From contig NC_013757.1 in the NCBI RefSeq assembly GCF_000025345.1, positions 868,001 through 932,000 of the forward strand: a DNA stretch of 64,000 nucleotides, written 5' to 3'. The position numbers were made by a program, and so were the translations under genes. Every line of letters begins with the position of its first letter. Position 1 is the stretch's first letter. Under the pieces are notes generated by a model, which saw nothing but the letters and a program-made list of their open reading frames with translations, did not search any database and was not told the origin of the DNA. This document shows, in pieces, positions 1 through 64,000 of the stretch. This DNA comes from Geodermatophilus obscurus DSM 43160 (GTDB lineage: Bacteria > Actinomycetota > Actinomycetes > Mycobacteriales > Geodermatophilaceae).

Positions 1-2
1 CG

Positions 3-266
3 GGGGAGTTCGGCCCGCGCTCCGCGATGGCACGCCAGGCGCCCGGACCCTGCGGCACCTGCGGGTTCTTCCTGCCGCTGGCCGGCTCGCTGCGGCACGG
101 CTTCGGCGCGTGCGGCAACGTCTACGCCCCGGCCGACGGCCGCGTGGTCACCGTCGACTACGGCTGCGGCGCGCACAGCCAGGCCACGCTGGCGGCCGAC
201 GACGCGACCGAGGTCGTGCGCTCCGCCCGCTACGACACCGGCACCTTCGACGTGTTGTCGGACTGA
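3..266 (+). CDS. DUF3027 family protein, C-terminal part
   Basis: This is the 3' end of a gene that enters from the left edge; the frame is open from base 3. The last 87 residues carry the cysteine-containing pattern PCGTCGFFLPL followed by CGAHS, typical of the C-terminus of the actinobacterial DUF3027 family. The spaced cysteines (CGTC, CGN, CGAH) could bind zinc, but the family has no established function. It ends about 100 bp before the convergent DUF2530 gene. Family assignment is from recognition of the motif; function is unknown. Confidence 0.75.
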   Translation, partial: GEFGPRSAMARQAPGPCGTCGFFLPLAGSLRHGFGACGNVYAPADGRVVTVDYGCGAHSQATLAADDATEVVRSARYDTGTFDVLSD

Positions 267-366
267 GCCGAGGCTCGCTCCCGACCGGCCGGCTCCGTGG
301 GCGGGCGGCCCGCTCGCAGGCCCCCCGTCGGCCCCGTCGGCCGCGTCCTCCGGACGGGGTCCTCCG

Positions 367-588
367 TCAGTCCCGGCGGCCGAGCTGCCCCTGCAGGCGC
401 ATCACGCCCAGGCCCACGCCGGCCAGCGCGATGCCGGCGACGCAGGTCCAGGTCCACATCCGGTCCACCCGGTCGCCGAGCAGCAGCAGGACCACCAGCG
501 CCACGACCCACACCGCCGTCCCGGCCAGGACCACCCGCACGGTGTTCACACGCAGCGGGGGAGGGGCCTGCTTGGCCGGTCGGGGCAC
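367..588 (-). CDS. DUF2530 small membrane protein
   Basis: A 73-residue protein with two predicted membrane helices (about residues 18-37 and 46-63) separated by a short DRVDRMW loop. The N-terminus PPPLRVNTVRVVLAGT is the family hallmark of DUF2530, a small actinobacterial integral membrane family of unknown role. The GTG start at 588 has the hexamer TAGGGT just upstream, consistent with a leaderless message. It is convergent with the DUF3027 gene and divergent from the purine permease, a neighbourhood I associate with related actinobacteria. Confidence 0.75.
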   Translation of the reverse strand: MPRPAKQAPPPLRVNTVRVVLAGTAVWVVALVVLLLLGDRVDRMWTWTCVAGIALAGVGLGVMRLQGQLGRRD

Positions 589-740
589 GCCCTGACCCTA
601 GGACCTGGGGTCCCCGGGGCGCGTGTCACCTGGTCGGAACACGGGTGTGGCACGCTGTCGCCGCTCATCGCAGTCCCCACCGGTCAGCCGGCGCGCTCCC
701 CCGCCGCACGCTGGCCCGGCCGCGCGCCCGGAGAGTCGTC

Positions 741-2264
741 ATGGCAGAGAAGTCCCGCCCGTCCACGGGCAGCACCACGGACGGCGGCACCCCCGCCGAC
801 GTCGCCGTCGGGGCCCGCACCCCGCGGCGCAGCGACGGCCCGCGGGTCAGGCCCAGCAACGGGCTGGACCGCTACTTCGGCATCAGCGCCCGCCGCTCGA
901 CGACGGTCCGCGAGGTCCGCGGTGGTCTGACCACCTTCTTCACGATGGCCTACATCGTGGTGCTCAACCCGATCATCCTGTCCGGGGCCGACATCACCGG
1001 CGCCTCGCTGCCCTTCCCGGCGGTGGCCGCGGTCACCGCCCTGGTGGCCGGGGTCATGACGATCCTCATGGGCGTCGTGGGCCGGTACCCCTTCGCCGTG
1101 GCGACCGGCCTGGGCATCAACGCGGTCGTCGCCGTCTACGCGGCCACCCAGCTGTCCTGGCCCGAGATCATGGGCCTGGTCGTCCTCGAGGGCCTGCTCA
1201 TCACCGTGCTGGTGCTGACCGGGTTCCGGCGGGCGGTCTTCGAGGCCATCCCGCCGCAGCTGAAGACGGCGATCGCGGTCGGCATCGGCTTCTTCCTCAC
1301 GATCATCGGGCTGGTCGACGCCGGCGTCATCCGGCCGGGCAACCCGCTGATCAGCTTCGGCGTGGGCGGCCAGCTCGCCGGGTGGCCGCTGCTGGTCTTC
1401 GTCGTCGGGCTGCTGCTCACCAGCGTGCTCGTCGTCCGCCGGGTGAAGGGCGCGCTGCTCATCGGCATCGTCGTCTCCACCGTGCTGGCGATCGTCGTCG
1501 AGGCCGTCGCCGGGGTGGGCGGGCGGTTCGACGCCGAGGGCAACGAGGTCAACCCGCGCGGCTGGGCGCTGCAGGTGCCGAGCCTGCCGGACGAGGTCGT
1601 CAGCGCGCCCGACCTCTCGATCGTCGGGGACTTCTCGCTGTTCGGCGGCTTCGAGCGGATCGGCGTCATCGCCGCGCTGCTCATCGTCTTCTCGATCATG
1701 ATCGCCGACTTCTTCGACACCGTGGGCACGGTGACCGCCGTCGGCGCCGAGGGCGACCTGCTCGACGAGAAGCGCAACCTGCCCCGGTCCCAGCCGGTGC
1801 TGCTGGTCGACTCGCTGGCCGCCGCGGCCGGCGGTGCGGCCAGCGTCTCGTCCAACACGACCTACATCGAGAGCGCCTCCGGCGTCGCCGACGGGGCGCG
1901 CACCGGGCTGGCCAGCGTCGCGACCGGCGCCCTGTTCCTCCTGGCGATGTTCTTCACCCCGCTGGTCTCCGTCGTCCCCTCGGAGGCGGCCGCCCCGGCG
2001 CTGGTGATCGTCGGTGCGCTGATGATCAGCCAGATCCGCAACCTCGAGTGGGACGACATGTCGCTGGTCATCCCGGCGTTCCTGGCGATCGCGCTCATGC
2101 CGTTCACCTACTCGATCACCAACGGCATCGGCGCCGGCGTGGTCAGCTACGTGCTCCTGCGGACGGCGGTCGGCCGCCACCGCGAGGTGCACCCGCTGAT
2201 GTGGCTGATCGCCGTCCTGTTCGTCGTCTACTTCGCCCTGGAGCCGCTGCAGCAGCTGTTCTGA
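741..2264 (+). CDS. NCS2 family purine permease (AzgA-like)
   Basis: A 507-residue polytopic membrane protein of the nucleobase:cation symporter-2 superfamily, AzgA (guanine/hypoxanthine permease) branch. It probably imports purine bases by proton symport. A roughly 45-residue hydrophilic N-terminus precedes the NGLDRYFGI segment and a string of hydrophobic helices. The family motif DFFDTVGTVTAVG lies near residue 322, and NPIILSGAD near residue 80. The ATG at 741 was chosen because family similarity begins after it; the open frame extends far upstream but that part looks non-coding. A GC-rich hairpin follows the stop. Substrate specificity cannot be read from sequence. Confidence 0.9.
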   Translation: MAEKSRPSTGSTTDGGTPADVAVGARTPRRSDGPRVRPSNGLDRYFGISARRSTTVREVRGGLTTFFTMAYIVVLNPIILSGADITGASLPFPAVAAVTALVAGVMTILMGVVGRYPFAVATGLGINAVVAVYAATQLSWPEIMGLVVLEGLLITVLVLTGFRRAVFEAIPPQLKTAIAVGIGFFLTIIGLVDAGVIRPGNPLISFGVGGQLAGWPLLVFVVGLLLTSVLVVRRVKGALLIGIVVSTVLAIVVEAVAGVGGRFDAEGNEVNPRGWALQVPSLPDEVVSAPDLSIVGDFSLFGGFERIGVIAALLIVFSIMIADFFDTVGTVTAVGAEGDLLDEKRNLPRSQPVLLVDSLAAAAGGAASVSSNTTYIESASGVADGARTGLASVATGALFLLAMFFTPLVSVVPSEAAAPALVIVGALMISQIRNLEWDDMSLVIPAFLAIALMPFTYSITNGIGAGVVSYVLLRTAVGRHREVHPLMWLIAVLFVVYFALEPLQQLF

Positions 2265-2271
2265 GGGAGGA

Positions 2272-2319
2272 CCCCGTCCCCTCACCCCTCGCACGCTCGG
2301 GCCGAGCCTCGGGACGGGG
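2272..2319. terminator. GC-rich intergenic hairpin (repeat family member)
   Basis: Arms CCCCGTCCC (2272-2280) and GGGACGGGG (2311-2319) can pair around a loop that contains CTCGCACGCTCGG. It sits just after the permease stop and before the MarR promoter, a position expected for a terminator. It has no U-tract, as is common in high-GC actinobacteria. It is one of the recurrent hairpins described in the findings. Confidence 0.55.
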
Positions 2320-2335
2320 CCGGCAGATCCCTAGT

Positions 2336-2341
2336 TAGGCT
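2336..2341 (+). promoter_or_regulatory. -10 hexamer of a leaderless promoter for the MarR gene
   Basis: TAGGCT lies 8 nt before the GTG start at 2350. Transcription would then begin at or next to the start codon, giving a leaderless mRNA. This is inferred from spacing only. Confidence 0.45.
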
Positions 2342-2349
2342 GGGCAACC

Positions 2350-2784
2350 GTGAGCCGGACGACGCTGGACACCGCGGCGCTGGCCCACGACCTGCGGCTG
2401 GCCGTGATGCGGTTCTCCCGCCGGCTGCGCAACCAGCGGGTCGACACCTCGGTCACGCTCACCCACCTGGCGGCGCTGTCCACGCTCAAGCGGCACGGCC
2501 GGATGAGCCCCGGTGAGCTGGCCGGCCACGAACGGGTCCAGCCGCCGTCGATGACCCGCGTCGTCGTCGCGCTCGAGGGGATGGGGCTGGTCACCCGGAG
2601 CCCGCACCCCACCGACGGGCGGCAGGTGGTCATCGACCTGACCCCGGCCGCGGAGGACCTGCTCGGTGCCGAGGCCCGCGCCCGCGAGGCCTGGCTGTCC
2701 GGCATGCTCCAGCGGCTCACCGCCGAGGAGCGGGCGGTGCTGCGCGAGGCCGCGGTCATCATCGACAAGCTGGCGAGTGGGTGA
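2350..2784 (+). CDS. MarR family transcriptional regulator
   Basis: A 144-residue winged-helix regulator. Helices at residues 10-50 precede the DNA-recognition region (SPGELAGHERVQPPSMTRVV) and the wing with the family pattern SPHPTDGRQVVIDLT; a C-terminal dimerisation helix follows. MarR proteins usually repress a neighbouring gene and release DNA on binding a small molecule. Its stop overlaps the start of the downstream MFS exporter by 4 bp (GTGA), so the two are translationally coupled and the exporter is a likely target. The ligand is unknown. Confidence 0.9.
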   Translation: MSRTTLDTAALAHDLRLAVMRFSRRLRNQRVDTSVTLTHLAALSTLKRHGRMSPGELAGHERVQPPSMTRVVVALEGMGLVTRSPHPTDGRQVVIDLTPAAEDLLGAEARAREAWLSGMLQRLTAEERAVLREAAVIIDKLASG

Positions 2785-4139
2785 GCAGGGGCACTGCGGA
2801 CTCGGGGGCCTTCCGGTCGCTGCGCGTACGCAACTACCGGTTCTACGCCGCGTCCAACCTGGTCAGCCTCACCGGGACCTGGATGCAGCGCATCGGGCAG
2901 GACTGGCTGGTCCTGCAGCTCTCCGGTGACAACGGCGTGGCCCTCGGGCTGATCACCGCGCTGCAGTTCGGCCCGACGCTGCTGCTGGGCCTGTACGGCG
3001 GGGTGCTCGCCGACCGCTACCCCAAGCGTCGCATGCTCGTGGCCACCCAGACGCTGATGGGTCTGCTCGCCCTCGTCCTCGGGCTGCTGGTGGCCACCGA
3101 CGGCATCGAGCTGTGGCACGTCTTCGTCCTCGCCGGCGCCCTCGGCTCGGTCTCCGCCGTCGACGCACCGGTGCGGCAGGCCTTCGTCGCGGAGCTGGTC
3201 GGCCCGGAGCTGCTGCCCAACGCGGTCAGCCTCAACTCGACGATCTTCAACGGCGCCCGGCTGGTCGGCCCCGCGGTCGCCGGGCTGCTCATCGGCGCGG
3301 CCTCGGGCGACACCGCGCCGGCCTTCCTCACCAACGCGGCCAGCTTCGCCTTCACCATCGGTGCCCTGCTGTGCATGCGGACAGGTGAGCTGCACTCCAG
3401 CCCACCGGTCGCGCGGGCCCGGGGCCAGCTGCGCGAGGGGCTGGCCTACGCGTGGTCGCGCCCGGACCTGAGACTGGCGATGGGGCTGGCGCTCCTGCTG
3501 GGCACCTTCACGTTCAACTCCCAGGTCACCATCGCGCTCATGGCCCGCGAGGTGTTCGGCGTCGGCGCCGAGGCGTTCGGGCTGCTGACCACCTGCTTCG
3601 CGGCCGGGTCGTTGTCCGGCGCGCTGCTGTCCACCCGGCGGACACGGCGCCCGCTGCAGCGGTTCCTCGTCGTCGCGGCGGTCGTCTTCGGGCTGTTCTC
3701 CATCGTCTGCGGGTTGATGCCCACGTACTGGTCGTTCGCGGCGCTGCTCGTGCCCACCGGGGCGGCGGGCCTGGTGTTCAGCGTGGCCAACAACAGCTTC
3801 GTGCAGCTGGGGGTCGATCCGCAGCTGCGCGGGCGGGTCATGGCGCTGTACTTCACCTGCTTCATGGGTGGCACGCCGCTGGGCGCGCCGTTGATCGGCT
3901 GGGTCTGCGAGCGCTTCGGTGCGCCCTGGGGGTTCGTCCTCGGTGGCGCGGTCGCGGTCGCTGCGGGGGGTGTCGCGGCGGCCTGGCTGGCGCGCGGACG
4001 ACGGGTCCGGCTGGAGGCGCACGTCGTCCCTCCGCGGGTGCAGCTGCACGTGGGGCCGCGGGCGGTGCCGCGGGCACCGGTCCGGGCCGTTCCCGAGGCG
4101 GCGTCGGCCGAGGCGCCCGGGACGCCGACCTCCCCCTGA
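2781..4139 (+). CDS. MFS transporter (EntS-like drug/siderophore exporter)
   Basis: A 452-residue major facilitator with about 12 membrane helices. It begins RSLRVRNYRFYAASNLVSLTG, typical of the EntS/MFS_3 group, and has the loop 2-3 motif GGVLADRYPKRR (MFS motif A) near residues 72-83. The C-terminus is a hydrophilic, proline-rich tail of about 45 residues. The GTG start overlaps the MarR stop by 4 bp, so this is a regulator-exporter operon. It probably exports a toxic or signalling small molecule; the substrate is unknown. Confidence 0.88.
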   Translation: MSRGTADSGAFRSLRVRNYRFYAASNLVSLTGTWMQRIGQDWLVLQLSGDNGVALGLITALQFGPTLLLGLYGGVLADRYPKRRMLVATQTLMGLLALVLGLLVATDGIELWHVFVLAGALGSVSAVDAPVRQAFVAELVGPELLPNAVSLNSTIFNGARLVGPAVAGLLIGAASGDTAPAFLTNAASFAFTIGALLCMRTGELHSSPPVARARGQLREGLAYAWSRPDLRLAMGLALLLGTFTFNSQVTIALMAREVFGVGAEAFGLLTTCFAAGSLSGALLSTRRTRRPLQRFLVVAAVVFGLFSIVCGLMPTYWSFAALLVPTGAAGLVFSVANNSFVQLGVDPQLRGRVMALYFTCFMGGTPLGAPLIGWVCERFGAPWGFVLGGAVAVAAGGVAAAWLARGRRVRLEAHVVPPRVQLHVGPRAVPRAPVRAVPEAASAEAPGTPTSP

Positions 4140-4197
4140 CGCCGTCGGTCCGTCGTACCGTGACGGCCACCACTCTCGAGTCGTCCGCGGAGGCGGC

Positions 4198-4593
4198 ATG
4201 GGGACCTCGCTGCTGCACCTCGGCGCCATCGTCGCGGGCGTCGTCGGCTCGGTCGCCCTCATGGGCTGGCTGGCCCGCCTGGTGTTCGGGTCGGCGCGCC
4301 TGCCGCAGCGCCTCCGCCGCCGGGAACCGGTCGCGCCGGCGGGCCGTCCGCTCGAGCGGGTCGCCGCCGACCTGCGCCGGCTCGGCCGCCAGCTCGCCTC
4401 CGTGCCGGCGGGGGCGCCGATGGCCCGCCGCCGGGGACTGCAGGCGGCCTACGACGACGTCCTCACCGAGGCGGCCCGCCTGCTGGAGGTGCCGCACGCG
4501 CTGGACACCGTCCCGGCCGGACGGCCCCGCGACGTCGAGCGGCTGCGGCTGCAGGCCGCGCTCGCCGACGCCGGCCTGGCGGTGCCGGACTGA
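4198..4593 (+). CDS. Hypothetical protein with N-terminal membrane helix
   Basis: A 131-residue protein with one N-terminal hydrophobic helix (about residues 5-30) followed by a basic, soluble helical part rich in Arg and Leu. I recognise no catalytic motif. The ATG at 4198 follows GCGGAGGCGGC, which can act as a ribosome binding site. The stop overlaps the likely CTG start of the downstream phosphodiesterase, suggesting co-translation. It may be a small membrane-anchored helical protein; function unknown. Confidence 0.6.
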   Translation: MGTSLLHLGAIVAGVVGSVALMGWLARLVFGSARLPQRLRRREPVAPAGRPLERVAADLRRLGRQLASVPAGAPMARRRGLQAAYDDVLTEAARLLEVPHALDTVPAGRPRDVERLRLQAALADAGLAVPD

Positions 4594-5156
4594 CCGCACC
4601 ACGGCCGCGGCGGCTGTTCTTCGCGGTCACCCCGCCGGCCGAGGCCCTGGCCGACCTGGACCAGGCCCTGGCGCCGCTGCGCGAGATGCCGGGCGCACCG
4701 CGCTGGACGCCGCCGGACCGCTGGCACCTGACGCTGCTCTTCCTCGGCGCGGTCCCGCCCGATCGGGTGGCTGAGCTGGTGGCCGCAGCGGCGCCCGCGG
4801 TGGCGGCCACCCCGTCGATGACCCTCCAGCTCGCCGGCGCCGGACGGTTCGGCTCGCGCCGCCGTCCGCAGGTGTTCTGGGCCGGGGTCACGGGTGACGG
4901 CGATGGGCTGGGCGCCCTCGCCGGCCGGCTGGCCGCCGTCGCCCGGGGGCTCCGGATGCCGGTGGAGGAGCGGCCGTTCCGTGCCCACCTCACCCTGGGC
5001 CGCTGGCGGCCGGGCCGGCCGGGGGACGGCGACCTGCCCGACCGGCTGGCCGGCTACCGGGGGCGCGACTGGCCGGTGACCGAGGTGGAGCTGCTGGAGA
5101 GCCACCTCGGTCCTGCGCCGCGGTACGACCGGGTCGCGGCCTGGCCGCTCGGCTGA
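4590..5156 (+). CDS. thpR: RNA 2',3'-cyclic phosphodiesterase (2'-5' RNA ligase family)
   Basis: A 2H phosphoesterase of about 188 residues that hydrolyses RNA 2',3'-cyclic phosphates in the cytoplasm. Both family HxTx motifs are present: HLTLLFLG near residue 46 and HLTLGRW near residue 133. Family similarity (PRRLFFAVTPP) begins well upstream of the first ATG at 4686, and no ATG, GTG or TTG fits there. The codon CTG at 4590 overlaps the previous gene's TGA as CTGA, so I propose a CTG start. An ATG start at 4686 would lose the conserved first strand. Function is secure, start is inference. Confidence 0.8.
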   Translation: MTAPRPRRLFFAVTPPAEALADLDQALAPLREMPGAPRWTPPDRWHLTLLFLGAVPPDRVAELVAAAAPAVAATPSMTLQLAGAGRFGSRRRPQVFWAGVTGDGDGLGALAGRLAAVARGLRMPVEERPFRAHLTLGRWRPGRPGDGDLPDRLAGYRGRDWPVTEVELLESHLGPAPRYDRVAAWPLG

Positions 5157-5160
5157 GAGA

Positions 5161-5256
5161 GGACCCCGGCCTCCTCACCGGGGAAGGACACCGTCCTCCC
5201 CACCCCTCGCGAGCTCGGGGCGGTGCCCGGGACGGGGCCAGCGGCGAGCCTCTGGA
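5161..5256. terminator. Compound GC-rich hairpin region between convergent genes
   Basis: The 141-bp gap between thpR and the convergent peroxidase holds a CCCCGG...CCGGGG pair followed by a GTCCTCCCC / CTCGCGAGCTCGG / GGGACGGGG imperfect hairpin of the recurrent family. It probably acts as a bidirectional terminator. No coding sequence is seen. Confidence 0.5.
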
Positions 5257-5297
5257 CGGGGCCGCGACGGGACCTCACCAGGGGCCCGGAGTCCTCC

Positions 5298-7097
5298 CTA
5301 GACGACGGGGCCGGGCACCGGGGAGGTCGCCGCGGGGTCGGGCGCCTCGCCGGGCTCGAGGAGCTCGGGGTCCTCGTCGTCCTCCGGCTCCTCTTCGTGC
5401 GGCGCCTCCTCCTCGACCTCGCCGTCCTCGCCCTCGGCGGGCTCCTCCTCGGCCGGCTCGTCCTCCGGCGCCTCGAAGGCCCGCGGGTCGATGGCGTCGG
5501 CCCAGAGCAGGAAGTCACCCATGGAGTACCCAGGGCCGGGGTCGAAGCCGGGGTTGGCCGTGAAGTACGAGGTGGTGTCGCAGGCCATCAGGCCGAGGAC
5601 GACCTCGGCGACGATCGTGCCGCCGACCGGGCCCAGGCGGTTGCCGCCGAGCAGCTCGGCCTCCTTGAGCACGTAGAACCAGAGCGGAGCCTTGCCCTTC
5701 CAGCCCGGGTCGGTGAGCCCGAGCTGCTGGTTGGTCAGCGGCTCGAGGCCCATCGCGACGGCGACGTCCTGACCCGCCGGCAGGCCCAGCCGCTTGCCGC
5801 GCAGCAGGTTGCGCTCGGCCAGCGAGACGATCGCCCCGGCGGTGGGGGCCACGACGGTGGGCGGCAGCGTGGACAGCGGCAGCGACAGCTGGGTGTCGAT
5901 CTTCCGCGACATGTTGCGGTCGTCCGGCGTGCTCATGCCGGGGATCTCGAAGAAGTAGTTCCAGTCGATCCACAGGTCGGCCGGGACCGGGCGGTTGCCG
6001 CGCAGGTCCTGGTGGCCCTCGTTGGCGAAGATCGGCACGGTGTGCTGGTCGTGCACCTCGTACTCGGCCCGGATCATGCTGTGCCCGAAGCGGTACGCGG
6101 CGCCGGAGTACTCCACCGGCATGTAGGGCTTGCGCGGGTTGCGCGGCTTGTAGAACCGCCCGACGAACTCGATCGGCCCGCCGCGGCGGCGGCGCACCAG
6201 CCGGTCGACGACGTCGCGGCCGACGATGCGCGGCAGGTAGTCGTTGACGATGAGCCACTGGTAGTGCCAGCGGACCAGCTGCTGGGCCTGCTCGAACGTC
6301 TTCCCCTCGTCGCGCAGCTTGTTGTGCAGCCGCAGGAAGACCGCGTGCAGCTGGGCGACGATGAGGTTCTCGTCGTTGCGCGGGTCGCCGAGGTAGGCCG
6401 CGCCGACGTCGTCCCGGGGCAGGTCGCGCACGCCGTCGTGGTCGTTGCAGAGCAGGTGGCCCGGCCGGGCCGGGTCGTAGAGCTCGGGGCTGCCGGCCGG
6501 TCCCTTGCCGTACACGCTGGCCAGGTCGAAGCGGGGCGTGTCGTAGTTGGTCATCGCCCGCGGGTCCTGCTGCTGCTGGGTCAGCGGGGTCTTGTCCAGC
6601 GTCATGTCGTGGTCGATGAACTGGCCGAGGTAGATGTAGCCGGCCGGGATGCCGGCGATGTCGAAGGCGACGTCGGAGTCCTTGACGTCCGACAGCGGCG
6701 CCTTGCCGTCGTTCATGGCGACGGCGAGCGCGGTCAGCAGCGCGTCCGGCGGCGAGAAGGCCGGCAGCTTCTTGAACATCACGCCGAACCGGGCCTCCTT
6801 GTCCCGGCCCGCCCGCACCGCGATGTCGCTGCCGCGCGGGTTGCCCACGGCGTGCGCGCCCCGGGCGGCCCGCGGACGGCGCGCCGGCGGCGGAGGCGCG
6901 GGCGTCGACGTCGGGGCCGGCGGACGGCGGACCGGCGCCGCCAGGGCGGTCCCGCTCATGACCGGCAGCGCCGCGATGCCCGCCAGCCCGGCGAGCACGG
7001 CCCGCCGCGACACCGCGCTGCGCGTCGTCCCGCCGTCCCCGGCTCCGCTGAACGGGCACACCCCGGCCGTCTCGTCCCCGTACCCGTGCACGCGCAC
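5298..7097 (-). CDS. Tat-exported animal-type heme peroxidase
   Basis: A protein of about 599 residues related to the animal heme peroxidase (An_peroxidase) superfamily. Visible signatures are the distal-histidine region QFIDHDMTLD, VAQLHAVFLRLHNKLRDEG, IVNDYLPRIVG and the probable proximal histidine in AYRFGHSMI. The N-terminus carries a twin-arginine motif SRRAVLAG near residues 29-36, a hydrophobic stretch and an ALAAP cleavage-like site, so export by Tat is predicted. The C-terminus ends in an unusual tail of about 55 residues dominated by Glu and Asp. Several GTG codons are possible starts (7181, 7097, 7091); I chose 7097. Physiological substrate is unknown. Confidence 0.85.
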   Translation of the reverse strand: MRVHGYGDETAGVCPFSGAGDGGTTRSAVSRRAVLAGLAGIAALPVMSGTALAAPVRRPPAPTSTPAPPPPARRPRAARGAHAVGNPRGSDIAVRAGRDKEARFGVMFKKLPAFSPPDALLTALAVAMNDGKAPLSDVKDSDVAFDIAGIPAGYIYLGQFIDHDMTLDKTPLTQQQQDPRAMTNYDTPRFDLASVYGKGPAGSPELYDPARPGHLLCNDHDGVRDLPRDDVGAAYLGDPRNDENLIVAQLHAVFLRLHNKLRDEGKTFEQAQQLVRWHYQWLIVNDYLPRIVGRDVVDRLVRRRRGGPIEFVGRFYKPRNPRKPYMPVEYSGAAYRFGHSMIRAEYEVHDQHTVPIFANEGHQDLRGNRPVPADLWIDWNYFFEIPGMSTPDDRNMSRKIDTQLSLPLSTLPPTVVAPTAGAIVSLAERNLLRGKRLGLPAGQDVAVAMGLEPLTNQQLGLTDPGWKGKAPLWFYVLKEAELLGGNRLGPVGGTIVAEVVLGLMACDTTSYFTANPGFDPGPGYSMGDFLLWADAIDPRAFEAPEDEPAEEEPAEGEDGEVEEEAPHEEEPEDDEDPELLEPGEAPDPAATSPVPGPVV

Positions 7098-7286
7098 CCG
7101 CCCCCCGGCGTCGGAGAGCCCGCCCCCACCGGCCGCTCTCGTCGGTCCCGAGGCTCCGGGGGAGGGCAGGGGGCCGGGCACACGCGGCAGAGGGGGACCC
7201 CGTCCCCCAGTCCTGGGGGTCCGGGGGACGGCGTGTGGCGCTGGGTGACAGTGCGGTGACTGTCAGCGGCTAGCGGGCCGGCGGGG

Positions 7287-8255
7287 TCACCAGGCGTACT
7301 CCATCGGCGCCTCTCGGTAACCGGGGAAGACCTCGTCGAGCCGGGCGAGCTGGGCCTCGTCCAGCCGCACGTCGAGGGCCCGCAGCGAGCCCTCGAACTG
7401 CTCCATCGTGCGCGGCCCGACGATCGGTGCGGTCACCGCCGGCCGGTGCAGCAGCCAGGCGAGCCCGACGTCCGCCGGCGCGTACCCCCACGCGCGGCAG
7501 GCGTCCTCGTAGGCCTGCAGCGCGGGGCGGTGCCGCTCGATGCGCTCGCGGTTGCGCTCGAGGTGGCGGCGGTCGCCGGCCTGGTCGCCGAGGACGCCGG
7601 CCAGCAGGCCCTGCGCCAGCGGGCTCCACGGGATGATGCCGACGCCGTAGTGCTGCGCGGCCGGCAGCACCTCCAGCTCCACGTGCCGGGTGAGCAGGTT
7701 GTAGTGGGACTGCTCGCTCACCAGGCCCGGGAAGTGCCGGCGGGCGGCCGCCTCGTTGGCCGCCGCGATCTGCCAGGCGGCGTGGTTGGACGACCCGACG
7801 TAGAGCACCTTGCCCTGCGCGACCAGCGTCTCGCAGGCCTGCCAGATCTCCTCCCACGGCGTGGACGGGTCGACGTGGTGGAACTGGTACAGGTCGATCC
7901 AGTCGGTCTGCATCCGCCGTAGCGAGGCCTCGCAGGAGCGCACCAGGTTGCGCGCCGACAGGAACGTGTCGTTGGGCCAGTCGCTCATGCCGCCGTACAC
8001 CTTGGTGGCCAGCACCGTCTTGTCCCGGCGCTCGCCGCCCTGCGCGAACCAGGTGCCGAGGACCTCCTCGGTGCGACCCTTGCCGGCGTCGAAGCCGTAG
8101 ACGTTGGCGGTGTCGAAGAAGTTGACGCCCTCGGTCAGCGCCCGGTCCATGATCGCGTGGGCGTCGGCCTCGTCGGTCTTCCAGCCGAAGTTCATCGTGC
8201 CCAGGCAGAGCCGGGAGACCGACAGGCCGCTGCGCCCCAGGTGCGTGTACTCCAT
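7287..8255 (-). CDS. Aldo/keto reductase
   Basis: A 322-residue NADPH-dependent (beta/alpha)8 oxidoreductase. It begins MEYTHLGRSGLSVSRLCLGT, typical of the YajO/YghZ-type AKR group. The catalytic tetrad can be seen: Asp and Tyr in FFDTANVYG, Lys in LATKVYG and His in LYQFHHVDP. The NADPH-binding C-terminal loop GPRTMEQFEGSLRAL is also present. The ATG at 8255 matches the family start. It is divergent from the thioesterase gene 28 bp away, so the two promoters overlap. The natural substrate is not evident. Confidence 0.92.
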   Translation of the reverse strand: MEYTHLGRSGLSVSRLCLGTMNFGWKTDEADAHAIMDRALTEGVNFFDTANVYGFDAGKGRTEEVLGTWFAQGGERRDKTVLATKVYGGMSDWPNDTFLSARNLVRSCEASLRRMQTDWIDLYQFHHVDPSTPWEEIWQACETLVAQGKVLYVGSSNHAAWQIAAANEAAARRHFPGLVSEQSHYNLLTRHVELEVLPAAQHYGVGIIPWSPLAQGLLAGVLGDQAGDRRHLERNRERIERHRPALQAYEDACRAWGYAPADVGLAWLLHRPAVTAPIVGPRTMEQFEGSLRALDVRLDEAQLARLDEVFPGYREAPMEYAW

Positions 8256-8283
8256 GGAATCCCACCCTGGCAGGCTCCCGGGC

Positions 8284-9096
8284 GTGCCGCAGACCCATGG
8301 GACCCCGTCCGCCTTCGACGCCGCGACCACCGTGCGACGTGCCGAGGGCGGTGGCCTGGTCGCCGACCTCGACCCCGGCTGGGACGTCGGCGGCGGCGTC
8401 CTCAACGGCGGCTACCTGCTGGCGGTGGCCGCCCGCGCCGCCGTGCTGGACAGCCCGCACCCGCACCCGGTCGCGCTGTCGGCCAGCTACCTGCGGGCCA
8501 CCGCCGCCGGACCGGCCCACCTCGCCGTCACGCCCGGCCCGGCCGGGCGCACGCTGGCGCACTCCTCGGTGCTGCTCACCGGGGAGGCCGGCCCGTCACT
8601 CGCCGCCCAGGTGACGACGGCGACCCTCGGCACCGAGCCGGCCGAGTACTTCGTCAACGCCGCGCCGCAGGTGCCCGACCCCGACGAATGCGTCGTCACG
8701 CGGACCACCGGCGCCGGGCCGGCCGTCGGCCTGGTCCGGCGGATCGACACCCGGCTCGACCCCGCGACGGCGGGCTGGACGGCCGGTCGGTTCTCCGACC
8801 ACCGGGTGCTGCGGTCCTGGATCCGGCTGGCCGACGGCGGAGCGCCCGACCCGTTCACGCTGCTGCTGTTCGCCGACGCCCTGCCGCCCACCGCCTTCGC
8901 CGTGGGCCGGACGGGCTGGGCGCCCACCGTGCAGCTGCAGGTGCTGGTGCGCGCGCTGCCGGCGCCGGGCTGGTGCCTGGTCGAGTCGCGCTCCACCGAG
9001 GTGGCCGGCGGCTGGTCGGACGAGGAGTGCCGCATCTGGGACGCCACCGGGCGGCTGGTCGCGCAGGCCCGCCAGCTGGCGCGGGCGGCGCGCTAG
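8284..9096 (+). CDS. Acyl-CoA thioesterase family protein (TesB-like double hotdog)
   Basis: A 270-residue protein with the GGYLLAVAARA segment of the N-terminal hotdog near residue 42 and a second hotdog half (about residues 150-265) ending WDATGRLVAQARQLA. These features fit the thioesterase family with an N-terminal TesB-like domain, which hydrolyses acyl-CoA. The GTG at 8284 is preceded at 7 nt by the hexamer CAGGCT, supporting a leaderless start. A 17-bp stem hairpin follows the stop. Substrate chain length cannot be judged. Confidence 0.8.
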   Translation: MPQTHGTPSAFDAATTVRRAEGGGLVADLDPGWDVGGGVLNGGYLLAVAARAAVLDSPHPHPVALSASYLRATAAGPAHLAVTPGPAGRTLAHSSVLLTGEAGPSLAAQVTTATLGTEPAEYFVNAAPQVPDPDECVVTRTTGAGPAVGLVRRIDTRLDPATAGWTAGRFSDHRVLRSWIRLADGGAPDPFTLLLFADALPPTAFAVGRTGWAPTVQLQVLVRALPAPGWCLVESRSTEVAGGWSDEECRIWDATGRLVAQARQLARAAR

Positions 9097-9101
9097 GAGG
9101 A

Positions 9102-9145
9102 CCCCGCTGCCCCATCGCTCGCAGGCTCGCGATAGGGCAGCGGGG
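9102..9145. terminator. Strong hairpin between convergent genes
   Basis: Arms at 9102-9118 and 9129-9145 pair over 17 bp with one mismatch; the loop is TCGCAGGCTC. It lies between the convergent thioesterase and flavoprotein stops and is probably a bidirectional terminator. It belongs to the recurrent hairpin family. Confidence 0.65.
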
Positions 9146-9159
9146 CCGGGCCGACGTCC

Positions 9160-10110
9160 TCAGTGCGTGACGAGCAGGGCGCGGCCCAGGGCGGTGCCCG
9201 AGGTCCAGGCGGCCTGCACCCGCGACGGCGCCGACCAGCCGTCGCCGCAGACCCCGATCCCGTCGGCGAGCTCGAACGGCTCGGACCGCGCCGCGGCGGG
9301 GCGCGCGTAGGTCCAGCGGTGCACCGTCGTCCAGGCCGGTGGGACCCCGATGCCCAGGGCCCGGCCGACCGCGGCGGCGACCGGGCCGGCGGCGGCGTCC
9401 GGGTCCTCGAGGTGCGCGGCCGCGAGCTCGGCGGTGGTGTGCGCGACCAGCACGGGGGCGCCGTCCCCTCGCCGGTCCCCGTCGTCGGCGACCCAGGTGA
9501 CCGCCGGGTCGTCGTGCACGAAGACGCCGTGCAGGTCGGCCGCCCAGCGCCGCTGCGACCACCCCAGGACGACGGCCAGCGAGGGCTCCCACGGCCGGTC
9601 GTCCAGCAGCCGGCCGGCCGTGGCCGGGTCGAGCACCCGGCGGGCCTGCGGGTCGGGCATGGCCAGGACGGCGGCCGGCACGTCCTCGTCGTCCACCCGT
9701 GGGCCGGGGCCGACGGCGGCGACCGTGCGCCCGCTCTCTACGTCCAGCCCGGACGCGAGGTCGGCGACCAGCGAGCGCAGCCCACCGGGTGCGGCGTAGC
9801 GGACCGGTCCCGTGGTCGTCGAACGCAGGCCCTCAGGGCCGGCGACGGCGAAGGTGTCGGTCCACGGCCGGGCCAGGCCGCGGTCGACCCAGTCGCGGAC
9901 CACCGCCGCGAAGGGCGAGCCCTCCTCCGCGGTCAGGTAGGAGGCGCCGATGTCGACGGTGCGGTCGTGCAGCGTCCGCGAGGCCATCCGCCCGCCCGGT
10001 CGCCGGCCGCGGTCGAGCACGCGGACGGGGAGCCCCGCCTCGGCGAGGACGCGGGCGCAGGCCGTGCCGGCGATGCCGCCGCCGATGACCGTCGTGGGGG
10101 AGGAGGTCAC
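9160..10110 (-). CDS. NAD(P)/FAD-dependent oxidoreductase, renalase-like
   Basis: A 316-residue flavoprotein with the N-terminal Rossmann dinucleotide fingerprint VIGGGIAGTACARVLAEAG and the following RGRRPGGRMASR segment, typical of renalase and amine-oxidase-like proteins. The C-terminal GDGWSAPSRVQAAWTSGTALGR is the second FAD-contacting region. Bacterial renalases oxidise mis-reduced dihydro-NAD(P) isomers; that role here is inference. The GTG start at 10110 has CAGGAT seven nt upstream, indicating a leaderless mRNA. It is divergent from the SpoU methyltransferase. Confidence 0.82.
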   Translation of the reverse strand: MTSSPTTVIGGGIAGTACARVLAEAGLPVRVLDRGRRPGGRMASRTLHDRTVDIGASYLTAEEGSPFAAVVRDWVDRGLARPWTDTFAVAGPEGLRSTTTGPVRYAAPGGLRSLVADLASGLDVESGRTVAAVGPGPRVDDEDVPAAVLAMPDPQARRVLDPATAGRLLDDRPWEPSLAVVLGWSQRRWAADLHGVFVHDDPAVTWVADDGDRRGDGAPVLVAHTTAELAAAHLEDPDAAAGPVAAAVGRALGIGVPPAWTTVHRWTYARPAAARSEPFELADGIGVCGDGWSAPSRVQAAWTSGTALGRALLVTH

Positions 10111-10162
10111 GCCGACGATCCTGCGGGCTGGGCGGCCCGGCCGCCCGGTGGGCGCGGGTTGG

Positions 10163-10168
10163 CAGGAT
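10163..10168 (+). promoter_or_regulatory. -10 hexamer of a leaderless promoter for the SpoU methyltransferase
   Basis: CAGGAT lies exactly 7 nt before the GTG start at 10176. A mirror-image CAGGAT (ATCCTG at 10118-10123) serves the divergent flavoprotein. The spacing matches other genes in the window. Confidence 0.5.
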
Positions 10169-10175
10169 CGGGGCC

Positions 10176-10985
10176 GTGCCCGAGCCCCCCACGACGATCA
10201 CCGACCCGGACGACCCGCGGGTGGCCGACTTCCGCGACCTCAAGGCCGGGGACCGCCCGCCGGGCACCGAGCGCGGCACCGGCCCGGTGATCGTCGAGGG
10301 AGTCCCGGCGGTCGAGCGGCTGCTGACCTCGCCCTACCGGGTGCGCGCGGTGCTCGGCGTCCCGGGACGGCTGGCGGCGCTGGACCTGCCCGAGGGCGTC
10401 CCCGCCTACGAGGCGGACAAGTGGGTGCTCTCCGAGGTGATCGGCTTCCGGTTGACCCGCGGGGTGCTCGCCTCGGCCGACCGGCGCCCGCCGGCCGACC
10501 TCGACGCGCTGCTGACCGGGCCGGATCCGGCCGCACCCCGCCGGCTGGCCGTGCTCGAGGCGCTCAACGACGCGGAGAACCTGGGGTCCATCGCCCGCTC
10601 CGCGGTGGCCCTGGGCGTCGACGGGCTGCTGCTGGACCCGCGCTGTGCCGACCCGCTCTACCGACGCTCGGTGCGGGTCTCGATGGGACACGTGCTGGCC
10701 CTGCCGTTCGCCGCCCTGCCGGACTGGCCCGGCGGGCTGGACCGGCTGCACGACGCGGGCTACCTGACCGTCGCGCTCACCCCGGCCGAGGACGCCGTCG
10801 ACCTCGCCGAGGTGGACCCGCGGGCGCACCCGCGAACCGCGGTGCTGCTCGGAGCGGAGGGACCGGGGCTGACCCCGCAGGCCCAGCGGGCTGCGCGGGT
10901 GCGGGCCCGGATCCCGATGCGGACCGGTGTGGATTCCCTGGGCGTCGCCGCAGCGGCCGCGGTGGCCTTCGCCACCCTCAGGTGA
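10176..10985 (+). CDS. TrmH/SpoU family RNA 2'-O-methyltransferase
   Basis: A 269-residue SPOUT methyltransferase. An N-terminal substrate-binding region (about residues 1-110) is followed by the catalytic knot domain with three visible SpoU motifs: LEALNDAENLGSIARSA (motif 1), AVLLGAEGPGL (motif 2) and IPMRTGVDSLGVAAAAAVA (motif 3). It methylates a ribose in rRNA or tRNA using S-adenosylmethionine; the exact site is unknown. In mycobacteria a related gene lies near sepH and serC (Rv0881-Rv0884c region), matching the order here. Confidence 0.9.
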   Translation: MPEPPTTITDPDDPRVADFRDLKAGDRPPGTERGTGPVIVEGVPAVERLLTSPYRVRAVLGVPGRLAALDLPEGVPAYEADKWVLSEVIGFRLTRGVLASADRRPPADLDALLTGPDPAAPRRLAVLEALNDAENLGSIARSAVALGVDGLLLDPRCADPLYRRSVRVSMGHVLALPFAALPDWPGGLDRLHDAGYLTVALTPAEDAVDLAEVDPRAHPRTAVLLGAEGPGLTPQAQRAARVRARIPMRTGVDSLGVAAAAAVAFATLR

Positions 10986-11012
10986 GAAAGGACCCCTCTG
11001 CAGGGCCCTTTC
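10986..11012. terminator. Hairpin terminator between convergent genes
   Basis: GAAAGGACCC (10986-10995) pairs with GGGCCCTTTC (11003-11012) with one mismatch. It directly follows the methyltransferase stop and overlaps the stop of the opposite-strand stress protein, so it can terminate both. Confidence 0.65.
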
Positions 11013-11484
11013 AGCCGCGCAGGGAGAAGCGGGCCAGGTGTGCCCGGGCCTCCTCGGCGTGCGCGGGGTTGCACATGAGGTCGTAGCGGCCCGCGACCAC
11101 GGCGCTCGTGCTCGTGAAGTCCCGTCGGCCCCGGCTGGCGGAGTAGCCGATCGCGGCGAACAGCGCGCCGAACAGCAGACCGATGAGCAGGCCGGTCAGG
11201 ATCGAGCCGATCCAGGCGCCGGGCCGGGCGGCGAAGATGCCGAGCAGCAGGCCGACGAACAGACCCCACCAGGCCCCGCCGGCTGCGCCGGCGGCGAGCA
11301 CCCGGCCCCAGGTGAGCCGGCCGGTGACCCGCTCCACCTGGCGCAGGTCCGAACCGATGATCGTGACGTTCTCGACGGCGAACTTCTGGTCGGAGAGGTA
11401 GTCGACGGCGGCCTGAGCCTGCTCGTAGCTGTCGTAGGAACCGACCTGAACGCCGCCGAGGGGCATGGACACCGAGGCTGACAT
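11011..11484 (-). CDS. General stress protein, YflT/GSP17M-like, membrane-associated
   Basis: A 157-residue protein. The first about 65 residues form the YflT heat-induced stress domain (VGSYDSYEQAQAAVDYLSDQ, then ENVTIIGSDLR). Two long glycine-rich hydrophobic helices follow (residues about 72-120), then a hydrophilic end. This layout is common in actinobacterial general stress proteins. The ATG at 11484 has TAGCAC 7 nt upstream, suggesting a leaderless message. The molecular role is not known. Confidence 0.8.
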   Translation of the reverse strand: MSASVSMPLGGVQVGSYDSYEQAQAAVDYLSDQKFAVENVTIIGSDLRQVERVTGRLTWGRVLAAGAAGGAWWGLFVGLLLGIFAARPGAWIGSILTGLLIGLLFGALFAAIGYSASRGRRDFTSTSAVVAGRYDLMCNPAHAEEARAHLARFSLRG

Positions 11485-11628
11485 GCCTCTCGTGCTACCC
11501 CCGGGGGTCCAGCGGACACGTGCGGCGCAGGAGGCCGACGTCACTCCCCCTGCCGCGCCGCTCCCCTGAGGAGTGCGGGCTCGACGACGGACGCCCGACC
11601 ACGAGGCGACCGCATCTGGCGGTGCAGG

Positions 11629-12570
11629 TCAGCGGTGGCGGCGGACCCCGAAGACGATGTCCTCCCACGCGGGGATGCGGGCGCGGGGGTCCTCGTCGTC
11701 GTCCCCCTCACCGCCGGGACGGCCGAGGACGACGGTGTCGTGCTCGCTGATGTCGTCCTCGTCGGCGGGCGGGGCGGGGTCGGCGCGCCGGGTGACCGCC
11801 GGGGAGACGTCGACCGGGAGCACCGGGCGCACGTCGTCGTCCGCGGACCGGTCGTCCTCGTCGCGGGCGAGCCGGGAGGAGGCGGGGGCCGGCACCCCGT
11901 CGTCGTCGGGGACGACGGACACCGGGCGGGGGCGCACCGGCGGGGGTCGCTCGGCCGGCACGTGCGGGACGACGCGCACCAGCCGGGTGCCCTCGGCGAA
12001 GTCGGTGGTGGCGGCGTCGACCGGGGTGACGGTGCGGGCCGGGACGTCGTAGGCCCAGCGGGTGACGCCGGACTTCGCGCCGGCCTGCCAGGCGGCGGTG
12101 ACCTGCCAGACGCCGTCCCCGGCGCGGTGGGCGTCCCAGCGGACGGCGTCGAGGTCGGCGCCGAGCAGCCGCAGCCGCTCGGACATGAACTGCTGCAGCG
12201 GCACCGACGGCGCGCCCTCGGAGAGCCGCACCCGCGCCTCGCGGGCCTGCTCGGCCACCCGCTCGCGCTCCTGCAGCACCGGGTGGGCGAAGCGCATGAT
12301 CCGCTCGACGCGGATGCCGGAGGCCTGCGCCACCTGCTCGGGCGTCTCACCGGCGCGGATGCGGGCCTGGATCACCCGGGGCGGCAGCGTCACGCCGATC
12401 TCGACGTCGATCTGGCCGAGCCTGCGGGCGTCACCGCGCGCGGCGGCGCGCACCCGGTCGTCGATCGGCAGCTCGAAGCGCTCGCCCTCCTCGCCGGGCT
12501 CGGCGCCGTCGAGGGCGAGCACCAGGCTCTTGCCGTCGTCGGTGAGCGCCACCAGCCGCAGCGAACGCAT
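11629..12570 (-). CDS. sepH: Septation protein SepH (DUF3071)
   Basis: A 313-residue cell-division protein. The N-terminal DUF3071 domain (residues 1-165) starts MRSLRLVALTDDGKSLVLAL and includes a helix-turn-helix-like segment (ETPEQVAQASGIRVERIMRF). The remainder is an acidic, proline-rich disordered region ending in EDIVFGVRRHR, a conserved short terminus. In Streptomyces and mycobacteria SepH binds FtsZ and promotes septum formation. Its place beside serC and citrate synthase is conserved in actinobacteria. Confidence 0.9.
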   Translation of the reverse strand: MRSLRLVALTDDGKSLVLALDGAEPGEEGERFELPIDDRVRAAARGDARRLGQIDVEIGVTLPPRVIQARIRAGETPEQVAQASGIRVERIMRFAHPVLQERERVAEQAREARVRLSEGAPSVPLQQFMSERLRLLGADLDAVRWDAHRAGDGVWQVTAAWQAGAKSGVTRWAYDVPARTVTPVDAATTDFAEGTRLVRVVPHVPAERPPPVRPRPVSVVPDDDGVPAPASSRLARDEDDRSADDDVRPVLPVDVSPAVTRRADPAPPADEDDISEHDTVVLGRPGGEGDDDEDPRARIPAWEDIVFGVRRHR

Positions 12571-12771
12571 GGGCGGCCTCCTGGGGTGGGTGCTCGGTCG
12601 GGACGGCGGGCGGACCGGCCCCGGGATGGGGGAGTCCGCTGCCGAGGCTATCCGCGCACGCGGGAGCGTGTCGGCAGGCTCGCCCGGCGTGGCGCACTGC
12701 CGGGCGGACCTCCTCGAGCCGGTGGCCCCGTCCCGGGTCCCGCCGTGGGCCTGCGACGGGCGGGGAGGACG

Positions 12772-12829
12772 GCGGCCCCCCTGCAGGGTCCCGCTACGAG
12801 CCCGCGAGTGGCGGGGGGCAGGGGGCCTT
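12772..12829. terminator. Hairpin downstream of serC
   Basis: The 261-bp gap between serC and sepH holds a GGCCCCCCTGC...GCAGGGGGCC imperfect stem with TACGAGCCCGCGAGTGG in the middle, a member of the recurrent hairpin family on the minus strand. It probably terminates serC. The rest of the gap (12571-12771) should contain the sepH promoter; I could not single one out. Confidence 0.5.
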
Positions 12830-12831
12830 CC

Positions 12832-13977
<1,146 letters not shown>

Positions 13978-13981
13978 TCAG

Positions 13982-14095
13982 GCGCCGATGGCCCCCTGCA
14001 GGGGCCCGCCGCGGCCCCGTCCCGGGTCCCGCCCCGAGCGTGCGAGGGGCGGGGGGAACAGGGTCCTTCCACGGTGGGGGCAGGGGGTCCTTCTC
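13982..14095. terminator. Tandem GC-rich hairpins between citrate synthase and serC
   Basis: The 151-bp gap contains CCCCCTGCAGGGG followed by a GTCCCGCCCCGAGCGTGCGAGGGGCGGGG hairpin segment and two GGGTCCTTC ends. These are members of the recurrent family. They probably terminate the citrate synthase transcript; no gene is seen. Confidence 0.5.
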
Positions 14096-15220
14096 CTAGG
14101 CCGGCTGGTCGACGGCCTTGACCTTGATGGTGTCGAAGCCGTCGACCTCCTCGGGCTTGCGCGGAGCCGGGCCGACGTAGCGGGCCGACGGGCGCACCAG
14201 GCGGCCGGTGTTCTTCTGCTCGAGGATGTGCGCGCACCAGCCGGCGGTGCGGGCACAGGTGAACATCGAGGTGAACATGTGGCTGGGCACCTCGGCGAAG
14301 TCGAGGACGATCGCCGCCCAGAACTCCACGTTGGTCTCGATCGGCCGGTCGGGACGGCGCTCGCGCAGCTCCCTGAGCGCGGCCTGCTCCAGGGCCAGCG
14401 CGGCCTCGAAGCGCGGGGCGCCGAGCTCCTTGGCGGCCTTGCGCAGCGTCCGGGCGCGGGGGTCCTCGGCGCGGTAGACCCGGTGGCCGAAGCCCATGAG
14501 CCGCTCGTGCCGGTCGAGGAGGTCCTTGACGTACTTGTCCGCGTCACCGCTCTGCTCGACGCCGTCCAGCATGTGCAGCACCCGGGAGGGGGCGCCGCCG
14601 TGCAGCGGGCCGGACATCGCGCCGATGGCACCGGAGAGGGAGGCGGCCACGTCGGCGCCGGTGGAGGCGATGACGCGGGCGGTGAAGGTCGAGGCGTTCA
14701 TGCCGTGCTCGGCGGCCGACGTCCAGTAGGCGTCGACGGCGGCGACGTGGCGGGGGTCGGGCTCGCCGCGCCAGCGGACCATGAACCGCTCGACGATCGT
14801 GGAGGCCTCGTCGATGCGCGCCTGCGGAACGGCCGGGACGCCGATGCCGCGGGCGGACTGCGCGACGTAGGACAGCGCCATGACCGCGGCGCGGGCCAGC
14901 TGGTCGCGCGCGGTCTCGGAGTCGATGTCCAGCAGCGGGCGGTAGCCCCAGAAGGGCGCCAGCATGGCCAGCGCGGCCTGGACGTCGACGCGCACGTCCC
15001 CGCTGTGCACCGGGATCGGGAACGGCTCGGCCGGCGGCAGGCCGGGACCGAACTTGCCGTCGACCAGCAGCGCCCAGACGTTGCCGAAGGTGACCTTGCC
15101 GACCAGGTCCTCGATGTCGACGCCGCGGTACCGGAGGGAGCCGCCGTCCTTGTCCGGTTCGGCGATCTCCGTCTCGAAGGCGATGACGCCCTCCAGGCCG
15201 GGTACGAAGTCGTCCGCCAT
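14096..15220 (-). CDS. Citrate synthase 2 (type I, actinobacterial CitA-like)
   Basis: A 374-residue citrate synthase condensing acetyl-CoA and oxaloacetate, or a close 2-methylcitrate relative. Catalytic residues can be placed: the His in SAAEHGMNASTF, the His in GPLHGGAPSRVL and the Asp in AAIVLDFAEVP. GFGHRVYRAEDPRA contains the oxaloacetate-binding arginine. The ATG at 15220 begins MADDFVPGLEGVIAFETEI, as expected for this family. It is divergent from pdxH with a large inverted repeat between them. The gene order matches mycobacterial citA near serC and sepH. Confidence 0.92.
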   Translation of the reverse strand: MADDFVPGLEGVIAFETEIAEPDKDGGSLRYRGVDIEDLVGKVTFGNVWALLVDGKFGPGLPPAEPFPIPVHSGDVRVDVQAALAMLAPFWGYRPLLDIDSETARDQLARAAVMALSYVAQSARGIGVPAVPQARIDEASTIVERFMVRWRGEPDPRHVAAVDAYWTSAAEHGMNASTFTARVIASTGADVAASLSGAIGAMSGPLHGGAPSRVLHMLDGVEQSGDADKYVKDLLDRHERLMGFGHRVYRAEDPRARTLRKAAKELGAPRFEAALALEQAALRELRERRPDRPIETNVEFWAAIVLDFAEVPSHMFTSMFTCARTAGWCAHILEQKNTGRLVRPSARYVGPAPRKPEEVDGFDTIKVKAVDQPA

Positions 15221-15342
15221 CTCGCATGCTCCTCTGCGCGCGGGACTCGTGCGCGCACGGGAGGCGGCGCACGACTGCCTCCGCGACCCTAGGCCGTGCC
15301 GACGCACCGGGGACACCCGGGGCGGGGCCCGGCTCCCTCCCG

Positions 15343-15402
15343 GCGAGATCTGCACAGTGGTGGTCATCGAGTGCCCGATCACCACCACTGTGCAGATCTC
15401 GC
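15343..15402. repeat. Perfect 22-bp inverted repeat between divergent genes
   Basis: GCGAGATCTGCACAGTGGTG plus GT (15343-15364) is repeated as its exact reverse complement at 15381-15402, with a 16-nt spacer that itself has ATCG/CGAT. It lies between the citrate synthase and pdxH starts. It could be a mobile REP-like palindrome or an operator; nothing in the sequence decides. Confidence 0.75.
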
Positions 15403-15430
15403 GGGGCGGGCGGGTGACAGCATGGACGGC

Positions 15431-16078
15431 GTGCCCGACCTCTCCCGCATGCGCAGGGACTACGAGACCCGGGGCCTCCGGGAGGACGACCTCGCGCCCA
15501 CCTGGGTCGAGCAGTTCGACCGCTGGTTCGCCGACGCCGTCGCCGCGGAGCTGCCCGAGCCCAACGCCGTGGTGGTCGCGACCGCGGACGCCGACGGCGC
15601 ACCCGACGCGCGGATCGTGCTGGTGAAGGGCTACGACGAGCACGGCTTCGTCTTCGTCACCAGCTACGCCTCGGCCAAGGGCGCCCAGCTGGCGGTCAAC
15701 CCGCGCGCCGCGCTGGTCTTCCCCTGGCACGCGCTGCAGCGGCAGGTGCGGGTGACCGGCCGGGTGGAGCGGGTCGGCCCGACGGCCAGCGACGACCTGT
15801 GGGACCCCCGTCCGCGCGGCGCGCAGCTGGCCGCCGCCGCCTCCCTCCAGTCGACGCCGGTCGACTCGCGCGAGGAGCTCGTCGAGCGGCTGCGCCGGCT
15901 GGACGCCGACACGCACGGGGAGAAGCTGCCGCGCCCGGAGGTCTGGGGCGGTTACCGGGTGGTGCCCGACACCGTCGAGTTCTGGCAGGGCGGGGCCGAC
16001 CGGCTGCACGACCGGCTCCGCTTCGTCCGGGACGACGCGGAGGGGGGCGGCTGGGTCGTCCAGCGGCTCGCCCCGTGA
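15431..16078 (+). CDS. pdxH: Pyridoxamine 5'-phosphate oxidase
   Basis: A flavoprotein of about 215 residues that oxidises pyridoxamine/pyridoxine 5'-phosphate to PLP. Visible features are PNAVVVATADADGAPDARIVLVKGYDEHGFVFVTSY (FMN-binding core, residues about 40-76), the QRQVRVTGRVERV strand, and the C-terminal WGGYRVVPDTVEFWQGGADRLHDR with the substrate-binding His and Arg. Two starts are possible: ATG at 15422 and GTG at 15431. CAGCAT lies 7 nt before the GTG, matching the leaderless pattern, so I prefer 15431. Confidence 0.92.
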   Translation: MPDLSRMRRDYETRGLREDDLAPTWVEQFDRWFADAVAAELPEPNAVVVATADADGAPDARIVLVKGYDEHGFVFVTSYASAKGAQLAVNPRAALVFPWHALQRQVRVTGRVERVGPTASDDLWDPRPRGAQLAAAASLQSTPVDSREELVERLRRLDADTHGEKLPRPEVWGGYRVVPDTVEFWQGGADRLHDRLRFVRDDAEGGGWVVQRLAP

Positions 16079-16133
16079 GCGGACCCGCCGTCCCGACGGC
16101 TCTGCCGGGAGGGGGTGGGTCGGGCCGGCCGAG

Positions 16134-16151
16134 CGGTGTGTGCACACACCG
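16134..16151. promoter_or_regulatory. Perfect 18-bp palindrome upstream of MFS gene
   Basis: CGGTGTGTGCACACACCG is a perfect palindrome 64 bp before the MFS start at 16215. A partly similar TGCACACGAGG follows about 30 bp later. The position fits an operator for a dimeric repressor of the exporter; the regulator is unknown. Confidence 0.4.
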
Positions 16152-16214
16152 TGGCCCGGACCGCCGGCGGACGACGCTGCCTGCACACGAGGCGGTGCCT
16201 GCCGAGGGGACGCC

Positions 16215-17546
16215 GTGACGTCGCCGGTCGATCCGGTCGAGGGCGGCGGCCCCGTCGAGGAGCCGGTGCCCCTGCCGCCGAGGCCGCGCCGCGCGTGGGC
16301 CCTCGACACCACCCCGCTGCGCGACCCGGACTACCGGCGGCTGTTCTGGGGCGTCGCGGCCACGATGCTGGGCCAGCAGATGACGCTGGTGGCCGTCCCG
16401 TACCAGGTCTACGCGCTCACCGGCTCCTCGCTGCTGGTCGGCGTCACCTCGGTGGTGGCCCTCGTACCGCTCGTCGTCTTCGGCCTGCTGGGTGGCGCGA
16501 TCGCCGACTCGATGGACCGCCGCCGGCTGATGCTGGTCACCGGTGTCGGCTCCGCCGTGACCAGCGCACTGCTGGCCGTGCAGGCGCTACTCCCCGGCGG
16601 CGGCAACCTGGCGCTGCTGTGGGTGCTCACCGCCTGCGTCTCCGGGTTCACGGCGGTCAACCAGCCCACCCGCAGCGCGGTGATCCCCGCGATCGTCGGG
16701 CCCGCGGGCGTGCCGGCGGCCAACGCGCTGGCCATGACCGTGCGCCAGGTCGGCGTCATCGCCGGGCCGCTGCTGGCCGGCCTGCTCATCGCCGTCGGGG
16801 ACCTGCCGGTCACCTACGCCGTCGACGCGATCGGCTTCCTCGTCGCCGTCCTGCTGCTGCGCGGGCTGCCGCCGCTGCCCCCGGGACGGGACGCCGGACC
16901 GCTGCGGCTGGGTGCCGCGGTCCGCGGGGTGGGCGAGGGCTTCGCCTTCCTGCGCACCCAGCCGGTGCTGCTGGTGACCTTCGTCGTCGACGTCGTCGCG
17001 ATGCTCTTCGCCTGGCCGCAGGCGGTGTTCCCGGAGCTCGCCGGGGGCCGCTACGCCGACTCGCCCAACAGCCTGGGCTGGCTGTTCGCCGGCATCTCGA
17101 TCGGCGCGCTGCTCATGGGGCTGACCTCGGGGTGGGTGTCCCGGGTGGACCGCCAGGGCGCCGTCGTCCTGGTCGCGGTCGTCGTGTGGGGTGTGGCGAT
17201 CATCGGCTTCGGGTTCGCCCCGACCCTGTGGCTGGCCGTCCTCTGCCTCGCGGTGGCCGGCGCCGGCGACATGGTCAGCGCGGTGCTGCGCTCGTCGATG
17301 CTGCAGCTGGCCGCGCCGGAGGAGATGCGGGGGCGCATGCAGGGCGTGTTCCTCGTCGTCGTGGCCGGCGGTCCGCGCCTGGGCGACCTGCGGGCCGGCG
17401 CGATCGCCAGCGCGGCGGGCGTGACCACGGCGATGGTGTCCGGCGGCGTGGCCGTCGTCGTGGCGATGGTCGTCGTGGCGCTGGCGGTGCCCTCGTTCTG
17501 GACCTTCCGCGCCTCCCGCTCGGCCCAGCCCTCCGCCCGCGGCTGA
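16215..17546 (+). CDS. MFS transporter (EntS-like exporter)
   Basis: A 443-residue major facilitator with about 12 helices. A hydrophilic N-terminus is followed by TPLRDPDYRRLFWGVAATMLGQQMTLVAVPYQVY, typical of the EntS/enterobactin-exporter group. MFS motif A appears as GGAIADSMDRRRL near residues 96-108. The GTG at 16215 is preceded by GAGGGGA as a possible ribosome binding site. It stands alone after pdxH, with a perfect palindrome upstream. It is probably a small-molecule exporter; the substrate is unknown. Confidence 0.87.
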   Translation: MTSPVDPVEGGGPVEEPVPLPPRPRRAWALDTTPLRDPDYRRLFWGVAATMLGQQMTLVAVPYQVYALTGSSLLVGVTSVVALVPLVVFGLLGGAIADSMDRRRLMLVTGVGSAVTSALLAVQALLPGGGNLALLWVLTACVSGFTAVNQPTRSAVIPAIVGPAGVPAANALAMTVRQVGVIAGPLLAGLLIAVGDLPVTYAVDAIGFLVAVLLLRGLPPLPPGRDAGPLRLGAAVRGVGEGFAFLRTQPVLLVTFVVDVVAMLFAWPQAVFPELAGGRYADSPNSLGWLFAGISIGALLMGLTSGWVSRVDRQGAVVLVAVVVWGVAIIGFGFAPTLWLAVLCLAVAGAGDMVSAVLRSSMLQLAAPEEMRGRMQGVFLVVVAGGPRLGDLRAGAIASAAGVTTAMVSGGVAVVVAMVVVALAVPSFWTFRASRSAQPSARG

Positions 17547-17550
17547 CACG

Positions 17551-17640
17551 GCCCTGCAGGGTGGCCCCCTGCCAGGATCCCGCCGGCCCCGTCCCGGGCC
17601 CCGCCCTGAGCGTGCGGAGGGTGGGGGGACGGGGTCCTCC
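17551..17640. terminator. GC-rich hairpin between convergent genes
   Basis: CCCTGCAGGG is followed by a CCCCGTCCCGGGCCCCGCC...GGGTGGGGGGACGGGG imperfect stem and GGTCCTCC. It is a member of the recurrent family and lies between the MFS and Ohr stops, so it is probably a two-way terminator. Confidence 0.5.
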
Positions 17641-17641
17641 T

Positions 17642-18085
17642 TCAGGCGGCGGAGGACGCCGGGACGACGTGCAGCCCGACCTCGACGTTGCCCGCCGTGG
17701 CGCGCGAGTACGGGCAGACGGTGTGCGTCTTCTCCACGAGCTGCCGGGCCTGCTCGTCGTCCAGCTGCGGCAGCCGCGCCCAGAGGTCGACGCCGAGGCC
17801 GAAGTCACCGGGTGCCGCGCGCAGGAAGTGCACCTCCGCGGTGACCGAGGAGCCCTCGAGCGCCTGCGGGGTCAGCCCGAGGTCCCGGAGCGCGAAGCGC
17901 ATGGCGCTGTGGAAGCAGGCGGCGTAGCCGGCGGCGAACAGCTGCTCGGGGTTGGTGCCCGGACCGTCGTCCCCGCCCATCTCCGCCGGGCGGGACAGGC
18001 TCGCCGTCAGCCGGCCGTCGGAGGAGCTGACCTCCCCGGTGCGGGCTCCGGACGCCGTTGCCTCAGCCGTGTAGACGCGGTCCAT
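17642..18085 (-). CDS. Organic hydroperoxide resistance protein (Ohr/OsmC)
   Basis: A 147-residue cytoplasmic peroxidase that reduces organic hydroperoxides through two cysteines. The reactive cysteine is in AAGYAACFHSAM and the resolving one in THTVCPYSRAT, with the Ohr-specific spacing. It begins MDRVYTAEATASG as in other Ohr proteins. The ATG at 18085 has TAGGAC 6 nt upstream, suggesting a leaderless mRNA. No OhrR repressor gene is adjacent. Members recycle with lipoylated proteins. Confidence 0.93.
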   Translation of the reverse strand: MDRVYTAEATASGARTGEVSSSDGRLTASLSRPAEMGGDDGPGTNPEQLFAAGYAACFHSAMRFALRDLGLTPQALEGSSVTAEVHFLRAAPGDFGLGVDLWARLPQLDDEQARQLVEKTHTVCPYSRATAGNVEVGLHVVPASSAA

Positions 18086-18129
18086 GGCACCGTCCTACCC
18101 GGACGGCGGGACCCGCGCAGTTCGGCCGC

Positions 18130-18228
18130 CCTGCAGGGTCCCGCCGCGAGCCGGGTGAGGTACTGGAACGGCCACCCTTCAGGGGCCCGCGCCGAGCCTG
18201 CGAGGCGTGGGGGAAGGGTGGTCCTTCG
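18130..18228. terminator. GC-rich hairpin downstream of udgX
   Basis: CCCTGCAGGGTCCCGCCGCGAGCC and CAGGGGCCCGCGCCGAGCCTGCGAGGCGTGG form overlapping imperfect stems of the recurrent family, ending GTGGTCCTTCG next to the udgX stop. It probably terminates udgX on the minus strand. Confidence 0.45.
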
Positions 18229-18900
18229 TCAGGCGAGGGCGTGGGCCACGACCCGGAGGTCGGCGACGAGGGCGTCGTAGGCGGCGTCGCGGGCCTCGTC
18301 CGGCGTGCGCAGGATCGCCGAGGGGTGCGTGGTGGCCAGCATCCACGTCTGGTGCGGCGCCTCTTCGTCGTCGGCCGCGGCGAACAGCGTGTCGGCGCCC
18401 GGCGGGGTCCAGGGGAACAGCTGGCCGCGCTCCTTGGTGATCCGGAACGACGGCGAGATCAGCGCCTTGGCGGCGGTCGCGCCCAGGCAGACGACGACCT
18501 CGGGCTGCAGGACGGCGAACTCGGCCTCCAGCCACGGTCGGCAGGCCCGCAGGTGCTCCGGACCGGGGGTCTGGTGGATCCGCCGCTTGCCGGTCGGCTT
18601 GAACCGGAAGTGCTTGACCGCGTTGGTGATGTAGGCGTCCCGGCGGTCGATGCCGGCCTCGGCCAGCGCCTTGTCCAGCAGCCGCCCGGCCGGGCCGACG
18701 AACGGCTCGCCCCTGCGGTCCTCCTGGTCGCCCGGCTGCTCGCCCACGAAGACGATGCGGGCGGTCTCCGGCCCCTCGCCGAACACCGTCTGGGTCGTGC
18801 CCTCCCACAGCTCGCAGGCCCGGCACCCGGCGGCCGCCGCGCGCAGCCCGTCGAGCCCCACCCCGGTCGGCGGCTGCGCCGGCACGTTCTCCTGGCTCAT
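18229..18900 (-). CDS. udgX: UdgX-type uracil-DNA binding glycosylase
   Basis: A 223-residue uracil-DNA glycosylase superfamily protein resembling family 4 but with the UdgX insert. GEQPGDQEDRRGEPFVGPAG is the uracil-binding motif A region, and TTHPSAILR is motif B. The loop GKRRIHQTP (about residue 108) carries the His that, in characterised UdgX proteins, forms a covalent bond with uracil-containing DNA. CRAC and CRPW cysteines fit an Fe-S cluster. The ATG at 18900 has TGTCAT 6 nt upstream. It acts in uracil repair or tolerance. Confidence 0.9.
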   Translation of the reverse strand: MSQENVPAQPPTGVGLDGLRAAAAGCRACELWEGTTQTVFGEGPETARIVFVGEQPGDQEDRRGEPFVGPAGRLLDKALAEAGIDRRDAYITNAVKHFRFKPTGKRRIHQTPGPEHLRACRPWLEAEFAVLQPEVVVCLGATAAKALISPSFRITKERGQLFPWTPPGADTLFAAADDEEAPHQTWMLATTHPSAILRTPDEARDAAYDALVADLRVVAHALA

Positions 18901-18973
18901 CCGCCGATGACACCCCACCCGGCGTCCCGGCGCGACAGCAAGCGGCCGATACGGTTGCCGGAGGCAACGGAGG

Positions 18974-19897
18974 GTGGCGGGGAAGCGCGTGCTGGAGTTC
19001 GACGGGTTGCGCAAGAGCTACGGGGCCAACCGGGTGCTGGACGGCGTCTCCTTCGCCGTCGCCCCGGGCTCGATGTTCGGGTTCTGCGGCTCCAACGGGG
19101 CCGGCAAGACGACGACGATGCGGATCGCCATGGGGCTGGTCCGCGCCGACGCCGGCGAGGTGCGCTGGCAGGGGCGTCCGCTGGACCAGGCGCTGCGCCG
19201 CCGGATCGGCTACATGCCGGAGGAGCGCGGCCTGTACCCGAAGATGCGGGTCGGCGAGCAGCTGGCCTACTTCGCCCGGCTGCACGGCCTGGACGGCGCG
19301 GCAGCCGCCCGCGCCGCAGAGCACTGGGCCGACCGGCTCGGCCTCGGGGAGCGCCGCCGCGACCAGGTGGAGAAGCTGTCGCTGGGCAACCAGCAGCGGG
19401 TGCAGCTGGCCGCGGCGCTGGTCAGCCGGCCGGAGGTGCTCATCCTCGACGAGCCGTTCTCCGGGCTGGACCCGGTGGGCGTCGACGCGCTCGCCGAGGC
19501 GCTGCTCGAGCAGGTGCGCGGCGGCGTCCCGGTCGTCTTCTCCAGCCACCAGCTCGACCTGGTCGAGCGGCTCTGCGACGCCGTCGGCATCCTCGCCCGC
19601 GGGGCCATGGTCGCCACCGGTCCGGTCGCCGAGCTGCGCCGCCGCGAGTCCGGCCGGCTGCTGCGGGTCGTCGTCCCCGACGCGCCGCCGGGCTGGGCGG
19701 CCGCGCTGCCCGGCGTGCAGGTGGTGTCCGAGCGGGCCGGTGACACCCTGCTGGAGCTCGCCCCGGGCGCCGACGACCAGGCCGTGCTCGCCGCGGCGCT
19801 GCGCACCGGCCGGGTCGGCCACTTCGCCTGGCGGGAGCCGAGCCTGGTGGAGCTGTTCCGCGAGGCCGTCGCCGAGCCGGCCGGGGTCGCCGCGTGA
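18974..19897 (+). CDS. ABC exporter ATP-binding protein (NatA-like)
   Basis: A 307-residue ABC ATPase. The Walker A motif GSNGAGKTTT lies near residues 40-49, an unusual signature KLSLGNQQRVQLAAAL near 136, Walker B VLILDEPFSGLDP near 157 and the switch His in VVFSSHQLD. A C-terminal domain of about 100 residues is typical of NatA/DUF4162-type exporters. The stop overlaps the permease start by 4 bp (GTGA). GTG at 18974 is the likely start, GTG at 18989 an alternative. With the permease it forms a sodium or small-molecule efflux pump. Confidence 0.9.
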   Translation: MAGKRVLEFDGLRKSYGANRVLDGVSFAVAPGSMFGFCGSNGAGKTTTMRIAMGLVRADAGEVRWQGRPLDQALRRRIGYMPEERGLYPKMRVGEQLAYFARLHGLDGAAAARAAEHWADRLGLGERRRDQVEKLSLGNQQRVQLAAALVSRPEVLILDEPFSGLDPVGVDALAEALLEQVRGGVPVVFSSHQLDLVERLCDAVGILARGAMVATGPVAELRRRESGRLLRVVVPDAPPGWAAALPGVQVVSERAGDTLLELAPGADDQAVLAAALRTGRVGHFAWREPSLVELFREAVAEPAGVAA

Positions 19898-21081
19898 CGG
19901 CGTCCGGGCCCCGCACCCCGGGCAGCGCCGCGCTGGTCCGGCTGGTCGCCGCGCGCGAGGTCTCCAGCCGCATCCGCGACAAGAACTTCATCGTGAGCTC
20001 GGCGGTCATCCTCCTGCTGCTGCTCGGGATGATGGTCTTCCAGGTGGCGGTCGGCGGCGTCGAGGCCGGCCGGATCGCCGTCGTGGCCGACGACGGCCGG
20101 CTCGGGCCCGCCCTCGAGGCGCAGGGCGAGGCAGTGGGCGTCGAGGTGCAGGTCGTCGACACCACCGGCGCAGCCGACGCGCGGGCCGCCGTCGAGGCCG
20201 GGGAGGTCGACGCCGCCCTGCTCGACGGCACCGGCCCCGCTCCCGAGCTGCTGCTCGTCGACCGGGATCCCGCGCTGGAGGCGGTCGTCGGCGGTGCGGT
20301 CAGCGGGCTGGCCGTCTCCGACCGGCTGCTGGAGGCCGGCGTCGACCTGCAGTCGATCCCCGAGGTGGCGGTCACCCCGCTCGGCGACGGGGAGGACGAC
20401 GGCCAGCAGGTGGTCGTGGCGGTCATCGGCATCGTCGTCCTCTACGGCCTGCTGTTCCTGTTCGCGCAGTTCGTCGCTCAAGGCGTGGTGGAGGAGAAGT
20501 CCAGCCGCGTGGTGGAGCTCCTGCTGGCCACCATGCGGCCGTGGCAGCTGCTCGCCGGCAAGATCCTGGGCCTCGGCCTGCTGGGGCTCGGGCAGATCGT
20601 CGTCATCGGCGTGGTCGGGGTCGCCGGCGCGCTGGCGTTCGACTTGGTCGACGTCCCCGGTGAGCTGATCGGCACCGTGGCCACCGTCATCGCCTGGTTC
20701 GTCCTCGGCTACGCCTTCTACGCCTGCGTCTTCGCCGTGGCGGCCTCGCTGGTCAGCCGGCAGGAGGACCTCGGCAGCGTGCTCACGCCGGCGTCGATGC
20801 TGCTGGTCGTGGGGTTCTTCGTGGCGTTCCAGGCCGCCAGCGAACCCAGCGGCACGCTGGCCACGGTCACCTCCTTCGTGCCCGGCCTCTCGCCGCTGGT
20901 GATGCCGGTGCGCCAGGCGGCCGGGGAGGCGGCGGGCTGGGAGGTGGCGCTGGCCGTCGTCCTCATGCTGGTGGCCGTCGGGCTCGCCGTCCGCCTGGGC
21001 GGGCGGGTCTACTCCGGCGCCCTGCTGCGCACCAGCGGGAAGACCCGGCTGCGCGAGGCGCTGCGCGCCGAGCGGGCCTGA
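19894..21081 (+). CDS. ABC-2 type permease (NatB-like)
   Basis: A 395-residue membrane protein. It has one N-terminal helix (about residues 30-50), a large extracytoplasmic domain (residues about 55-165) and a C-terminal cluster of about five helices. The segment FVAQGVVEEKSSRVVELLLATMRPWQLLAGKILG is the conserved coupling region of ABC-2/NatB permeases. It is translationally coupled to the ATPase. The transported substrate is unknown; NatAB systems export sodium, but drug or peptide export is equally possible. Confidence 0.88.
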   Translation: MTASGPRTPGSAALVRLVAAREVSSRIRDKNFIVSSAVILLLLLGMMVFQVAVGGVEAGRIAVVADDGRLGPALEAQGEAVGVEVQVVDTTGAADARAAVEAGEVDAALLDGTGPAPELLLVDRDPALEAVVGGAVSGLAVSDRLLEAGVDLQSIPEVAVTPLGDGEDDGQQVVVAVIGIVVLYGLLFLFAQFVAQGVVEEKSSRVVELLLATMRPWQLLAGKILGLGLLGLGQIVVIGVVGVAGALAFDLVDVPGELIGTVATVIAWFVLGYAFYACVFAVAASLVSRQEDLGSVLTPASMLLVVGFFVAFQAASEPSGTLATVTSFVPGLSPLVMPVRQAAGEAAGWEVALAVVLMLVAVGLAVRLGGRVYSGALLRTSGKTRLREALRAERA

Positions 21082-21088
21082 GGAAGGA

Positions 21089-21138
21089 CCCCCCTGCCCC
21101 CCGCCACTCGCACGCTCGCGGCGGGACCTGCAGGGGGG
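21089..21138. terminator. Hairpin after the ABC exporter operon
   Basis: CCCCCCTGC (21089-21097) pairs with GCAGGGGGG (21130-21138); the loop contains CACTCGCACGCTCGCGGCGGG. It starts 7 nt after the permease stop and is one of the clearest members of the hairpin family. Confidence 0.65.
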
Positions 21139-21273
21139 CCGCCCGCACGAGTCCGCCGCGGAGCCGGCCCGTGGGGACAACTGACTCCCCCCGGGTGACC
21201 TGCACCTCCTCCGACGGGTGAGACCGCCCCAGCGGGGGAGGACGGGGCGCCGGGTGCCCCGCATGATCGCCGC

Positions 21274-22131
21274 ATGCGGGAGGACCTCGACGGGCGCCTC
21301 CGGAGGCTGCGCGCCTGCCGGGACGCCGACGCCGTCATCGAGCTGGGTTGCGACCTGGCCGAGGCCGGGCGTGACCTGGACGCCGAGCGCTGCTTCCGCC
21401 GGGCCGCCGAGCTGGGGGACTCGCTCGGCTGGTTCAACCTCGGCAACTCGCTGGCCGCCCGCGGCCGGGTCGAGGAGGCCGTCGACGCCTACGAGCGGGC
21501 GCTGGCCGGCGGCGAGCGCGACGCCTGGGTCAACCTCGGCCTGGTGCTCGAGCAGCTCGGCGACCTGGCCGGCGCGATGCGCGCCTACCGCGGTGCCGGC
21601 GCGGCCGGGGACACCCAGGGCGGCCTGCAGCTGGCGTTCCTGCTGCACGAGCAGGGCGAGCACGAGCAGGCCCTCGCGGTGGCGGCCGACCTCGCCGCGA
21701 CGGGGGACGACGTTGCCGCCGCGGTGGTCGCCTGCTGGCGGTGGGCCGCCTCGCACGACACCGCCCTGGAGGTCGACCTGCGCGCCGGGGCCGATCGCTT
21801 CGCCGGCACCCGCGTGGCGCTGGCCTCGCTGCTGCGAACGACCGGCCGGACGGCGGAGGCCCGCTTCACCCTCGAGCGGGGCGCGAAGCTCGGCGAGCTC
21901 CAGGCGTGGTTGCCGCTGGGCAACTTCTACGTCGAGGACCTCGACGACGTGGAGGCGGCCGAGGAGGCCTACCGCGCCGGCATCGCCGCCGGCGACGGCT
22001 ACTGCCACCACAACCTGGCCGTGCTGCTGGCCGACCGCGGCGACCTCGACGGCGCGGTCGAGCACTTCCGGCTCGGTGCGGCCGGCGGCGACGACCTCGC
22101 CGAGCGGGCGCTGCGCGAGCTCGGCGGCTGA
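21274..22131 (+). CDS. Tetratricopeptide/Sel1-like repeat protein
   Basis: A 285-residue soluble helical protein made of about seven degenerate TPR or Sel1-like units. Each has a pattern like CFRRAAELGDSLGWFNLGNSL or EEAYRAGIAAGDGYCHHNLAVLL. It probably forms a superhelical protein-binding scaffold; no enzymatic motif is present. The ATG at 21274 has CATGAT 6 nt upstream, a leaderless arrangement. A recurrent hairpin follows the stop. Partners are unknown. Confidence 0.8.
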   Translation: MREDLDGRLRRLRACRDADAVIELGCDLAEAGRDLDAERCFRRAAELGDSLGWFNLGNSLAARGRVEEAVDAYERALAGGERDAWVNLGLVLEQLGDLAGAMRAYRGAGAAGDTQGGLQLAFLLHEQGEHEQALAVAADLAATGDDVAAAVVACWRWAASHDTALEVDLRAGADRFAGTRVALASLLRTTGRTAEARFTLERGAKLGELQAWLPLGNFYVEDLDDVEAAEEAYRAGIAAGDGYCHHNLAVLLADRGDLDGAVEHFRLGAAGGDDLAERALRELGG

Positions 22132-22135
22132 AGAA

Positions 22136-22245
22136 GGACCACCCTGCTCCCCGCGCCTCGCGAGCTCGGCGCGGGCCCCTGGAGGGTGGCCGTTCCAGTC
22201 CGTCACCAGGCTCGCGGCGGGACCCTGCAGGAGGGCCGCCGTCCG
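22136..22245. terminator. GC-rich hairpins between convergent genes
   Basis: AAGGACCACCCTGC followed by CTCGCGAGCTCGGCGCGGG and CCCTGGAGGGTGGCC form one imperfect stem; a second partial copy ends CCCTGCAGGAGGGCCGCC. They lie between the TPR gene and the convergent small membrane protein. Confidence 0.5.
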
Positions 22246-22253
22246 TTGGCGGG

Positions 22254-22412
22254 CTACTCGTCGACGGTGACGTCGGCGAACGGGACGTACGGCTCCACGT
22301 ACGGGAAGACGACGAACAGCAGCAGCGCGCTGACCGCCGCCACGAGCACGAGGGCGAGCAGCGCCCGCACAGCCGTCCCGCCGGGCAGGTGCCGCCAGAT
22401 CCACGAGTACAC
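22254..22412 (-). CDS. Small membrane protein next to class E sortase
   Basis: A 52-residue protein with an N-terminal YSWIWRHLPGG segment, one hydrophobic helix (about residues 15-36) and a tail PYVEPYVPFADVTVDE facing outside. Similar tiny proteins accompany class E sortase genes in other actinobacteria. The GTG at 22412 starts 9 nt after the sortase stop, so the two are co-transcribed. It may assist the sortase or be retained with it; no function is established. Confidence 0.75.
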   Translation of the reverse strand: MYSWIWRHLPGGTAVRALLALVLVAAVSALLLFVVFPYVEPYVPFADVTVDE

Positions 22413-22421
22413 GGTCGCTCC

Positions 22422-23126
22422 TCACACTCCCCGCAGGGCCGGCGGGCCCTCGGGTGCCTCGGCGCGGCTCACCGGCCCGCCCTCGAGCACGGCGTGCACG
22501 ATCAGCCGCTCGCGTGCGGAGTACTCGGGGTGGCAGGTGGTCAGGGTCAGGTAGGCGCCCGTCGGCGCGCCGTCGGGCGGGCCGTTCGGCGTCGGCGCGA
22601 TGACCGACACGTCGTAGGGCGAGACGACCTGCTGGCCGGGCACGACGTCCGCCGGGCCGAGCACCCGGTAGACGAACCAGCTGTCGGCGGTCTCGACGAC
22701 GACCGGGTCGCCGGTACGCAGCTCGTCGATCTCCAGGAACGGCGACCCGCGGCCCACCCGGTGCCCGGCGACCGCGAAGTTGCCCTGCTCGCCGGGCATG
22801 GCGGTGCCGCGGTAGTGGCCCGGCCCCTGCTCGAGGTCCTCGGTGCCGGTGCCCTCGACGACGGCCCTGGCGTAGTCGGCCCCCAGCCGCGGGATGTGCA
22901 GCATCGCGAACGCCTCGCCGCCCTGCAGCTCGGCCGGGACGGCGGCCGGCGCCGCCCACTCCTCGCGCAGCTCGGCGGTCAGCTCGTCCTGGCGGGCGTT
23001 GCTCAGCAGATCGGTCACCCACAGCTCGTAGACGACGAAGAGCAGCAGGACGTAGCCGGCGGTGAGCAGCAGCTGCCCGACGCCGCGTGCTGCGGTGCGC
23101 AGGAGGTCTGCCGGAGCCGTGGACAC
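22422..23126 (-). CDS. Class E sortase
   Basis: A 234-residue membrane-anchored transpeptidase. An N-terminal hydrophobic helix (about residues 16-38) is followed by the sortase beta-barrel. Catalytic residues are visible: His in FAVAGHRVGRG, Cys in LTLTTCHPEYSARERLIVHA, and the Arg of the same segment. The TLTTC motif and single N-terminal helix indicate class E, which in high-GC bacteria attaches LAXTG-type proteins to the wall. The GTG at 23126 has TAGCAT 8 nt upstream. No substrate gene is seen nearby. Confidence 0.92.
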   Translation of the reverse strand: MSTAPADLLRTAARGVGQLLLTAGYVLLLFVVYELWVTDLLSNARQDELTAELREEWAAPAAVPAELQGGEAFAMLHIPRLGADYARAVVEGTGTEDLEQGPGHYRGTAMPGEQGNFAVAGHRVGRGSPFLEIDELRTGDPVVVETADSWFVYRVLGPADVVPGQQVVSPYDVSVIAPTPNGPPDGAPTGAYLTLTTCHPEYSARERLIVHAVLEGGPVSRAEAPEGPPALRGV

Positions 23127-23226
23127 GGCGACCGATGCTAGGTCGGCTTCCGCCCCCGGGCGGGACCGCCGCGCGACCGCGCCCCTCCGTGCTCCCCGGT
23201 CCCACCCGCCCCAGCGGTCGGCGGCC

Positions 23227-24162
23227 TCAGGCCTCTTGGCGCAGACCCCCCAGCGGGCCGCGGTAGGGGGTCGCCGGCGGGCCGGTTCCCCCGGGGCGGG
23301 CGGTGAACAGCCGGCCGGCGTCGGGCTGGGCGGCCCGCGCGGCGTCGTCCAGGCCCTGCGCCGAGGTGCTCACCACGAGCAGGTCGCGCCCGGGCCCGGC
23401 GAAGGCGCAGCTCGACGTCTGGGCCACCCCGGGCACCTCGACGACGGCGAGCAGCTCGCCGTCCGGGGACCAGCGGCGCACCTGCCCGCCACCCCACAGC
23501 GCGGTCCAGAGGCAGCCCTCGTCGTCGACGGTGAGCCCGTCGGCGACGCCGTCGTCCCCGTCGAACCGCAGCAGCACGCGGCCGTCGCCGAAGGCGCCGG
23601 ACCCGAGGTCGTAGTCGAAGGCGTGCACCACGCCGGGGCCGGAGTCGGCGAGGTAGACGGTGCGCCCGCCCGGCGACCAGCCGATGCCGTTGGAGACGGT
23701 CAGGTCGTCCAGCACGGTCGTGACGGTGCCGTCGAGGTCCAGCCGGTACAGCGCGCCGGCGCCGGGCCGCTCGTCGAAGGCCATGGTGCCGGCGAGGAAC
23801 CGGCCGGCCGGGTCGCAGGCCGCGTCGTTCATCCGGGTGCCGCCGTCGGCCTCGGTGCCGCCCTCGCCGGCCAGCGTGATCAGCGCCCGGGCGGTGCCGT
23901 CGGCCCCGAGGTGGGTGAAGCCGCCGTCCGCGGCGAGCAGCCACCCGCCGCCCGCCGCCGGGACGACGGCGCCGACGGTGTCCCCGCCGTGGTGCACCCC
24001 GGTCTCGGTGAGGCTGCCGTCGGCCCCGATCGCGGCCCGCCGCACCTGCCCGGCCGTGATGTCCACCCACAGCAGCTCGCCGCGGTCGGCGTCCCAGGTC
24101 GGGCCCTCACCGTGCTGGGCGGGGGACAGGCCGGGTGCGGGCGTGGCGGGGAGTCGGTGCAC
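23227..24162 (-). CDS. SMP-30/gluconolactonase/LRE family protein
   Basis: A 311-residue six-bladed beta-propeller hydrolase. Family landmarks are the metal-binding Glu in [37 protein letters not shown], the Asn in [20 protein letters not shown] and the Asp in [20 protein letters not shown]. Members are calcium- or zinc-dependent lactonases acting on sugar lactones. The GTG at 24162 is the probable start. The gene is divergent from ppc across an inverted repeat. Substrate is unknown. Confidence 0.88.
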
Positions 24163-24220
24163 CCCTGCATGGTCCCGTCGCGGCGGGCCCGGTGCGCGAC
24201 GAACGCCGCTCCCTGCCCGC

Positions 24221-24292
24221 GTTGATCATGGGGCTCTCGCTACCGGACACCCCGCTGCCGGCGTGTCCCCTCGCGACACCCCCATGATCAAC
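24221..24292. repeat. 13-bp inverted repeat between SMP-30 gene and ppc
   Basis: GTTGATCATGGGG (24221-24233) is repeated in reverse complement at 24280-24292, with a 46-nt GC-rich spacer. Each arm contains the palindrome TGATCA. It may be a REP-like element or part of the divergent promoter region; no gene is present. Confidence 0.6.
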
Positions 24293-24388
24293 AGCGGGCG
24301 AGGGCGGCGAGCAGGGACGGCGGAGACGATCCGGGTCGCGGCCTCGCCACGACACCCACCCGTTCCACGGGCGGTCGATACTCGCCGG

Positions 24389-27200
<2,812 letters not shown>

Positions 27201-27208
<8 letters not shown>

Positions 27209-28310
27209 GCCGCAGCTGGAGGAGCGCGCCGGCCCGGGCCCGCTGGACCTCCGGGTGGCGACGGGCTCCGGCCAGGTCCAGGCCGCGGCCCGGGCCCTCG
27301 GCGTCGCGCCCGCCGCCCTCGCGACCGCGCTCCCCGACCCCGGTCTGCGGCTGCTCGTCGACGACCTGGGCGCCGTCGCGCTGCTGCGCCGCGAGTGGGG
27401 TGCCGACGGGCACGCCGAGGCGGTGCTCGTCCGCCGGCGCGGCGCCCGGATCGACCAGCCCGCCGTCCTCGCCGCCGCGTCGGCGTGGGGCTGCGAGCGG
27501 GTCCGCGACGGCCGGGGGGACGACGTCCGGCCCGTCCCGCCGCCGGCGGACGACACCCCGCTGGCCGACCGCTTCCTCCACCACGCCGCCCTGGCCGCCA
27601 CCCGCGTCGAGGTGGCCGTCGCGCTGGCCCGCGACGCCGGTCAGGACACCACCAAGGCCGACGGCAGCCCGTCGCTGGGCGCCGACGAGGCCGCGCACCT
27701 GGCGGCGGCCCACGCGCTGCGCCCGCTCGGCGTGACCGTGCTCAGCGAGGAGCGCTCCGACCGCCCGGTCCCCGATGAGGAGCCGTGGGTGGTGCTCGAC
27801 CCCCTCGACGGCACGGGCAACTTCCGCGCCGGGCTGGCGCCGTGGGCGTTCTCCGCCGCGCTGGTGCGGGACGGCCGGCCGGTCGCGGGCCTGGTCGCCG
27901 ACCTCTCGTCGGGCCGCCGCTGGTCGGGCGCGGTCGGTGCGGGGGCGCGGCGCGACGGCGTGCCGGTCCGACCGCGGGACGCCGGTACGGTGGTCGCGCC
28001 CACCGCCCCGTCGGGGTCGGCCGTGGTCGTGCCGGCCAGCGCCCGCCGGGTCCGGGTGACCGGCTGCACCGCGGTCGACGTCTGCCTGGTCGCCGACGGC
28101 GCGGCCGGGGCGTGGCAGAACCTCGACCGCAGCGGCACCCACGTGCACGACGTCGCCGGCGGGCTGGCACTGCTCGCCGCCGCCGGCGGGGTGGCGCTGG
28201 GCCCGGACGGCGCGCCGCTGCGGCTGCGGCCGGACACCGAGACGCTCATCCGGTTCGTCGCCGCGGGCACCGAGCAGCGGGCGCGGGAGCTGCTGCGCGA
28301 GCTGGCCTGA
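27201..28310 (+). CDS. Inositol monophosphatase-fold protein with extra N-terminal region
   Basis: A 369-residue protein. Residues about 115-365 form an inositol-monophosphatase-like phosphatase. The metal-binding Glu lies in VLSEERSD, the core DPLDGTGNF appears near residue 197, and the C-terminal [18 protein letters not shown] segment is followed by [12 protein letters not shown], where His-Asp stands in place of the usual WD. The first about 110 residues match no domain I recognise. The GTG start lies inside ppc, with an 8-bp overlap. The substrate could be a sugar phosphate or 3'-phosphoadenosine 5'-phosphate. Confidence 0.78.
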
Positions 28311-28375
28311 CGCCAGGCCGCCCGGCGGGGCGCTGCGTGTCGCCGGCAGAGTCGGTGCCCGAGGACGGAGGAGTG

Positions 28376-29206
28376 CTAGGAGCCCATCGGCTCCATCTCC
28401 TCGACCAGGCCGTCGCCGGGCACGGTGAGGGCCGGGATCCCGTGTGGGGCCAGCCACAGGGAGACGCCGAGGGTGAGCAGCACGACCGCGGTCCCGTAGG
28501 TCGCCACCCGGCGCCACGGCAGGGTCTTCTCGATGGCGATCAGCCCGGCGACGAAGGCCATCCAGACGACACTCATGACGCCCAGCGCGAACAGCGACGC
28601 CATCAGCGCCCAGCAGCAGCCGACACACCAGGCACCGTGCCTCGCACCCATCCGCAGCGCACCCCAGCGCCCGTCGCGCCAGGAGCCGAGGAGGAACCCG
28701 AGGGGGCTGCGACACTTGCCGAGGCAGACGTCCTTGAGCGGGGTCAGCTCGTAGACCGCCGCGACGACGAGCGTGGCACCAGCGACCCACCGGCCGGCAC
28801 GGTCCCACGCGAGCACGTCTCCCGTGACCCTGTCCACGGTGGTCACGAGCGCGAAGGCGACCAGGCCCGCCCCGGTCCACGTGACCAGATAGCCCCCCGT
28901 GAAGAGCAGGGGCGACAGCGGGGACCGCTGTCTGGTCATGCGGGAGTACAGCGCCACCGTCGGCGCGACCGACGGGAACATCATCGCGGCCATCATCACG
29001 ACCCACACACCGACGAACCAGCCCAGCGCCCCCGGGCCGGTCCACGGCCCCTCGTCCATCCCCCGCATCTGGCGGGCGGTCCACCACCAGCCGACACCGG
29101 CGAGGGCGAACAGGACGGCGACCAGTCCCAGTCGGGCACGGACGGCGGCGAAGGCCGGCGCGAGGCCGCGGTCCGGGGTGGGGCGTGCCGGCGCCGGAGC
29201 GCTCAT
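28376..29206 (-). CDS. DUF2182 integral membrane protein
   Basis: A 276-residue protein with about seven helices. The family motif VWVVMMAAMMFPSVAPTVALYS lies near residues 67-88, followed by YELTPLKDVCLGKCRSPLGF and the Cys-rich GAWCVGCCWALM. These methionine and cysteine/histidine clusters have led the family to be called predicted metal-binding membrane proteins. It lies 4 bp after the DUF1326 gene, the usual partner. The pair may act in copper or other metal handling, which is not proven. Confidence 0.85.
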   Translation of the reverse strand: MSAPAPARPTPDRGLAPAFAAVRARLGLVAVLFALAGVGWWWTARQMRGMDEGPWTGPGALGWFVGVWVVMMAAMMFPSVAPTVALYSRMTRQRSPLSPLLFTGGYLVTWTGAGLVAFALVTTVDRVTGDVLAWDRAGRWVAGATLVVAAVYELTPLKDVCLGKCRSPLGFLLGSWRDGRWGALRMGARHGAWCVGCCWALMASLFALGVMSVVWMAFVAGLIAIEKTLPWRRVATYGTAVVLLTLGVSLWLAPHGIPALTVPGDGLVEEMEPMGS

Positions 29207-29210
29207 CGGG

Positions 29211-29813
29211 TCACCCGGCCCAGGAGAACTCCGCGGTGGAGAGCCCGGTCTTCCCCTCGTACCGGATGCCGAAGGCGTCGATCCGCGAGCGCCGCGCCTC
29301 GGCCATCGTCAGGTTCGACCCGGCGGGGTGGAACATGCCGTCGAACCGGACCGGCTGACCGTCCGCCTTGCCGAACGGCACGATGTCCTCGACCTCGAAG
29401 TCGATCGCGTCCCCGACACGGACGCTGTGCAGCAGCCCGTCGTCGGTCATCGTGATGGCGGCCCGTTCCACGCCGACGACCTCACCTACGAGGGGCGCCA
29501 GCCCGCCCATCGGGCCGCCGAGCTGCCCGCCGAAGACCTGGACCAGCTTGTCGAACTGCTCGTCCGTGGCCTGGTCGTCGACGAACATGCCGAGACGCCA
29601 GTTGCCGTCGGTCATCACCTTCGGGGTGTCGATGATCGTCACCACCCTGCGACCCCGGACGTCCGTGCCGTCGACCTCGCCCTGGCGGATGTCGAAGGCC
29701 AGGGTCGCCCGGCAGTAGTCGTAGGTGGCGCCGTGGTCGAGCGAGAGGTTGCACGGGCACATCAGCTCGCATGAGCACGTCTCGGCGTAGCTGCCCTCGA
29801 GGTTCCATGCCAT
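29211..29813 (-). CDS. DUF1326 domain protein
   Basis: A 200-residue soluble protein starting MAWNLEGSYAETCSCELMCPC, the conserved Cys cluster (CSC...CPC) that defines DUF1326 and could bind a metal. The remainder is a beta-rich domain with DTPKVMTDGNWRLGMFVDD. The ATG at 29813 is preceded by the strong ribosome binding site GGAGGGA. It is the first gene of a two-gene operon with DUF2182. The function of this pair is unknown. Confidence 0.85.
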   Translation of the reverse strand: MAWNLEGSYAETCSCELMCPCNLSLDHGATYDYCRATLAFDIRQGEVDGTDVRGRRVVTIIDTPKVMTDGNWRLGMFVDDQATDEQFDKLVQVFGGQLGGPMGGLAPLVGEVVGVERAAITMTDDGLLHSVRVGDAIDFEVEDIVPFGKADGQPVRFDGMFHPAGSNLTMAEARRSRIDAFGIRYEGKTGLSTAEFSWAG

Positions 29814-29883
29814 GGCCGGTTCCCTCCGCGAGGTGGCAAGTCTCCAACCCCGGACGGGACCGGGTCAACCGGCTCCTGAGCGG

Positions 29884-31293
29884 TCAGCGCACCCGGGCGG
29901 CCGCCTCCTTCACGGCGGCCAGCAGGCTCTCCCACTCGTGCAGCGTCGTCCGCGCCCGGCCGCGGGTGGCCCCGAGGGCGACCTCGGCGGCGTCGATGGC
30001 CCGCCAGTCCTCGAGCAGCACCGGGTCGGCACCGTTCGCGCGCAGCGCGGCGACCAGGTCGTCGTCCCCGCTGCCGCCGGGGCGGACCACGCCGGCCGCG
30101 ACGTCGGCCAGCAGCGTGGCGACCGTCTCGCGGGCGTCGTGCTTGTTGGTGCCCACGACCCCGGTCGGCCCGCGCTTGATCCACCCCGCCACGTACTCGC
30201 CGGGGGAGGGCCCCCCGCCGCGCAGCACCCGGCCCAGGTCGTTGGGGACGGTGCCGCGACCCGGGTCGAGCGGCAGCTCGGGCAGCTCGCCGCCGCGGTA
30301 GCCGACCGAGCGGACCACCAGGTCGGCGGGCAGCACGGTCGTCTCGCCGGTGCCCGAGGCGCGGCCGTCGGCGTCCACGACGGTGCGCTCGACCTCGACG
30401 CCGGTCACCCGGTCCTCGCCGAGCAGGCGCACCGGGCGGGCGAAGAACCGCAGGGTCACCGTCGCCCGGCCCGGCTGCGCCGCGTGAGCGGCCCAGTCGC
30501 GCAGCACCGCGAGGTTCCGCGACGCCACCCGGTCGGCCGCCACCCGCTCCTCGGCGGCGGCGTCCAGTTCCAGGTCGGCCGGCTCCACCAGCACGTCGGC
30601 CTCCGCCAGCTCCCCGAGCTCGCGCAGCTCCTGGGTGGTGAAGGTGGCCTGCGCCGGGCCGCGGCGGCCGAGCACGGTGACCCGCTCGACCGGCGCGGCG
30701 GCGAGGGCGTCGAGCACGTGCTGCGGCATGTCGGTGGACTCCAGCTCGGCCGGGGTGCGGGCCAGCACGCGGGCCACGTCGAGCGCGACGTTGCCGACCC
30801 CCACGACGACGACCGAGCGGGCACGTGCCAGCGCGGCCTCGACCGTCGCCCGGTCGGCGTCCGGGTGGCCGGTGTACCAGGCGACCAGCGCGGTGGCGGC
30901 GAGGCTGCCGGGCAGCTCCTCGCCGGGGATGCCCAGCTGCCGGTCCAGCGCGGCGCCGTAGGTGTAGACGACGGCGTCCACCGCGGCGTGCAGCTCGCGG
31001 CAGGAGAGGTCCCGGCCGATCTCCACGTTGCCGACGAAGCGCACCGCCGGGTGGTCCAGCGCCCGGTGCAGCGTGTCGCGGATGGCGCGCATCTTCGGGT
31101 GGTCGGGGGCGATGCCGTGCCGCACCAGGCCGAACGGGGTGGGCAGCCGGTCGATCAGGTCGACGGCGACCGGGACCTCCTGCTGCCGGGTGAGCGCCTC
31201 GGCGGTGTAGATGCCCGCCGGGCCGGCGCCGACGACGGCCACCCGCAGCCGCGGAGGAGGGGACGGGGGACCGGGGTCTTCGTCGGCCGACAC
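29884..31293 (-). CDS. Ferredoxin-NADP+ reductase, FprA-like
   Basis: A 469-residue flavoenzyme of the adrenodoxin-reductase-like FprA group, transferring electrons between NADPH and ferredoxin. The FAD fingerprint VAVVGAGPAGIYTAEAL lies at the N-terminus, then PFGLVRHGIAPDHP. The NADP-binding site is VVVVGVGNVALDVARVL and the C-terminal FAD contact is YVAGWIKRGPTGVVGTNKHDA. An upstream ATG exists at 31302, but CAGGAT (complement of 31301-31306) lies exactly 7 nt before the GTG at 31293, so a leaderless start there is favoured. Confidence 0.92.
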   Translation of the reverse strand: MSADEDPGPPSPPPRLRVAVVGAGPAGIYTAEALTRQQEVPVAVDLIDRLPTPFGLVRHGIAPDHPKMRAIRDTLHRALDHPAVRFVGNVEIGRDLSCRELHAAVDAVVYTYGAALDRQLGIPGEELPGSLAATALVAWYTGHPDADRATVEAALARARSVVVVGVGNVALDVARVLARTPAELESTDMPQHVLDALAAAPVERVTVLGRRGPAQATFTTQELRELGELAEADVLVEPADLELDAAAEERVAADRVASRNLAVLRDWAAHAAQPGRATVTLRFFARPVRLLGEDRVTGVEVERTVVDADGRASGTGETTVLPADLVVRSVGYRGGELPELPLDPGRGTVPNDLGRVLRGGGPSPGEYVAGWIKRGPTGVVGTNKHDARETVATLLADVAAGVVRPGGSGDDDLVAALRANGADPVLLEDWRAIDAAEVALGATRGRARTTLHEWESLLAAVKEAAARVR

Positions 31294-31361
31294 GTCACGC
31301 ATCCTGACCCGCCCGGGTGGGCAAGCACCAGGCTCCGAGAACCGAGAGCTGGAGGCAGCCC

Positions 31362-31673
31362 GTGTCCGTCGTCGTCGTCGCCACCATCACCCCGCAGTCG
31401 GAGCACGCCCGGGCGGTCAGGGAGGCCGTGCTGTCCGCCGTTCCGCAGGTGCACGCGGAGGAGGGGTGCGAGCGCTACGCGCCGCACGAGGCACGCGACG
31501 GCTCCCTGGTCATGATCGAGCAGTGGGCGAGCCCGGAGGCGCTGGCCGCGCACGGCAGGGGCGAGCCGTTCACCGAGCTGTCGCGGCAGCTGGAGGGCAA
31601 GCTCGCCGGCACCCCGGAGCTGCAGGTGCTCAGTCCGGTCCCGACAGGGGACGACGCCAAGGGCGTTCTGTAG
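31362..31673 (+). CDS. Antibiotic biosynthesis monooxygenase-fold protein (YgiN-like)
   Basis: A 103-residue ferredoxin-like alpha/beta protein of the ABM superfamily. VVVVATITPQSEHARAVREAV is strand 1 and helix 1; CERYAPHEARDGSLVMIEQWASPEALAAH contains the expected His and aromatic residues. Members are quinol monooxygenases or structural relatives. GTG at 31362 follows GGAGG at 31351-31355. Its 3' end overlaps the convergent secreted-protein gene by 44 bp. Physiological role unknown. Confidence 0.82.
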   Translation: MSVVVVATITPQSEHARAVREAVLSAVPQVHAEEGCERYAPHEARDGSLVMIEQWASPEALAAHGRGEPFTELSRQLEGKLAGTPELQVLSPVPTGDDAKGVL

Positions 31674-32493
31674 GGCAGCTGTGGTCGTGGTCCAGCCCGT
31701 CGACGACGTACTGGGTGAGCACCACGTCCCCGCCGTCGACGAGGGGGTCGCGCAGGCACGCGGCGCGGGCGCCGGCGAGGGACCTCGCGCCGGCCAGCCA
31801 GCTGTCGAGGTCGTGCAGCGGGCTGTCCTCGGGCACCACACCGGTGATCCGCCGCCACTGGTGGCCGGTGGAGTACACACCGACGTCCGCGCCGGTGGCC
31901 GCGAGGCGGGCGAGCATCCCCTCGAGCGCCGCGCGGTTGCGGGCGCGGGCGGGTGCGGAGCCGGTCTGCCAGGTGTTCGTCGTCTCGACGTCGAGCCACC
32001 AGGTGTGGTCCCCCGGGTCGGGGTCGACGCCGGCGGCCTCGGCGGCGGGGACGAAGAAGTTCGTCACCGTGACGGCGGTCCGCTCCCACCCGTACTGCCA
32101 CGAGCAGGCCCGGCTGTTGTCGCCCGCGCAGCGCCCGTACGGGGTGCGGCCGCGTGCGGGCCAGGTGGTCACCCGGTCGCGGACCTGGCCGGGGTTGGCC
32201 GTGTTGACGTAGAGCTGCAGCCGCGGCTGGGCCGCCACCGCGCCGGTGGTCCGCTCCGCCGCCCACGCCAGCTGCTCGGCCAGGCAGGGGTTGGGCCGGG
32301 TCGCCAGCCCGCCGTTGACGCCGACGACGGCGAACGCGGGGTCGTCGGGGAGCGCGTCGTCGCACTGCGGGTAGGAGACGTCGTAGCCGACCTCGGCGTC
32401 GTCCCCCGGGTGGGCCGCTGCGGCCGGCACGCCGAGGGCCAGGGACGCCGCGGCGAGCGCCGCCGCCCCGAGAACGCGCCCCCCGCCGGCCAT
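31630..32493 (-). CDS. Secreted GH25-like (DUF1906-type) TIM-barrel protein
   Basis: A 287-residue protein with a Sec signal peptide (residues about 1-27, GVPAAAAHP cleavage). The mature part starts GYDVSYPQCDDALP and includes FAVVGVNGGLATRPNPC, LYVNTANPG, WWLDVETTNTWQ and GVYSTGHQW, a layout resembling glycoside hydrolase family 25 lysozyme-like barrels. WLDVETT would hold the catalytic-type acids. Cysteines could form disulfides outside the cell. It may act on the wall, or only bind it. The stop lies inside the convergent ABM gene. Confidence 0.65.
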   Translation of the reverse strand: MAGGGRVLGAAALAAASLALGVPAAAAHPGDDAEVGYDVSYPQCDDALPDDPAFAVVGVNGGLATRPNPCLAEQLAWAAERTTGAVAAQPRLQLYVNTANPGQVRDRVTTWPARGRTPYGRCAGDNSRACSWQYGWERTAVTVTNFFVPAAEAAGVDPDPGDHTWWLDVETTNTWQTGSAPARARNRAALEGMLARLAATGADVGVYSTGHQWRRITGVVPEDSPLHDLDSWLAGARSLAGARAACLRDPLVDGGDVVLTQYVVDGLDHDHSCPTERPWRRPLSGPD

Positions 32494-32531
32494 GCTCCAC
32501 GATAGGCCGGGAGGGGCCCGCGGTCACCGGG

Positions 32532-33341
32532 TCAGACGGCCTGGCAGACCGGGCACCAGTAGAGGTTGCGGCCCACCATCACCTGGGTCTGCACCGGCGT
32601 CGCGCACACCCGGCAGGGCAGCCCGGTGCGCCGGTAGACGTAGTGCGCGTCCTCCCGCCGGACGGCGCCGCCGCGGCGGGTGCGGTGCTCCGGGCGGGTG
32701 GTGACGATCCGGCCCATCCGGACGCCGGCGCGCATGAGCACCACCAGGTCCGCCCACATCGCCGCCCAGGTGCCGGCGTCGACGTCCCGGCCCGGACGGA
32801 ACGGCGAGACGCCGTGCCGGAAGAGGATCTCGGCGCGGTAGACGTTGCCGACGCCGGCGAGCACCGACTGGTCCATGAGCAGCGCGCCGATCGCGGTGCG
32901 GCTGCCGGCGATCCGCCGGTGGGCGACCGCGCCGTCGCTGCGCGGCCGCAGCGGGTCGGGCCCGAGCCGGTCGAGGATGCGGTCGACCTCCGGTGCGGCG
33001 AGGACCTCGCAGGCGGTGGCGCCGCGCAGGTCGGTCCAGACACCCAGGCCGTCGGGGCCCTCGCCCTGCCAGCGCATCCGCAGCGCCCCGCGCGGGGGCG
33101 GCGGGGTGCCGGTGCCGGCGGTGTAGCTGCCGTACAGCCCCAGGTGCACGTGCAGGATGTCGGCGCCGAAGCAGGCGAACAGGTGCTTGCCGTGGGCGGT
33201 CACCTCGTCGAGCACCCGGTCGTCGAGCAGCGCCGCGCCGGCGGCGAAGCGGCCCTGGGGACTCGTGACGTGCACGGGTCGTCCGGCGAACGCCAGCGAC
33301 TGGTCCCGGGCCAGCCGGTGCAGCGTGTGGCCCTCAGGCAC
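32532..33341 (-). CDS. Endonuclease VIII / formamidopyrimidine-DNA glycosylase family (Nei2-like)
   Basis: A 269-residue bifunctional DNA glycosylase/AP lyase for oxidised bases. The N-terminal PEGHT gives the catalytic Pro and Glu after Met removal, and HGKHLF the conserved Lys. The helix-two-turn-helix region LLMDQSVLAGVGNVYRAEILF contacts DNA, and a C-terminal zinc finger has CRVC and CPVC. PEGHT and the finger fit actinobacterial Nei2 better than Fpg. It lies beside photolyase, a DNA-repair pair fitting a UV-exposed organism. Confidence 0.9.
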   Translation of the reverse strand: MPEGHTLHRLARDQSLAFAGRPVHVTSPQGRFAAGAALLDDRVLDEVTAHGKHLFACFGADILHVHLGLYGSYTAGTGTPPPPRGALRMRWQGEGPDGLGVWTDLRGATACEVLAAPEVDRILDRLGPDPLRPRSDGAVAHRRIAGSRTAIGALLMDQSVLAGVGNVYRAEILFRHGVSPFRPGRDVDAGTWAAMWADLVVLMRAGVRMGRIVTTRPEHRTRRGGAVRREDAHYVYRRTGLPCRVCATPVQTQVMVGRNLYWCPVCQAV

Positions 33342-33421
33342 GGGCGGCTCGGCACGTCATGTGCCCAGCTTCACCGCTGACCGGCGACTCCGCCACGACG
33401 GCGCGGTGAGCCCGGCGACAC

Positions 33422-34786
33422 TCAGCGGTCGCGGACCTGTTCGTAGCGCTCCAGCGCCACCCGTCGCTCCTCGGCGTGGTCGACGATCGGCAGCGGGTAC
33501 CCGTCGGGGACGCCGTCCGGTGCGAGCCACGGCTCGTGCACGTGGCGCGCCGGGACGTCGCGCAGCTCGGGGACCCAGCGGCGCACGTAGTCGCCGTCCG
33601 GGTCGAACTCCCGGCCCTGCCGGGTGGGGTTGAAGACCCGGTAGTAGGGCGAGGCGTCGGTGCCGGTGCCGGCGACCCACTGCCAGCCGTGGTTGTTGCT
33701 GGCCAGGTCGCCGTCGACGAGGTGCTGCATGAAGTACCGGGCGCCGCGGCGCCAGTCGACGTGCAGGTCCTTGACCAGGAACGACGCGATGATCATCCGC
33801 ACGCGGTTGTGCACGTAGGCCTCACCGAGGAGCTGGCGCATCCCGGCGTCGACGATCGGGTAGCCGGTGCGGCCCCGGGCCCAGGCGGCGAAGCGTTCGT
33901 CGGCGTCCGGGCCGGTGTCGTAGGCCATCGCGTGCATCCGCTCGTCGAGGGGCTCGCGGGCGGACTCCGGGCGGTGCCACAGGACGTCGGCGTAGAAGTC
34001 CCGCCAGGCCAGCTCGTTGCGGAAGCTATCGGCGGAGTCGGAGTCGAGGTCCTCGAGGTCGGCCAGCAGCGTGCGCGGGTGCACGCAGCCGTACTTGAGG
34101 TAGGCCGACAGCCGGCTGGTGCCGTCGCTGCCCGGGGTGTTGCGGGTGCTCTTGTAGCCCTCCAGCCGCTCGGCGCGGAAGCGCCGCCAGGCGTCGGAGG
34201 CGGCGGCCTCACCGGCCGGGGGCAGCCGGACGCCGTCCAGGCCGGGGACCTCGGGCGGGTCCTCGGAGCGGACGCCGGTGCTCCAGGGCACCGCGTCCGG
34301 CCGCGGTGCCGGGTCGCGCCAGCCGTGCTCGCGCCAGGCGCGGGCGAAGGGGGAGAAGACGCGGAACGGCGTCCCGTCGGACTTGGTGACCCGGCCCGGG
34401 GTCACCGCGTACGGGGAGCCGGTGCGCACGAGCGGCACGTCGCCCAGTGCCCGCTCGACCGCCGCGTCGCGCTCCCGGCCGTAGGGGCCGGTGTCGGCGG
34501 AGACGTGCACGCTGCCCGCGCCCACCTCGCGGACCAGGTCCGGCAGCACGCGCGCCGGGTCGCCGCTGCGCATCACCAGGGCGCCGTCCACCTGCGCGCC
34601 GAGGTCGGCGAGGCAGTCCAGGAGGAACTGCCGCCGCGGCAGGCCGGAGGGACCCCACAGCCGGGGGTCGAAGACGAACACCGGGACGACGGCGCCGTCC
34701 GGCCCGGCCGCCTCGCGGGCGTCGAGCAGGGCCGGGTGGTCGGCCAGCCTCAGGTCGCGGCGGAACCAGAGCAGCGCGGTGGGCAC
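33422..34786 (-). CDS. phrB: Deoxyribodipyrimidine photolyase
   Basis: A 454-residue photolyase that repairs cyclobutane pyrimidine dimers with blue light. The N-terminal antenna domain (LLWFRRDLRLADHPAL) is followed by the FAD-binding domain with GRTGYPIVDAGMRQL, HNRVRMIIASFLVKDL, the NNHGWQWVAGTGTDASPYYRVFNP signature and GDYVRRWVPEL. The GTG start at 34786 has TACGCT seven nt upstream, a leaderless layout. It is near the Nei-type glycosylase gene. Confidence 0.95.
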   Translation of the reverse strand: MPTALLWFRRDLRLADHPALLDAREAAGPDGAVVPVFVFDPRLWGPSGLPRRQFLLDCLADLGAQVDGALVMRSGDPARVLPDLVREVGAGSVHVSADTGPYGRERDAAVERALGDVPLVRTGSPYAVTPGRVTKSDGTPFRVFSPFARAWREHGWRDPAPRPDAVPWSTGVRSEDPPEVPGLDGVRLPPAGEAAASDAWRRFRAERLEGYKSTRNTPGSDGTSRLSAYLKYGCVHPRTLLADLEDLDSDSADSFRNELAWRDFYADVLWHRPESAREPLDERMHAMAYDTGPDADERFAAWARGRTGYPIVDAGMRQLLGEAYVHNRVRMIIASFLVKDLHVDWRRGARYFMQHLVDGDLASNNHGWQWVAGTGTDASPYYRVFNPTRQGREFDPDGDYVRRWVPELRDVPARHVHEPWLAPDGVPDGYPLPIVDHAEERRVALERYEQVRDR

Positions 34787-34840
34787 GCGCGCGAGCGTAG
34801 GCAGCTCCCGGCGGCCGCGCAGTCCAGGCGGCCGAGCAGG

Positions 34841-35161
34841 TCAGCGGTCGGCGGTGGCCAGGCCGAAGTGCGGCCGGTCGTCCTCGGCGACGAGGTCGAC
34901 GTACTCGGGGTGCTGCTGGATGTAGTGGCGCACGAACGAGCAGTAGGGCAGCACGGTCAGCCCGCGCTCCCGGGCGGCGGCGAGCACGCCGGCGACGAGC
35001 AGCGAGCCGATCCCGCGGCCGCCGACTGAGGGGTCGACCTCGGTGTGCGGCAGCGCCATGGTGCCGTTCTCGACGTGGTAACTCGCCAGGCCGACGACAC
35101 GGTCGCCGAGACGGACCTCGAAGCGCCCTCGATCCGGGACGTCGACCACGCTCGTCTCCAT
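34841..35161 (-). CDS. GNAT family N-acetyltransferase (YjdJ-like)
   Basis: A 106-residue minimal GNAT protein. The core acetyl-CoA site VGGRGIGSLLVAGVLAAARERG follows HTEVDPS, and CSFVRHYIQQHPEYVDLV is the typical end of the GCN5-related YjdJ/NATD1 group. Proteins of this size acetylate unknown small substrates or act as single-domain enzymes. The ATG at 35161 gives the full family length. It is convergent with nothing and is followed by phrB on the same strand. Confidence 0.88.
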   Translation of the reverse strand: METSVVDVPDRGRFEVRLGDRVVGLASYHVENGTMALPHTEVDPSVGGRGIGSLLVAGVLAAARERGLTVLPYCSFVRHYIQQHPEYVDLVAEDDRPHFGLATADR

Positions 35162-35312
35162 GCTGGGCCTCCCCCTCCGCTCGCCCCGGCGCCGTTGCCA
35201 GGACTCGGCATGCGTTCAGAGACGGTAACGCCTCGCAGCGCCCGAGGGTGCCGCTGCGCAGGGGCATGTCGCCCCTGTGAGCGACACGCGGACGGCTGGG
35301 TAGGGGCCGTGC

Positions 35313-35486
35313 ATGCCCTTCGACTTCCGCCTGACCAAGCGCCTCGGACCCCTCCACCTGCACCTCAGCCGCCGCGGGATCTCGCCCAGCCTGCACGTGG
35401 GCCCGGTGGGTTACAGCCCCCGCGGACGCCGCTGGTCGGTGCGCCTGCCCGGGCCGTTCCGGTACGTGTTCTCGCGGCGCCGCTGA
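35313..35486 (+). CDS. DUF4236-like small basic protein
   Basis: A 57-residue protein starting MPFDFRLTKRLGPLHLHLSRRGISPSLHVGPV. The pattern of an F-R, SRRG, SxHVGP and GxRxSVRLPG core is that of DUF4236-type small proteins found in many bacteria. It is strongly basic, with no membrane helix. The ATG at 35313 is the only sensible start and it ends 2 bp before the convergent hypothetical gene. Function unknown. Confidence 0.7.
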   Translation: MPFDFRLTKRLGPLHLHLSRRGISPSLHVGPVGYSPRGRRWSVRLPGPFRYVFSRRR

Positions 35487-35488
35487 CC

Positions 35489-35785
35489 TCAGGGCCGGGG
35501 GTTGGTCCGCGTCCAGCCGCGGTCGTCCCGCCGTCCGCCGAGTGCGGCCCGGCAGCGGCGGCAGACGTCCTGCACCTCCTCGGCGTGGCGGCCGGACTCC
35601 GGCTGGACGTCGGCCCAGCTGACGTGCGGGAAGCGGGCCAGCCGCGACCTGCTCAGCGACAGGCCGCAGACCGTCTCGTTGCGCCCGCGCTCCCAGCCGT
35701 GGACCTCGCCGGCGGGGTAGCGGATGCCGTCGTCGGGGTCGACCCACTGGCCGGCGGCCGCGACCGCCGCGTTGCGTAGTGCCAT
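35489..35785 (-). CDS. Conserved hypothetical protein with CxxC motif
   Basis: A 98-residue soluble protein. The central part YPAGEVHGWERGRNETVCGLSLS, then FPHVSWADVQ and VQDVCRRCRAAL, looks conserved. One Cys, His residues and a terminal CxxC suggest a zinc site. I do not recognise a named family. It is transcribed away from the pseudogene region at 35.8 kb and convergently with the DUF4236-like gene. Confidence 0.6.
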   Translation of the reverse strand: MALRNAAVAAAGQWVDPDDGIRYPAGEVHGWERGRNETVCGLSLSRSRLARFPHVSWADVQPESGRHAEEVQDVCRRCRAALGGRRDDRGWTRTNPRP

Positions 35786-35814
35786 GGCGGCTGCGGTACC
35801 CGCGTCCTCACCGC

Positions 35815-35998
35815 TCAGGCGGCCCGCTGCCCAGCCGATCGTCCCGGCAGGGCCCGGCCCAGCGCCGGCGCGCCCACCCCGGCGAGCACGACGGTGAGCA
35901 GGGCGACCCGCAGGCTGGTCGCATCCGCCAGGGCGCCCACCGTGGCGGGGAGACGAGGAAGCCGATCCGCAGCAGCCAGTTGATCACTGCCAGGTCGG
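35815..35998 (-). pseudogene. Remnant of an MFS transporter C-terminus
   Basis: On the minus strand one frame reads AVINWLLRIGFLVSPP and a second frame continues TVGALADATSLRVALL to an in-frame stop. Together they are the usual last two helices of a 12-helix MFS transporter (GFLVxPPxIGALADATSLR). One missing base near 35,940 separates the frames, and the first about 350 codons are absent. It is a decayed gene fragment. Confidence 0.65.
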
Positions 35999-36163
35999 TC
36001 CCGTGCGGCAGTCCGGGGAGTTCGTCCGCCGCCTGGTAGCGCAGGGGGCTCGGGGTCGGCGGGTCGATCGCGCGCCCGCCACGTGAGCACCCGTCGCGCT
36101 CGGTCGTGACCCCCACCATGACCTCTGGCACCTGGCAGGGACGCCTCACCGGCCGACGCTCTG

Positions 36164-37528
36164 GTGGTGACCACCGAGAAGGCACCCACCCTCCCGCCGG
36201 AATCCGCCCCGCTCGCACCGCGGCGAGGACCGATCCGGTGGATCGTCGCCACGTCCCTGGGCGTCGGCCTGGTCGCCGCGCTCGTCCTCGTGCTGGTGGT
36301 CTTCGCCGGGGCGCGCGAGCACGTCATCACCGGGTCGGCGCTGCTGGGCTTCGCACTTGGCTGGGCGGTGCTGGCGGTGCTGTCGATCCGGCTGACCACC
36401 CAGCCGCAGCGCTGGGCGTTCGTCCCGGCCGCCGGGATGGCCGGCACCGGGCTGGGGCTGCTGGTCCTCGCCCCGGGCGACGGTGGGCTGACCGCCGCCG
36501 GCTGGGTGTGGCCGGCGGTCCTCCTCGCACTCGCCGTCTGGATGGGCGCCCGCATCCGCCGTGACCTGGCCGCGGGCTGCGGCCGCCGGCTGCTCTACCC
36601 GGTCGTGGTGCTCATGGCCGTGGCAGCCGTGGGCGGCATGGCCGGGACCGTCGCGGTCGCCGGCCACCGCAGCCCCGTCGCGCCCGGGCAGTCCTACGAC
36701 GTGGGCGGTTACCGGATGCACCTGGACTGCACCGGCTCCGGCAGTCCCACCGTCGTGCTGCAGGGCGGGCTCGGTTCCATGTCGTCGTCCGGGGGGCGCG
36801 TCGCGCCGGCCGTCAGCCGGACCACCCGGGTGTGCGCCTACGACCGCGCCGGGCAGGGCTGGAGCGACGACTCGCCGCACGCGCCGGATGGCCTGCAGGC
36901 CGCCGCCGATCTGCACACCCTGCTCGGCCGGGCCGGCGAGGACGGGCCGTACGTGCTCGTCGGGCACTCGACCGGCGGCAGCTACGCGATGACCTACGCC
37001 GCCCGCCATCCCCAGCAGGTCGCCGGGGTGGTCCTGCTGGACGGTGCCGACCCCTACCAGGTCACCGCCGCCTCCACCGTGGCCGACGCGAACGCCCCTG
37101 CCGAGCTCGCGCTGCTGCCCAGCCTCGCTCGACTCGGCATCGGGCACCTCGTCCCGGCCTCCGTGTGGTCCAGCCTGCCCGAGCCGGCAGCCGGACAGGT
37201 CCAGGCGTTCGCGGCCAGTCCCCGCAGCTGGCGGAACGTCCGTGACGAGTTCGCCGCCATGCCTGCGCTGTTCGGCCAAGCTCAGGCGCTCACCACCCTC
37301 GGGAGTACGCCGCTAATCGTCCTCACCGCCGCAGGGCACGACGCGGACCCGCGGTGGTCCGCCGCGCAGGAGCGGATGGCCGCGCTGTCCACGAACAGCA
37401 GCCACCGCCACGCGGACGCCACGCACAACGCCCTGCTGGACGAGGAGCGCGGAGCCCAGGCGTCCGGGCGGGCCATCGAAGACGTCGTCGAGGCGGTGCG
37501 CACCGGCACACCGCTCGAGCCGGCCTGA
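36164..37528 (+). CDS. Membrane-anchored alpha/beta hydrolase
   Basis: A 454-residue protein. Residues 1-165 hold about five membrane helices, and the rest is an alpha/beta hydrolase. The oxyanion strand VVLQGGLGSMSSS, CAYDRAGQGWSDD, the nucleophile elbow VGHSTGGSYAM (Ser near residue 268) and the probable catalytic His in HADATHNALLDEE are visible. A hydrolase fused to a helical membrane domain suggests action on a lipid or peptide at the cell surface. It lies just left of the mobile element. Start GTG at 36164 or 36167. Confidence 0.82.
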   Translation: MVTTEKAPTLPPESAPLAPRRGPIRWIVATSLGVGLVAALVLVLVVFAGAREHVITGSALLGFALGWAVLAVLSIRLTTQPQRWAFVPAAGMAGTGLGLLVLAPGDGGLTAAGWVWPAVLLALAVWMGARIRRDLAAGCGRRLLYPVVVLMAVAAVGGMAGTVAVAGHRSPVAPGQSYDVGGYRMHLDCTGSGSPTVVLQGGLGSMSSSGGRVAPAVSRTTRVCAYDRAGQGWSDDSPHAPDGLQAAADLHTLLGRAGEDGPYVLVGHSTGGSYAMTYAARHPQQVAGVVLLDGADPYQVTAASTVADANAPAELALLPSLARLGIGHLVPASVWSSLPEPAAGQVQAFAASPRSWRNVRDEFAAMPALFGQAQALTTLGSTPLIVLTAAGHDADPRWSAAQERMAALSTNSSHRHADATHNALLDEERGAQASGRAIEDVVEAVRTGTPLEPA

Positions 37529-37584
37529 CCCCAGCCGGCCATGACCACCGGTCCGCCCCGACAGGCCGAACCGTCGAGCTCGTG

Positions 37585-37634
37585 GGTGCCCCCGGCAGGA
37601 TTCGAACCTGCGACACACGGTTTAGGAAACCGAT
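37585..37634. repeat. attL: displaced 3' end of tRNA-Arg
   Basis: A 50-bp sequence identical to 51499-51548. It contains the complement of the T-arm (GGATTCGAACC) and the anticodon arm of tRNA-Arg, but then diverges, so it is not a working tRNA. It is the left attachment site of the element. Confidence 0.9.
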
Positions 37635-37736
37635 CTAGGCATGGTCTTGACCTGGGCTTCGGTCGCTCATTGCGGCTTTGACCTGCGGTGTTGTGCCGAG
37701 CTGATGAGTGCTGTCGACGGCCCTTGACGGACATTT

Positions 37737-37755
37737 TGCTGACCGAGTGCTGACC
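37737..37755. other. Possible integrase arm-type sites, left end
   Basis: TGCTGACC occurs twice (37737-37744 and 37748-37755), 11 bp apart, about 100 bp inside attL. The same octamer pair with 11-bp spacing is present near the right end (51413-51431). The symmetric placement suggests arm-type binding sites for the tyrosine integrase. Confidence 0.45.
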
Positions 37756-37865
37756 AGATGTCCGGCAGGCCCGAGTAGCCGTGCGTGGGACCTCTCCGGC
37801 TCTGGCGCCCCGCGCCGATGCTGGAGGTGCCGCCTCCCACCCGGCGGCAGTGTTCCGCCTGTCTC

Positions 37866-37970
37866 GGTCGCCGGAAGGGCGCTTCGCGTCCCTGCGGGAT
37901 GGGCCTCCGGCCCACCCTTCCCCCGCCCTGCGACAGCCAGAGGAGCGCCGGTTGTGGGGAAGCAGACAGG
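37866..37970. repeat. About 105-bp direct repeat, left copy
   Basis: This copy is about 90% identical to 40276-40379. Both begin GGTCGCCGGAAGGGCGC and end GACAGG and include a GGGATGGGCC / GGCCCACCC hairpin. The two copies flank the MFS transporter gene in the same orientation. The region from attL to the MFS gene (37,635-38,647) shows no credible gene. It also has GTCAATC-type repeats at 38,111-38,137 with about 10-bp spacing. Confidence 0.8.
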
Positions 37971-38647
37971 AGTGGGGACGCGCCTAGTAGTGCTTCGTTG
38001 AATTGGCGCGCGGGTGTGGCTGGTGATGCGTTGTCCCAGGACGTGCGGGTGGGCGCGTTGACCAGCGTGAAATCGTGAACTCCCGTTCTGACCTGCAAGT
38101 ATATATCTCAGTCAATCAGAGTCAATCGAGCTTAATCGAACGATCATGTGCCCTGATTGTGCCCAAGGGCCGGGGGGGGCTCCGCGAGGATGCAGCGGGT
38201 CCACACGGCCGACGTCAAAATGGTGAAGGCCGTCGTGCGCGCCCGCACGGCGTCGCAGGAGCACTGCTGGCGGCGCTCGAAGGCCACGGCTGGTCGGCCG
38301 CGCCGGCCCGGTCCGCCGCCGGCGAGGTCGAGCGCCGTTGGCACGGTACGGCCGGAGCCTCACGCGCACTCCCGCCGCGGACACCGGATCGAGACCTCCG
38401 CCTGGCACAGTCGGCGTGCGCCGCGAGGCGGTCGGGGGCCTGTGGACACGAAGCGGAAGCGGGTGGCTCAGCGTCGTCGGCGCCCGGACCTCGGTGAACA
38501 GCCGGAGCCGCCGCGGCTGATCACCACCCTTCACGTACCGCCCGGAGGCCAAGTCGGCCGAGGACACCGACGAGGAGCGCGGTCGGCGCTGACGCCGACA
38601 CCGAGGTTGGGGAACACCACCATTCGTCCGCGGGTTGATCGAGCATC

Positions 38648-40024
38648 GTGGGCCCTGACACTGACGCCGGCCGCGTCGCCGTGCTCGTCGGTCTGCTGTT
38701 CGGACTTGCCGGCATGGGCAGCGCCGCCGTCGCCGTCACGATGCCCGAGATCGCAGCTGACCTGGACTTGACCACCGGTGGCGTTTCGTGGGTGCTCACC
38801 CTCTACGCCCTGATGCTCGCGGTGGCGACGGCGGTCTACGGGCGCGTGGCCGACCTCGCTGGCATCCGCCTGCCATTTCTCGTAGGTGTTGGGCTCATGA
38901 CCGCCGGCGCCGTGCTCGGAGGTCTCGCGCCGACGTACGAGGTCCTGCTCGGAGCGCGGGTGCTGCAGGGCTTGGGCGCCTCCGCCGTCCCGGTGCTCGG
39001 CATGGCCATCGTCACCGCCAAGTACGACGGACGGGTTCGCGCCCTCGCCCTCGGCCGTGTCGCCGGAATGGCGGCTGCGGTCGGTGCACTCGGCCCGCTG
39101 GCCGGCGGCCTCGTTGCGGACCTCCTGGACTGGCGCGCCGTCGTTGTCCTCCCCGCGTTGGGACTGCTCGTCGTCCCTGCGCTGTGGCGTGCGGTCCCGA
39201 CGAGGGGGACCGGCGCCCGGCTCGACGTGCTCGGCGCGATCCTGGTGGCTGGCACCGCGGCGGGGCTCGTGCTGCTCCTGCAGTCCCCGTCCTCCGGTGT
39301 CGTCGTCGCCATAGCGGGCGTGGTTCTCCTGGGGCTCGGTGTCCCCGCTGTGGCGGCCCGCGTCCGCCGCCGGCCCGAGGGATTCCTCCCGCACACAGTC
39401 ATTCGCGAGCCGGTCGTCGTCCGCAGTGCCCTGGCGGCCTCCGCGGTTCCGGCGGCGTGGTTTGCCTTGCTGATCGCCGTGCCGGCGGTCCTCGCACTGC
39501 GGGGATGGTCGCCGCTCGAGGTCGGCCTTGCCCTCGTGCCCAGCGCCTTCACCGGTCTCCTGGGGCCGCGGCTGGCGGGGCCGATGCTCGCCCGCCTCGG
39601 ACCCAACCGGTCGCTCGCGGTGGCCGGGGTCACGGCGGGAGCCGCTCTCGCCCTGGCCGCCCTTGGCGCCGCTGCGGGGTCCGCCACGGTCCTGGTCTGC
39701 GCAGTCGTCCTCGTGACCTTCGCCTTCGGTCTCGGCCAGCCGGCGCTGATGGCCGCGGTCAGCGGAGCGGTACCGGTCGACGTCCGTGGGGTCGCGCTGG
39801 GCATCGCCATGCTCGTCTTCCTCGTCGGTGGGGGTATCGGGTCCGCGATCGTCGGAGGATTCGGCGAGGTGTTCGGGCTGGACCGGAGCCTGCTCCTCCT
39901 CGCGGTCTTCCCCCTTGCCGGCACCCTCGGGCTTGTGGGGTCGATCCGCGCCGAGCGCTCGGCACGATCGGCCCGCGGTCCGGACGGGCAGGACCCTGAC
40001 GTGCGGCTCGGAGACGGCCGCTAG
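38648..40024 (+). CDS. MFS transporter (DHA2-like), element cargo
   Basis: A 458-residue major facilitator. It starts VLVGLLFGLAGMGSAAVAVTMPEIAADL with a helix-1 proline/aspartate region typical of multidrug transporters, then SWVLTLYALMLAVATAVYGRVADLAGIR (motif A region) and ARVLQGLGASAVPVLGMAIV (motif B). It has 12-14 helices, resembling the EmrB/QacA or TetL-like group. A hydrophilic tail of about 25 residues ends it. The GTG at 38648 is the best start. It is flanked by direct repeats, which suggests it moved in as a module. It is probably an export pump of unknown substrate. Confidence 0.82.
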   Translation: MGPDTDAGRVAVLVGLLFGLAGMGSAAVAVTMPEIAADLDLTTGGVSWVLTLYALMLAVATAVYGRVADLAGIRLPFLVGVGLMTAGAVLGGLAPTYEVLLGARVLQGLGASAVPVLGMAIVTAKYDGRVRALALGRVAGMAAAVGALGPLAGGLVADLLDWRAVVVLPALGLLVVPALWRAVPTRGTGARLDVLGAILVAGTAAGLVLLLQSPSSGVVVAIAGVVLLGLGVPAVAARVRRRPEGFLPHTVIREPVVVRSALAASAVPAAWFALLIAVPAVLALRGWSPLEVGLALVPSAFTGLLGPRLAGPMLARLGPNRSLAVAGVTAGAALALAALGAAAGSATVLVCAVVLVTFAFGLGQPALMAAVSGAVPVDVRGVALGIAMLVFLVGGGIGSAIVGGFGEVFGLDRSLLLLAVFPLAGTLGLVGSIRAERSARSARGPDGQDPDVRLGDGR

Positions 40025-40161
40025 CTACTGGGGACGGTCGGGCCGACCGGCGGACGCACGGAACTGCCCCCAGTTGCACTGACTCTGCTGGACTCGCCGG
40101 GGCGGCGCTGGGCCTTGCCCCTTGAGCGTTGTGGGCTGACGACGGCCAAGGTTGGCTGAGT

Positions 40162-40191
40162 TGCGGACTTCCTGCGGACTAACTGCGGACT
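40162..40191. other. Three TGCGGACT direct repeats with 11-bp period
   Basis: TGCGGACT occurs at 40162, 40173 and 40184, exactly 11 bp apart. It resembles the TGCTGACC pairs at the element ends and sits at a similar distance before a 105-bp repeat copy. It could be a relic of another element end or protein-binding iterons. The 470-bp gap 40025-40494 has no credible gene. Confidence 0.5.
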
Positions 40192-40275
40192 GGGACAGCG
40201 CGTTCCCTGGCCCGTGTGAACCTCCTCGGGTGGCGGCACGCCACTCCCAGCCGGCCGAGGGTGCCGGCTGCAGCG

Positions 40276-40379
40276 GGTCGCCGGAAGGGCGCTGCGCGTC
40301 CCTGCGGGATGGGCCTACGGCCCACCCTTCCCCCGCCCCGCGACAGCCGGAGGGGCGCCGGTTGTGGGAAGCGGACAGG
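40276..40379. repeat. About 105-bp direct repeat, right copy
   Basis: Second copy of the sequence at 37866-37970, with a few substitutions and a 1-bp gap, in direct orientation on the other side of the MFS gene. Recombination between the copies would remove the transporter. Confidence 0.8.
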
Positions 40380-40494
40380 CGTGCGGACCCGCCGAGTCGT
40401 CAAGACCCGGGACGGAACCACCGACGCCGCCTCGCGTGCAGTTGGCCTTGAAGGTGACGAGGGGAAGCAGAGGCGGCCTGGGCTAGCGCGTCGA

Positions 40495-40983
40495 TCAGAC
40501 GAGTCCCTGTCGCGCCATTTCGTCACCAATCATATCCGCGATCTTCGCAGCGGCTGGCACCCAATCATCATCAAGAAAGCCCTCCAGATCCGCTTGCTGG
40601 ACGAAGACAACGAAGGGACCCCAAGTAGCAGGAAGATTACTGGCGACCCCGCCCGACGCCGCCAACACGTTCACGGCGTCTGTGACGTCCATTCCACGAT
40701 CTCCGAGCGGCATAAAGCCGTTCTTGACGAATGGCCCACGGAACTCGATTCGTGTGAGCTTGGCGGTGTATGGTGTAGGCCCCCCGGGGTTAGATTCGAT
40801 TGTATAGAAGACGCGATCATCCTTGCCCGTGTGCTGGTGCCTGAAGTATGACGTTTCGCCCTCCTTCAGCCTGTTCTTATTCCTCACCGAGCGAATGTAG
40901 AAGTCGTGTCCATCAATTGCACTCCCGCTGGGAGGGAACTCCTCCTTGACGGCCAACCTGATCGCGTCTTCGAGTTCCGTCAT
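40495..40983 (-). CDS. Unknown protein, tandem paralog 1
   Basis: A 162-residue soluble protein of no family I recognise. It starts MTELEDAIRLAV and ends IGDEMARQGLV. Its paralog at 41482-41970 has the same length. Residues about 20-61 are identical in both (SGSAIDGHDFYIRSVRNKNR and on to DDRVFY), then similarity drops. It is rich in charged and aromatic residues and has no signal peptide or membrane helix. The ATG at 40983 is supported by a shared GGAGTTGCTGA upstream of both copies. The frame stays open farther upstream (to 41157), but that part is not shared. AT-richer than its neighbours. Confidence 0.75.
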   Translation of the reverse strand: MTELEDAIRLAVKEEFPPSGSAIDGHDFYIRSVRNKNRLKEGETSYFRHQHTGKDDRVFYTIESNPGGPTPYTAKLTRIEFRGPFVKNGFMPLGDRGMDVTDAVNVLAASGGVASNLPATWGPFVVFVQQADLEGFLDDDWVPAAAKIADMIGDEMARQGLV

Positions 40984-41481
40984 ATCAGCAACTCCATTAT
41001 TGAGCGGCCGCTGGCCTAGCGGCGCGGATTGCACAATCATGGGCGCAGGTTGGAGGGGCGTCGTCACCATTGCGTCACGAATAGTCCAACCCCGCTCCGG
41101 CCTCCTGCGACTGCGGCAACGACCCGGACTGGCAGGACGCGCCGGTGTAGGCAGCAAGACAGTGGGGGTCGTATCGCCACCTGCACAAGTCCACTAGGCG
41201 CCGTCAATGCTCTCAGGCGCCGTTCACCCCTGCCGCTGAACTAAAAATCCCTCAGCGGGCCTCTCAGGGGCAAACAGTGCACATGAGTGGCTGATCATCG
41301 ACACGGCGGCTGCACTTGGCAACGGTGGAGAATCGCCCGGAACCCCCTAACGATCACAGGGCGAAGCGAATGATGCGGGCACCCCTGGGGAGGCGACCAG
41401 CGTTCCCGACCTCCTTCGCTCGCCGACCGCGATATACGAGGCCCTTCCTCGATGCGGGACCTGCCTGGACTAGCGCCTGGT
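40984..41481. other. Spacer between the two paralogs
   Basis: About 500 bp without a credible gene. It should hold the promoter of paralog 1. Near its right end CCTGGACTAGCGC resembles CCTGGGCTAGCGC just downstream of paralog 1, so the duplicated unit includes 3' flanking sequence. I see no clear hairpin terminator. Confidence 0.5.
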
Positions 41482-41970
41482 TCAGAGTGCCCCTTGTCGT
41501 ACCATTTCAATCCCAATCAAGTCCGCGACCTTTGCAGCTGCTGGCACCCAATCACCATCGAGAAAGCCTTGTATGTCCAGTTCTCTAACGGCCAGAGCGA
41601 ACTCGAACCATTCACTGGGGAGCGCGCTGGTGAGCCCGCCCGCTTCCCGCAATACGTTCACCGCATCTGTCACGTTGATCCCACGGTCTCCGATATCCCT
41701 GAAGCCGTTCTTGACGAACGGCCCACGGAACTGAATCCGCGTGAGCTTGGCAGTGTATCGGAAGGGTGACCCGGGGTCAGGTTGGATCGAATAGAAGACG
41801 CGATCATCCTTGCCCGTGTGCTGGTGCCTGAAGTATGACGTTTCACCCTCCTTCAGCCTGTTCTTATTCCTCACCGAGCGAATGTAGAAGTCGTGCCCGT
41901 CAATTGCGCTTCCGCTCTCGGGGAACTCGCCTCGGACGGCAAGGCCAATCGCGTCTTTGAGCGATGTCAT
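41482..41970 (-). CDS. Unknown protein, tandem paralog 2
   Basis: A 162-residue protein, sister of the 40495-40983 product. It starts MTSLKDAIGLAV and ends IGIEMVRQGAL. The nucleotide block 41791-41916 differs from 40804-40929 at only five positions, all silent, while N- and C-terminal parts differ at many residues. Conserved features outside the block are YTAKLTRI, FRGPFVKNGF, VTDAVNVL and DWVPAAAK. AAGGAG precedes the ATG at 41970. It is divergent, with a 216-bp gap, from the large SARP regulator. Function unknown. Confidence 0.75.
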   Translation of the reverse strand: MTSLKDAIGLAVRGEFPESGSAIDGHDFYIRSVRNKNRLKEGETSYFRHQHTGKDDRVFYSIQPDPGSPFRYTAKLTRIQFRGPFVKNGFRDIGDRGINVTDAVNVLREAGGLTSALPSEWFEFALAVRELDIQGFLDGDWVPAAAKVADLIGIEMVRQGAL

Positions 41971-42186
41971 GTCAGCAACTCCTTCGTTGGGGTGAAAGGG
42001 GTGAGCGCCTCAAGGTTGGCGGTGCGGGCTTGAAGAGCGATGGATGGCCACTGGAAAGTCTTGAAAGGACGCTGGAAGACGGAGACCCTTAGCGGTGGCG
42101 CTACGTGCCCGGCAGCAGACGCGCCGTGGCCAATGGCCGGGTGACCGGATCGGGCCGGCCAGCTGCGCGGAGCGGAGGGATCCGGT

Positions 42187-45100
42187 ATGGACCTTCGGAT
42201 ACTCGGCCCGCTCGAGGTTCGGGGCACAGGCGGGCCGCTTGTCCTTGGGGGTGTCCAGCAGCGCGGGGTGCTGGCCATGCTGGCGCTCCACCTCAACGAG
42301 GTGGTCACCACCGACTTCCTTATCGACGGTTTGTGGGGGGAGGAGGCGCCGGCGAGCGCTACCAACATCGTGCAGGGCTATGTCTCGCGGCTACGGAAGG
42401 CTCTGCAGGCGGAGAACGTGCCGGATCGAGTGGGTGCCGCGGTCTTGCTGCGCCGGGGTCCCGGCTATCTGCTCGAACTTGATCCCGAGCAGGTCGACCT
42501 GTATCGCTTCCAGCGGCTACTCCGCGAGGGCGTGCGGGCTCTGCGCCCGGCGCCGGTCCGGGCTGCAAGCACGCTGCGCGAGGCGCTGGGCTTGTGGCGT
42601 GGGCAGCCGCTGGCGGAGTTCGCCGACGTGCCCTTCGCCCGAGTCGAGATACCGCGGTTGGAGCAGCAGCGGCTCGGTGCCCTCGAGGCACGCCTGAAGG
42701 CGGATCTTGCACTCGGGCGACACGCCGAGGTCATCGGCGAGCTGAAGGCCCTCGTCGCTCGGCATCCCCTGCATGAGGGCCTACACCAGCTGCTCATGCT
42801 CAGCCTGTACCGCTCGGGCCGGCAGGCCGAGGCACTGGAGGCCTACCGGCAGGCGCGCGAGACCCTGGCCGAGGAGCTGGGCATCGACCCCGGTCGGGCG
42901 CTGCAGGAGCTCGAGGCCGCCATCCTCACCCACGACCCGGACCTGGACTGGACCCCGTCGCCCGACGGCCCCACTTCTCAGGGGTCAGCCGACACGCGAG
43001 GCTCTCTCGCCGTCCCGCGGCCGCAGGCGTGGAACGTGCCGGCCCGCAATCCGCACTTCACCGGCCGGGACGACCTGCTCACCGAGCTGCGCCGGCGGCT
43101 GCACGGGGAGGAACCGACGCTGGTGGTGCAGGCCTTGTACGGCCTGGGTGGGGTGGGCAAGACCCAGCTGGCGATCGAGTACGCCCACCGGTTCGCCGCC
43201 GACTACGACCTGGTGTGGTGGATCGACGCCGAACAGCCGGTGCTCATCGGCGACCAGCTGGCTGGCCTGGCCGCCCGGCTGGACTTGCCGGCCGGGCGCA
43301 CGGTGGCCGACACCGTCGACCGACTGCTGGCCGAGCTGCGCGGGCGGGACCGGTGGCTGCTGGTCTTCGACAACGCCAAACACCCTCAGGACATCGCCGA
43401 CTATCGGCCCTGTGGAGCCGGGCACGTGCTGATCACCTCCCGCTCCCCGGGCTGGGGAGCACTCGGCGGGCGGCTGGAGGTCGACGTGCTGGCCCGGGCG
43501 GAGACGATCGCCTTGCTGCGCGCCCGAATCCCGAGCATGAGCGAGGAGCTGGCCGACAAGCTCGCCGCCGAGCTCGGGGATCTGCCGCTGGCCGCCGCGC
43601 AGGCCGCCGGCTATCTGGAGCAGACCGACCTGCCGGCGGCGGACTATCTGCGCCGCTTCCGCACCCGCCGAGCCGACCTGCTCACCCGGGGCGACGTGGT
43701 GGGCTATCACGGCCGGGTCGACACCGCCTGGGCGCTGTCCCTGGACCGGCTGCGCGGCGAGGAACCGGCCGCGGTTCAGCTGCTGGAGCTGGCCGCCTTC
43801 CTCGCTCCCGAACCCATTCCGCTGTCCCTGGTCGGCGGGCACGCCGAGCTGCTGGAGGAGCCGCTGCGCGGCATCGCCGCCGACCCCGACGCCCTCGCCG
43901 ACACCGTCGGCTCTCTCGTCGGATACTCCCTGGCCCGCCGCCACCCCGAGGGCTTCCAGGTCCACCGGCTGGTGCAGGCGGTCATCCGCCACCAGCTTCC
44001 CTCCGACCGGCAGCAGGACACCGCCCAGCGGGTGGTAGCGCTGCTGGCCGCCGCATCCCCCGGCGACCCGGACGATCCGGTCAGCTGGGCCGCCTACGCC
44101 CGGCTTGCGCCGCACGTGCTCGCCACCGCCCCGCTGGGGGACTCCTCCTCCGCCAGCCGGCAGCTGGTCCTGGACACCATCCGCTACCTGCAGGCCCACG
44201 GGGACAGCTCCGGCAGCCGGGCCGTCTGCACACCACTGCTCGACCGCTGGCGCGAGGTCCTCGGCCCCAACCATCCCGACACCCTGACCGCCGCCAACAG
44301 CCTCACCCTTGCCCTCTTCGCAGTGGGCGAGGGCAAGTCAGCCCACGCGCTGAGTGAGGACACTCTGCAGCGCTGCCGCCGGGTGCTCGGCCCCGACCAC
44401 GCCACCACTCTGTTGGCGGCGACCGCGCTGACCGTTGCCCTGAACCACAGGGGGGCGGCCGAGCCGGCCCGCGCCCTGGGCCAGGACACCCTGCAGCGCT
44501 GCCGCCGGGTGCTCGGCCCCGACCACATCACCACCCTGTGGGCGGCGGCCGCCCTCGCCGTCGCCCGGGCCGTGCTGGGGGAGGTGGAGCCGGCCCGCTC
44601 CCTGGGCCAGGACACCCTGCAGCGCTGCCGCCGGGTGCTCGGCCCGGACCACGTGATCACCCTCTTGGCGGCGGGCGCCCTCGCCGTCGCCCTGGTCGTG
44701 CTGGGGGAGGTGGAGCCGGCCCGCTCCCTGGGCCAGGACACCCTGCAGCGCTGCCGCCGGGTGCTCGGCCCGGACCACGTGATCACCCTGTGGGCGGCGG
44801 GCGCCCTGACCCACGCCCTCGTTCAGCTGGGCGAGGCCGAGCCGGCCCGCACCCTGGGCCAGGACATCCTGCAGCGCCGGGTGTTCGGCCCACACCACGT
44901 GATCACCCTCTTGGCGGCGGGCGCCCTGACCCACGCCCTCGTTCAGCTGGGCGAGGCCGAGCCGGCCCGCACCCTGGGCCAGGACACCCTGCAGCGCTGC
45001 CGCCGGGTGCTCGGCCCGGACCACGTAATCACCCTGTGGGCGGCGGGCGCCCTGACCCTTGCCCTGATTCAGCTGGGCGAGGTCGAGCCGGCCCGCACCC

Positions 45101-45189
45101 TGGGCCAGGACACCCTGCAGCGCTGCCGCCGGGTGCTCGGCTCCGACCACCCGATCACGCTGTACCTGACAGCCGCCAACATCACCTGA
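42187..45189 (+). CDS. AfsR-like SARP/NB-ARC/TPR regulator
   Basis: A 1000-residue multidomain protein. Residues 1-95 form an OmpR-like winged helix ([38 protein letters not shown]), 98-250 a bacterial transcriptional activation domain, and about 290-560 an NB-ARC/STAND ATPase with P-loop LGGVGKTQL (residues about 319-327) and Walker [10 protein letters not shown]. Residues about 690-1000 hold 42-residue TPR-type repeats. Architecture and size match Streptomyces AfsR. The ATG at 42187 has GGAGGG 7 nt upstream. Such proteins act as ATP-driven switches that activate promoters. It is the only regulator in the element apart from the excisionase-like gene. Confidence 0.88.
44350..45150 (+). repeat. 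Tandem 126-bp repeats coding TPR units
   Basis: The segment CTGGGCCAGGACACCCTGCA recurs at 44476, 44602, 44728, 44854 (one base different, CATCC), 44974 and 45100. The spacing is 126 bp except for one unit that is 6 bp shorter (120). Seven units, counting a first divergent one at about 44356, code for [14 protein letters not shown] followed by a variable helix. Near-identity at DNA level indicates recent expansion. Confidence 0.9.
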
Positions 45190-46063
45190 TGCGGACCGTC
45201 AGCAGCGGCCCCTCATAATTGGTGATTACCACCGTTTTACTCATACCGCCGCGCATTCACGACGCTGGTAAGCACAGCGCCACCCCGCTCATGCCGCCTG
45301 CACTCAATTTGATTCCTTATTCCGTGGTGATGCATCCGCATAGCAGCAATAACAGCCAATTGTAGGCCGTCCTGGATGTCTAATTACGTATCTTTTGGAG
45401 TGTTGTGTGGGACTGCCCCCGGGTCGCCCGGGACTTCGGAATCTTGGAGTCCTGCCTCCGCCGGCGCGGTCACCACTCGCCGGCGGGGCCAGGCCGTCCT
45501 CGCGCTCGGCGATCTCAGCCAGCACTCCAGCACACCATGGACACCACGGTTTGCTCGCGGCAGCTCCCTCTCCTCGATGGTCGGCGTGCCGGCTGATCCC
45601 AGGCTGGCGAGTGTCTGATCCATCCAGGCGAGCTTGGCATCGAGCGCGAGCTCGCCATGGGCGCAGATCGCGGCGACGAAGGGTCCTAGCGGCTCCTGAG
45701 TCGCGTGCGTCCGCGCGATCTCGGCTCGCCTCGCCTCGATCGAGTGCCGCCGCGTGGTGAGGGGCGGCCGCGGAGGCCGCTGCGTGACCGCGAACCGGTG
45801 CCATCGCGCAGTCCAACGCCATCGTCATGAAAAGCCAAGCAGTGGGCATTCTGCATGCAGCCAGTAATGGCCCATGAGCGGCCAGAGAGCTGACACCTAA
45901 GACGACTTGATGCCCACAACTTCCAACTCTTACCGCTCACACTCAACCCTTTACCGAAGAACGGCACGCATGCTACCAATAGAGGTAGTCCGGGCCCCGC
46001 TTCGCGGGGCCCACTGCCGTTTCTGGGGGTGGCGTGTTGGTCATTGTTGGACGGCGTTGACAA
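45190..46063. other. Large spacer before the relaxase gene
   Basis: About 870 bp. The first 180 bp are AT-richer with no clear ORF. On the minus strand at about 45,560-45,800 one frame reads SIEARRAEIARTHATQEPLG, then LALDAKLAWMDQTLASLG. This could be a decayed regulator C-terminus (PadR-like), but it has no credible start or full domain. The end of the gap holds a strong hairpin and presumably the relaxase promoter or oriT. Confidence 0.35.
45992..46012. other. 9-bp stem hairpin upstream of relaxase (candidate oriT feature)
   Basis: GGGCCCCGC-TTC-GCGGGGCCC forms a perfect 9-bp stem with a 3-nt loop, 52 bp before the relaxase start. MobF oriT sites usually lie next to the relaxase gene and include such hairpins. 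A terminator is equally possible. No nic site can be identified from sequence alone. Confidence 0.4.
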
Positions 46064-49000
46064 ATGCACGGCGGCATGAAGATCTACGCTGGCGCGCCAG
46101 CGGCGGCACGCCAATACGTGGAGTTCGACCGCGGCCGGGTCGATGACTACTACCTGACCGAGGGCGCTGGAATCGCCCGCCGCTACGCGGCCGCCGGCGG
46201 GTGGGTGCAAGAGTTAGCACCGCTGGCCGGGGATGGCTACGAGGCGTGGGTGGCCGGCCTGGATCCCGACACCGGGATGGCCCGGGGGCGGCTGCGCACC
46301 GACGAGCGGGCGGTGCGGTTCGTCGAGGTGGTGGTCAACGGCCCGAAGTCGTGGTCGCTGGCCGCCGCCCTGCACCCGGACATCGCCGCCGCATACGACG
46401 CCGCCCAGGACCGCGCCGCCACCCAGATCATCGGTTGGCTGGCCCGGCACGCGACCACCCGAGTCGGGCCGCGCGGCGGGCAGGTGCAGGTGCCGGTCGA
46501 GCGCCTGGAGGCGGTGATGGTGCGGCACTACACCTCCCGAGCCGGAGATCCGCACCGACATCTGCACCTGCAGGTGGGCGCCCGGGTGTTCGCGGCCGGC
46601 CGCTGGCGGGGGCTACACACCGTGGGCGTACGCGACTTCCTCGGCGCGATTAACGGCATCGGCCACACCGCGGTGGCTACCGACCCGCAGTTCCGGGCCG
46701 CGCTGGCCGCACACGGCTACACCCCGGACGGCACTGGAGAAATACTGGAGATCGCCGAGTACGTGGGTGCGTTCAGTTCCCGGGCGGCGCAGATCGGCCG
46801 CAACCTGGACCGCTACGAGCGGGAGTGGACGGCCGCGCACCCCGGTGAGGTCCCGGGCCCGTCCCTGCGGCGCGCGTGGGATGCACGGGCGTGGGCCGAG
46901 GGCCGACCGGACAAGGTCACCCCGCAACCGGGCACCGACCTCACCGACCGGTGGGTGACCGAACTGGCCGCCCTGGATTACCGCGCCCCCGAGCGACCCG
47001 TCGCCCTGAGCCCCACGCCCATCGGCGGGCTGGACCGGGACGGGGCGGTCGAGCGTGTGCTGACCCGTCTCGCGGCCGCCCGCTCAGCATGGAACGCCGC
47101 CGATGTCCGCGGCGAGGTCGAGCAGCTGATCGCCGCCGAGGGCATCGTCGTCGACGCCTGCGCGCGGACCGAGTTGGCCGAGGACCTCACCGCCCGCGCA
47201 ATGGCGCGGTGTGTGTCGCTGCTGGAACAGGCGGGAGTTGCCGAACACATCCGGGCTTGGACCTCCCAGCCGGTGCTCGACGTCGAGGCCGACCTGACCG
47301 ACCGGCTGGCCGCTCGGAGCAGGACCGTCGCCGCTGACGTGGACGGGCCGACGCTGCCGGATGCCGTACGCGGACGGCTGGATGCGGGGCAGGCGGCGGC
47401 GGTCACCGCGCTGGCCGGCGACCAGCCCCTGGTTGTTGTCGAGGGCGCGGCCGGCGCGGGCAAGACCACCGCCCTGGCCGCCACCCGACAGCTGCTCGAG
47501 GCGGATGGGCGCCACCTGGTGGTTGTCACCCCGACGCTGAAGGCAGCCAAGGTCGCCGCTGCCGAGGTCGGTACCGCCACGGCCTCGGCGGCGTGGCTGG
47601 CCTTTCAGCACGGCTGGCGCTGGAATGACGACGGTGCCTGGACCCGGCTGACCTCCGGCCAGACCGACCCGGTCACCGGAGTGCCCTACGCCGGCCCGCA
47701 GGAGACGGCGCAGCTAACCGCGGGGGACCTGCTCGTCGTCGACGAGGCCGGGATGCTCGACCAGGACACCGCCCGGGCGCTGCTGACCGTCGCCGACGAG
47801 GCCGGAGCCCGGTTGGCGCTGCTGGGTGACCGCAACCAGCTCGCCGCGGTAGGCCGTGGCGGCGTGCTCGATCTCGCCGCCGGGCAGGTCGACCCGACAG
47901 CCCACCTGGTGCTCGACGGGGTCCACCGCTTCGTCCGCACCGACCAGACCGGACGGACGGCGCCGGACGTGGAATACGCCGAGTTGTCCTTGGCCATGCG
48001 CACCGGCGAGGACCCGGGCGCGGTCTTCAACGCGCTCATGGCCCGCGGCCACATCCGGCTGCACGCCGATTCCGCTGCGCTGCAGGCGGCGCTGGCCGCG
48101 ATGACCGCCGCACATCACCGTGAGGGCGAGCGGGTGGCCGTGGTGGTCGACACCCGCGAGCAGGCCGCCGAGCTCGGCGCCGCCATCCGGGACCGGCTGG
48201 TCGCCGACGGCCGCGTCGACGATGCTCAGGTCGCGGTCACCGACGCCGGGCAGCGCATCGGGGCCGGGGACCGGATCGCGACCCGCCGAAACGATCGCGA
48301 CCTCGGAGTAGCCAACCGCGACGTCTGGACCGTCACCGCGATCGGCCACGGCGGGGATCTGGCCGTCATCCCGGCCGATGTCACCCCGACCGACGCCGTC
48401 CCGTCCGGTGTCACCCCAGCGGGGGAGCGGGTGCTGCCCGCTGGCTATGTCACCTCGCACGTGGAGCTCGCCTACGCCAGTACCGCGCACGGCGCGCAGG
48501 GCGACACCGTCGCTGCGGCGCACCTGGTGGTCGGCGAGCACACTGGCGCGGCGGCCGCCTATGTCGGGATGACCCGCGGCCGCACCGCCAACACCGCCCA
48601 CCTGATCACCACCGACCCAGCCGACGCACGCGAGCAGTGGATCGCCGTGTTCAGCTGCGACCGGACTGACCTCGGCCCCGGCCACGCCGCGCAGCTCGCC
48701 GCCGCCGAGGCGGCCCGCTACGCCGCACCTCGCCCGCTCGGGCAGCTGCTGGCCGACCTGCACGCGGCCTGGACGGTCGAGCGGCGCTGTCTCGACCGGC
48801 TGGCCGTCTTGGAGCCGTGGTGCGACGTGCTCCGCCAGGCCGTGGCGCTGGAGGCGCCCCGCGCCGGCGAGTTGGCCCGGCTGGAGGACCGGTCCCGGCA
48901 CGTAGCTCACGCCGCTCAGCGAGCCACGCAGCGGGTGCAGGCCGCCGACACTCTCCTCGCCGAGCAGGCCGACCGCATCCGCGACGGCCTGCTAGCCGCC

Positions 49001-49690
49001 TGGGACGCCGAGCGCGGCACCGCCCGCGCTGCAGCCCGGCTGGTACTGGATGGGCCCGGCTGGTGGGGTCTCAAGCGCGCGCCCGTCGCCCGGGCCGGTG
49101 AGCAGCTGGCCGGTTGGGCCGACCGGTGGCGCCCGCATCTGCCCGGACTGCCCACCGACGTGAAGCAGCTCGCGCGGGTGGCTGACCGGGGCGACGACCG
49201 GCCCGCGCTGTGGCGGTCATTTGACGCCGTCGCCCGCCGGGCCACCGAACAGCAGCATCCAGGGCACGCTGGGCTGCATATCGCCGCCAAGGCCGCCCGG
49301 CAAGCCGATGAACAGGCCCAAGCTGCCTTGGCCGAGGCGCAGCGCCACCGCGCTGAGCGGCTCGACCCGCTCGGGCCGCTGGCCTGGGCACCCGACCCGG
49401 CCGGGCGGCTGACTGCCCTCGAGCGCTCAGTTGCCACCACCTGGCACGAGCTGGCTGCCGCCCGGGCCCGCATCGCCGACCTGCAGGCCGACCCCGCGTT
49501 CGCAGGCCAGCCGCCCGACCGGCGCACCGCCGCCCGCGACGCCTGGCGCGACCGCTACGACACCGAGCAGCACCAGCGCCGAGCCGCCACGCCGGGATCG
49601 ACCGGCTACCCCACACCTGTCCCGCGGCCCGGGTGCGAGCGCCACGGGCCACGGGCCGCGCGGGATGTCACCCCGAGCCTCGGTTGGTGA
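46064..49690 (+). CDS. MobF family conjugative relaxase-helicase
   Basis: A 1208-residue TrwC/TraI-type protein. The relaxase domain (residues 1-about 270) has candidate catalytic tyrosines in DDYYLTEG (residues 29-30) and the metal-binding triad HRHLH (His164, His166, His168). A RecD-like helicase follows with motif I EGAAGAGKTTAL (near residue 459), motif II LLVVDEAGMLD and motif VI YVGMTRGRTANTAHL. The C-terminal about 250 residues are helical and charged. It would nick at oriT and unwind the transferred strand. ATG at 46064 or 46076. No coupling protein is nearby, so transfer needs a helper. Confidence 0.9.
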   Translation: MHGGMKIYAGAPAAARQYVEFDRGRVDDYYLTEGAGIARRYAAAGGWVQELAPLAGDGYEAWVAGLDPDTGMARGRLRTDERAVRFVEVVVNGPKSWSLAAALHPDIAAAYDAAQDRAATQIIGWLARHATTRVGPRGGQVQVPVERLEAVMVRHYTSRAGDPHRHLHLQVGARVFAAGRWRGLHTVGVRDFLGAINGIGHTAVATDPQFRAALAAHGYTPDGTGEILEIAEYVGAFSSRAAQIGRNLDRYEREWTAAHPGEVPGPSLRRAWDARAWAEGRPDKVTPQPGTDLTDRWVTELAALDYRAPERPVALSPTPIGGLDRDGAVERVLTRLAAARSAWNAADVRGEVEQLIAAEGIVVDACARTELAEDLTARAMARCVSLLEQAGVAEHIRAWTSQPVLDVEADLTDRLAARSRTVAADVDGPTLPDAVRGRLDAGQAAAVTALAGDQPLVVVEGAAGAGKTTALAATRQLLEADGRHLVVVTPTLKAAKVAAAEVGTATASAAWLAFQHGWRWNDDGAWTRLTSGQTDPVTGVPYAGPQETAQLTAGDLLVVDEAGMLDQDTARALLTVADEAGARLALLGDRNQLAAVGRGGVLDLAAGQVDPTAHLVLDGVHRFVRTDQTGRTAPDVEYAELSLAMRTGEDPGAVFNALMARGHIRLHADSAALQAALAAMTAAHHREGERVAVVVDTREQAAELGAAIRDRLVADGRVDDAQVAVTDAGQRIGAGDRIATRRNDRDLGVANRDVWTVTAIGHGGDLAVIPADVTPTDAVPSGVTPAGERVLPAGYVTSHVELAYASTAHGAQGDTVAAAHLVVGEHTGAAAAYVGMTRGRTANTAHLITTDPADAREQWIAVFSCDRTDLGPGHAAQLAAAEAARYAAPRPLGQLLADLHAAWTVERRCLDRLAVLEPWCDVLRQAVALEAPRAGELARLEDRSRHVAHAAQRATQRVQAADTLLAEQADRIRDGLLAAWDAERGTARAAARLVLDGPGWWGLKRAPVARAGEQLAGWADRWRPHLPGLPTDVKQLARVADRGDDRPALWRSFDAVARRATEQQHPGHAGLHIAAKAARQADEQAQAALAEAQRHRAERLDPLGPLAWAPDPAGRLTALERSVATTWHELAAARARIADLQADPAFAGQPPDRRTAARDAWRDRYDTEQHQRRAATPGSTGYPTPVPRPGCERHGPRAARDVTPSLGW

Positions 49691-49767
49691 GCGGGGTCGC
49701 TTCCCGGCGTGCTGCCGGGCGGGGCGGGCGGGCACTGCAGGAGAACTGAGGAACAACTGAAGGATCC

Positions 49768-49801
49768 GCCGACCTCCGGCAGGTGCCTGCCGGAGGTCGG
49801 C
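49768..49801. terminator. Strong palindromic hairpin after relaxase gene
   Basis: GCCGACCTCCGGCAGG pairs perfectly with CCTGCCGGAGGTCGGC around a central TG (34 nt). It lies 78 bp after the relaxase stop, in a 325-bp gap with no credible gene. It is probably a terminator or a protein-binding palindrome. Confidence 0.6.
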
Positions 49802-50015
49802 CTCCCGCCGGACGCCACCACCGAGCACCGGCCCCGACGGCGGGCCGTCACATCGGCGGCTCTCACCTGCCCAGTCACCGGCCACAGAGACGCACCGGAG
49901 GAAAACAGGAGGTCGACCGGGAGAAGTTGGCTGTGAGCTGTCACCAATGGCCGGAAAACGACGCCTTCTACAGGTGGACAGCCCGCCAGGACCCGCCCAG
50001 CTCTCGGAGACAGCC

Positions 50016-50369
50016 ATGCCCGACCAAACCCCCGGCCCCGATCACACCGCCGAACTGCTCACCATCGCCGAAGCCGCCCTGCTGCTGCGAGCTCCGGTCG
50101 CCACGTTGCGGTACTGGCGCCACCTGGGCACCGGCCCGCACAGCTTCCGGCTCGGCCGCCGCGTCCTCTACCGCCGCGACGACCTGCGCGCCTGGATCGA
50201 TTCACGGCGCGATCAAGGCATGGCTGAGCGGGACCCGGCTCCAGAGGCGCAGATCGACGTCGGAGTCGGACCGCGGACTCTCGTGCCAGGTCCTCGACCG
50301 CGCGAGGCTGGGCGCGCTTCGACGCGGACCGAGGCGTCCTACCGGCGTGCGACCAAACCAGAGGGGTGA
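50016..50369 (+). CDS. Excisionase-like helix-turn-helix protein
   Basis: A 117-residue protein. Residues about 10-65 form a MerR/excisionase-type HTH: LLTIAEAALLLRAPVATLRYWRHL, then the wing RLGRRVLYRRDDLRAWIDSRR. Small proteins of this type serve as recombination directionality factors next to actinobacterial integrases. The C-terminal about 50 residues are polar and low-complexity. It ends 3 bp before the integrase start and is surely co-transcribed. GGAG lies 8 nt before the ATG. It probably promotes excision and may repress int. Confidence 0.8.
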   Translation: MPDQTPGPDHTAELLTIAEAALLLRAPVATLRYWRHLGTGPHSFRLGRRVLYRRDDLRAWIDSRRDQGMAERDPAPEAQIDVGVGPRTLVPGPRPREAGRASTRTEASYRRATKPEG

Positions 50370-50372
50370 GCG

Positions 50373-51485
50373 ATGGCATACAAGCGTGGGGACAAGTGGG
50401 TCGGCTTCTATCGCGACGTCGCCGGCAAGCAGCACACGAACGGGAACTTCCACCGCAAGCGGGATGCCGACCTGTGGGAGCAGGAGCAGAAGGCGGCCAT
50501 CAGGAACGACACCTGGGTCGACCCGAGTCGGTCGAAGATGACGGTAGGCCAGTGGTCCGAGACCTGGATCGCCGGCCGGGTCCACCTCAAGCCCAAGACC
50601 CTGTCGTCCTACCGGTCACTGTTGGCCACCCGTGTCCTCCCGACCTGGAACACGGTCCCGCTCACCAGGATCAGGCACAGCGACGTCGTCGCCTGGGTGG
50701 CCGCGATGCGCGCGGAACTGTCGGCGTCCAGAACCCGGCAGGCCTATCACCTGCTGTCCTCGATGCTGGACGACGCGGTAAGGGACAACCGGCTGGCGCG
50801 GAACCCGGCCACCGGGGTCGGCCTACCCCGCCTGCCGAAGTCCGACCGCCGCTACCTCACCCACCAGCAGCTCGCCGACCTGGCCGACGGCTGCGGCCCG
50901 CACCGCCTGATGGTCCTGGTGGCCGGTTACACCGGTCTCCGGTGGGGAGAGCTGACCGGCCTGCGTGCGCGCCGCGTGGAGTCGCTCAGGGGGCGCATCG
51001 ACGTCGTTGAGGCGGTCACCGAAGTTGACGGCGGGATGGTCTTCGGTACGCCGAAGACCCATCAGCACCGGTCGGTCGTGGTGCCCCGCTTCATCCGCGA
51101 GGACCTCGGCCGCCAGCTCGCCGGCAAAGCGCCGGCCGACCTGGTCTTCGCCTCCCGGGCCGGCACGCCGCTGCGGGTCCAGAACTTCCGACGCGACTGG
51201 TTCGACCGGGCGGCCCATGCCGTCGGCCTCTCGGGCCTCACCCCGCACGAGCTCCGGCACACCGCCGCATCCCTCGCCATCGCCTCCGGCGCGTCGGTGA
51301 AGGGGGTGCAGTCGATGCTGGGCCACGCCTCGGCGCAGATGACGCTGGACCGCTACGGCCACCTGTTCCCCGACGAGCTGGACGCGGTCGCCGACCGCTT
51401 GGACGCCGCTCGTGCTGACCAGGTGCTGACCGAGCCCCGACCCGACGCCCCTGTGGCCCGCATCTGGCGCGCGACTAGCCGCTGA
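50373..51485 (+). CDS. int: Tyrosine-type site-specific integrase
   Basis: A 370-residue phage-type integrase. The N-terminal arm-binding domain (KRGDKWVGFYRDVAGKQ) is followed by a SAM-like core-binding domain (residues about 60-150) and the catalytic domain. Catalytic residues are Arg in YTGLRWGEL (near 190), Lys in GTPKTHQHR, HELRHTAASLA (near 291) and the Tyr nucleophile in TLDRYGHLF (near 327). It recombines within the 3' end of tRNA-Arg, which lies 12 bp after its stop. Its last codons contain two TGCTGACC octamers that may be arm sites. Confidence 0.95.
   Translation: MAYKRGDKWVGFYRDVAGKQHTNGNFHRKRDADLWEQEQKAAIRNDTWVDPSRSKMTVGQWSETWIAGRVHLKPKTLSSYRSLLATRVLPTWNTVPLTRIRHSDVVAWVAAMRAELSASRTRQAYHLLSSMLDDAVRDNRLARNPATGVGLPRLPKSDRRYLTHQQLADLADGCGPHRLMVLVAGYTGLRWGELTGLRARRVESLRGRIDVVEAVTEVDGGMVFGTPKTHQHRSVVVPRFIREDLGRQLAGKAPADLVFASRAGTPLRVQNFRRDWFDRAAHAVGLSGLTPHELRHTAASLAIASGASVKGVQSMLGHASAQMTLDRYGHLFPDELDAVADRLDAARADQVLTEPRPDAPVARIWRATSR
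51413..51431. other. Possible integrase arm-type sites, right end
   Basis: TGCTGACC at 51413-51420 and 51424-51431, 11 bp apart, with a third near-match CGCTGACC at 51480-51487. They mirror the pair at the left end of the element. They lie inside the integrase coding sequence, so coding constraint is an alternative explanation. Confidence 0.4.
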
Positions 51486-51497
51486 CCAGCACCTTTG

Positions 51498-51573
51498 TGG
51501 TGCCCCCGGCAGGATTCGAACCTGCGACACACGGTTTAGGAAACCGATGCTCTATCCCCTGAGCTACGGGGGC
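51498..51573 (-). tRNA. tRNA-Arg (anticodon CCT)
   Basis: A complete 76-nt cloverleaf on the minus strand including an encoded CCA: 5' acceptor GCCCCCG pairs with CGGGGGC, the D-arm has AGCTCAGGGGATAGAGC, the anticodon stem-loop CGGTTTCCTAAACCG has CCT at positions 34-36, and the T-arm is GCAGGTTCGAATCCTGC. Closing pair 27-43 would be U-U, a minor oddity. It decodes AGG. Its 3' 50 bp are the right attachment site of the mobile element. Confidence 0.93.
51499..51548. repeat. attR: core repeat within tRNA-Arg
   Basis: Identical over 50 bp to 37585-37634. The tRNA stays intact on this side, as expected when a tyrosine integrase inserts into a tRNA 3' end and the integrase gene sits beside the functional tRNA. 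Confidence 0.9.
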
Positions 51574-51670
51574 TCGTCGGCGCGGGGCCGACCGGGGCGT
51601 ACCGGTCGAGGTTAGCGGGCGGGCCGCTGGACCCCGCCCCCGGCGCCCCGAGGTGGCTACCGTCGTCCCC

Positions 51671-52048
51671 GTGGTCGTCCTGCTGGTCGAGCTGGTGGTC
51701 CTGCTGGCGCTCGTCGGCCTGCTGCTCTACGCCCTGGGCGTCTGGTCCACCCGACCGGCCGTCCCGCCGGCCGCCGACCGCCGGCGGCTCACCGGCCCGC
51801 AGGCCCAGCTCGCCGACGCGGTCGCCCGTGCCCGCTGGGCGCCGGCGCACGACGAGGTCGACGGGCGGACGCGCGTGCTGCTGCGCCGCTCGTACGCGGG
51901 GGCCGACGGGCTGCCGGTCGTGCTCGAGGACCGCGTCTACACGGCCTTCGCGTCGGACGACCCGGCCTGGGAGGCGCTCTTCACCGAGGCGATGTCCGGT
52001 GCCCGGTTCCGCTGCTCGTACCTCAACGCCGAGGAGTCCGCGGGCTGA
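51671..52048 (+). CDS. Hypothetical protein with N-terminal membrane anchor
   Basis: A 125-residue protein. The first about 28 residues are one hydrophobic helix (VVLLVELVVLLALVGLLLYAL), followed by a soluble part with LADAVARARWAPAHDEVDGRTRVLLRR and VYTAFASDDPAWEALF. I recognise no family. GTG at 51671 has TACCGT 7 nt upstream, supporting a leaderless start; GTG at 51653 is the alternative. Its 3' end overlaps the convergent hydrolase frame by 112 bp. Confidence 0.65.
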   Translation: MVVLLVELVVLLALVGLLLYALGVWSTRPAVPPAADRRRLTGPQAQLADAVARARWAPAHDEVDGRTRVLLRRSYAGADGLPVVLEDRVYTAFASDDPAWEALFTEAMSGARFRCSYLNAEESAG

Positions 52049-52833
52049 CCGGCCCTGCGGGCGGCCTCCTCGACCAGCCGGACGATCGTCCGCGGCCGGT
52101 CCGACTGGGGTGCGTGCCCGGCCCACAGCAGCGGGCGGAACCGGGATCCCGGGACCAGCGGCAGGTAGCGCACCGTCTGCCCCGACGCCACCCAGTCGGC
52201 CACGCCCTGCACGAGGGTGACCGGGCAGTCGATGCGGTCCAGGCCACGCGGCACGTCGAGCAGCAGCCCCCACAGCAGGGTGCGCCAAAAGTCACGGGAG
52301 TCGGCGAAGCCCTCCCGCGCGCCGATGGCCTCCTCGGGGGACGTCGACCACGCGCGGGCCTTGAGCGGCGCGAGCAGGGTGGCGCGGCCCGGCGCCGACC
52401 GCGACAGCGGCTCGACCAGCGGTGCCGTCGTGCGCGTGACCACCCGGGCCAGGGCCATGCCGGTGCCCTGGAACGCCCGCTCACGGGGCACGTTGAGCCC
52501 CGACGGCGCGATGGCGACGACCGACCGCGCGCGGCCGCGGACGGCCAGCTCGAGCGCGACCCGGGCGCCGAGCGAGTTACCGAGCACGTGCACCGAGCCG
52601 ACGCCCGCCGCGTCGAGGGTCCGCTCGACCGCGTCGGTGATGGCGGCGACCGTGGGCCGCCGCTCCAGCACCGGGGACCGCCCCACGCCCGGCAGGTCGA
52701 CGTTGAGGACGTCGAAGCGCTCGGCGAGCAGGTCGGCGACGGCGGTGAAGTCGCGCCGTGAGCTGCCCATGCCGTGCAGCAGCAGGAGCGGTTCACCCGA
52801 GCCGGTGCGGGTCGTCGAGAGCGAGACGGTCAC
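51937..52833 (-). CDS. Alpha/beta hydrolase
   Basis: A 298-residue soluble hydrolase. LLLLHGMGSSRRDF is the oxyanion strand, VDLPGVGRSP follows, the nucleophile elbow is VLGNSLGARVALE (Ser near residue 86), and the acid and His lie in VQGVADWVASG and LLWAGHAPQSDRP. It is likely an esterase or related enzyme. The last about 35 residues extend into the convergent neighbour and look non-conserved; an earlier natural end may have been lost. Substrate unknown. Confidence 0.82.
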   Translation of the reverse strand: MTVSLSTTRTGSGEPLLLLHGMGSSRRDFTAVADLLAERFDVLNVDLPGVGRSPVLERRPTVAAITDAVERTLDAAGVGSVHVLGNSLGARVALELAVRGRARSVVAIAPSGLNVPRERAFQGTGMALARVVTRTTAPLVEPLSRSAPGRATLLAPLKARAWSTSPEEAIGAREGFADSRDFWRTLLWGLLLDVPRGLDRIDCPVTLVQGVADWVASGQTVRYLPLVPGSRFRPLLWAGHAPQSDRPRTIVRLVEEAARRAGQPADSSALRYEQRNRAPDIASVKSASQAGSSDAKAV

Positions 52834-52879
52834 CGCTTTGCCATACCCGGCGCGCGAGCCGGGCTGACGGTGACTCTGA

Positions 52880-54202
52880 TCACGCCGGGCCGCGACCCGC
52901 GCCGACCGGCGTGCCGCCGGGGGAGCCCACCCGGGACAGCGCCGTCGACAGCGCGATGGCCACCACGATGCCGATGACCGGGGGGATCCCGATGCCGAGC
53001 TCGCCGCTGAGCCAGGCGAGGAACGCGGCCACCGCGTAGGCGAGGAGGTTCGGCCACCGCACCGGGGGCGGGGCGGTGCCGGCGGGGATGCCGCGCCGCC
53101 GCCAGCGAGCGAGGAAGTCGCCGATGATGACGCCGCCCAGCGGGGGGATGAACGTGCCGAGCAGCCCCAGGTACTCGACCAGGTGGTTCTGCACGCCGGT
53201 GAGCGCGAGCACGGTGCCGATCACCGCACCGCCGATCACGAACGGGCCCTTGCTGGGACGGTCGAACAGCTCGGCGCCGGCCACCCCGAAGGCGTAGGCG
53301 GTGTCGGCGTTGCTCTTCCAGAGGTTGCCGAACAGCAGCACCAGACCCCAGCCGACCAGCCCGAGCTGGTAGAGCACGAGGACGAAGTCGCCCTCGCCGA
53401 AGGTCAGCGCCCCGATCGCGCCGAAGAACACCATGAGCCCGTTGCCGACGAGGAAGCCGATCACGCAGGCCCAGACCGCGTGCGAGCCGCGCCGCGCGAA
53501 CCGGGTCCAGTTGGGCGCCTGGGTGCCGGCGGACACGAACGTGCCGACGACGGTGGTGACCGCCACGGCGACGGCCATCGACGCCGTCGGGCGGACACCG
53601 GTCAGCCCGTCCAGGCCACCGACCTCCTGCAGTGACCGGCCGACCACCCAGAACGCCAGGACGAGGATCAACGGGGTGGAGACCAGCGACACCCAGTACA
53701 TGCCGCGGTAGCCCCAGTAGGCCGTGGCGCACATGAGCACGCTGGTCACGACCATGACCGCCGCCCGGGCGCCGTAGGAGCGCCAGCCCAGCGCCTCGGC
53801 GGTCAGGTCGCCGATGGTGCCGACAACGACGCCGTACCAGCCGATCTGCGTGCCGCCCAGCAGGATCGAGGCCAGCTTCGCGCCCCGGGTGCCCAGCGTG
53901 TAGCGGGCCATGACCACGGTGGTGAGCCCGGTCCGCGCGCCGACCCAGCCCATCACGGCCACGTAGACGCCGAGGATCAGGGAGCCGGCGAGGATGACGA
54001 GCACCAGGTCGTCGAAGGCGAACGCCGGCCCCAGCGTCGCGCCGGCCAGCATCGTCGGGGTGAAGACGGTGAAGCCGAGAAGGACCACGGCGATCGAGAA
54101 GAACGACTTCCGCGCGTGCGCCGGGACCGGCGTGACCGGGTAGTCCGGGTCGACGACCTCCGCGTCGGGGACCGGGGGAGCCGGGTGCCCGGGCGCGGTC
54201 AC
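52880..54202 (-). CDS. Cytosine/purine permease (NCS1, CodB-like)
   Basis: A 440-residue symporter with about 12 helices. TPTMLAGATLGPAFAFDDLV and LGGTQIGWYGVVVGTIGDLTAEALG match the substrate-binding helices of CodB-type NCS1 transporters, and GNLWKSNADTAYAFGVAGAEL is also conserved. The GTG start overlaps the stop of the upstream deaminase gene (GTGA), and GGGGAGGAG precedes it. The operon would import cytosine and deaminate it to uracil. Substrate assignment relies on this partnership. Confidence 0.88.
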   Translation of the reverse strand: MTAPGHPAPPVPDAEVVDPDYPVTPVPAHARKSFFSIAVVLLGFTVFTPTMLAGATLGPAFAFDDLVLVILAGSLILGVYVAVMGWVGARTGLTTVVMARYTLGTRGAKLASILLGGTQIGWYGVVVGTIGDLTAEALGWRSYGARAAVMVVTSVLMCATAYWGYRGMYWVSLVSTPLILVLAFWVVGRSLQEVGGLDGLTGVRPTASMAVAVAVTTVVGTFVSAGTQAPNWTRFARRGSHAVWACVIGFLVGNGLMVFFGAIGALTFGEGDFVLVLYQLGLVGWGLVLLFGNLWKSNADTAYAFGVAGAELFDRPSKGPFVIGGAVIGTVLALTGVQNHLVEYLGLLGTFIPPLGGVIIGDFLARWRRRGIPAGTAPPPVRWPNLLAYAVAAFLAWLSGELGIGIPPVIGIVVAIALSTALSRVGSPGGTPVGAGRGPA

Positions 54203-54696
54203 GACTCCTCCCCGATGTCCTCGAGCCACAGCTCCGGCCGCTCGGCCAGCATCCGCTCCATGAGCGCGAGGCAGTCCGGGTCGTCCAGCACGTCGACCTG
54301 CACGCCGCGCGAGCGGAGCAGCTCCTCGGAGACCTGGAAGCTGCGGTTCTCCCCGACGACGATGCGCGGGATGTCGTAGAGCAGCGCCGTCCCCGCGCAC
54401 ATGAGGCAGGGCGAGAGGGTCGTGTAGAGGACGCTGCGGCGGTAGACCGACGCCGGCAGCCGGCCGGCCCGCTCGATGCAGTCGGTCTCCCCGTGCCGGA
54501 TCGCGCTGGCCATCTGGACGCGGCGGTTCCGCCCGACGGCCAGCACCCGGTCGCCGTCCACCAGCGCCGCCCCGATCGGGACGCCGCCCTCCTCCCAGCC
54601 GATGCGTGCCTGCTCGACGGCCAGACCGAGGAGGAACCGGTCGCGCTCCTGCAGGGTCAGCTCGGACGGGACGCTGGGCAGCGGCGGTGTGGTCAC
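54199..54696 (-). CDS. Cytosine deaminase-like nucleoside/nucleobase deaminase
   Basis: A 165-residue zinc enzyme of the CDA fold resembling yeast-type cytosine deaminase. The zinc site is visible: HGETDCIE (His ligand and catalytic Glu, near residue 68) and TLSPCLMCAGTAL (two Cys ligands, near residue 96). GTG at 54696 is preceded by AGGAGGAG. It is coupled to the cytosine permease downstream and divergent from the SRPBCC gene. It converts cytosine to uracil for pyrimidine salvage. Confidence 0.88.
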   Translation of the reverse strand: MTTPPLPSVPSELTLQERDRFLLGLAVEQARIGWEEGGVPIGAALVDGDRVLAVGRNRRVQMASAIRHGETDCIERAGRLPASVYRRSVLYTTLSPCLMCAGTALLYDIPRIVVGENRSFQVSEELLRSRGVQVDVLDDPDCLALMERMLAERPELWLEDIGEES

Positions 54697-54787
54697 GGCT
54701 CCTCCTGGGGCGGGACGGCGGCGGTGCGATTCTGCAGGTCGGCCGGGTCGGCGCAGCACCGGCGTCGGGCCGCGGTGAGGACGGCGG

Positions 54788-54793
54788 CAGGAT
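54788..54793 (+). promoter_or_regulatory. -10 hexamer, leaderless promoter of SRPBCC gene
   Basis: CAGGAT lies 7 nt before the ATG at 54801. It overlaps an alternative in-frame ATG at 54792, which makes 54801 the better start. Confidence 0.5.
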
Positions 54794-54800
54794 GGTGGGC

Positions 54801-55247
54801 ATGGGTCAGGTCGTCGCCACCGCAGAACGGGTCGTCACGGCGCCGGTGGACCGGGTGCGGTCCGCTCTCGTCGACTACGAGGGGACGCGCCGACGGGTGC
54901 TCCCCGAGCAGTTCAGCGACTACCGGGTCGAGGCCGGTGGTCACGGCGCGGGCACCCGCGTCGCCTGGCGGTTCGCCGCCACCTCCAAGCGGGTGCGCGA
55001 CCAGCTGGTCGAGGTCAGCCAGCCCGACCCCGACACCCTGGTCGAGAGCGACACCCGCTCGTCGATGGTGACCACATGGACGCTGCACCCGGTCGACGCC
55101 GGGCTGACCACCGTCCGCGTGCGCACCACCTGGGACGGCGCCGGCGGCATCGGCGGCTTCTTCGAGCGCACCTTCGCGCCCAAGGGGCTGCGCCGCGTGT
55201 ACGAGGACCTGCTGGGCCGGCTGGACCGCGAGGTCACCGCCCCCTGA
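54801..55247 (+). CDS. SRPBCC family protein (START-like)
   Basis: A 148-residue helix-grip protein. The ATAERVVTAPVDRVRSALVDYEGTRRRVLP start and the C-terminal helix FFERTFAPKGLRRVYEDLLGRL are typical of polyketide-cyclase/SRPBCC proteins that bind hydrophobic ligands. Strands VAWRFAAT, VEVSQPDPDTLVES and TTVRVRTTW are visible. ATG 54801 is favoured by the leaderless hexamer. No neighbour indicates a ligand. Confidence 0.82.
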   Translation: MGQVVATAERVVTAPVDRVRSALVDYEGTRRRVLPEQFSDYRVEAGGHGAGTRVAWRFAATSKRVRDQLVEVSQPDPDTLVESDTRSSMVTTWTLHPVDAGLTTVRVRTTWDGAGGIGGFFERTFAPKGLRRVYEDLLGRLDREVTAP

Positions 55248-55287
55248 GCCTCCGGCGCGGGTGGACGACGAGGGGGACCATGGCGGC

Positions 55288-56154
55288 GTGACCGCCGTCC
55301 CCACCGCCGTCGACCCGGCCGCTGCAGACCCCGGCACCCTCGACGCCCTCGCCGGCCTCGTGGGGGACGGGAATACCGTCGTGCTCTCCGGTGCCGGGCT
55401 GTCCACCGACTCCGGCATCCCCGACTACCGCGGGGCGACCGGGTCGCTGCGCCGGCACACGCCGATGACCTACCAGACCTTCCTGCGCGACCCGCGCGGC
55501 CGGCACCGCTACTGGGCGCGCAGCTTCGTGGGCTGGCCGCAGATCCGCGAGGCGCGGCCCAACGCCGGGCACGCCGCGGTCGCCGACCTGCAGCGGGCCG
55601 GCCTGGTGGGCGGCGTCATCACCCAGAACGTCGACGGGCTGCACCAGGCCGCCGGCGCGCGGGACGTCCTCGAGCTGCACGGCGGGCTGGACCGCACCGT
55701 CTGCCTGGCCTGCGGGGACGTCGCCGACCGCGGCCAGCTGCACGAGCGGCTGCGGGCGGTCAACCCGCACTTCGGGCCGCACGTCGACGAGGTCAACCCC
55801 GACGGCGACGCCGAGCTGCCCGACGAGCTGCTCGACGGGTTCGTCATGGTCGACTGCGCGGCCTGCGGGCGCGGCCCGCTCAAGCCCGACGTCGTCTTCT
55901 TCGGCGAGACGGTGCCGCGGGACCGCGTGGACACCTGCTTCGCGATGGTCGAGCAGGCCGGTTCCCTGCTGGTGCTGGGTTCCTCGCTGACAGTCATGAG
56001 CGGCTACCGGTTCGTGCTGCGCGCGGAGAAGCTCGGCATCCCCGTCGGGCTGGTCAACCTCGGCCCGACCCGCGGCGACGCGAAGGTCGACGTCCGGGTG
56101 GACGCCCCGCTGGGGACGGTGCTGCCCGACCTCGTCCGCCGCGTCGCTGCGTGA
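55288..56154 (+). CDS. NAD-dependent protein deacetylase (sirtuin, Sir2)
   Basis: A 288-residue sirtuin removing acyl groups from lysines with NAD. Motifs are VVLSGAGLSTDSGIPDYRG (NAD binding), TQNVDGLHQAAG, the catalytic His in LELHGGLD, a four-Cys zinc site (CLACGD and CAACGRG), LKPDVVFFGE and VLGSSLTVMSG. The extended loop between the Cys pairs and the GSLRRHTP segment resemble the mitochondrial SIRT4-like class II. GTG at 55288 is chosen; 55261 is possible. A recurrent hairpin follows the stop. Confidence 0.92.
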   Translation: MTAVPTAVDPAAADPGTLDALAGLVGDGNTVVLSGAGLSTDSGIPDYRGATGSLRRHTPMTYQTFLRDPRGRHRYWARSFVGWPQIREARPNAGHAAVADLQRAGLVGGVITQNVDGLHQAAGARDVLELHGGLDRTVCLACGDVADRGQLHERLRAVNPHFGPHVDEVNPDGDAELPDELLDGFVMVDCAACGRGPLKPDVVFFGETVPRDRVDTCFAMVEQAGSLLVLGSSLTVMSGYRFVLRAEKLGIPVGLVNLGPTRGDAKVDVRVDAPLGTVLPDLVRRVAA

Positions 56155-56162
56155 CCCGGGAG

Positions 56163-56222
56163 AGCAAGGACCACCCTGCCCCCCAGCGCTCGCGAGCTCG
56201 CGCCGGGCCCCTGCAGGGAGGC
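56163..56222. terminator. GC-rich hairpin after sirtuin gene
   Basis: GCAAGGACCACCCTGCCCCCC, CTCGCGAGCTCGCG and CCCCTGCAGGGAGGCC form the same imperfect hairpin seen after other genes. It lies between the sirtuin stop and the next GTG start. Confidence 0.5.
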
Positions 56223-56228
56223 CGCCCG

Positions 56229-56699
56229 GTGGGCAGCGAGGACGGCCGCTGGCTGGTCGTCGACGGCCGGCGCTGGCGGGCGGCCGACCCGGCGCTGCCC
56301 GACGACGTCCGCGCCCGGCTGCTGCACCACCTCGGCGTCGCGCGCTCGGCGGTCCGCTCGGCCGGTCGAGCCGGGGACGGCGCCGCGCTGGCCGCCGCCC
56401 GCGCCAGGGTGCAGCTGGCCAAGACCGGGCTGGGGGAGCGCGGCACCGCGTGGTGGGACCAGGACGACGCCGCGCGCCGCGCCCGCTGGGAGGCTGCGCT
56501 CACGGCTCTGGATGGAGGACCCGCCGACCTCCCACCACGGCCCCGTCCAGGGCGCCGCCCTGAGCCGGATCGGCCCCGTCCCGGGCCCCGGCCTGAGCTT
56601 GCGAAGGCGGGGGAGGACGGGGTCCTTCTCGGGGAGGACGGGGTCCTTCTCGGGGAGGACGGGGTCCTCCCACCTGCAGGGAGGCCACGCGGCGGTTGA
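56229..56699 (+). CDS. Conserved hypothetical protein (Tol biopolymer transporter-annotated family)
   Basis: A 156-residue protein. Residues 1-100 (SEDGRWLVVDGRRWRAADPALPDDVRARLLHHLG through LAKTGLGERGTAWWD) match a small actinobacterial family often mislabelled as biopolymer transporter Tol. No transport motif or membrane helix is present. The last about 50 residues are proline/arginine-rich and end in seven-residue repeats GEDGVLL coded by 21-bp tandem repeats derived from the intergenic hairpin. The frame is open from 56151, but the GTG at 56229 starts the conserved part. Function unknown. Confidence 0.7.
   Translation: MGSEDGRWLVVDGRRWRAADPALPDDVRARLLHHLGVARSAVRSAGRAGDGAALAAARARVQLAKTGLGERGTAWWDQDDAARRARWEAALTALDGGPADLPPRPRPGRRPEPDRPRPGPRPELAKAGEDGVLLGEDGVLLGEDGVLPPAGRPRGG
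56610..56671 (+). repeat. Three 21-bp tandem repeats in gene 3' end
   Basis: GGGGAGGACGGGGTCCTTCTC occurs at 56610-56630 and 56631-56651, with a third, slightly altered copy to 56671. The unit is the GGGGTCCTTC end of the hairpin family, duplicated in frame so that it lengthens the protein. Confidence 0.85.
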
Positions 56700-56730
56700 C
56701 CGCGCATCGGCCCGGGAAGGAGCAGGCGCG

Positions 56731-57693
56731 ATGCAGACCTTCCTGCCGGTGGCCGACTTCGAGGAGAGCGCCCGCCTCCTGGACTCGCCCCGCCTGGGCA
56801 AGCAGCGGGTGGAGACCCTCCAGGTGCTGCGGGCCCTCGAGCTGCCGGACTACGGCTGGACCTCGCACCCCGTGGTCCGCATGTGGCGCGGCCGCACTCC
56901 GGCGCTGGTGGCCTACGGACTGGCGATGGTCCGCGTGTGGCGGGAGCGCGGCTTCGCCGACACCACGCACACCCTGATCGCAGAGTTCGCCCCCGACGTG
57001 GTCGGCGTCCCGCAGGAGGAGCTGGCCCGCGCCGGGATGCTGCCCTCCTGGATCGGCGACGAGGCTGTCCACCTGTCGCACCGGTCGAACCTGCTGGCCA
57101 AGGAGCCGGACTTCTACCGCCCGCTGCTCCGGCCGCTCTTCGGCGCCGAGCCCGAAGACCTGCCCTACGTCTGGCCCGAGCCCGACGACCTCCCCCCGCC
57201 GCCGCCGCCGGAGGGGACGCGGGTGTGGGTGGTGCGTCCCCGCGCGCACAACGAGCTGGGCGCGTGCCTGGCCGCCGGTCTGGTCGGGCTGGGCACCCAG
57301 TCCGGCATCGACGTCGACGCCACCGGACTGGCCCCGGCCGAGCTGCGCGCGCTGGCCAAGGAGATCTCCGGACGTCGCCCGGCCAAGGACCTGCGCCAGC
57401 TCTCGACCTTCCTCGACGAGGTCCGCCCCGGCGACCCGGTCGCGCTGCCGATCGAGCACGGCGCCGGGCTGCTGCTCGGGGAGGTGCTCGGGGACTACCT
57501 GTTCGACGGTCGCGAGCTGCTGCCGCACCGCCGTCCCGCGCGCTGGGACCGCGTCGTGCCGCGCGCCGCCGCCCGCCCGCCGGCCACGCTCCAGGACCCG
57601 CGCGCGCTGTTCTCGGTCGTCATCGACCCCGACGTCCTGCCACCGGCGGTGGCCGGCACCACCTACCGCGAACCGGCGCTGCCGCTGGCCTGA
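56731..57693 (+). CDS. MSMEG_6728-like (pyrimidine-dimer glycosylase-like) protein fused to a restriction-system-type domain
   Basis: A 320-residue protein with two parts. Residues 1-about 150 match the MSMEG_6728 family, related to endonuclease V-type pyrimidine dimer DNA glycosylases: MQTFLPVADFEESARLLD, RLGKQRVETLQVLRALE, then HPVVRMWRG. Residues about 165-320 start RVWVVRPRAHNELGACLAAG and include VGLGTQSGIDVD, VRPGDPVALPIEHGAGLLLGEV and GDYLFDG. This pattern resembles the N-terminal module of Mrr-like restriction proteins. A proline run links them. AAGGAG precedes the ATG. The role may be recognition or cleavage of damaged or modified DNA, which is inference. Confidence 0.75.
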   Translation: MQTFLPVADFEESARLLDSPRLGKQRVETLQVLRALELPDYGWTSHPVVRMWRGRTPALVAYGLAMVRVWRERGFADTTHTLIAEFAPDVVGVPQEELARAGMLPSWIGDEAVHLSHRSNLLAKEPDFYRPLLRPLFGAEPEDLPYVWPEPDDLPPPPPPEGTRVWVVRPRAHNELGACLAAGLVGLGTQSGIDVDATGLAPAELRALAKEISGRRPAKDLRQLSTFLDEVRPGDPVALPIEHGAGLLLGEVLGDYLFDGRELLPHRRPARWDRVVPRAAARPPATLQDPRALFSVVIDPDVLPPAVAGTTYREPALPLA

Positions 57694-58580
57694 GGAAGGC
57701 CCCCTCTGCCCCCCACCACGCGCGAGCTCGCGGCGGGATCCTGCAGAGGGTCCACCCGCCGGCCGGTCGCGGCGACCAGCGTCCACGCGGCGGCGTGCAG
57801 CCGGCGCAACTCCAGCCACGGCGCGAGCTCGGCGTCGGTCGGGGCGTCCGGCAGCGCGTCCAGCGCCGCTCGGCCGTCCAGTCGCGAGGTGTTGCGCAGG
57901 CAGGCGAGGTCCCAGGCGCGCGGACCGGCGCAGGTGTCCTCCAGGTCGGTCCACCGCCAGCCGTCGGGAGTGGCCAGCAGGTTGCCCGGGTGGGCGTCGC
58001 CGTGCAGCGGCTGCACCTCGCCACCCAGTCGCGGACGGAGCTCCGCCAGCCGGTCCCGGAGGCCTTCCAGCTGCGCCGGGGGAGCGCCCCACGCCCGGCC
58101 GAGGGACGCGAACCGGGCGAGGTCGTCCAGCGGGGTGTCCAGCGGAGCGCCGTCCACCGGCAGCGCGGCCAGGTACCCGTGCAGCTGGGGGAGCGCCGCG
58201 GCCACGTCGGCGGGGGACGGCGCCACCGGCAGGACCTCGACGTAGCGCCACAAGGAGAGCTCGAGACCCGCGTACCGGTGCGGCCCGGGCGGCAGCACGT
58301 CGCTGGGCGGGACGACCGGCGCGCCCGCCGCGGCGAGGGCCCCGGCGACGGCGACCTCGCGGGCGAACGAGCGCAGCGGCGTCGGTCGCAACAGCGGGGT
58401 CAGCGTCGCCACCCGCGCCACGACCGGCGCCGGCGCCAGGTGGACGACGACGTTGACGCCGTCCTGCAGCACCCGCGCCTCGTCGGCGCGGACCCCGTGG
58501 GCCGCCGCGACCGCCCGGGCGGCGAGCAGCGCCCGCGCCGCCCGGCTCGCCTGCAGGTGGAAGGACCCCGTCCTCCTCAC
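57663..58580 (-). CDS. Aminoglycoside phosphotransferase-fold kinase
   Basis: A protein of about 305 residues with the APH/choline-kinase fold. The catalytic loop LHGDAHPGNLLATPDG (near residue 195) and the metal-binding WTDLEDTCAGPRAWDLA are clear. VLQDGVNVVVHLAPAPVVARVA is the nucleotide-binding N-lobe. The start is uncertain: GTG 58580 lies inside a repeat hairpin, CTG 58556 and GTG 58472 are alternatives, and the last would cut the N-lobe. The C-terminus reads through another hairpin and overlaps the convergent gene by 31 bp. Substrate unknown. Confidence 0.75.
   Translation of the reverse strand: MRRTGSFHLQASRAARALLAARAVAAAHGVRADEARVLQDGVNVVVHLAPAPVVARVATLTPLLRPTPLRSFAREVAVAGALAAAGAPVVPPSDVLPPGPHRYAGLELSLWRYVEVLPVAPSPADVAAALPQLHGYLAALPVDGAPLDTPLDDLARFASLGRAWGAPPAQLEGLRDRLAELRPRLGGEVQPLHGDAHPGNLLATPDGWRWTDLEDTCAGPRAWDLACLRNTSRLDGRAALDALPDAPTDAELAPWLELRRLHAAAWTLVAATGRRVDPLQDPAASSRVVGGRGGLPQASGSAGSR
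57696..57755. terminator. GC-rich hairpin between convergent genes
   Basis: AAGGCCCCCTCTGC pairs with GCAGAGGGTCC around CGCGCGAGCTCGCGGCGGG. It is a member of the recurrent family. It follows the stop of the MSMEG_6728-like gene and lies inside the last codons of the opposite kinase gene. Confidence 0.55.
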
Positions 58581-58608
58581 CCCTCGCAGGCTCGGGACGG
58601 GGCCGCGG
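58563..58608. terminator. GC-rich hairpin (repeat family)
   Basis: AAGGACCCCGTCC and GGGACGGGGCC with CACCCCTCGCAGGCTC between them. It lies between the hotdog thioesterase stop and the kinase start on the minus strand, so it probably ends the thioesterase transcript. Confidence 0.55.
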
Positions 58609-58626
58609 CCCGCAGGGTGTCGTCGA

Positions 58627-59046
58627 TCACGCGCCGGGTCGCCGCACGTTCTGCAGCCGGACCTGGCCACGGGCGACGAGCTTGCCGTCGTCGGCCCGGG
58701 TCAGCAGCACCTGCCAGAGCTGCTGGGTGCGGCCCTGCTGCACCGGCTCGGCGACGACGTCGAGCCGGCCCTCGGTCATGGAGCGGATGAAGTCGGTGTT
58801 GTTGTTGACGCCGACGGCGAACTGCCCGGCGTCGGCCACCGCGACGCTGGCCCCGATGCTGGCCGCCGACTCGATGACGGCGCAGTAGAGCCCACCGTGG
58901 ACGACGCCCCAGGGGGTGTGCTGCTCCGGCCCGACCTGGACCGTCCCGGTCACGCGCGTGGCACCGACCTCGCCGACCTGGAACCCGGTGGCGGCGACGA
59001 ACCGGCTGGCGGAGTCCAGGTCGACCGCGGGCAGGTCGGCACTCAC
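58627..59046 (-). CDS. PaaI family hotdog thioesterase
   Basis: A 139-residue hotdog-fold protein. TPWGVVHGGLYCAVIESAASIG carries the HGG motif with the downstream acidic residue typical of PaaI/YbgC-type acyl-CoA thioesterases, and GVNNNTDFIRSM is a conserved strand. Its GTG start overlaps the stop of the VOC gene (GTGA), so the two are translated together. It probably hydrolyses an acyl-CoA; substrate unknown. Confidence 0.87.
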   Translation of the reverse strand: MSADLPAVDLDSASRFVAATGFQVGEVGATRVTGTVQVGPEQHTPWGVVHGGLYCAVIESAASIGASVAVADAGQFAVGVNNNTDFIRSMTEGRLDVVAEPVQQGRTQQLWQVLLTRADDGKLVARGQVRLQNVRRPGA

Positions 59047-59405
59047 GCGGCGTCCCAGACCAGGCAGAAGGGGTGGCCGACCGGGTCGGCGTAGACGCGG
59101 AAGTCGCCCCCGCCACCGGGGAGCTTCCGGGCGCCCAGCGCGAGCGCCTTCGGCTCGGCCTCCCCGATGTCGGCCACCCGGACGTCGAGGTGGAACTGCT
59201 GGGGTCGCTCCCGGTCCGGCCAGTCCGGCGGCCGCAGGTCCGGCGCCTGCTGGAACGCCAGCCGGTACCCCTGGCCGGTGACGACGACCCAGTCGTCGCC
59301 CGGGGAGCCCTTGCTGACCTCCATCCCCAGCAGGTCGGCGTAGAAGGTCGCGAGGGCGTACGCGTCCGGCGCGTCGATGACGACGGAGTGCAGCTGGCCG
59401 ATCAT
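59043..59405 (-). CDS. VOC family (glyoxalase-like) protein
   Basis: A 120-residue vicinal-oxygen-chelate fold protein. SVVIDAPDAYALATFYADLLGMEV is the first repeat and FHLDVRVADIGEAEPKALALGARKL the second, with DPVGHPFCLVWD at the end. Members bind metals or bind drugs such as bleomycin. The ATG at 59405 has CAGGAT 6 nt upstream, a leaderless start. It forms an operon with the hotdog protein. Specific role unknown. Confidence 0.85.
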   Translation of the reverse strand: MIGQLHSVVIDAPDAYALATFYADLLGMEVSKGSPGDDWVVVTGQGYRLAFQQAPDLRPPDWPDRERPQQFHLDVRVADIGEAEPKALALGARKLPGGGGDFRVYADPVGHPFCLVWDAA

Positions 59406-59495
59406 GGGCCCATCCTGCGGGGCGGGGGAGTGCCGGACCAGCGGGGATCCGGCCGCTCGCCGCGACGATCCGGCCACCGGGGCAGGATCGTCCCC

Positions 59496-60191
59496 GTGGA
59501 CTCCTCGACCGCCCCCCGGCTCGGAACGCTGACCTGGACCCCCGCCGCCGGACGCCCCGAGCTGCTCGCCGCTCCGGTGGCCGCGGCGCTGGGCGCGCTG
59601 ACCGCGCCCGCCTGGGTCGCCGAGATCGACGCCGACCTGGCCGACACCGCCGCCTTCGCCGAGGCCTACGGCGTACCGCTGGAGGTCTCGGCGAACTGCG
59701 TGGTCGTCGCCGCGCGCCGCGCCGGGCAGACCGAGCTGGCCGCCTGCCTGGTCCCGGCGACCACCCGCGCCGACGTCAACGGCCTGGTGCGCCGCCACCT
59801 CGGTGCCCGCAAGGTCTCCTTCGCGCCGCAGGACGTCGCCGTCGCCGAGAGCGGCATGGAGTACGGGGGCATCACCCCGCTGGGGCTGCCGCCGTCCTGG
59901 CCGGTGCTGGTCGACCCGGACGTCGCGGCCGCCGACCTCGTCGTGGTCGGCTCGGGCACCCGGGGCAGCAAGCTGGCGGTGCCCGGGGCCGCACTGGCCG
60001 CGCTGCCCGCCGCGGAGGTCCTCGAGGGGCTGGGCCGGCCGGTGGCCGAGCCGCCGCGCGCCGCTCCGGCGGCCCCCGCCGAGCGGGCTCCCGACGACCG
60101 GGACGTCGGCTGGGGCGAGCGCCCCGAGGAGTTGCCGGCCGCCGACCGGCGCTACCTCGAGGACCGCCCGCCGCACTGGGGCAGCGACTGA
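59496..60191 (+). CDS. YbaK/EbsC-type aminoacyl-tRNA deacylase-like protein
   Basis: A 231-residue protein whose central part (residues about 50-170) matches the YbaK/ProX editing domain: VSANCVVVAARRAGQTELAACLVPATTRADVN, LGARKVSFAP and GITPLGLPPSWPVLVD. These domains hydrolyse mischarged tRNA. The N-terminal 45 and C-terminal 55 residues are extensions; the latter is polar. GTG at 59496 has CAGGAT 7 nt upstream. Specific substrate is not evident. Confidence 0.82.
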   Translation: MDSSTAPRLGTLTWTPAAGRPELLAAPVAAALGALTAPAWVAEIDADLADTAAFAEAYGVPLEVSANCVVVAARRAGQTELAACLVPATTRADVNGLVRRHLGARKVSFAPQDVAVAESGMEYGGITPLGLPPSWPVLVDPDVAAADLVVVGSGTRGSKLAVPGAALAALPAAEVLEGLGRPVAEPPRAAPAAPAERAPDDRDVGWGERPEELPAADRRYLEDRPPHWGSD

Positions 60192-60209
60192 GTAAGGACC
60201 CTCCTGCCC

Positions 60210-60485
60210 CCACCACTCACAGGGAGCACGACGACGAAGTGGACGACCGCCGCGGTCAGCACGAAGGTGACCAGCCGGCTGACGGACGCGCCTCACGTGG
60301 ACACCCGTCCGTCGACCCTGAACGTGCTGCCGAGCTCCCCGCGGTCACCGGCGAGGCCGACCCGCGGCGTCAGAGCGACTCGGCGAACTGGCCGACGACG
60401 GCGGTGGACGCCGCACCGATGACGACGGCGGCGGCGGGCTCGACGACGTCGCCGCGCAGCAGGAAGTCCTCGGACCCCTGAGCAC
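60210..60485 (-). pseudogene. mscL: Broken large-conductance mechanosensitive channel gene
   Basis: The minus strand starts GTG CTC AGG GGT (MLRG as in MscL). After a one-base loss it reads SEDFLLRGDVVEPAAAVVIG, then TAVVGQFAESL and a stop. Another frame resumes STFRVDGRVST, and after a stop RLVTFVLTAAVVHFVVVLPVS. These are the two MscL helices and their linker, broken by frameshifts and stops. It lies just after the SAF-domain gene. The 299-bp gap between genes is therefore a decayed gene. Confidence 0.75.
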
Positions 60486-60490
60486 GGGCG

Positions 60491-61138
60491 TCACCCACCC
60501 ACACGCGGCGTGGCCGGTGCAGCACCCGGAGAGGCGCGTGGCGGCAGGCTCAGCGTCAGCGTCGCGGTGGTGGCCGCGGCGGCGAGCCGGGCTGCGGTGG
60601 CGTCGTCGACGGCGAGCAGCAGCAGGCCGTCGTCGTCCGGCCCCGGGGTGGCCAGGACGGGTGCCCCGGCGGCGACGACCTCGGCCTGCGCCGCGCCCGG
60701 CGCAGTGGCCAGGACGTCGACCCGGTCGCCGGGCTGCACGAGCGCGCTGACCGCGAGGTCGGCGGGGCGCACCGGCGCGGCGACCTGCCCGGCGGCGAGC
60801 TGGTCGGTGAGGGCGGCCCCGGCCAGGCCGGCGTCGGTCAGCGGCTCGCCGGACCGGACACCGCCGGTCAGCGCCCGGCCCACGACGTCGGCCGGGTCCG
60901 CGACCGTCCCCGTGGGGCGCAGGGCCGGGGGATAGGCGGCGACGGCGAGGTCCTCCGCGGTGAGGACGGCGCCCGGTGCCAGGTCGGCCGCGGCGACGAC
61001 GACCGGGACGAGCGCCGGCGCGCGGGCCGGCGCCGGGGCCGGGCGCAGGGCCAGGACGAGCGCGGCCGCGACGAGCATCGCGGCGAGGACCTGCCGGGCG
61101 GTGTGCAGGGGCCGGCGCGGGCGGCGGAGACGGACCAT
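60491..61138 (-). CDS. SAF domain protein (CpaB/FlgA-like)
   Basis: A 215-residue protein with an N-terminal membrane helix (about residues 14-32) and a SAF domain (residues about 45-110): VPVVVAAADLAPGAVLTAEDLAVAAYP and RALTGGVRSGEPLTDAGL. The C-terminal part PGDRVDVLATAP resembles CpaB/RcpC pilus-assembly proteins. It may act outside the membrane in wall or pilus function. It ends next to the broken mscL, its usual neighbour in relatives. No pilus genes are in the window. Confidence 0.8.
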   Translation of the reverse strand: MVRLRRPRRPLHTARQVLAAMLVAAALVLALRPAPAPARAPALVPVVVAAADLAPGAVLTAEDLAVAAYPPALRPTGTVADPADVVGRALTGGVRSGEPLTDAGLAGAALTDQLAAGQVAAPVRPADLAVSALVQPGDRVDVLATAPGAAQAEVVAAGAPVLATPGPDDDGLLLLAVDDATAARLAAAATTATLTLSLPPRASPGAAPATPRVGG

Positions 61139-61220
61139 GGGTCCACGCTGGCCGCCTGCGGCCGACGGCGGGGCGTAGGACGCCGAGCTGTGGAGGGGGC
61201 GCCCGCCTGTGGACCGGAGG

Positions 61221-61562
61221 TCAGCCGGCGGCTGCGCTGCTGCTGGAGGTGCTGGAGCCGCTGGACGAGGAGGAGCCCGAGGACGACGTCGAACTCGATG
61301 ACGACGAGTTGCCCGCGGCGGCGGGCGCGGCGTCCTTCGTGCCGTTGGACGACGAGCCGGACTCGCTCGACGATGCCTTGGAGCGGCTGTCGGTGCGGTA
61401 GAAGCCCGAGCCCTTGAAGACCACGCCGACCGAGCCGTAGACCTTGCGCACCGGGCTGCCGCACTCGGGGCACTCGCTCACCGGGGCGTCGGTGAAGCTC
61501 TGCACCACCTCGAACTGGTGCTTGCCGTCGGGGTTGGTGCAGGCGTACTGGTACGTGGGCAC
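61221..61562 (-). CDS. FmdB-type zinc ribbon protein with Ser-rich tail
   Basis: A 113-residue protein. Residues 1-45 form the FmdB/CxxC_CXXC_SSSS putative regulatory zinc ribbon: [20 protein letters not shown], then [14 protein letters not shown]. The next part [14 protein letters not shown] is conserved. The tail of about 55 residues is mostly serine with alanine and glycine, which fits the family name. GTG at 61562 follows GAGGAG. Function is unknown; regulation or metal binding has been suggested. Confidence 0.85.
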
Positions 61563-61834
61563 GGTGCGGGTACTCCTCGTCGGACGGGCCGGGCTGGCAC
61601 TCTCGCCCAGCGACTGCCAATGATGCGCGCCGCGGACGCGTCCGTCCACGTGCGGCCGACGACACGCAGCGCCGATCGGGCCCGGCGGCGGTGGGCAGGG
61701 CCCGGGCTGCACCGTTCCGATCACGTCGGTCACGGGTCTGCCGGCGGTCGGGCCGATGCGATCCTCCGGCCGGGCGGCTCACCGGGAAGCGGGGGAGGAT
61801 CCGAGGCCCCGGCCTCGAGGAGGAGAGCGCCACC

Positions 61835-62302
61835 GTGACCGAGCCCCGCCCGCCGTTCCCGCCGTTCGACCGCGCCAGCGCGCTGGCCAAGGTGCAGGCC
61901 GCCGAGGACGCCTGGAACACCCGCGACCCGCACCGGGTGAGCCTGGCGTACACCGAGGACTCGGTCTGGCGGAACCGCGACGAGTTCCTGGCCGGCCGGG
62001 CGGAGATCGTCGCCTTCCTGACCCGCAAGTGGGAGCGCGAGCTCGACTACGTGCTGCGCAAGAGCCTGTGGGGGTACACCGACGACCGCATCGCCGTCCG
62101 CTTCCAGTACGAGTGGCACGACGCCGGGGGCCAGTGGTTCCGCAGCTACGGCAACGAGCTGTGGGAGTTCGACGAGCGCGGCCTCATGCGCCGTCGTGAG
62201 GCCAGCATCAACGACGTCCCCATCGCCGAGACCGATCGTCGGTGGCACGGTCCCCGCGGGGACGACGAGCGCGGTCCGGAGCAGGAGATCCCGCTCCGGT
62301 GA
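61835..62302 (+). CDS. DUF1348/NTF2-like (SnoaL-fold) protein
   Basis: A 155-residue cone-shaped NTF2-like protein. [40 protein letters not shown] and [31 protein letters not shown] are characteristic of the DUF1348 group. The end is [26 protein letters not shown] precedes the GTG at 61835. Members have no defined activity. It stands alone, divergent from the FmdB gene. Confidence 0.85.
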
Positions 62303-62459
62303 CCCGGGCAGGTGGGTGTCCGCGCTGGTGAACGGCTTGTGTCACACCGTGTGAGCGCCCGTCTAGGTCAGGGTGGAGCCGCTCGATCGGAGTCGTGACC
62401 CCACCGGTCGCGACCGGGAGCCGTCTCAGCCGGGAGGTGCCGGTGGACCTCCCGTCGCG

Positions 62460-62744
62460 CTCCGCACCCCACCGGACATGCTCGTCGGCATCGACCCCAC
62501 CCGGCCGCGCCGCGACCACACGACCGACCTGCCCGTGGGCAGCACGCTGGTGCTCTACACCGACGGGCTCATCGAGCGCCGCAGCACCGGCCAGGACATC
62601 GACGAGGGCACCACCGCGCTGGGCCGGACGCTCACCGGCCTGCAGCACCTGCCGGCCGACGCCATCCTGGACCGCGTGCTGGACCCGGTCCGTTACGACC
62701 GCGAGGACGACATCGCCGCCCTCGCCATCCGCGTCGTGGGGTAG
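62460..62744 (+). pseudogene. C-terminal fragment of a SpoIIE/PP2C-type phosphatase
   Basis: The frame up to the stop at 62744 reads MLVGIDPTRPRRDHTTDLPVGSTLVLYTDGLIERR, then DREDDIAALAIRVVG. This is the last about 90 residues of an RsbU-like SpoIIE phosphatase, including the Asp of YTDGL. The preceding about 200 residues and the N-terminal metal site are missing, and the open frame only extends back to 62373 with unrelated sequence. It is likely a truncated relic. Confidence 0.7.
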
Positions 62745-62789
62745 CTCCGGCGGGCCGGAGCCGGCTCGCTCACCACTACGGTTCCGGAC

Positions 62790-63281
62790 GTGGCGCAGCG
62801 GTGGCTCGACGAGGAGCAGCAGCGGATCTGGCGGACGTGGCTGAGCGTCTCCGAGCTGCTCCCTCGGGTGCTGGACGCCCAGCTCCAGCGCGACGCCGGC
62901 CTCAGCCACGCCGCCTACGTCGTCCTCGCCATGCTGTCCGAGGCGCCTGGCCGCAGCCGGCGGATGAGCGACCTCGCGCGTCGGGCCAACCAGTCGCAGA
63001 GCCGGCTGTCCCACACCGTCGCCCGCCTGGAGGAACGCGGCTGGGTGCGCCGCGAGCCCTCGCCCGAGGACGGCCGGGGCAACGTCGCCGTGCTGACCGA
63101 CGCCGGCTGGGAGGTCGTCCGGTCGGTCGCGCCCGGCCACGTCGAGGCCGTCCGATCGGCGCTGTTCGACCCGCTCACCGACGAGCAGACCCGCGACCTC
63201 GGGAACGCGCTGCAGGCGGTGCTCGACCGCCTCGACCCCGACCACAGCCTGCGCCTGCGGGAGGGCGCGGACGCCGGCTGA
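62790..63281 (+). CDS. MarR family transcriptional regulator
   Basis: A 163-residue winged-helix protein. MSDLARRANQSQSRLSHTVARLEERGWVRRE (residues about 67-97) is the recognition helix and start of the wing; PEDGRGNVAVLTDAG is the wing. Flanking helices form the dimer. The GTG at 62790 has TACGGT 7 nt upstream, suggesting a leaderless message. No obvious partner gene is adjacent; the gene downstream is on the other strand. Ligand unknown. Confidence 0.9.
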   Translation: MAQRWLDEEQQRIWRTWLSVSELLPRVLDAQLQRDAGLSHAAYVVLAMLSEAPGRSRRMSDLARRANQSQSRLSHTVARLEERGWVRREPSPEDGRGNVAVLTDAGWEVVRSVAPGHVEAVRSALFDPLTDEQTRDLGNALQAVLDRLDPDHSLRLREGADAG

Positions 63282-63406
63282 CCGCCGCGGGAGCCGGCCG
63301 GGGTGCTCGCCGGCCGACGGGAAGCCACGAACGGCGCCGGGCGTCGGGCCGGGGGTGCCCGAGCCGCTGCCGGTGTCCGTCCTCGAGCTGGCCACCGTCG
63401 GCCGAC

Positions 63407-63489
63407 GTCCTGGCTCACCGTCGTGGGTCCTGGCTCGGCACCGGTGGTGAGCCAGGACCGGCGACGACCAGCTCAGCTGGTCGTCGCCG
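63407..63489. terminator. Two perfect hairpins between convergent genes
   Basis: GTCCTGGCTCACC (63407-63419) pairs with GGTGAGCCAGGAC (63446-63458). Directly after it, a 31-nt perfect palindrome CGGCGACGACCAGCT-C-AGCTGGTCGTCGCCG (63459-63489) ends 5 nt before the carboxylase stop. They are probably terminators for the two convergent genes. The remaining gap 63282-63406 shows nothing. Confidence 0.65.
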
Positions 63490-63494
63490 GGACC

Positions 63495-64000
63495 TCAGCG
63501 GCCCAGGTGGCGGTACCGGTGCAGCCGGGTGCGGAAGCGCTCGCCGTCGTCCCGGCCGAGCAGGCCGGCCAGCTCCTCGCCGAGGACCCGCCCCAGCCGC
63601 CGGCAGAAGTCGACCGGCTCGTCGGCGGCGTCCGGCCGCTCGGGGACGACGCGGTCGACGATCCCGGCCCGCCACAGGTCGGTCGCCCGCACGCCCTGGT
63701 GCGCGGCCATCTCGCCGGCCCGGTCGACGGTGCGGTGCACGATCGCCGAGGCGCCCTCCGGCGGCAGCGGACCCAGCCAGCCGTTGGCCGCCGTCAGGAC
63801 CCGGTCGGCCGGCGCGAGCGCCAGCGCCCCGCCGCCGGTGCCCTGCCCCAGCAGCACCGCCAGCGTCGGCGCCCGCAGCATCACCAGGTCCTGCAGGCAG
63901 CGGGCGATCTCCGCGGCCAGGCCGCCCTCCTCGGCCTCCTTGGACAGCGCCGCGCCGGGGGTGTCGATCAGGGTGACCAGCGGCAGCCGCAGCTCGGCGG
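63495..64000 (-). CDS. Acetyl-CoA carboxylase carboxyltransferase, C-terminal part
   Basis: The gene runs off the right edge; the last about 168 residues are present. LVTLIDTPGAALSKEAEEGGLAAEIARCL and MLRAPTLAVLLGQGTGGGALALAPADRVL are the crotonase-like carboxyltransferase core with the GGxxAL acetyl-CoA loop, as in AccA/AccD fused subunits. GIVDRVVPE and the end FRTRLHRYRHLGR are typical of the alpha-like half. It transfers carboxyl from biotin to acetyl-CoA for malonyl-CoA. Subunit class cannot be settled without the N-terminus. Confidence 0.8.
   Translation of the reverse strand, partial: AELRLPLVTLIDTPGAALSKEAEEGGLAAEIARCLQDLVMLRAPTLAVLLGQGTGGGALALAPADRVLTAANGWLGPLPPEGASAIVHRTVDRAGEMAAHQGVRATDLWRAGIVDRVVPERPDAADEPVDFCRRLGRVLGEELAGLLGRDDGERFRTRLHRYRHLGR

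Follow-up and report, generated by a model that had tools for sequence, protein, structure and literature searches.

A mobilizable element in the 3' end of a tRNA-Arg(CCT) gene of Geodermatophilus obscurus whose cargo ends at a predicted origin of transfer

The window analyzed here, a 64-kb stretch of the G. obscurus genome, contains a single tRNA gene, tRNA-Arg(CCT) (ARAGORN), and part of that gene recurs as a direct repeat 13,914 bp away, start to start. The two copies are identical at 50 of 50 bases, which is not due to chance, and they enclose a block of 13.9 kb, with the relaxase, excisionase-like and integrase genes all beside its tRNA end:

37585..37634, minus strand: left attachment repeat, the displaced 3' part of tRNA-Arg(CCT), 50/50 identical to 51499-51548
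46064..49690, plus strand: MobF (TrwC-type) relaxase-helicase, 1208 aa (TrwC 171.3 bits, AAA_30 130.9 bits)
49947..50369, plus strand: excisionase-like HTH_17 protein, 140 aa (HTH_17 47.9 bits)
50373..51485, plus strand: tyrosine integrase, 370 aa (Phage_integrase 79.7 bits)
51498..51573, minus strand: tRNA-Arg(CCT), intact, the integration target (ARAGORN; 67 bits)
51499..51548, minus strand: right attachment repeat, within tRNA-Arg(CCT)

The original prediction had placed perfect 50-bp repeats at the boundaries, a tRNA 3' end at the target, and an int-xis-relaxase order beside it, and all three were recovered. Scored as a tRNA, the left copy reached 27.7 bits against an Rfam gathering score of 29, as expected of a displaced 3' part. 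MOBF relaxases are recognized by N-terminal tyrosines, a three-histidine motif and a helicase Walker A motif. The window's protein has DDYY near residue 30 (DDYYLTEGAG), HxHxH near residue 170 (DPHRHLHLQ) and Walker A at residue 461 (GAAGAGKTT), and it exceeded the cutoffs of both PF08751 (171.3 bits, cutoff 25) and NF041492 MobF (116.4 bits, cutoff 100), in agreement with the predicted relaxase-helicase. The excisionase-like protein scored 22 bits with TIGR01764 excise, under the cutoff of 28.8. A coupling protein, secretion system and replication gene had been predicted to be lacking and, indeed, no coupling-protein, T4SS or replication family matched the seven element proteins scanned with Pfam, NCBIfam and PADLOC, a scan confined to these longer ORFs. 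With an integrase of its own, att repeats on either side at a defined site, a MobF relaxase and an oriT predicted from conservation and hairpins, the block qualifies as an integrative mobilizable element (IME). We consider it probable that the full description also holds, i.e., an IME in tRNA-Arg(CCT) with integrase, excisionase-like protein, MobF relaxase and predicted oriT, likely mobilized by a helper, with cargo that ends at oriT.

The predicted oriT sits just before the relaxase gene:

45962..46012, plus strand: predicted oriT core, motif CGGCACGCATGCTACC (motif conservation, two hairpins)

Hairpin 1 (CTACC/GGTAG) spans 45973-45988 and the GC-rich hairpin 2 about 45991-46012; by analogy, nic is predicted on the minus strand, no more than about 5 bp from 45962. 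Relaxase loci related to that of the window numbered 73, with an integrase match to the right of the relaxase in 43 of the 70 that were oriented, and the motif and both hairpins lie just upstream of the relaxase family-wide. A total of 135 occurrences of the motif were counted, spread over 55 of the 112 family genomes, compared with one for a reversed control pattern, making it a simple search string for elements of this family. The genus has 42 motif places, of which 37 are followed by a TrwC match at a distance of at most about 310 bp and five have no TrwC match alongside; none was beside the large ICE-type relaxases. Among 117 unique modules, 103 had a perfect hairpin 1 and 82 a hairpin 2 with a stem of at least 8 (shuffled control, 0/117). 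Most of these modules were gathered via the motif itself, so conservation at motif positions 0-13 is inflated; the relaxase-based locus set, collected without that pattern, also has the motif, with a few substitutions. Weak conservation extends about 18 bp to the left of the motif, and a search of plasmid records gave no match to the window's oriT region.

Relatives of the element are abundant in Geodermatophilus, Blastococcus and Modestobacter, and the 5.3-Mb G. obscurus genome holds four family elements, including that of the window. Left repeats of 43-60 bp were found in 14 elements, with tRNA-Arg, -Ala, -Ser and -Met genes as targets. Comparison of the tRNA-Arg locus, proposed originally as a search for empty sites, covered 25 genomes of the genus. 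Occupancy did vary: nine loci (L135-L143) had the tRNA with no second att and no integrase match of at least 60 aa in 8.8-11.0 kb, and in five of these (L138, L139, L140, L142 and L143) the left chromosomal flank was present at a distance of 1.1-4.0 kb from the tRNA. None of the stretches compared contained an exact empty site bearing this element's left edge; only two of them (G016 and G009) had the alpha/beta-hydrolase gene that lies left of the element (36164-37528).

The original prediction treated the block as one unit with cargo outside the standard resistance and phage sets. The latter is borne out by the genes between the left repeat and oriT, an MFS transporter, two unclassified paralogs and a SARP-NB-ARC-TPR regulator:

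37866..37958, plus strand: copy 1 of the 93-bp left-end box, 231 bp inward from the left att repeat
38648..40024, plus strand: MFS transporter, 458 aa (MFS_1 149.7 bits)
40276..40368, plus strand: 93-bp left-end box, copy 2, the left junction of the exchanged middle
40495..40986, minus strand: unclassified protein, 163 aa, paralog 1 (73% identical to paralog 2)
41482..41970, minus strand: unclassified protein, 162 aa, paralog 2 (61 homologs, the named ones mostly hypothetical protein)
42187..45189, plus strand: SARP (BTAD)-NB-ARC-TPR protein, 1000 aa, with 126-bp TPR repeats (BTAD, TPR_10, TPR_12)

The MFS transporter has no named family, its best NCBIfam match (162 bits) falling short of the cutoff of 800. 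Neither paralog matched Pfam, NCBIfam or PADLOC, and a fold search with the AlphaFold model of paralog 2 (pLDDT 81.5) gave nothing in the PDB at E <= 0.001. The SARP-NB-ARC-TPR protein scored 683 bits with NF040586 FxSxx_TPR (cutoff 300). In FxSxx-COOH systems the TPR protein is adjoined by a peptide gene and a radical-SAM gene; the FxSxx-COOH partner family had no match in the seven proteins scanned with NCBIfam, all of them longer ORFs.

The claim of a single unit held for the two end modules and was refuted in part for the cargo. In the nearest relative, G. poikilotrophus, the element occupies the same tRNA and both ends are about 98% identical to those of the window while the middle is different, the switch occurring within the 93-bp box on one side and at oriT on the other. 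Furthermore, the MFS unit is also present in another element (L051), and the sequence that the window shares with L051 and with G016 ends inside copy 2 of the box. The block is therefore best described as one integrating unit with an exchangeable middle, and the 14-kb unit is, by sequence comparison, a mosaic. The box is directional; of the 14 elements whose left repeat is clear, 13 have it, 0.2-1.1 kb inward from the left att. One element (G000c) is not used in this comparison because a chance motif had set its orientation; its box, at 2105816, is on the same strand as its oriT. As a structured element the box was rejected, being no stabler than shuffles (z -0.05 and -0.19); a consensus hairpin exists and no function follows from it.

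The right-hand edge of the cargo was examined by comparing identity on the two sides of the oriT motif, with chance identity at 0.514 +- 0.045. Among 25 pairs with an identity of 95% or more immediately to the right of the motif, 20 were at chance immediately to its left. Nine pairs, in four groups, were at least 97% identical over 300 bp to the right; four of them share cargo and five, from three independent groups (the window's element and L046; L255 and L256; L063 vs L184, L206 and L210), were at chance to the left. Identity at this joint reached up to 99.7% on one side with none on the other. On these alignments, the cargo ends at the predicted oriT, where relatives with near-identical relaxases carry unrelated DNA.

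We infer the following route of transfer and exchange. Integrase and Xis would excise the element as a circle, the relaxase would nick oriT at most a few bases from 45962 and lead the T-strand out, cargo first and int last, through the coupling protein and T4SS of a helper, after which the circle would re-enter the tRNA in the recipient. If an incoming or tandem relative were rejoined at the wrong oriT, new cargo would come to lie beside the old relaxase-int module. Such rejoining would be possible because MobF relaxases can join two oriTs, as passages on TrwC of R388 describe for an enzyme that accepts a 17-bp target (PMC3264647). R388 resembles the window's element in its MobF relaxase-helicase and its arrangement of hairpin and nic; however, it is a conjugative plasmid that itself encodes a coupling protein and a T4SS, and its recombination was seen in a laboratory assay rather than in the cargo of natural elements (PMC3264647). 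The second junction of the window's cassette may have formed by recombination inside the 93-bp box. We tentatively propose, with rather less than even confidence, that oriT is also the site of cargo exchange, the MobF relaxase joining the cargo of an incoming or tandem element to its own relaxase-integrase module at nic and the box closing the exchange, such that the IMEs of Geodermatophilaceae would serve as a cassette-swapping platform with the transfer enzyme acting as recombinase too.

A less probable but substantial alternative is that the IME is real and its cargo changes by homologous recombination in the oriT core and the 93-bp box, without relaxase action. A left junction within a repeated box is what such recombination would give. 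In addition, L163 is 87-94% identical to L171 and L229 over the first 700 bp or so of the relaxase gene and 99-100% beyond; this comparison was discarded as an oriT junction because windowed identity puts the crossover inside the relaxase, and it shows that ordinary homologous recombination is active in the family. Identity changes along the relaxase gene in several other pairs as well, and the same process could act in the short conserved oriT core too. However, the relaxase gene shares far more sequence than the oriT core, yet three independent groups at 97% identity or more switch at the motif. Moreover, the variable hairpin loop adjoining the motif is also shared between the window's element and L046 and between L063 and L210, which confines the switch to an interval of a few tens of bases.

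Exchange by the relaxase was also weighed against the improbable reading that the oriT edge merely marks the limit of functional constraint, with unrelated cargo turnover coinciding there without a mechanism. At 70-90% identity constraint by itself would yield an edge at the motif, but at 97-100% neutral sequence to the left should match as well, and the five of nine pairs at chance do not fit this expectation.

The status of the element as a standing IME was considered likewise. Canonical IMEs have a relaxase with no coupling protein and no T4SS and, in the passages drawn on here, resemble the window's element in integrase, excisionase, relaxase, oriT and the lack of a mating apparatus (PMC5704250). 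As stated there in 2017, no canonical IME with MobF was known and the sole one from Actinobacteria, ATE-1, had MobV; the window's family differs in its MobF relaxase, its presence in many Geodermatophilaceae genomes and its defined cargo edge at oriT (PMC5704250). Parts of the account of Mesorhizobium MOBF IMEs of the traACD type describe a MobF relaxase (TraA), tRNA and other sites, and an RDF gene downstream of the relaxase, comparable to the window's element; in contrast, those elements are alphaproteobacterial and carry TraC and TraD, for which the window's seven scanned proteins had no match, and a cargo edge at oriT goes unmentioned in the parts drawn on (PMC8627217). AICEs are characterized by an FtsK-type DNA pump and Rep, and T4SS-type ICEs by VirD4 and VirB4, according to passages on Actinobacteria (PMC3218068). 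None of these was present in the seven element proteins, whether sought as an FtsK/TraB-type pump or Rep gene (Pfam) or as a VirD4 coupling protein or VirB4 (Pfam, NCBIfam).

Descent from an ICE or AICE by loss of transfer genes is very improbable: the oriT-relaxase-xis-int plan recurs in many loci without a recognized coupling protein, and the genus's ICE-type relaxases are larger and lack the oriT motif. In its favor, G024 has a reduced element at the same tRNA that keeps just the C-terminal portion of the relaxase, the catalytic part being missing; the sole oriT motif copy of that genome lies elsewhere, beside a relaxase remnant. A prophage or phage satellite might likewise use a tyrosine integrase in a tRNA 3' end, but it can be dismissed, since no virion or packaging family was found in the seven proteins scanned (Pfam), one of which is a relaxase.

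Counterparts of the relaxase are found on the actinobacterial plasmids pMspBDGP8A and pChr15 and a Microbacterium paraoxydans plasmid, whose MobF proteins are 38-42% identical over residues 1-874 of the window's relaxase, residues 875-1208 lying outside the alignment. In all three, the motif occurs with 1-2 mismatches 41-83 bp upstream of mobF; a coupling-protein gene lies downstream in two, and none has a neighboring integrase module. For pWBG749-family oriT mimics of Staphylococcus, relaxase-mediated recombination is raised, in the passages concerned, as a possible route of oriT replacement; these are plasmids, and the part swapped is oriT itself, not cargo beside a fixed relaxase (PMC8136818).

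IMEs are thought to evolve through module exchange but, to our knowledge, how the joints between modules arise is rarely seen. Here, a large soil-actinobacterial family has its joint at one predictable base position, the expected cut site of the relaxase, and if the relaxase makes this joint, conjugation itself would reshuffle cargo. The open-access matches listed included neither an account of MobF IMEs in Geodermatophilaceae nor one of IME cargo junctions at oriT. One MobF relaxase, that of R388, is already known to recombine oriT; a family of natural IMEs that changes its cargo there looks new.

Mobilization would likely proceed through the conjugation machinery of a helper. A possible helper lies in the same genome, which has a gene for a TraG/VirD4-type coupling protein at 731-733 kb and one for another, larger MobF relaxase. 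The helper is uncertain since the VirB4 profile PF12846 had no match in this genome and TraG-D_C had none in six genomes with IME-type relaxases (G003, G007, G012, G015, G016 and G024). One strain offers four IMEs and a possible helper. In support of mobility, near-identical sequence is shared by two Blastococcus species (L064 and L097; 99.99% over 14.0 kb) and by a Blastococcus and a Modestobacter (L062 and L063; 99.5% over 4.1 kb).

The G. obscurus genome is a single contig of 5.32 Mb in which the window spans G000:C1:868001-932000. From left to right, the element comprises:

37585-37634, left copy of the perfect 50-bp repeat that brackets the block; the displaced 3' part of the tRNA
gene 1, MFS transporter
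40495-40986 and 41482-41970, opposite strand, genes 2 and 3, two paralogs of 162-163 aa
42187-45189, gene 4, SARP-NB-ARC-TPR protein of 1000 aa
45962-46012, predicted oriT, with a short conserved motif at its start
gene 5, MobF relaxase-helicase of 1208 aa
gene 6, HTH_17 excisionase-like protein
gene 7, tyrosine integrase
51499-51548, right copy of the 50-bp repeat, within an intact tRNA-Arg(CCT) at 51498-51573

The predicted oriT recurs well beyond the window. Among 178 candidate loci there were 117 unique relaxase modules (duplicates were removed, along with 12 loci lacking a relaxase start or the motif and 5 of insufficient length), and in these CGGCACGNATGCTACC lies ~100 bp (90-102 bp) upstream of the relaxase start. 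After it stands a CTACC/GGTAG hairpin that is perfect in 103 of 117 modules, and usually a longer GC-rich hairpin, with a stem of at least 8 in 82/117 modules and in 0/117 of the shuffled control. Of 112 family genomes, 55 contain the pattern CGGCACGNATGCTA, with 135 occurrences in total, as opposed to one for the reversed control. Within the genus, 37 of 42 motif places are followed by a TrwC match within ~310 bp; the other five (L248, L249, L250, L251, and L252, in five genomes) have no adjoining TrwC match, and are possibly oriT-only elements or chance occurrences. In all three actinobacterial plasmids inspected, whose MobF is 38-42% identical, mobF is preceded at 41-83 bp by the motif with 1-2 mismatches. 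The predicted nic is set within ~5 bases of 45962, by analogy with R388 and F; the T-strand would lead with the cargo and carry int last.

The motif also marks an edge of the cargo. Nine module pairs were at least 97% identical over the 300 bp to its right, of which four share cargo; in the other five, which form three independent groups, identity on the left is at the chance level (0.514 ± 0.045). At a threshold of at least 95%, 20 of 25 pairs were at chance on the left, four shared cargo, and one was partial. For example, identity between the loci L063 and L210 is 100% in the 300 bp on the right and 0.53 in the 30 bp on the left. When control boundaries were placed inside the relaxase, at six positions with 10-14 pairs each, no pair showed such a fall in identity, a lenient control because the gene is under constraint. 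Counting against the pattern, L163 compared with L171/L229 showed recombination within the relaxase.

In the most likely cycle, Int and Xis would excise the element as a circle, the relaxase would cut oriT, a helper would export the nicked strand, and the circle would integrate into the recipient's tRNA. R388 TrwC is reported to join two oriTs, a target as small as 17 bp being sufficient (PMC3264647). With a tandem or co-resident relative, TrwC-like joining at nic would combine one element's cargo with another's relaxase-int module. Relaxase-mediated joining of oriTs fits the observed cargo edge; the main rival is that homologous recombination within the short oriT core makes it.

At its left side, the cargo is associated with a 93-bp box, present in the window at 37866-37958 and 40276-40368. 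Among the 14 elements whose left repeat is clear, 13 carry the box inside the left att, at a distance of 202-336 bp in 11 and, in the other two, of 455 and 1080 bp; the sole exception is L099 from Marmoricola. The box is directional, a left-end marker in elements whose integrases and tRNA targets differ. It was found in 18 of 26 genus genomes. G. poikilotrophus (G016) carries a 32-kb version of the element at the same tRNA, which matches the window at the left end (98.4%, to ~40373) and the right end (97.6%, from 45942), with the middle unmatched. The left junction falls within the second box: the window, G016, and L051, another element with the window's MFS unit, agree to ~40334, beyond which G016 and L051 have a common box variant unlike the window's. 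The middle of the window's element is therefore a cassette between box and oriT. In G. obscurus, five of seven box copies belong to the four IMEs, each on the strand of its own element's oriT, and two lie elsewhere (G000:C1:1909088 and 1915912), where the oriT motif is absent nearby; this pair is a possible relaxase-less island.

A scan with the window relaxase yielded 73 loci, the majority in Geodermatophilus, Blastococcus, and Modestobacter. Nucleotide homology to the window covers the relaxase and often xis, and integrase and cargo differ among loci; an integrase match lies right of the relaxase in 43 of 70 oriented loci. The 14 elements whose left repeat is clear target tRNA-Arg, -Ala, -Ser, and -Met genes. 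Near-identity between elements of two Blastococcus species (L064 and L097; 99.99%, 14.0 kb), and between L062 (Blastococcus) and L063 (Modestobacter; 99.5%, 4.1 kb), indicates recent transfer within the family. G. obscurus has four relaxase loci with the oriT motif; its fifth relaxase is larger and lacks the motif. The three further elements of the window's family lie around 24112 (at tRNA-Ala(TGC), with a 43-bp repeat), 1505095, and 2098988 of G000:C1.

The tRNA-Arg and its right flank were found by DNA search in 26 of 26 genus genomes, and locus stretches were fetched from the 25 others. Nine of these have the tRNA with neither a second att copy nor an integrase match of at least 60 aa in the stretch, the left flank lying 1.1-4.0 kb from the tRNA in five; other loci have att repeats at different spacings, some of them accompanied by integrases with 54-94% identity. 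Occupancy of this tRNA is thus variable, and insertion there has happened repeatedly. The original prediction looked to related genomes for empty sites; none of the fetched loci matched the window's left edge as an exact empty site. L121 (genome G024), at the same tRNA, is a reduced element that has integrase and xis and, of the relaxase, just the C-terminal part. Between conserved chromosome and left att, an alpha/beta-hydrolase gene (36164-37528), shared among fetched loci by G016 and G009 alone, is possibly a leftover of an older insertion.

No coupling protein, T4SS, or replication family was found among the element's seven scanned proteins. At 712-733 kb, the genome encodes a VirB11/TadA-like ATPase, an SCO6880-family protein, an M23 peptidase, and a TraG/VirD4-type coupling protein, and 48 kb beyond this cluster, at 781-786 kb, a TrwC relaxase of 1837 aa. 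Of the 26 genus genomes, 12 have coupling proteins of the TraG/VirD4 type and 19 have TrwC relaxases. Since a profile search of the G. obscurus genome for VirB4 gave zero matches, the region G000:C1:712776-786348 (L162, L158-L161) is only a possible ICE and helper.

A 2017 review states that MobF relaxases were known from no canonical IME; the one actinobacterial IME it names, ATE-1, has MobV (PMC5704250). MobF IMEs were later reported in Mesorhizobium (PMC8627217), so a MobF relaxase is not in itself a novelty for an IME. Among the open-access papers listed, none described the window's IME family or oriT cargo junctions in IMEs.

Within the cargo, the SARP-NB-ARC-TPR protein has the profile score of an FxSxx-COOH-system TPR protein, and no partner family of such systems was present among the seven scanned proteins; its gene contains nearly identical 126-bp repeats. 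The paralogs, which matched neither a known family nor a known fold, lie in tandem and share 73% identity. Their family has 61 homologs, the named ones including proteins from Amycolatopsis and Nonomuraea, with strongly conserved ETSYFRH and GKDDRVF motifs.
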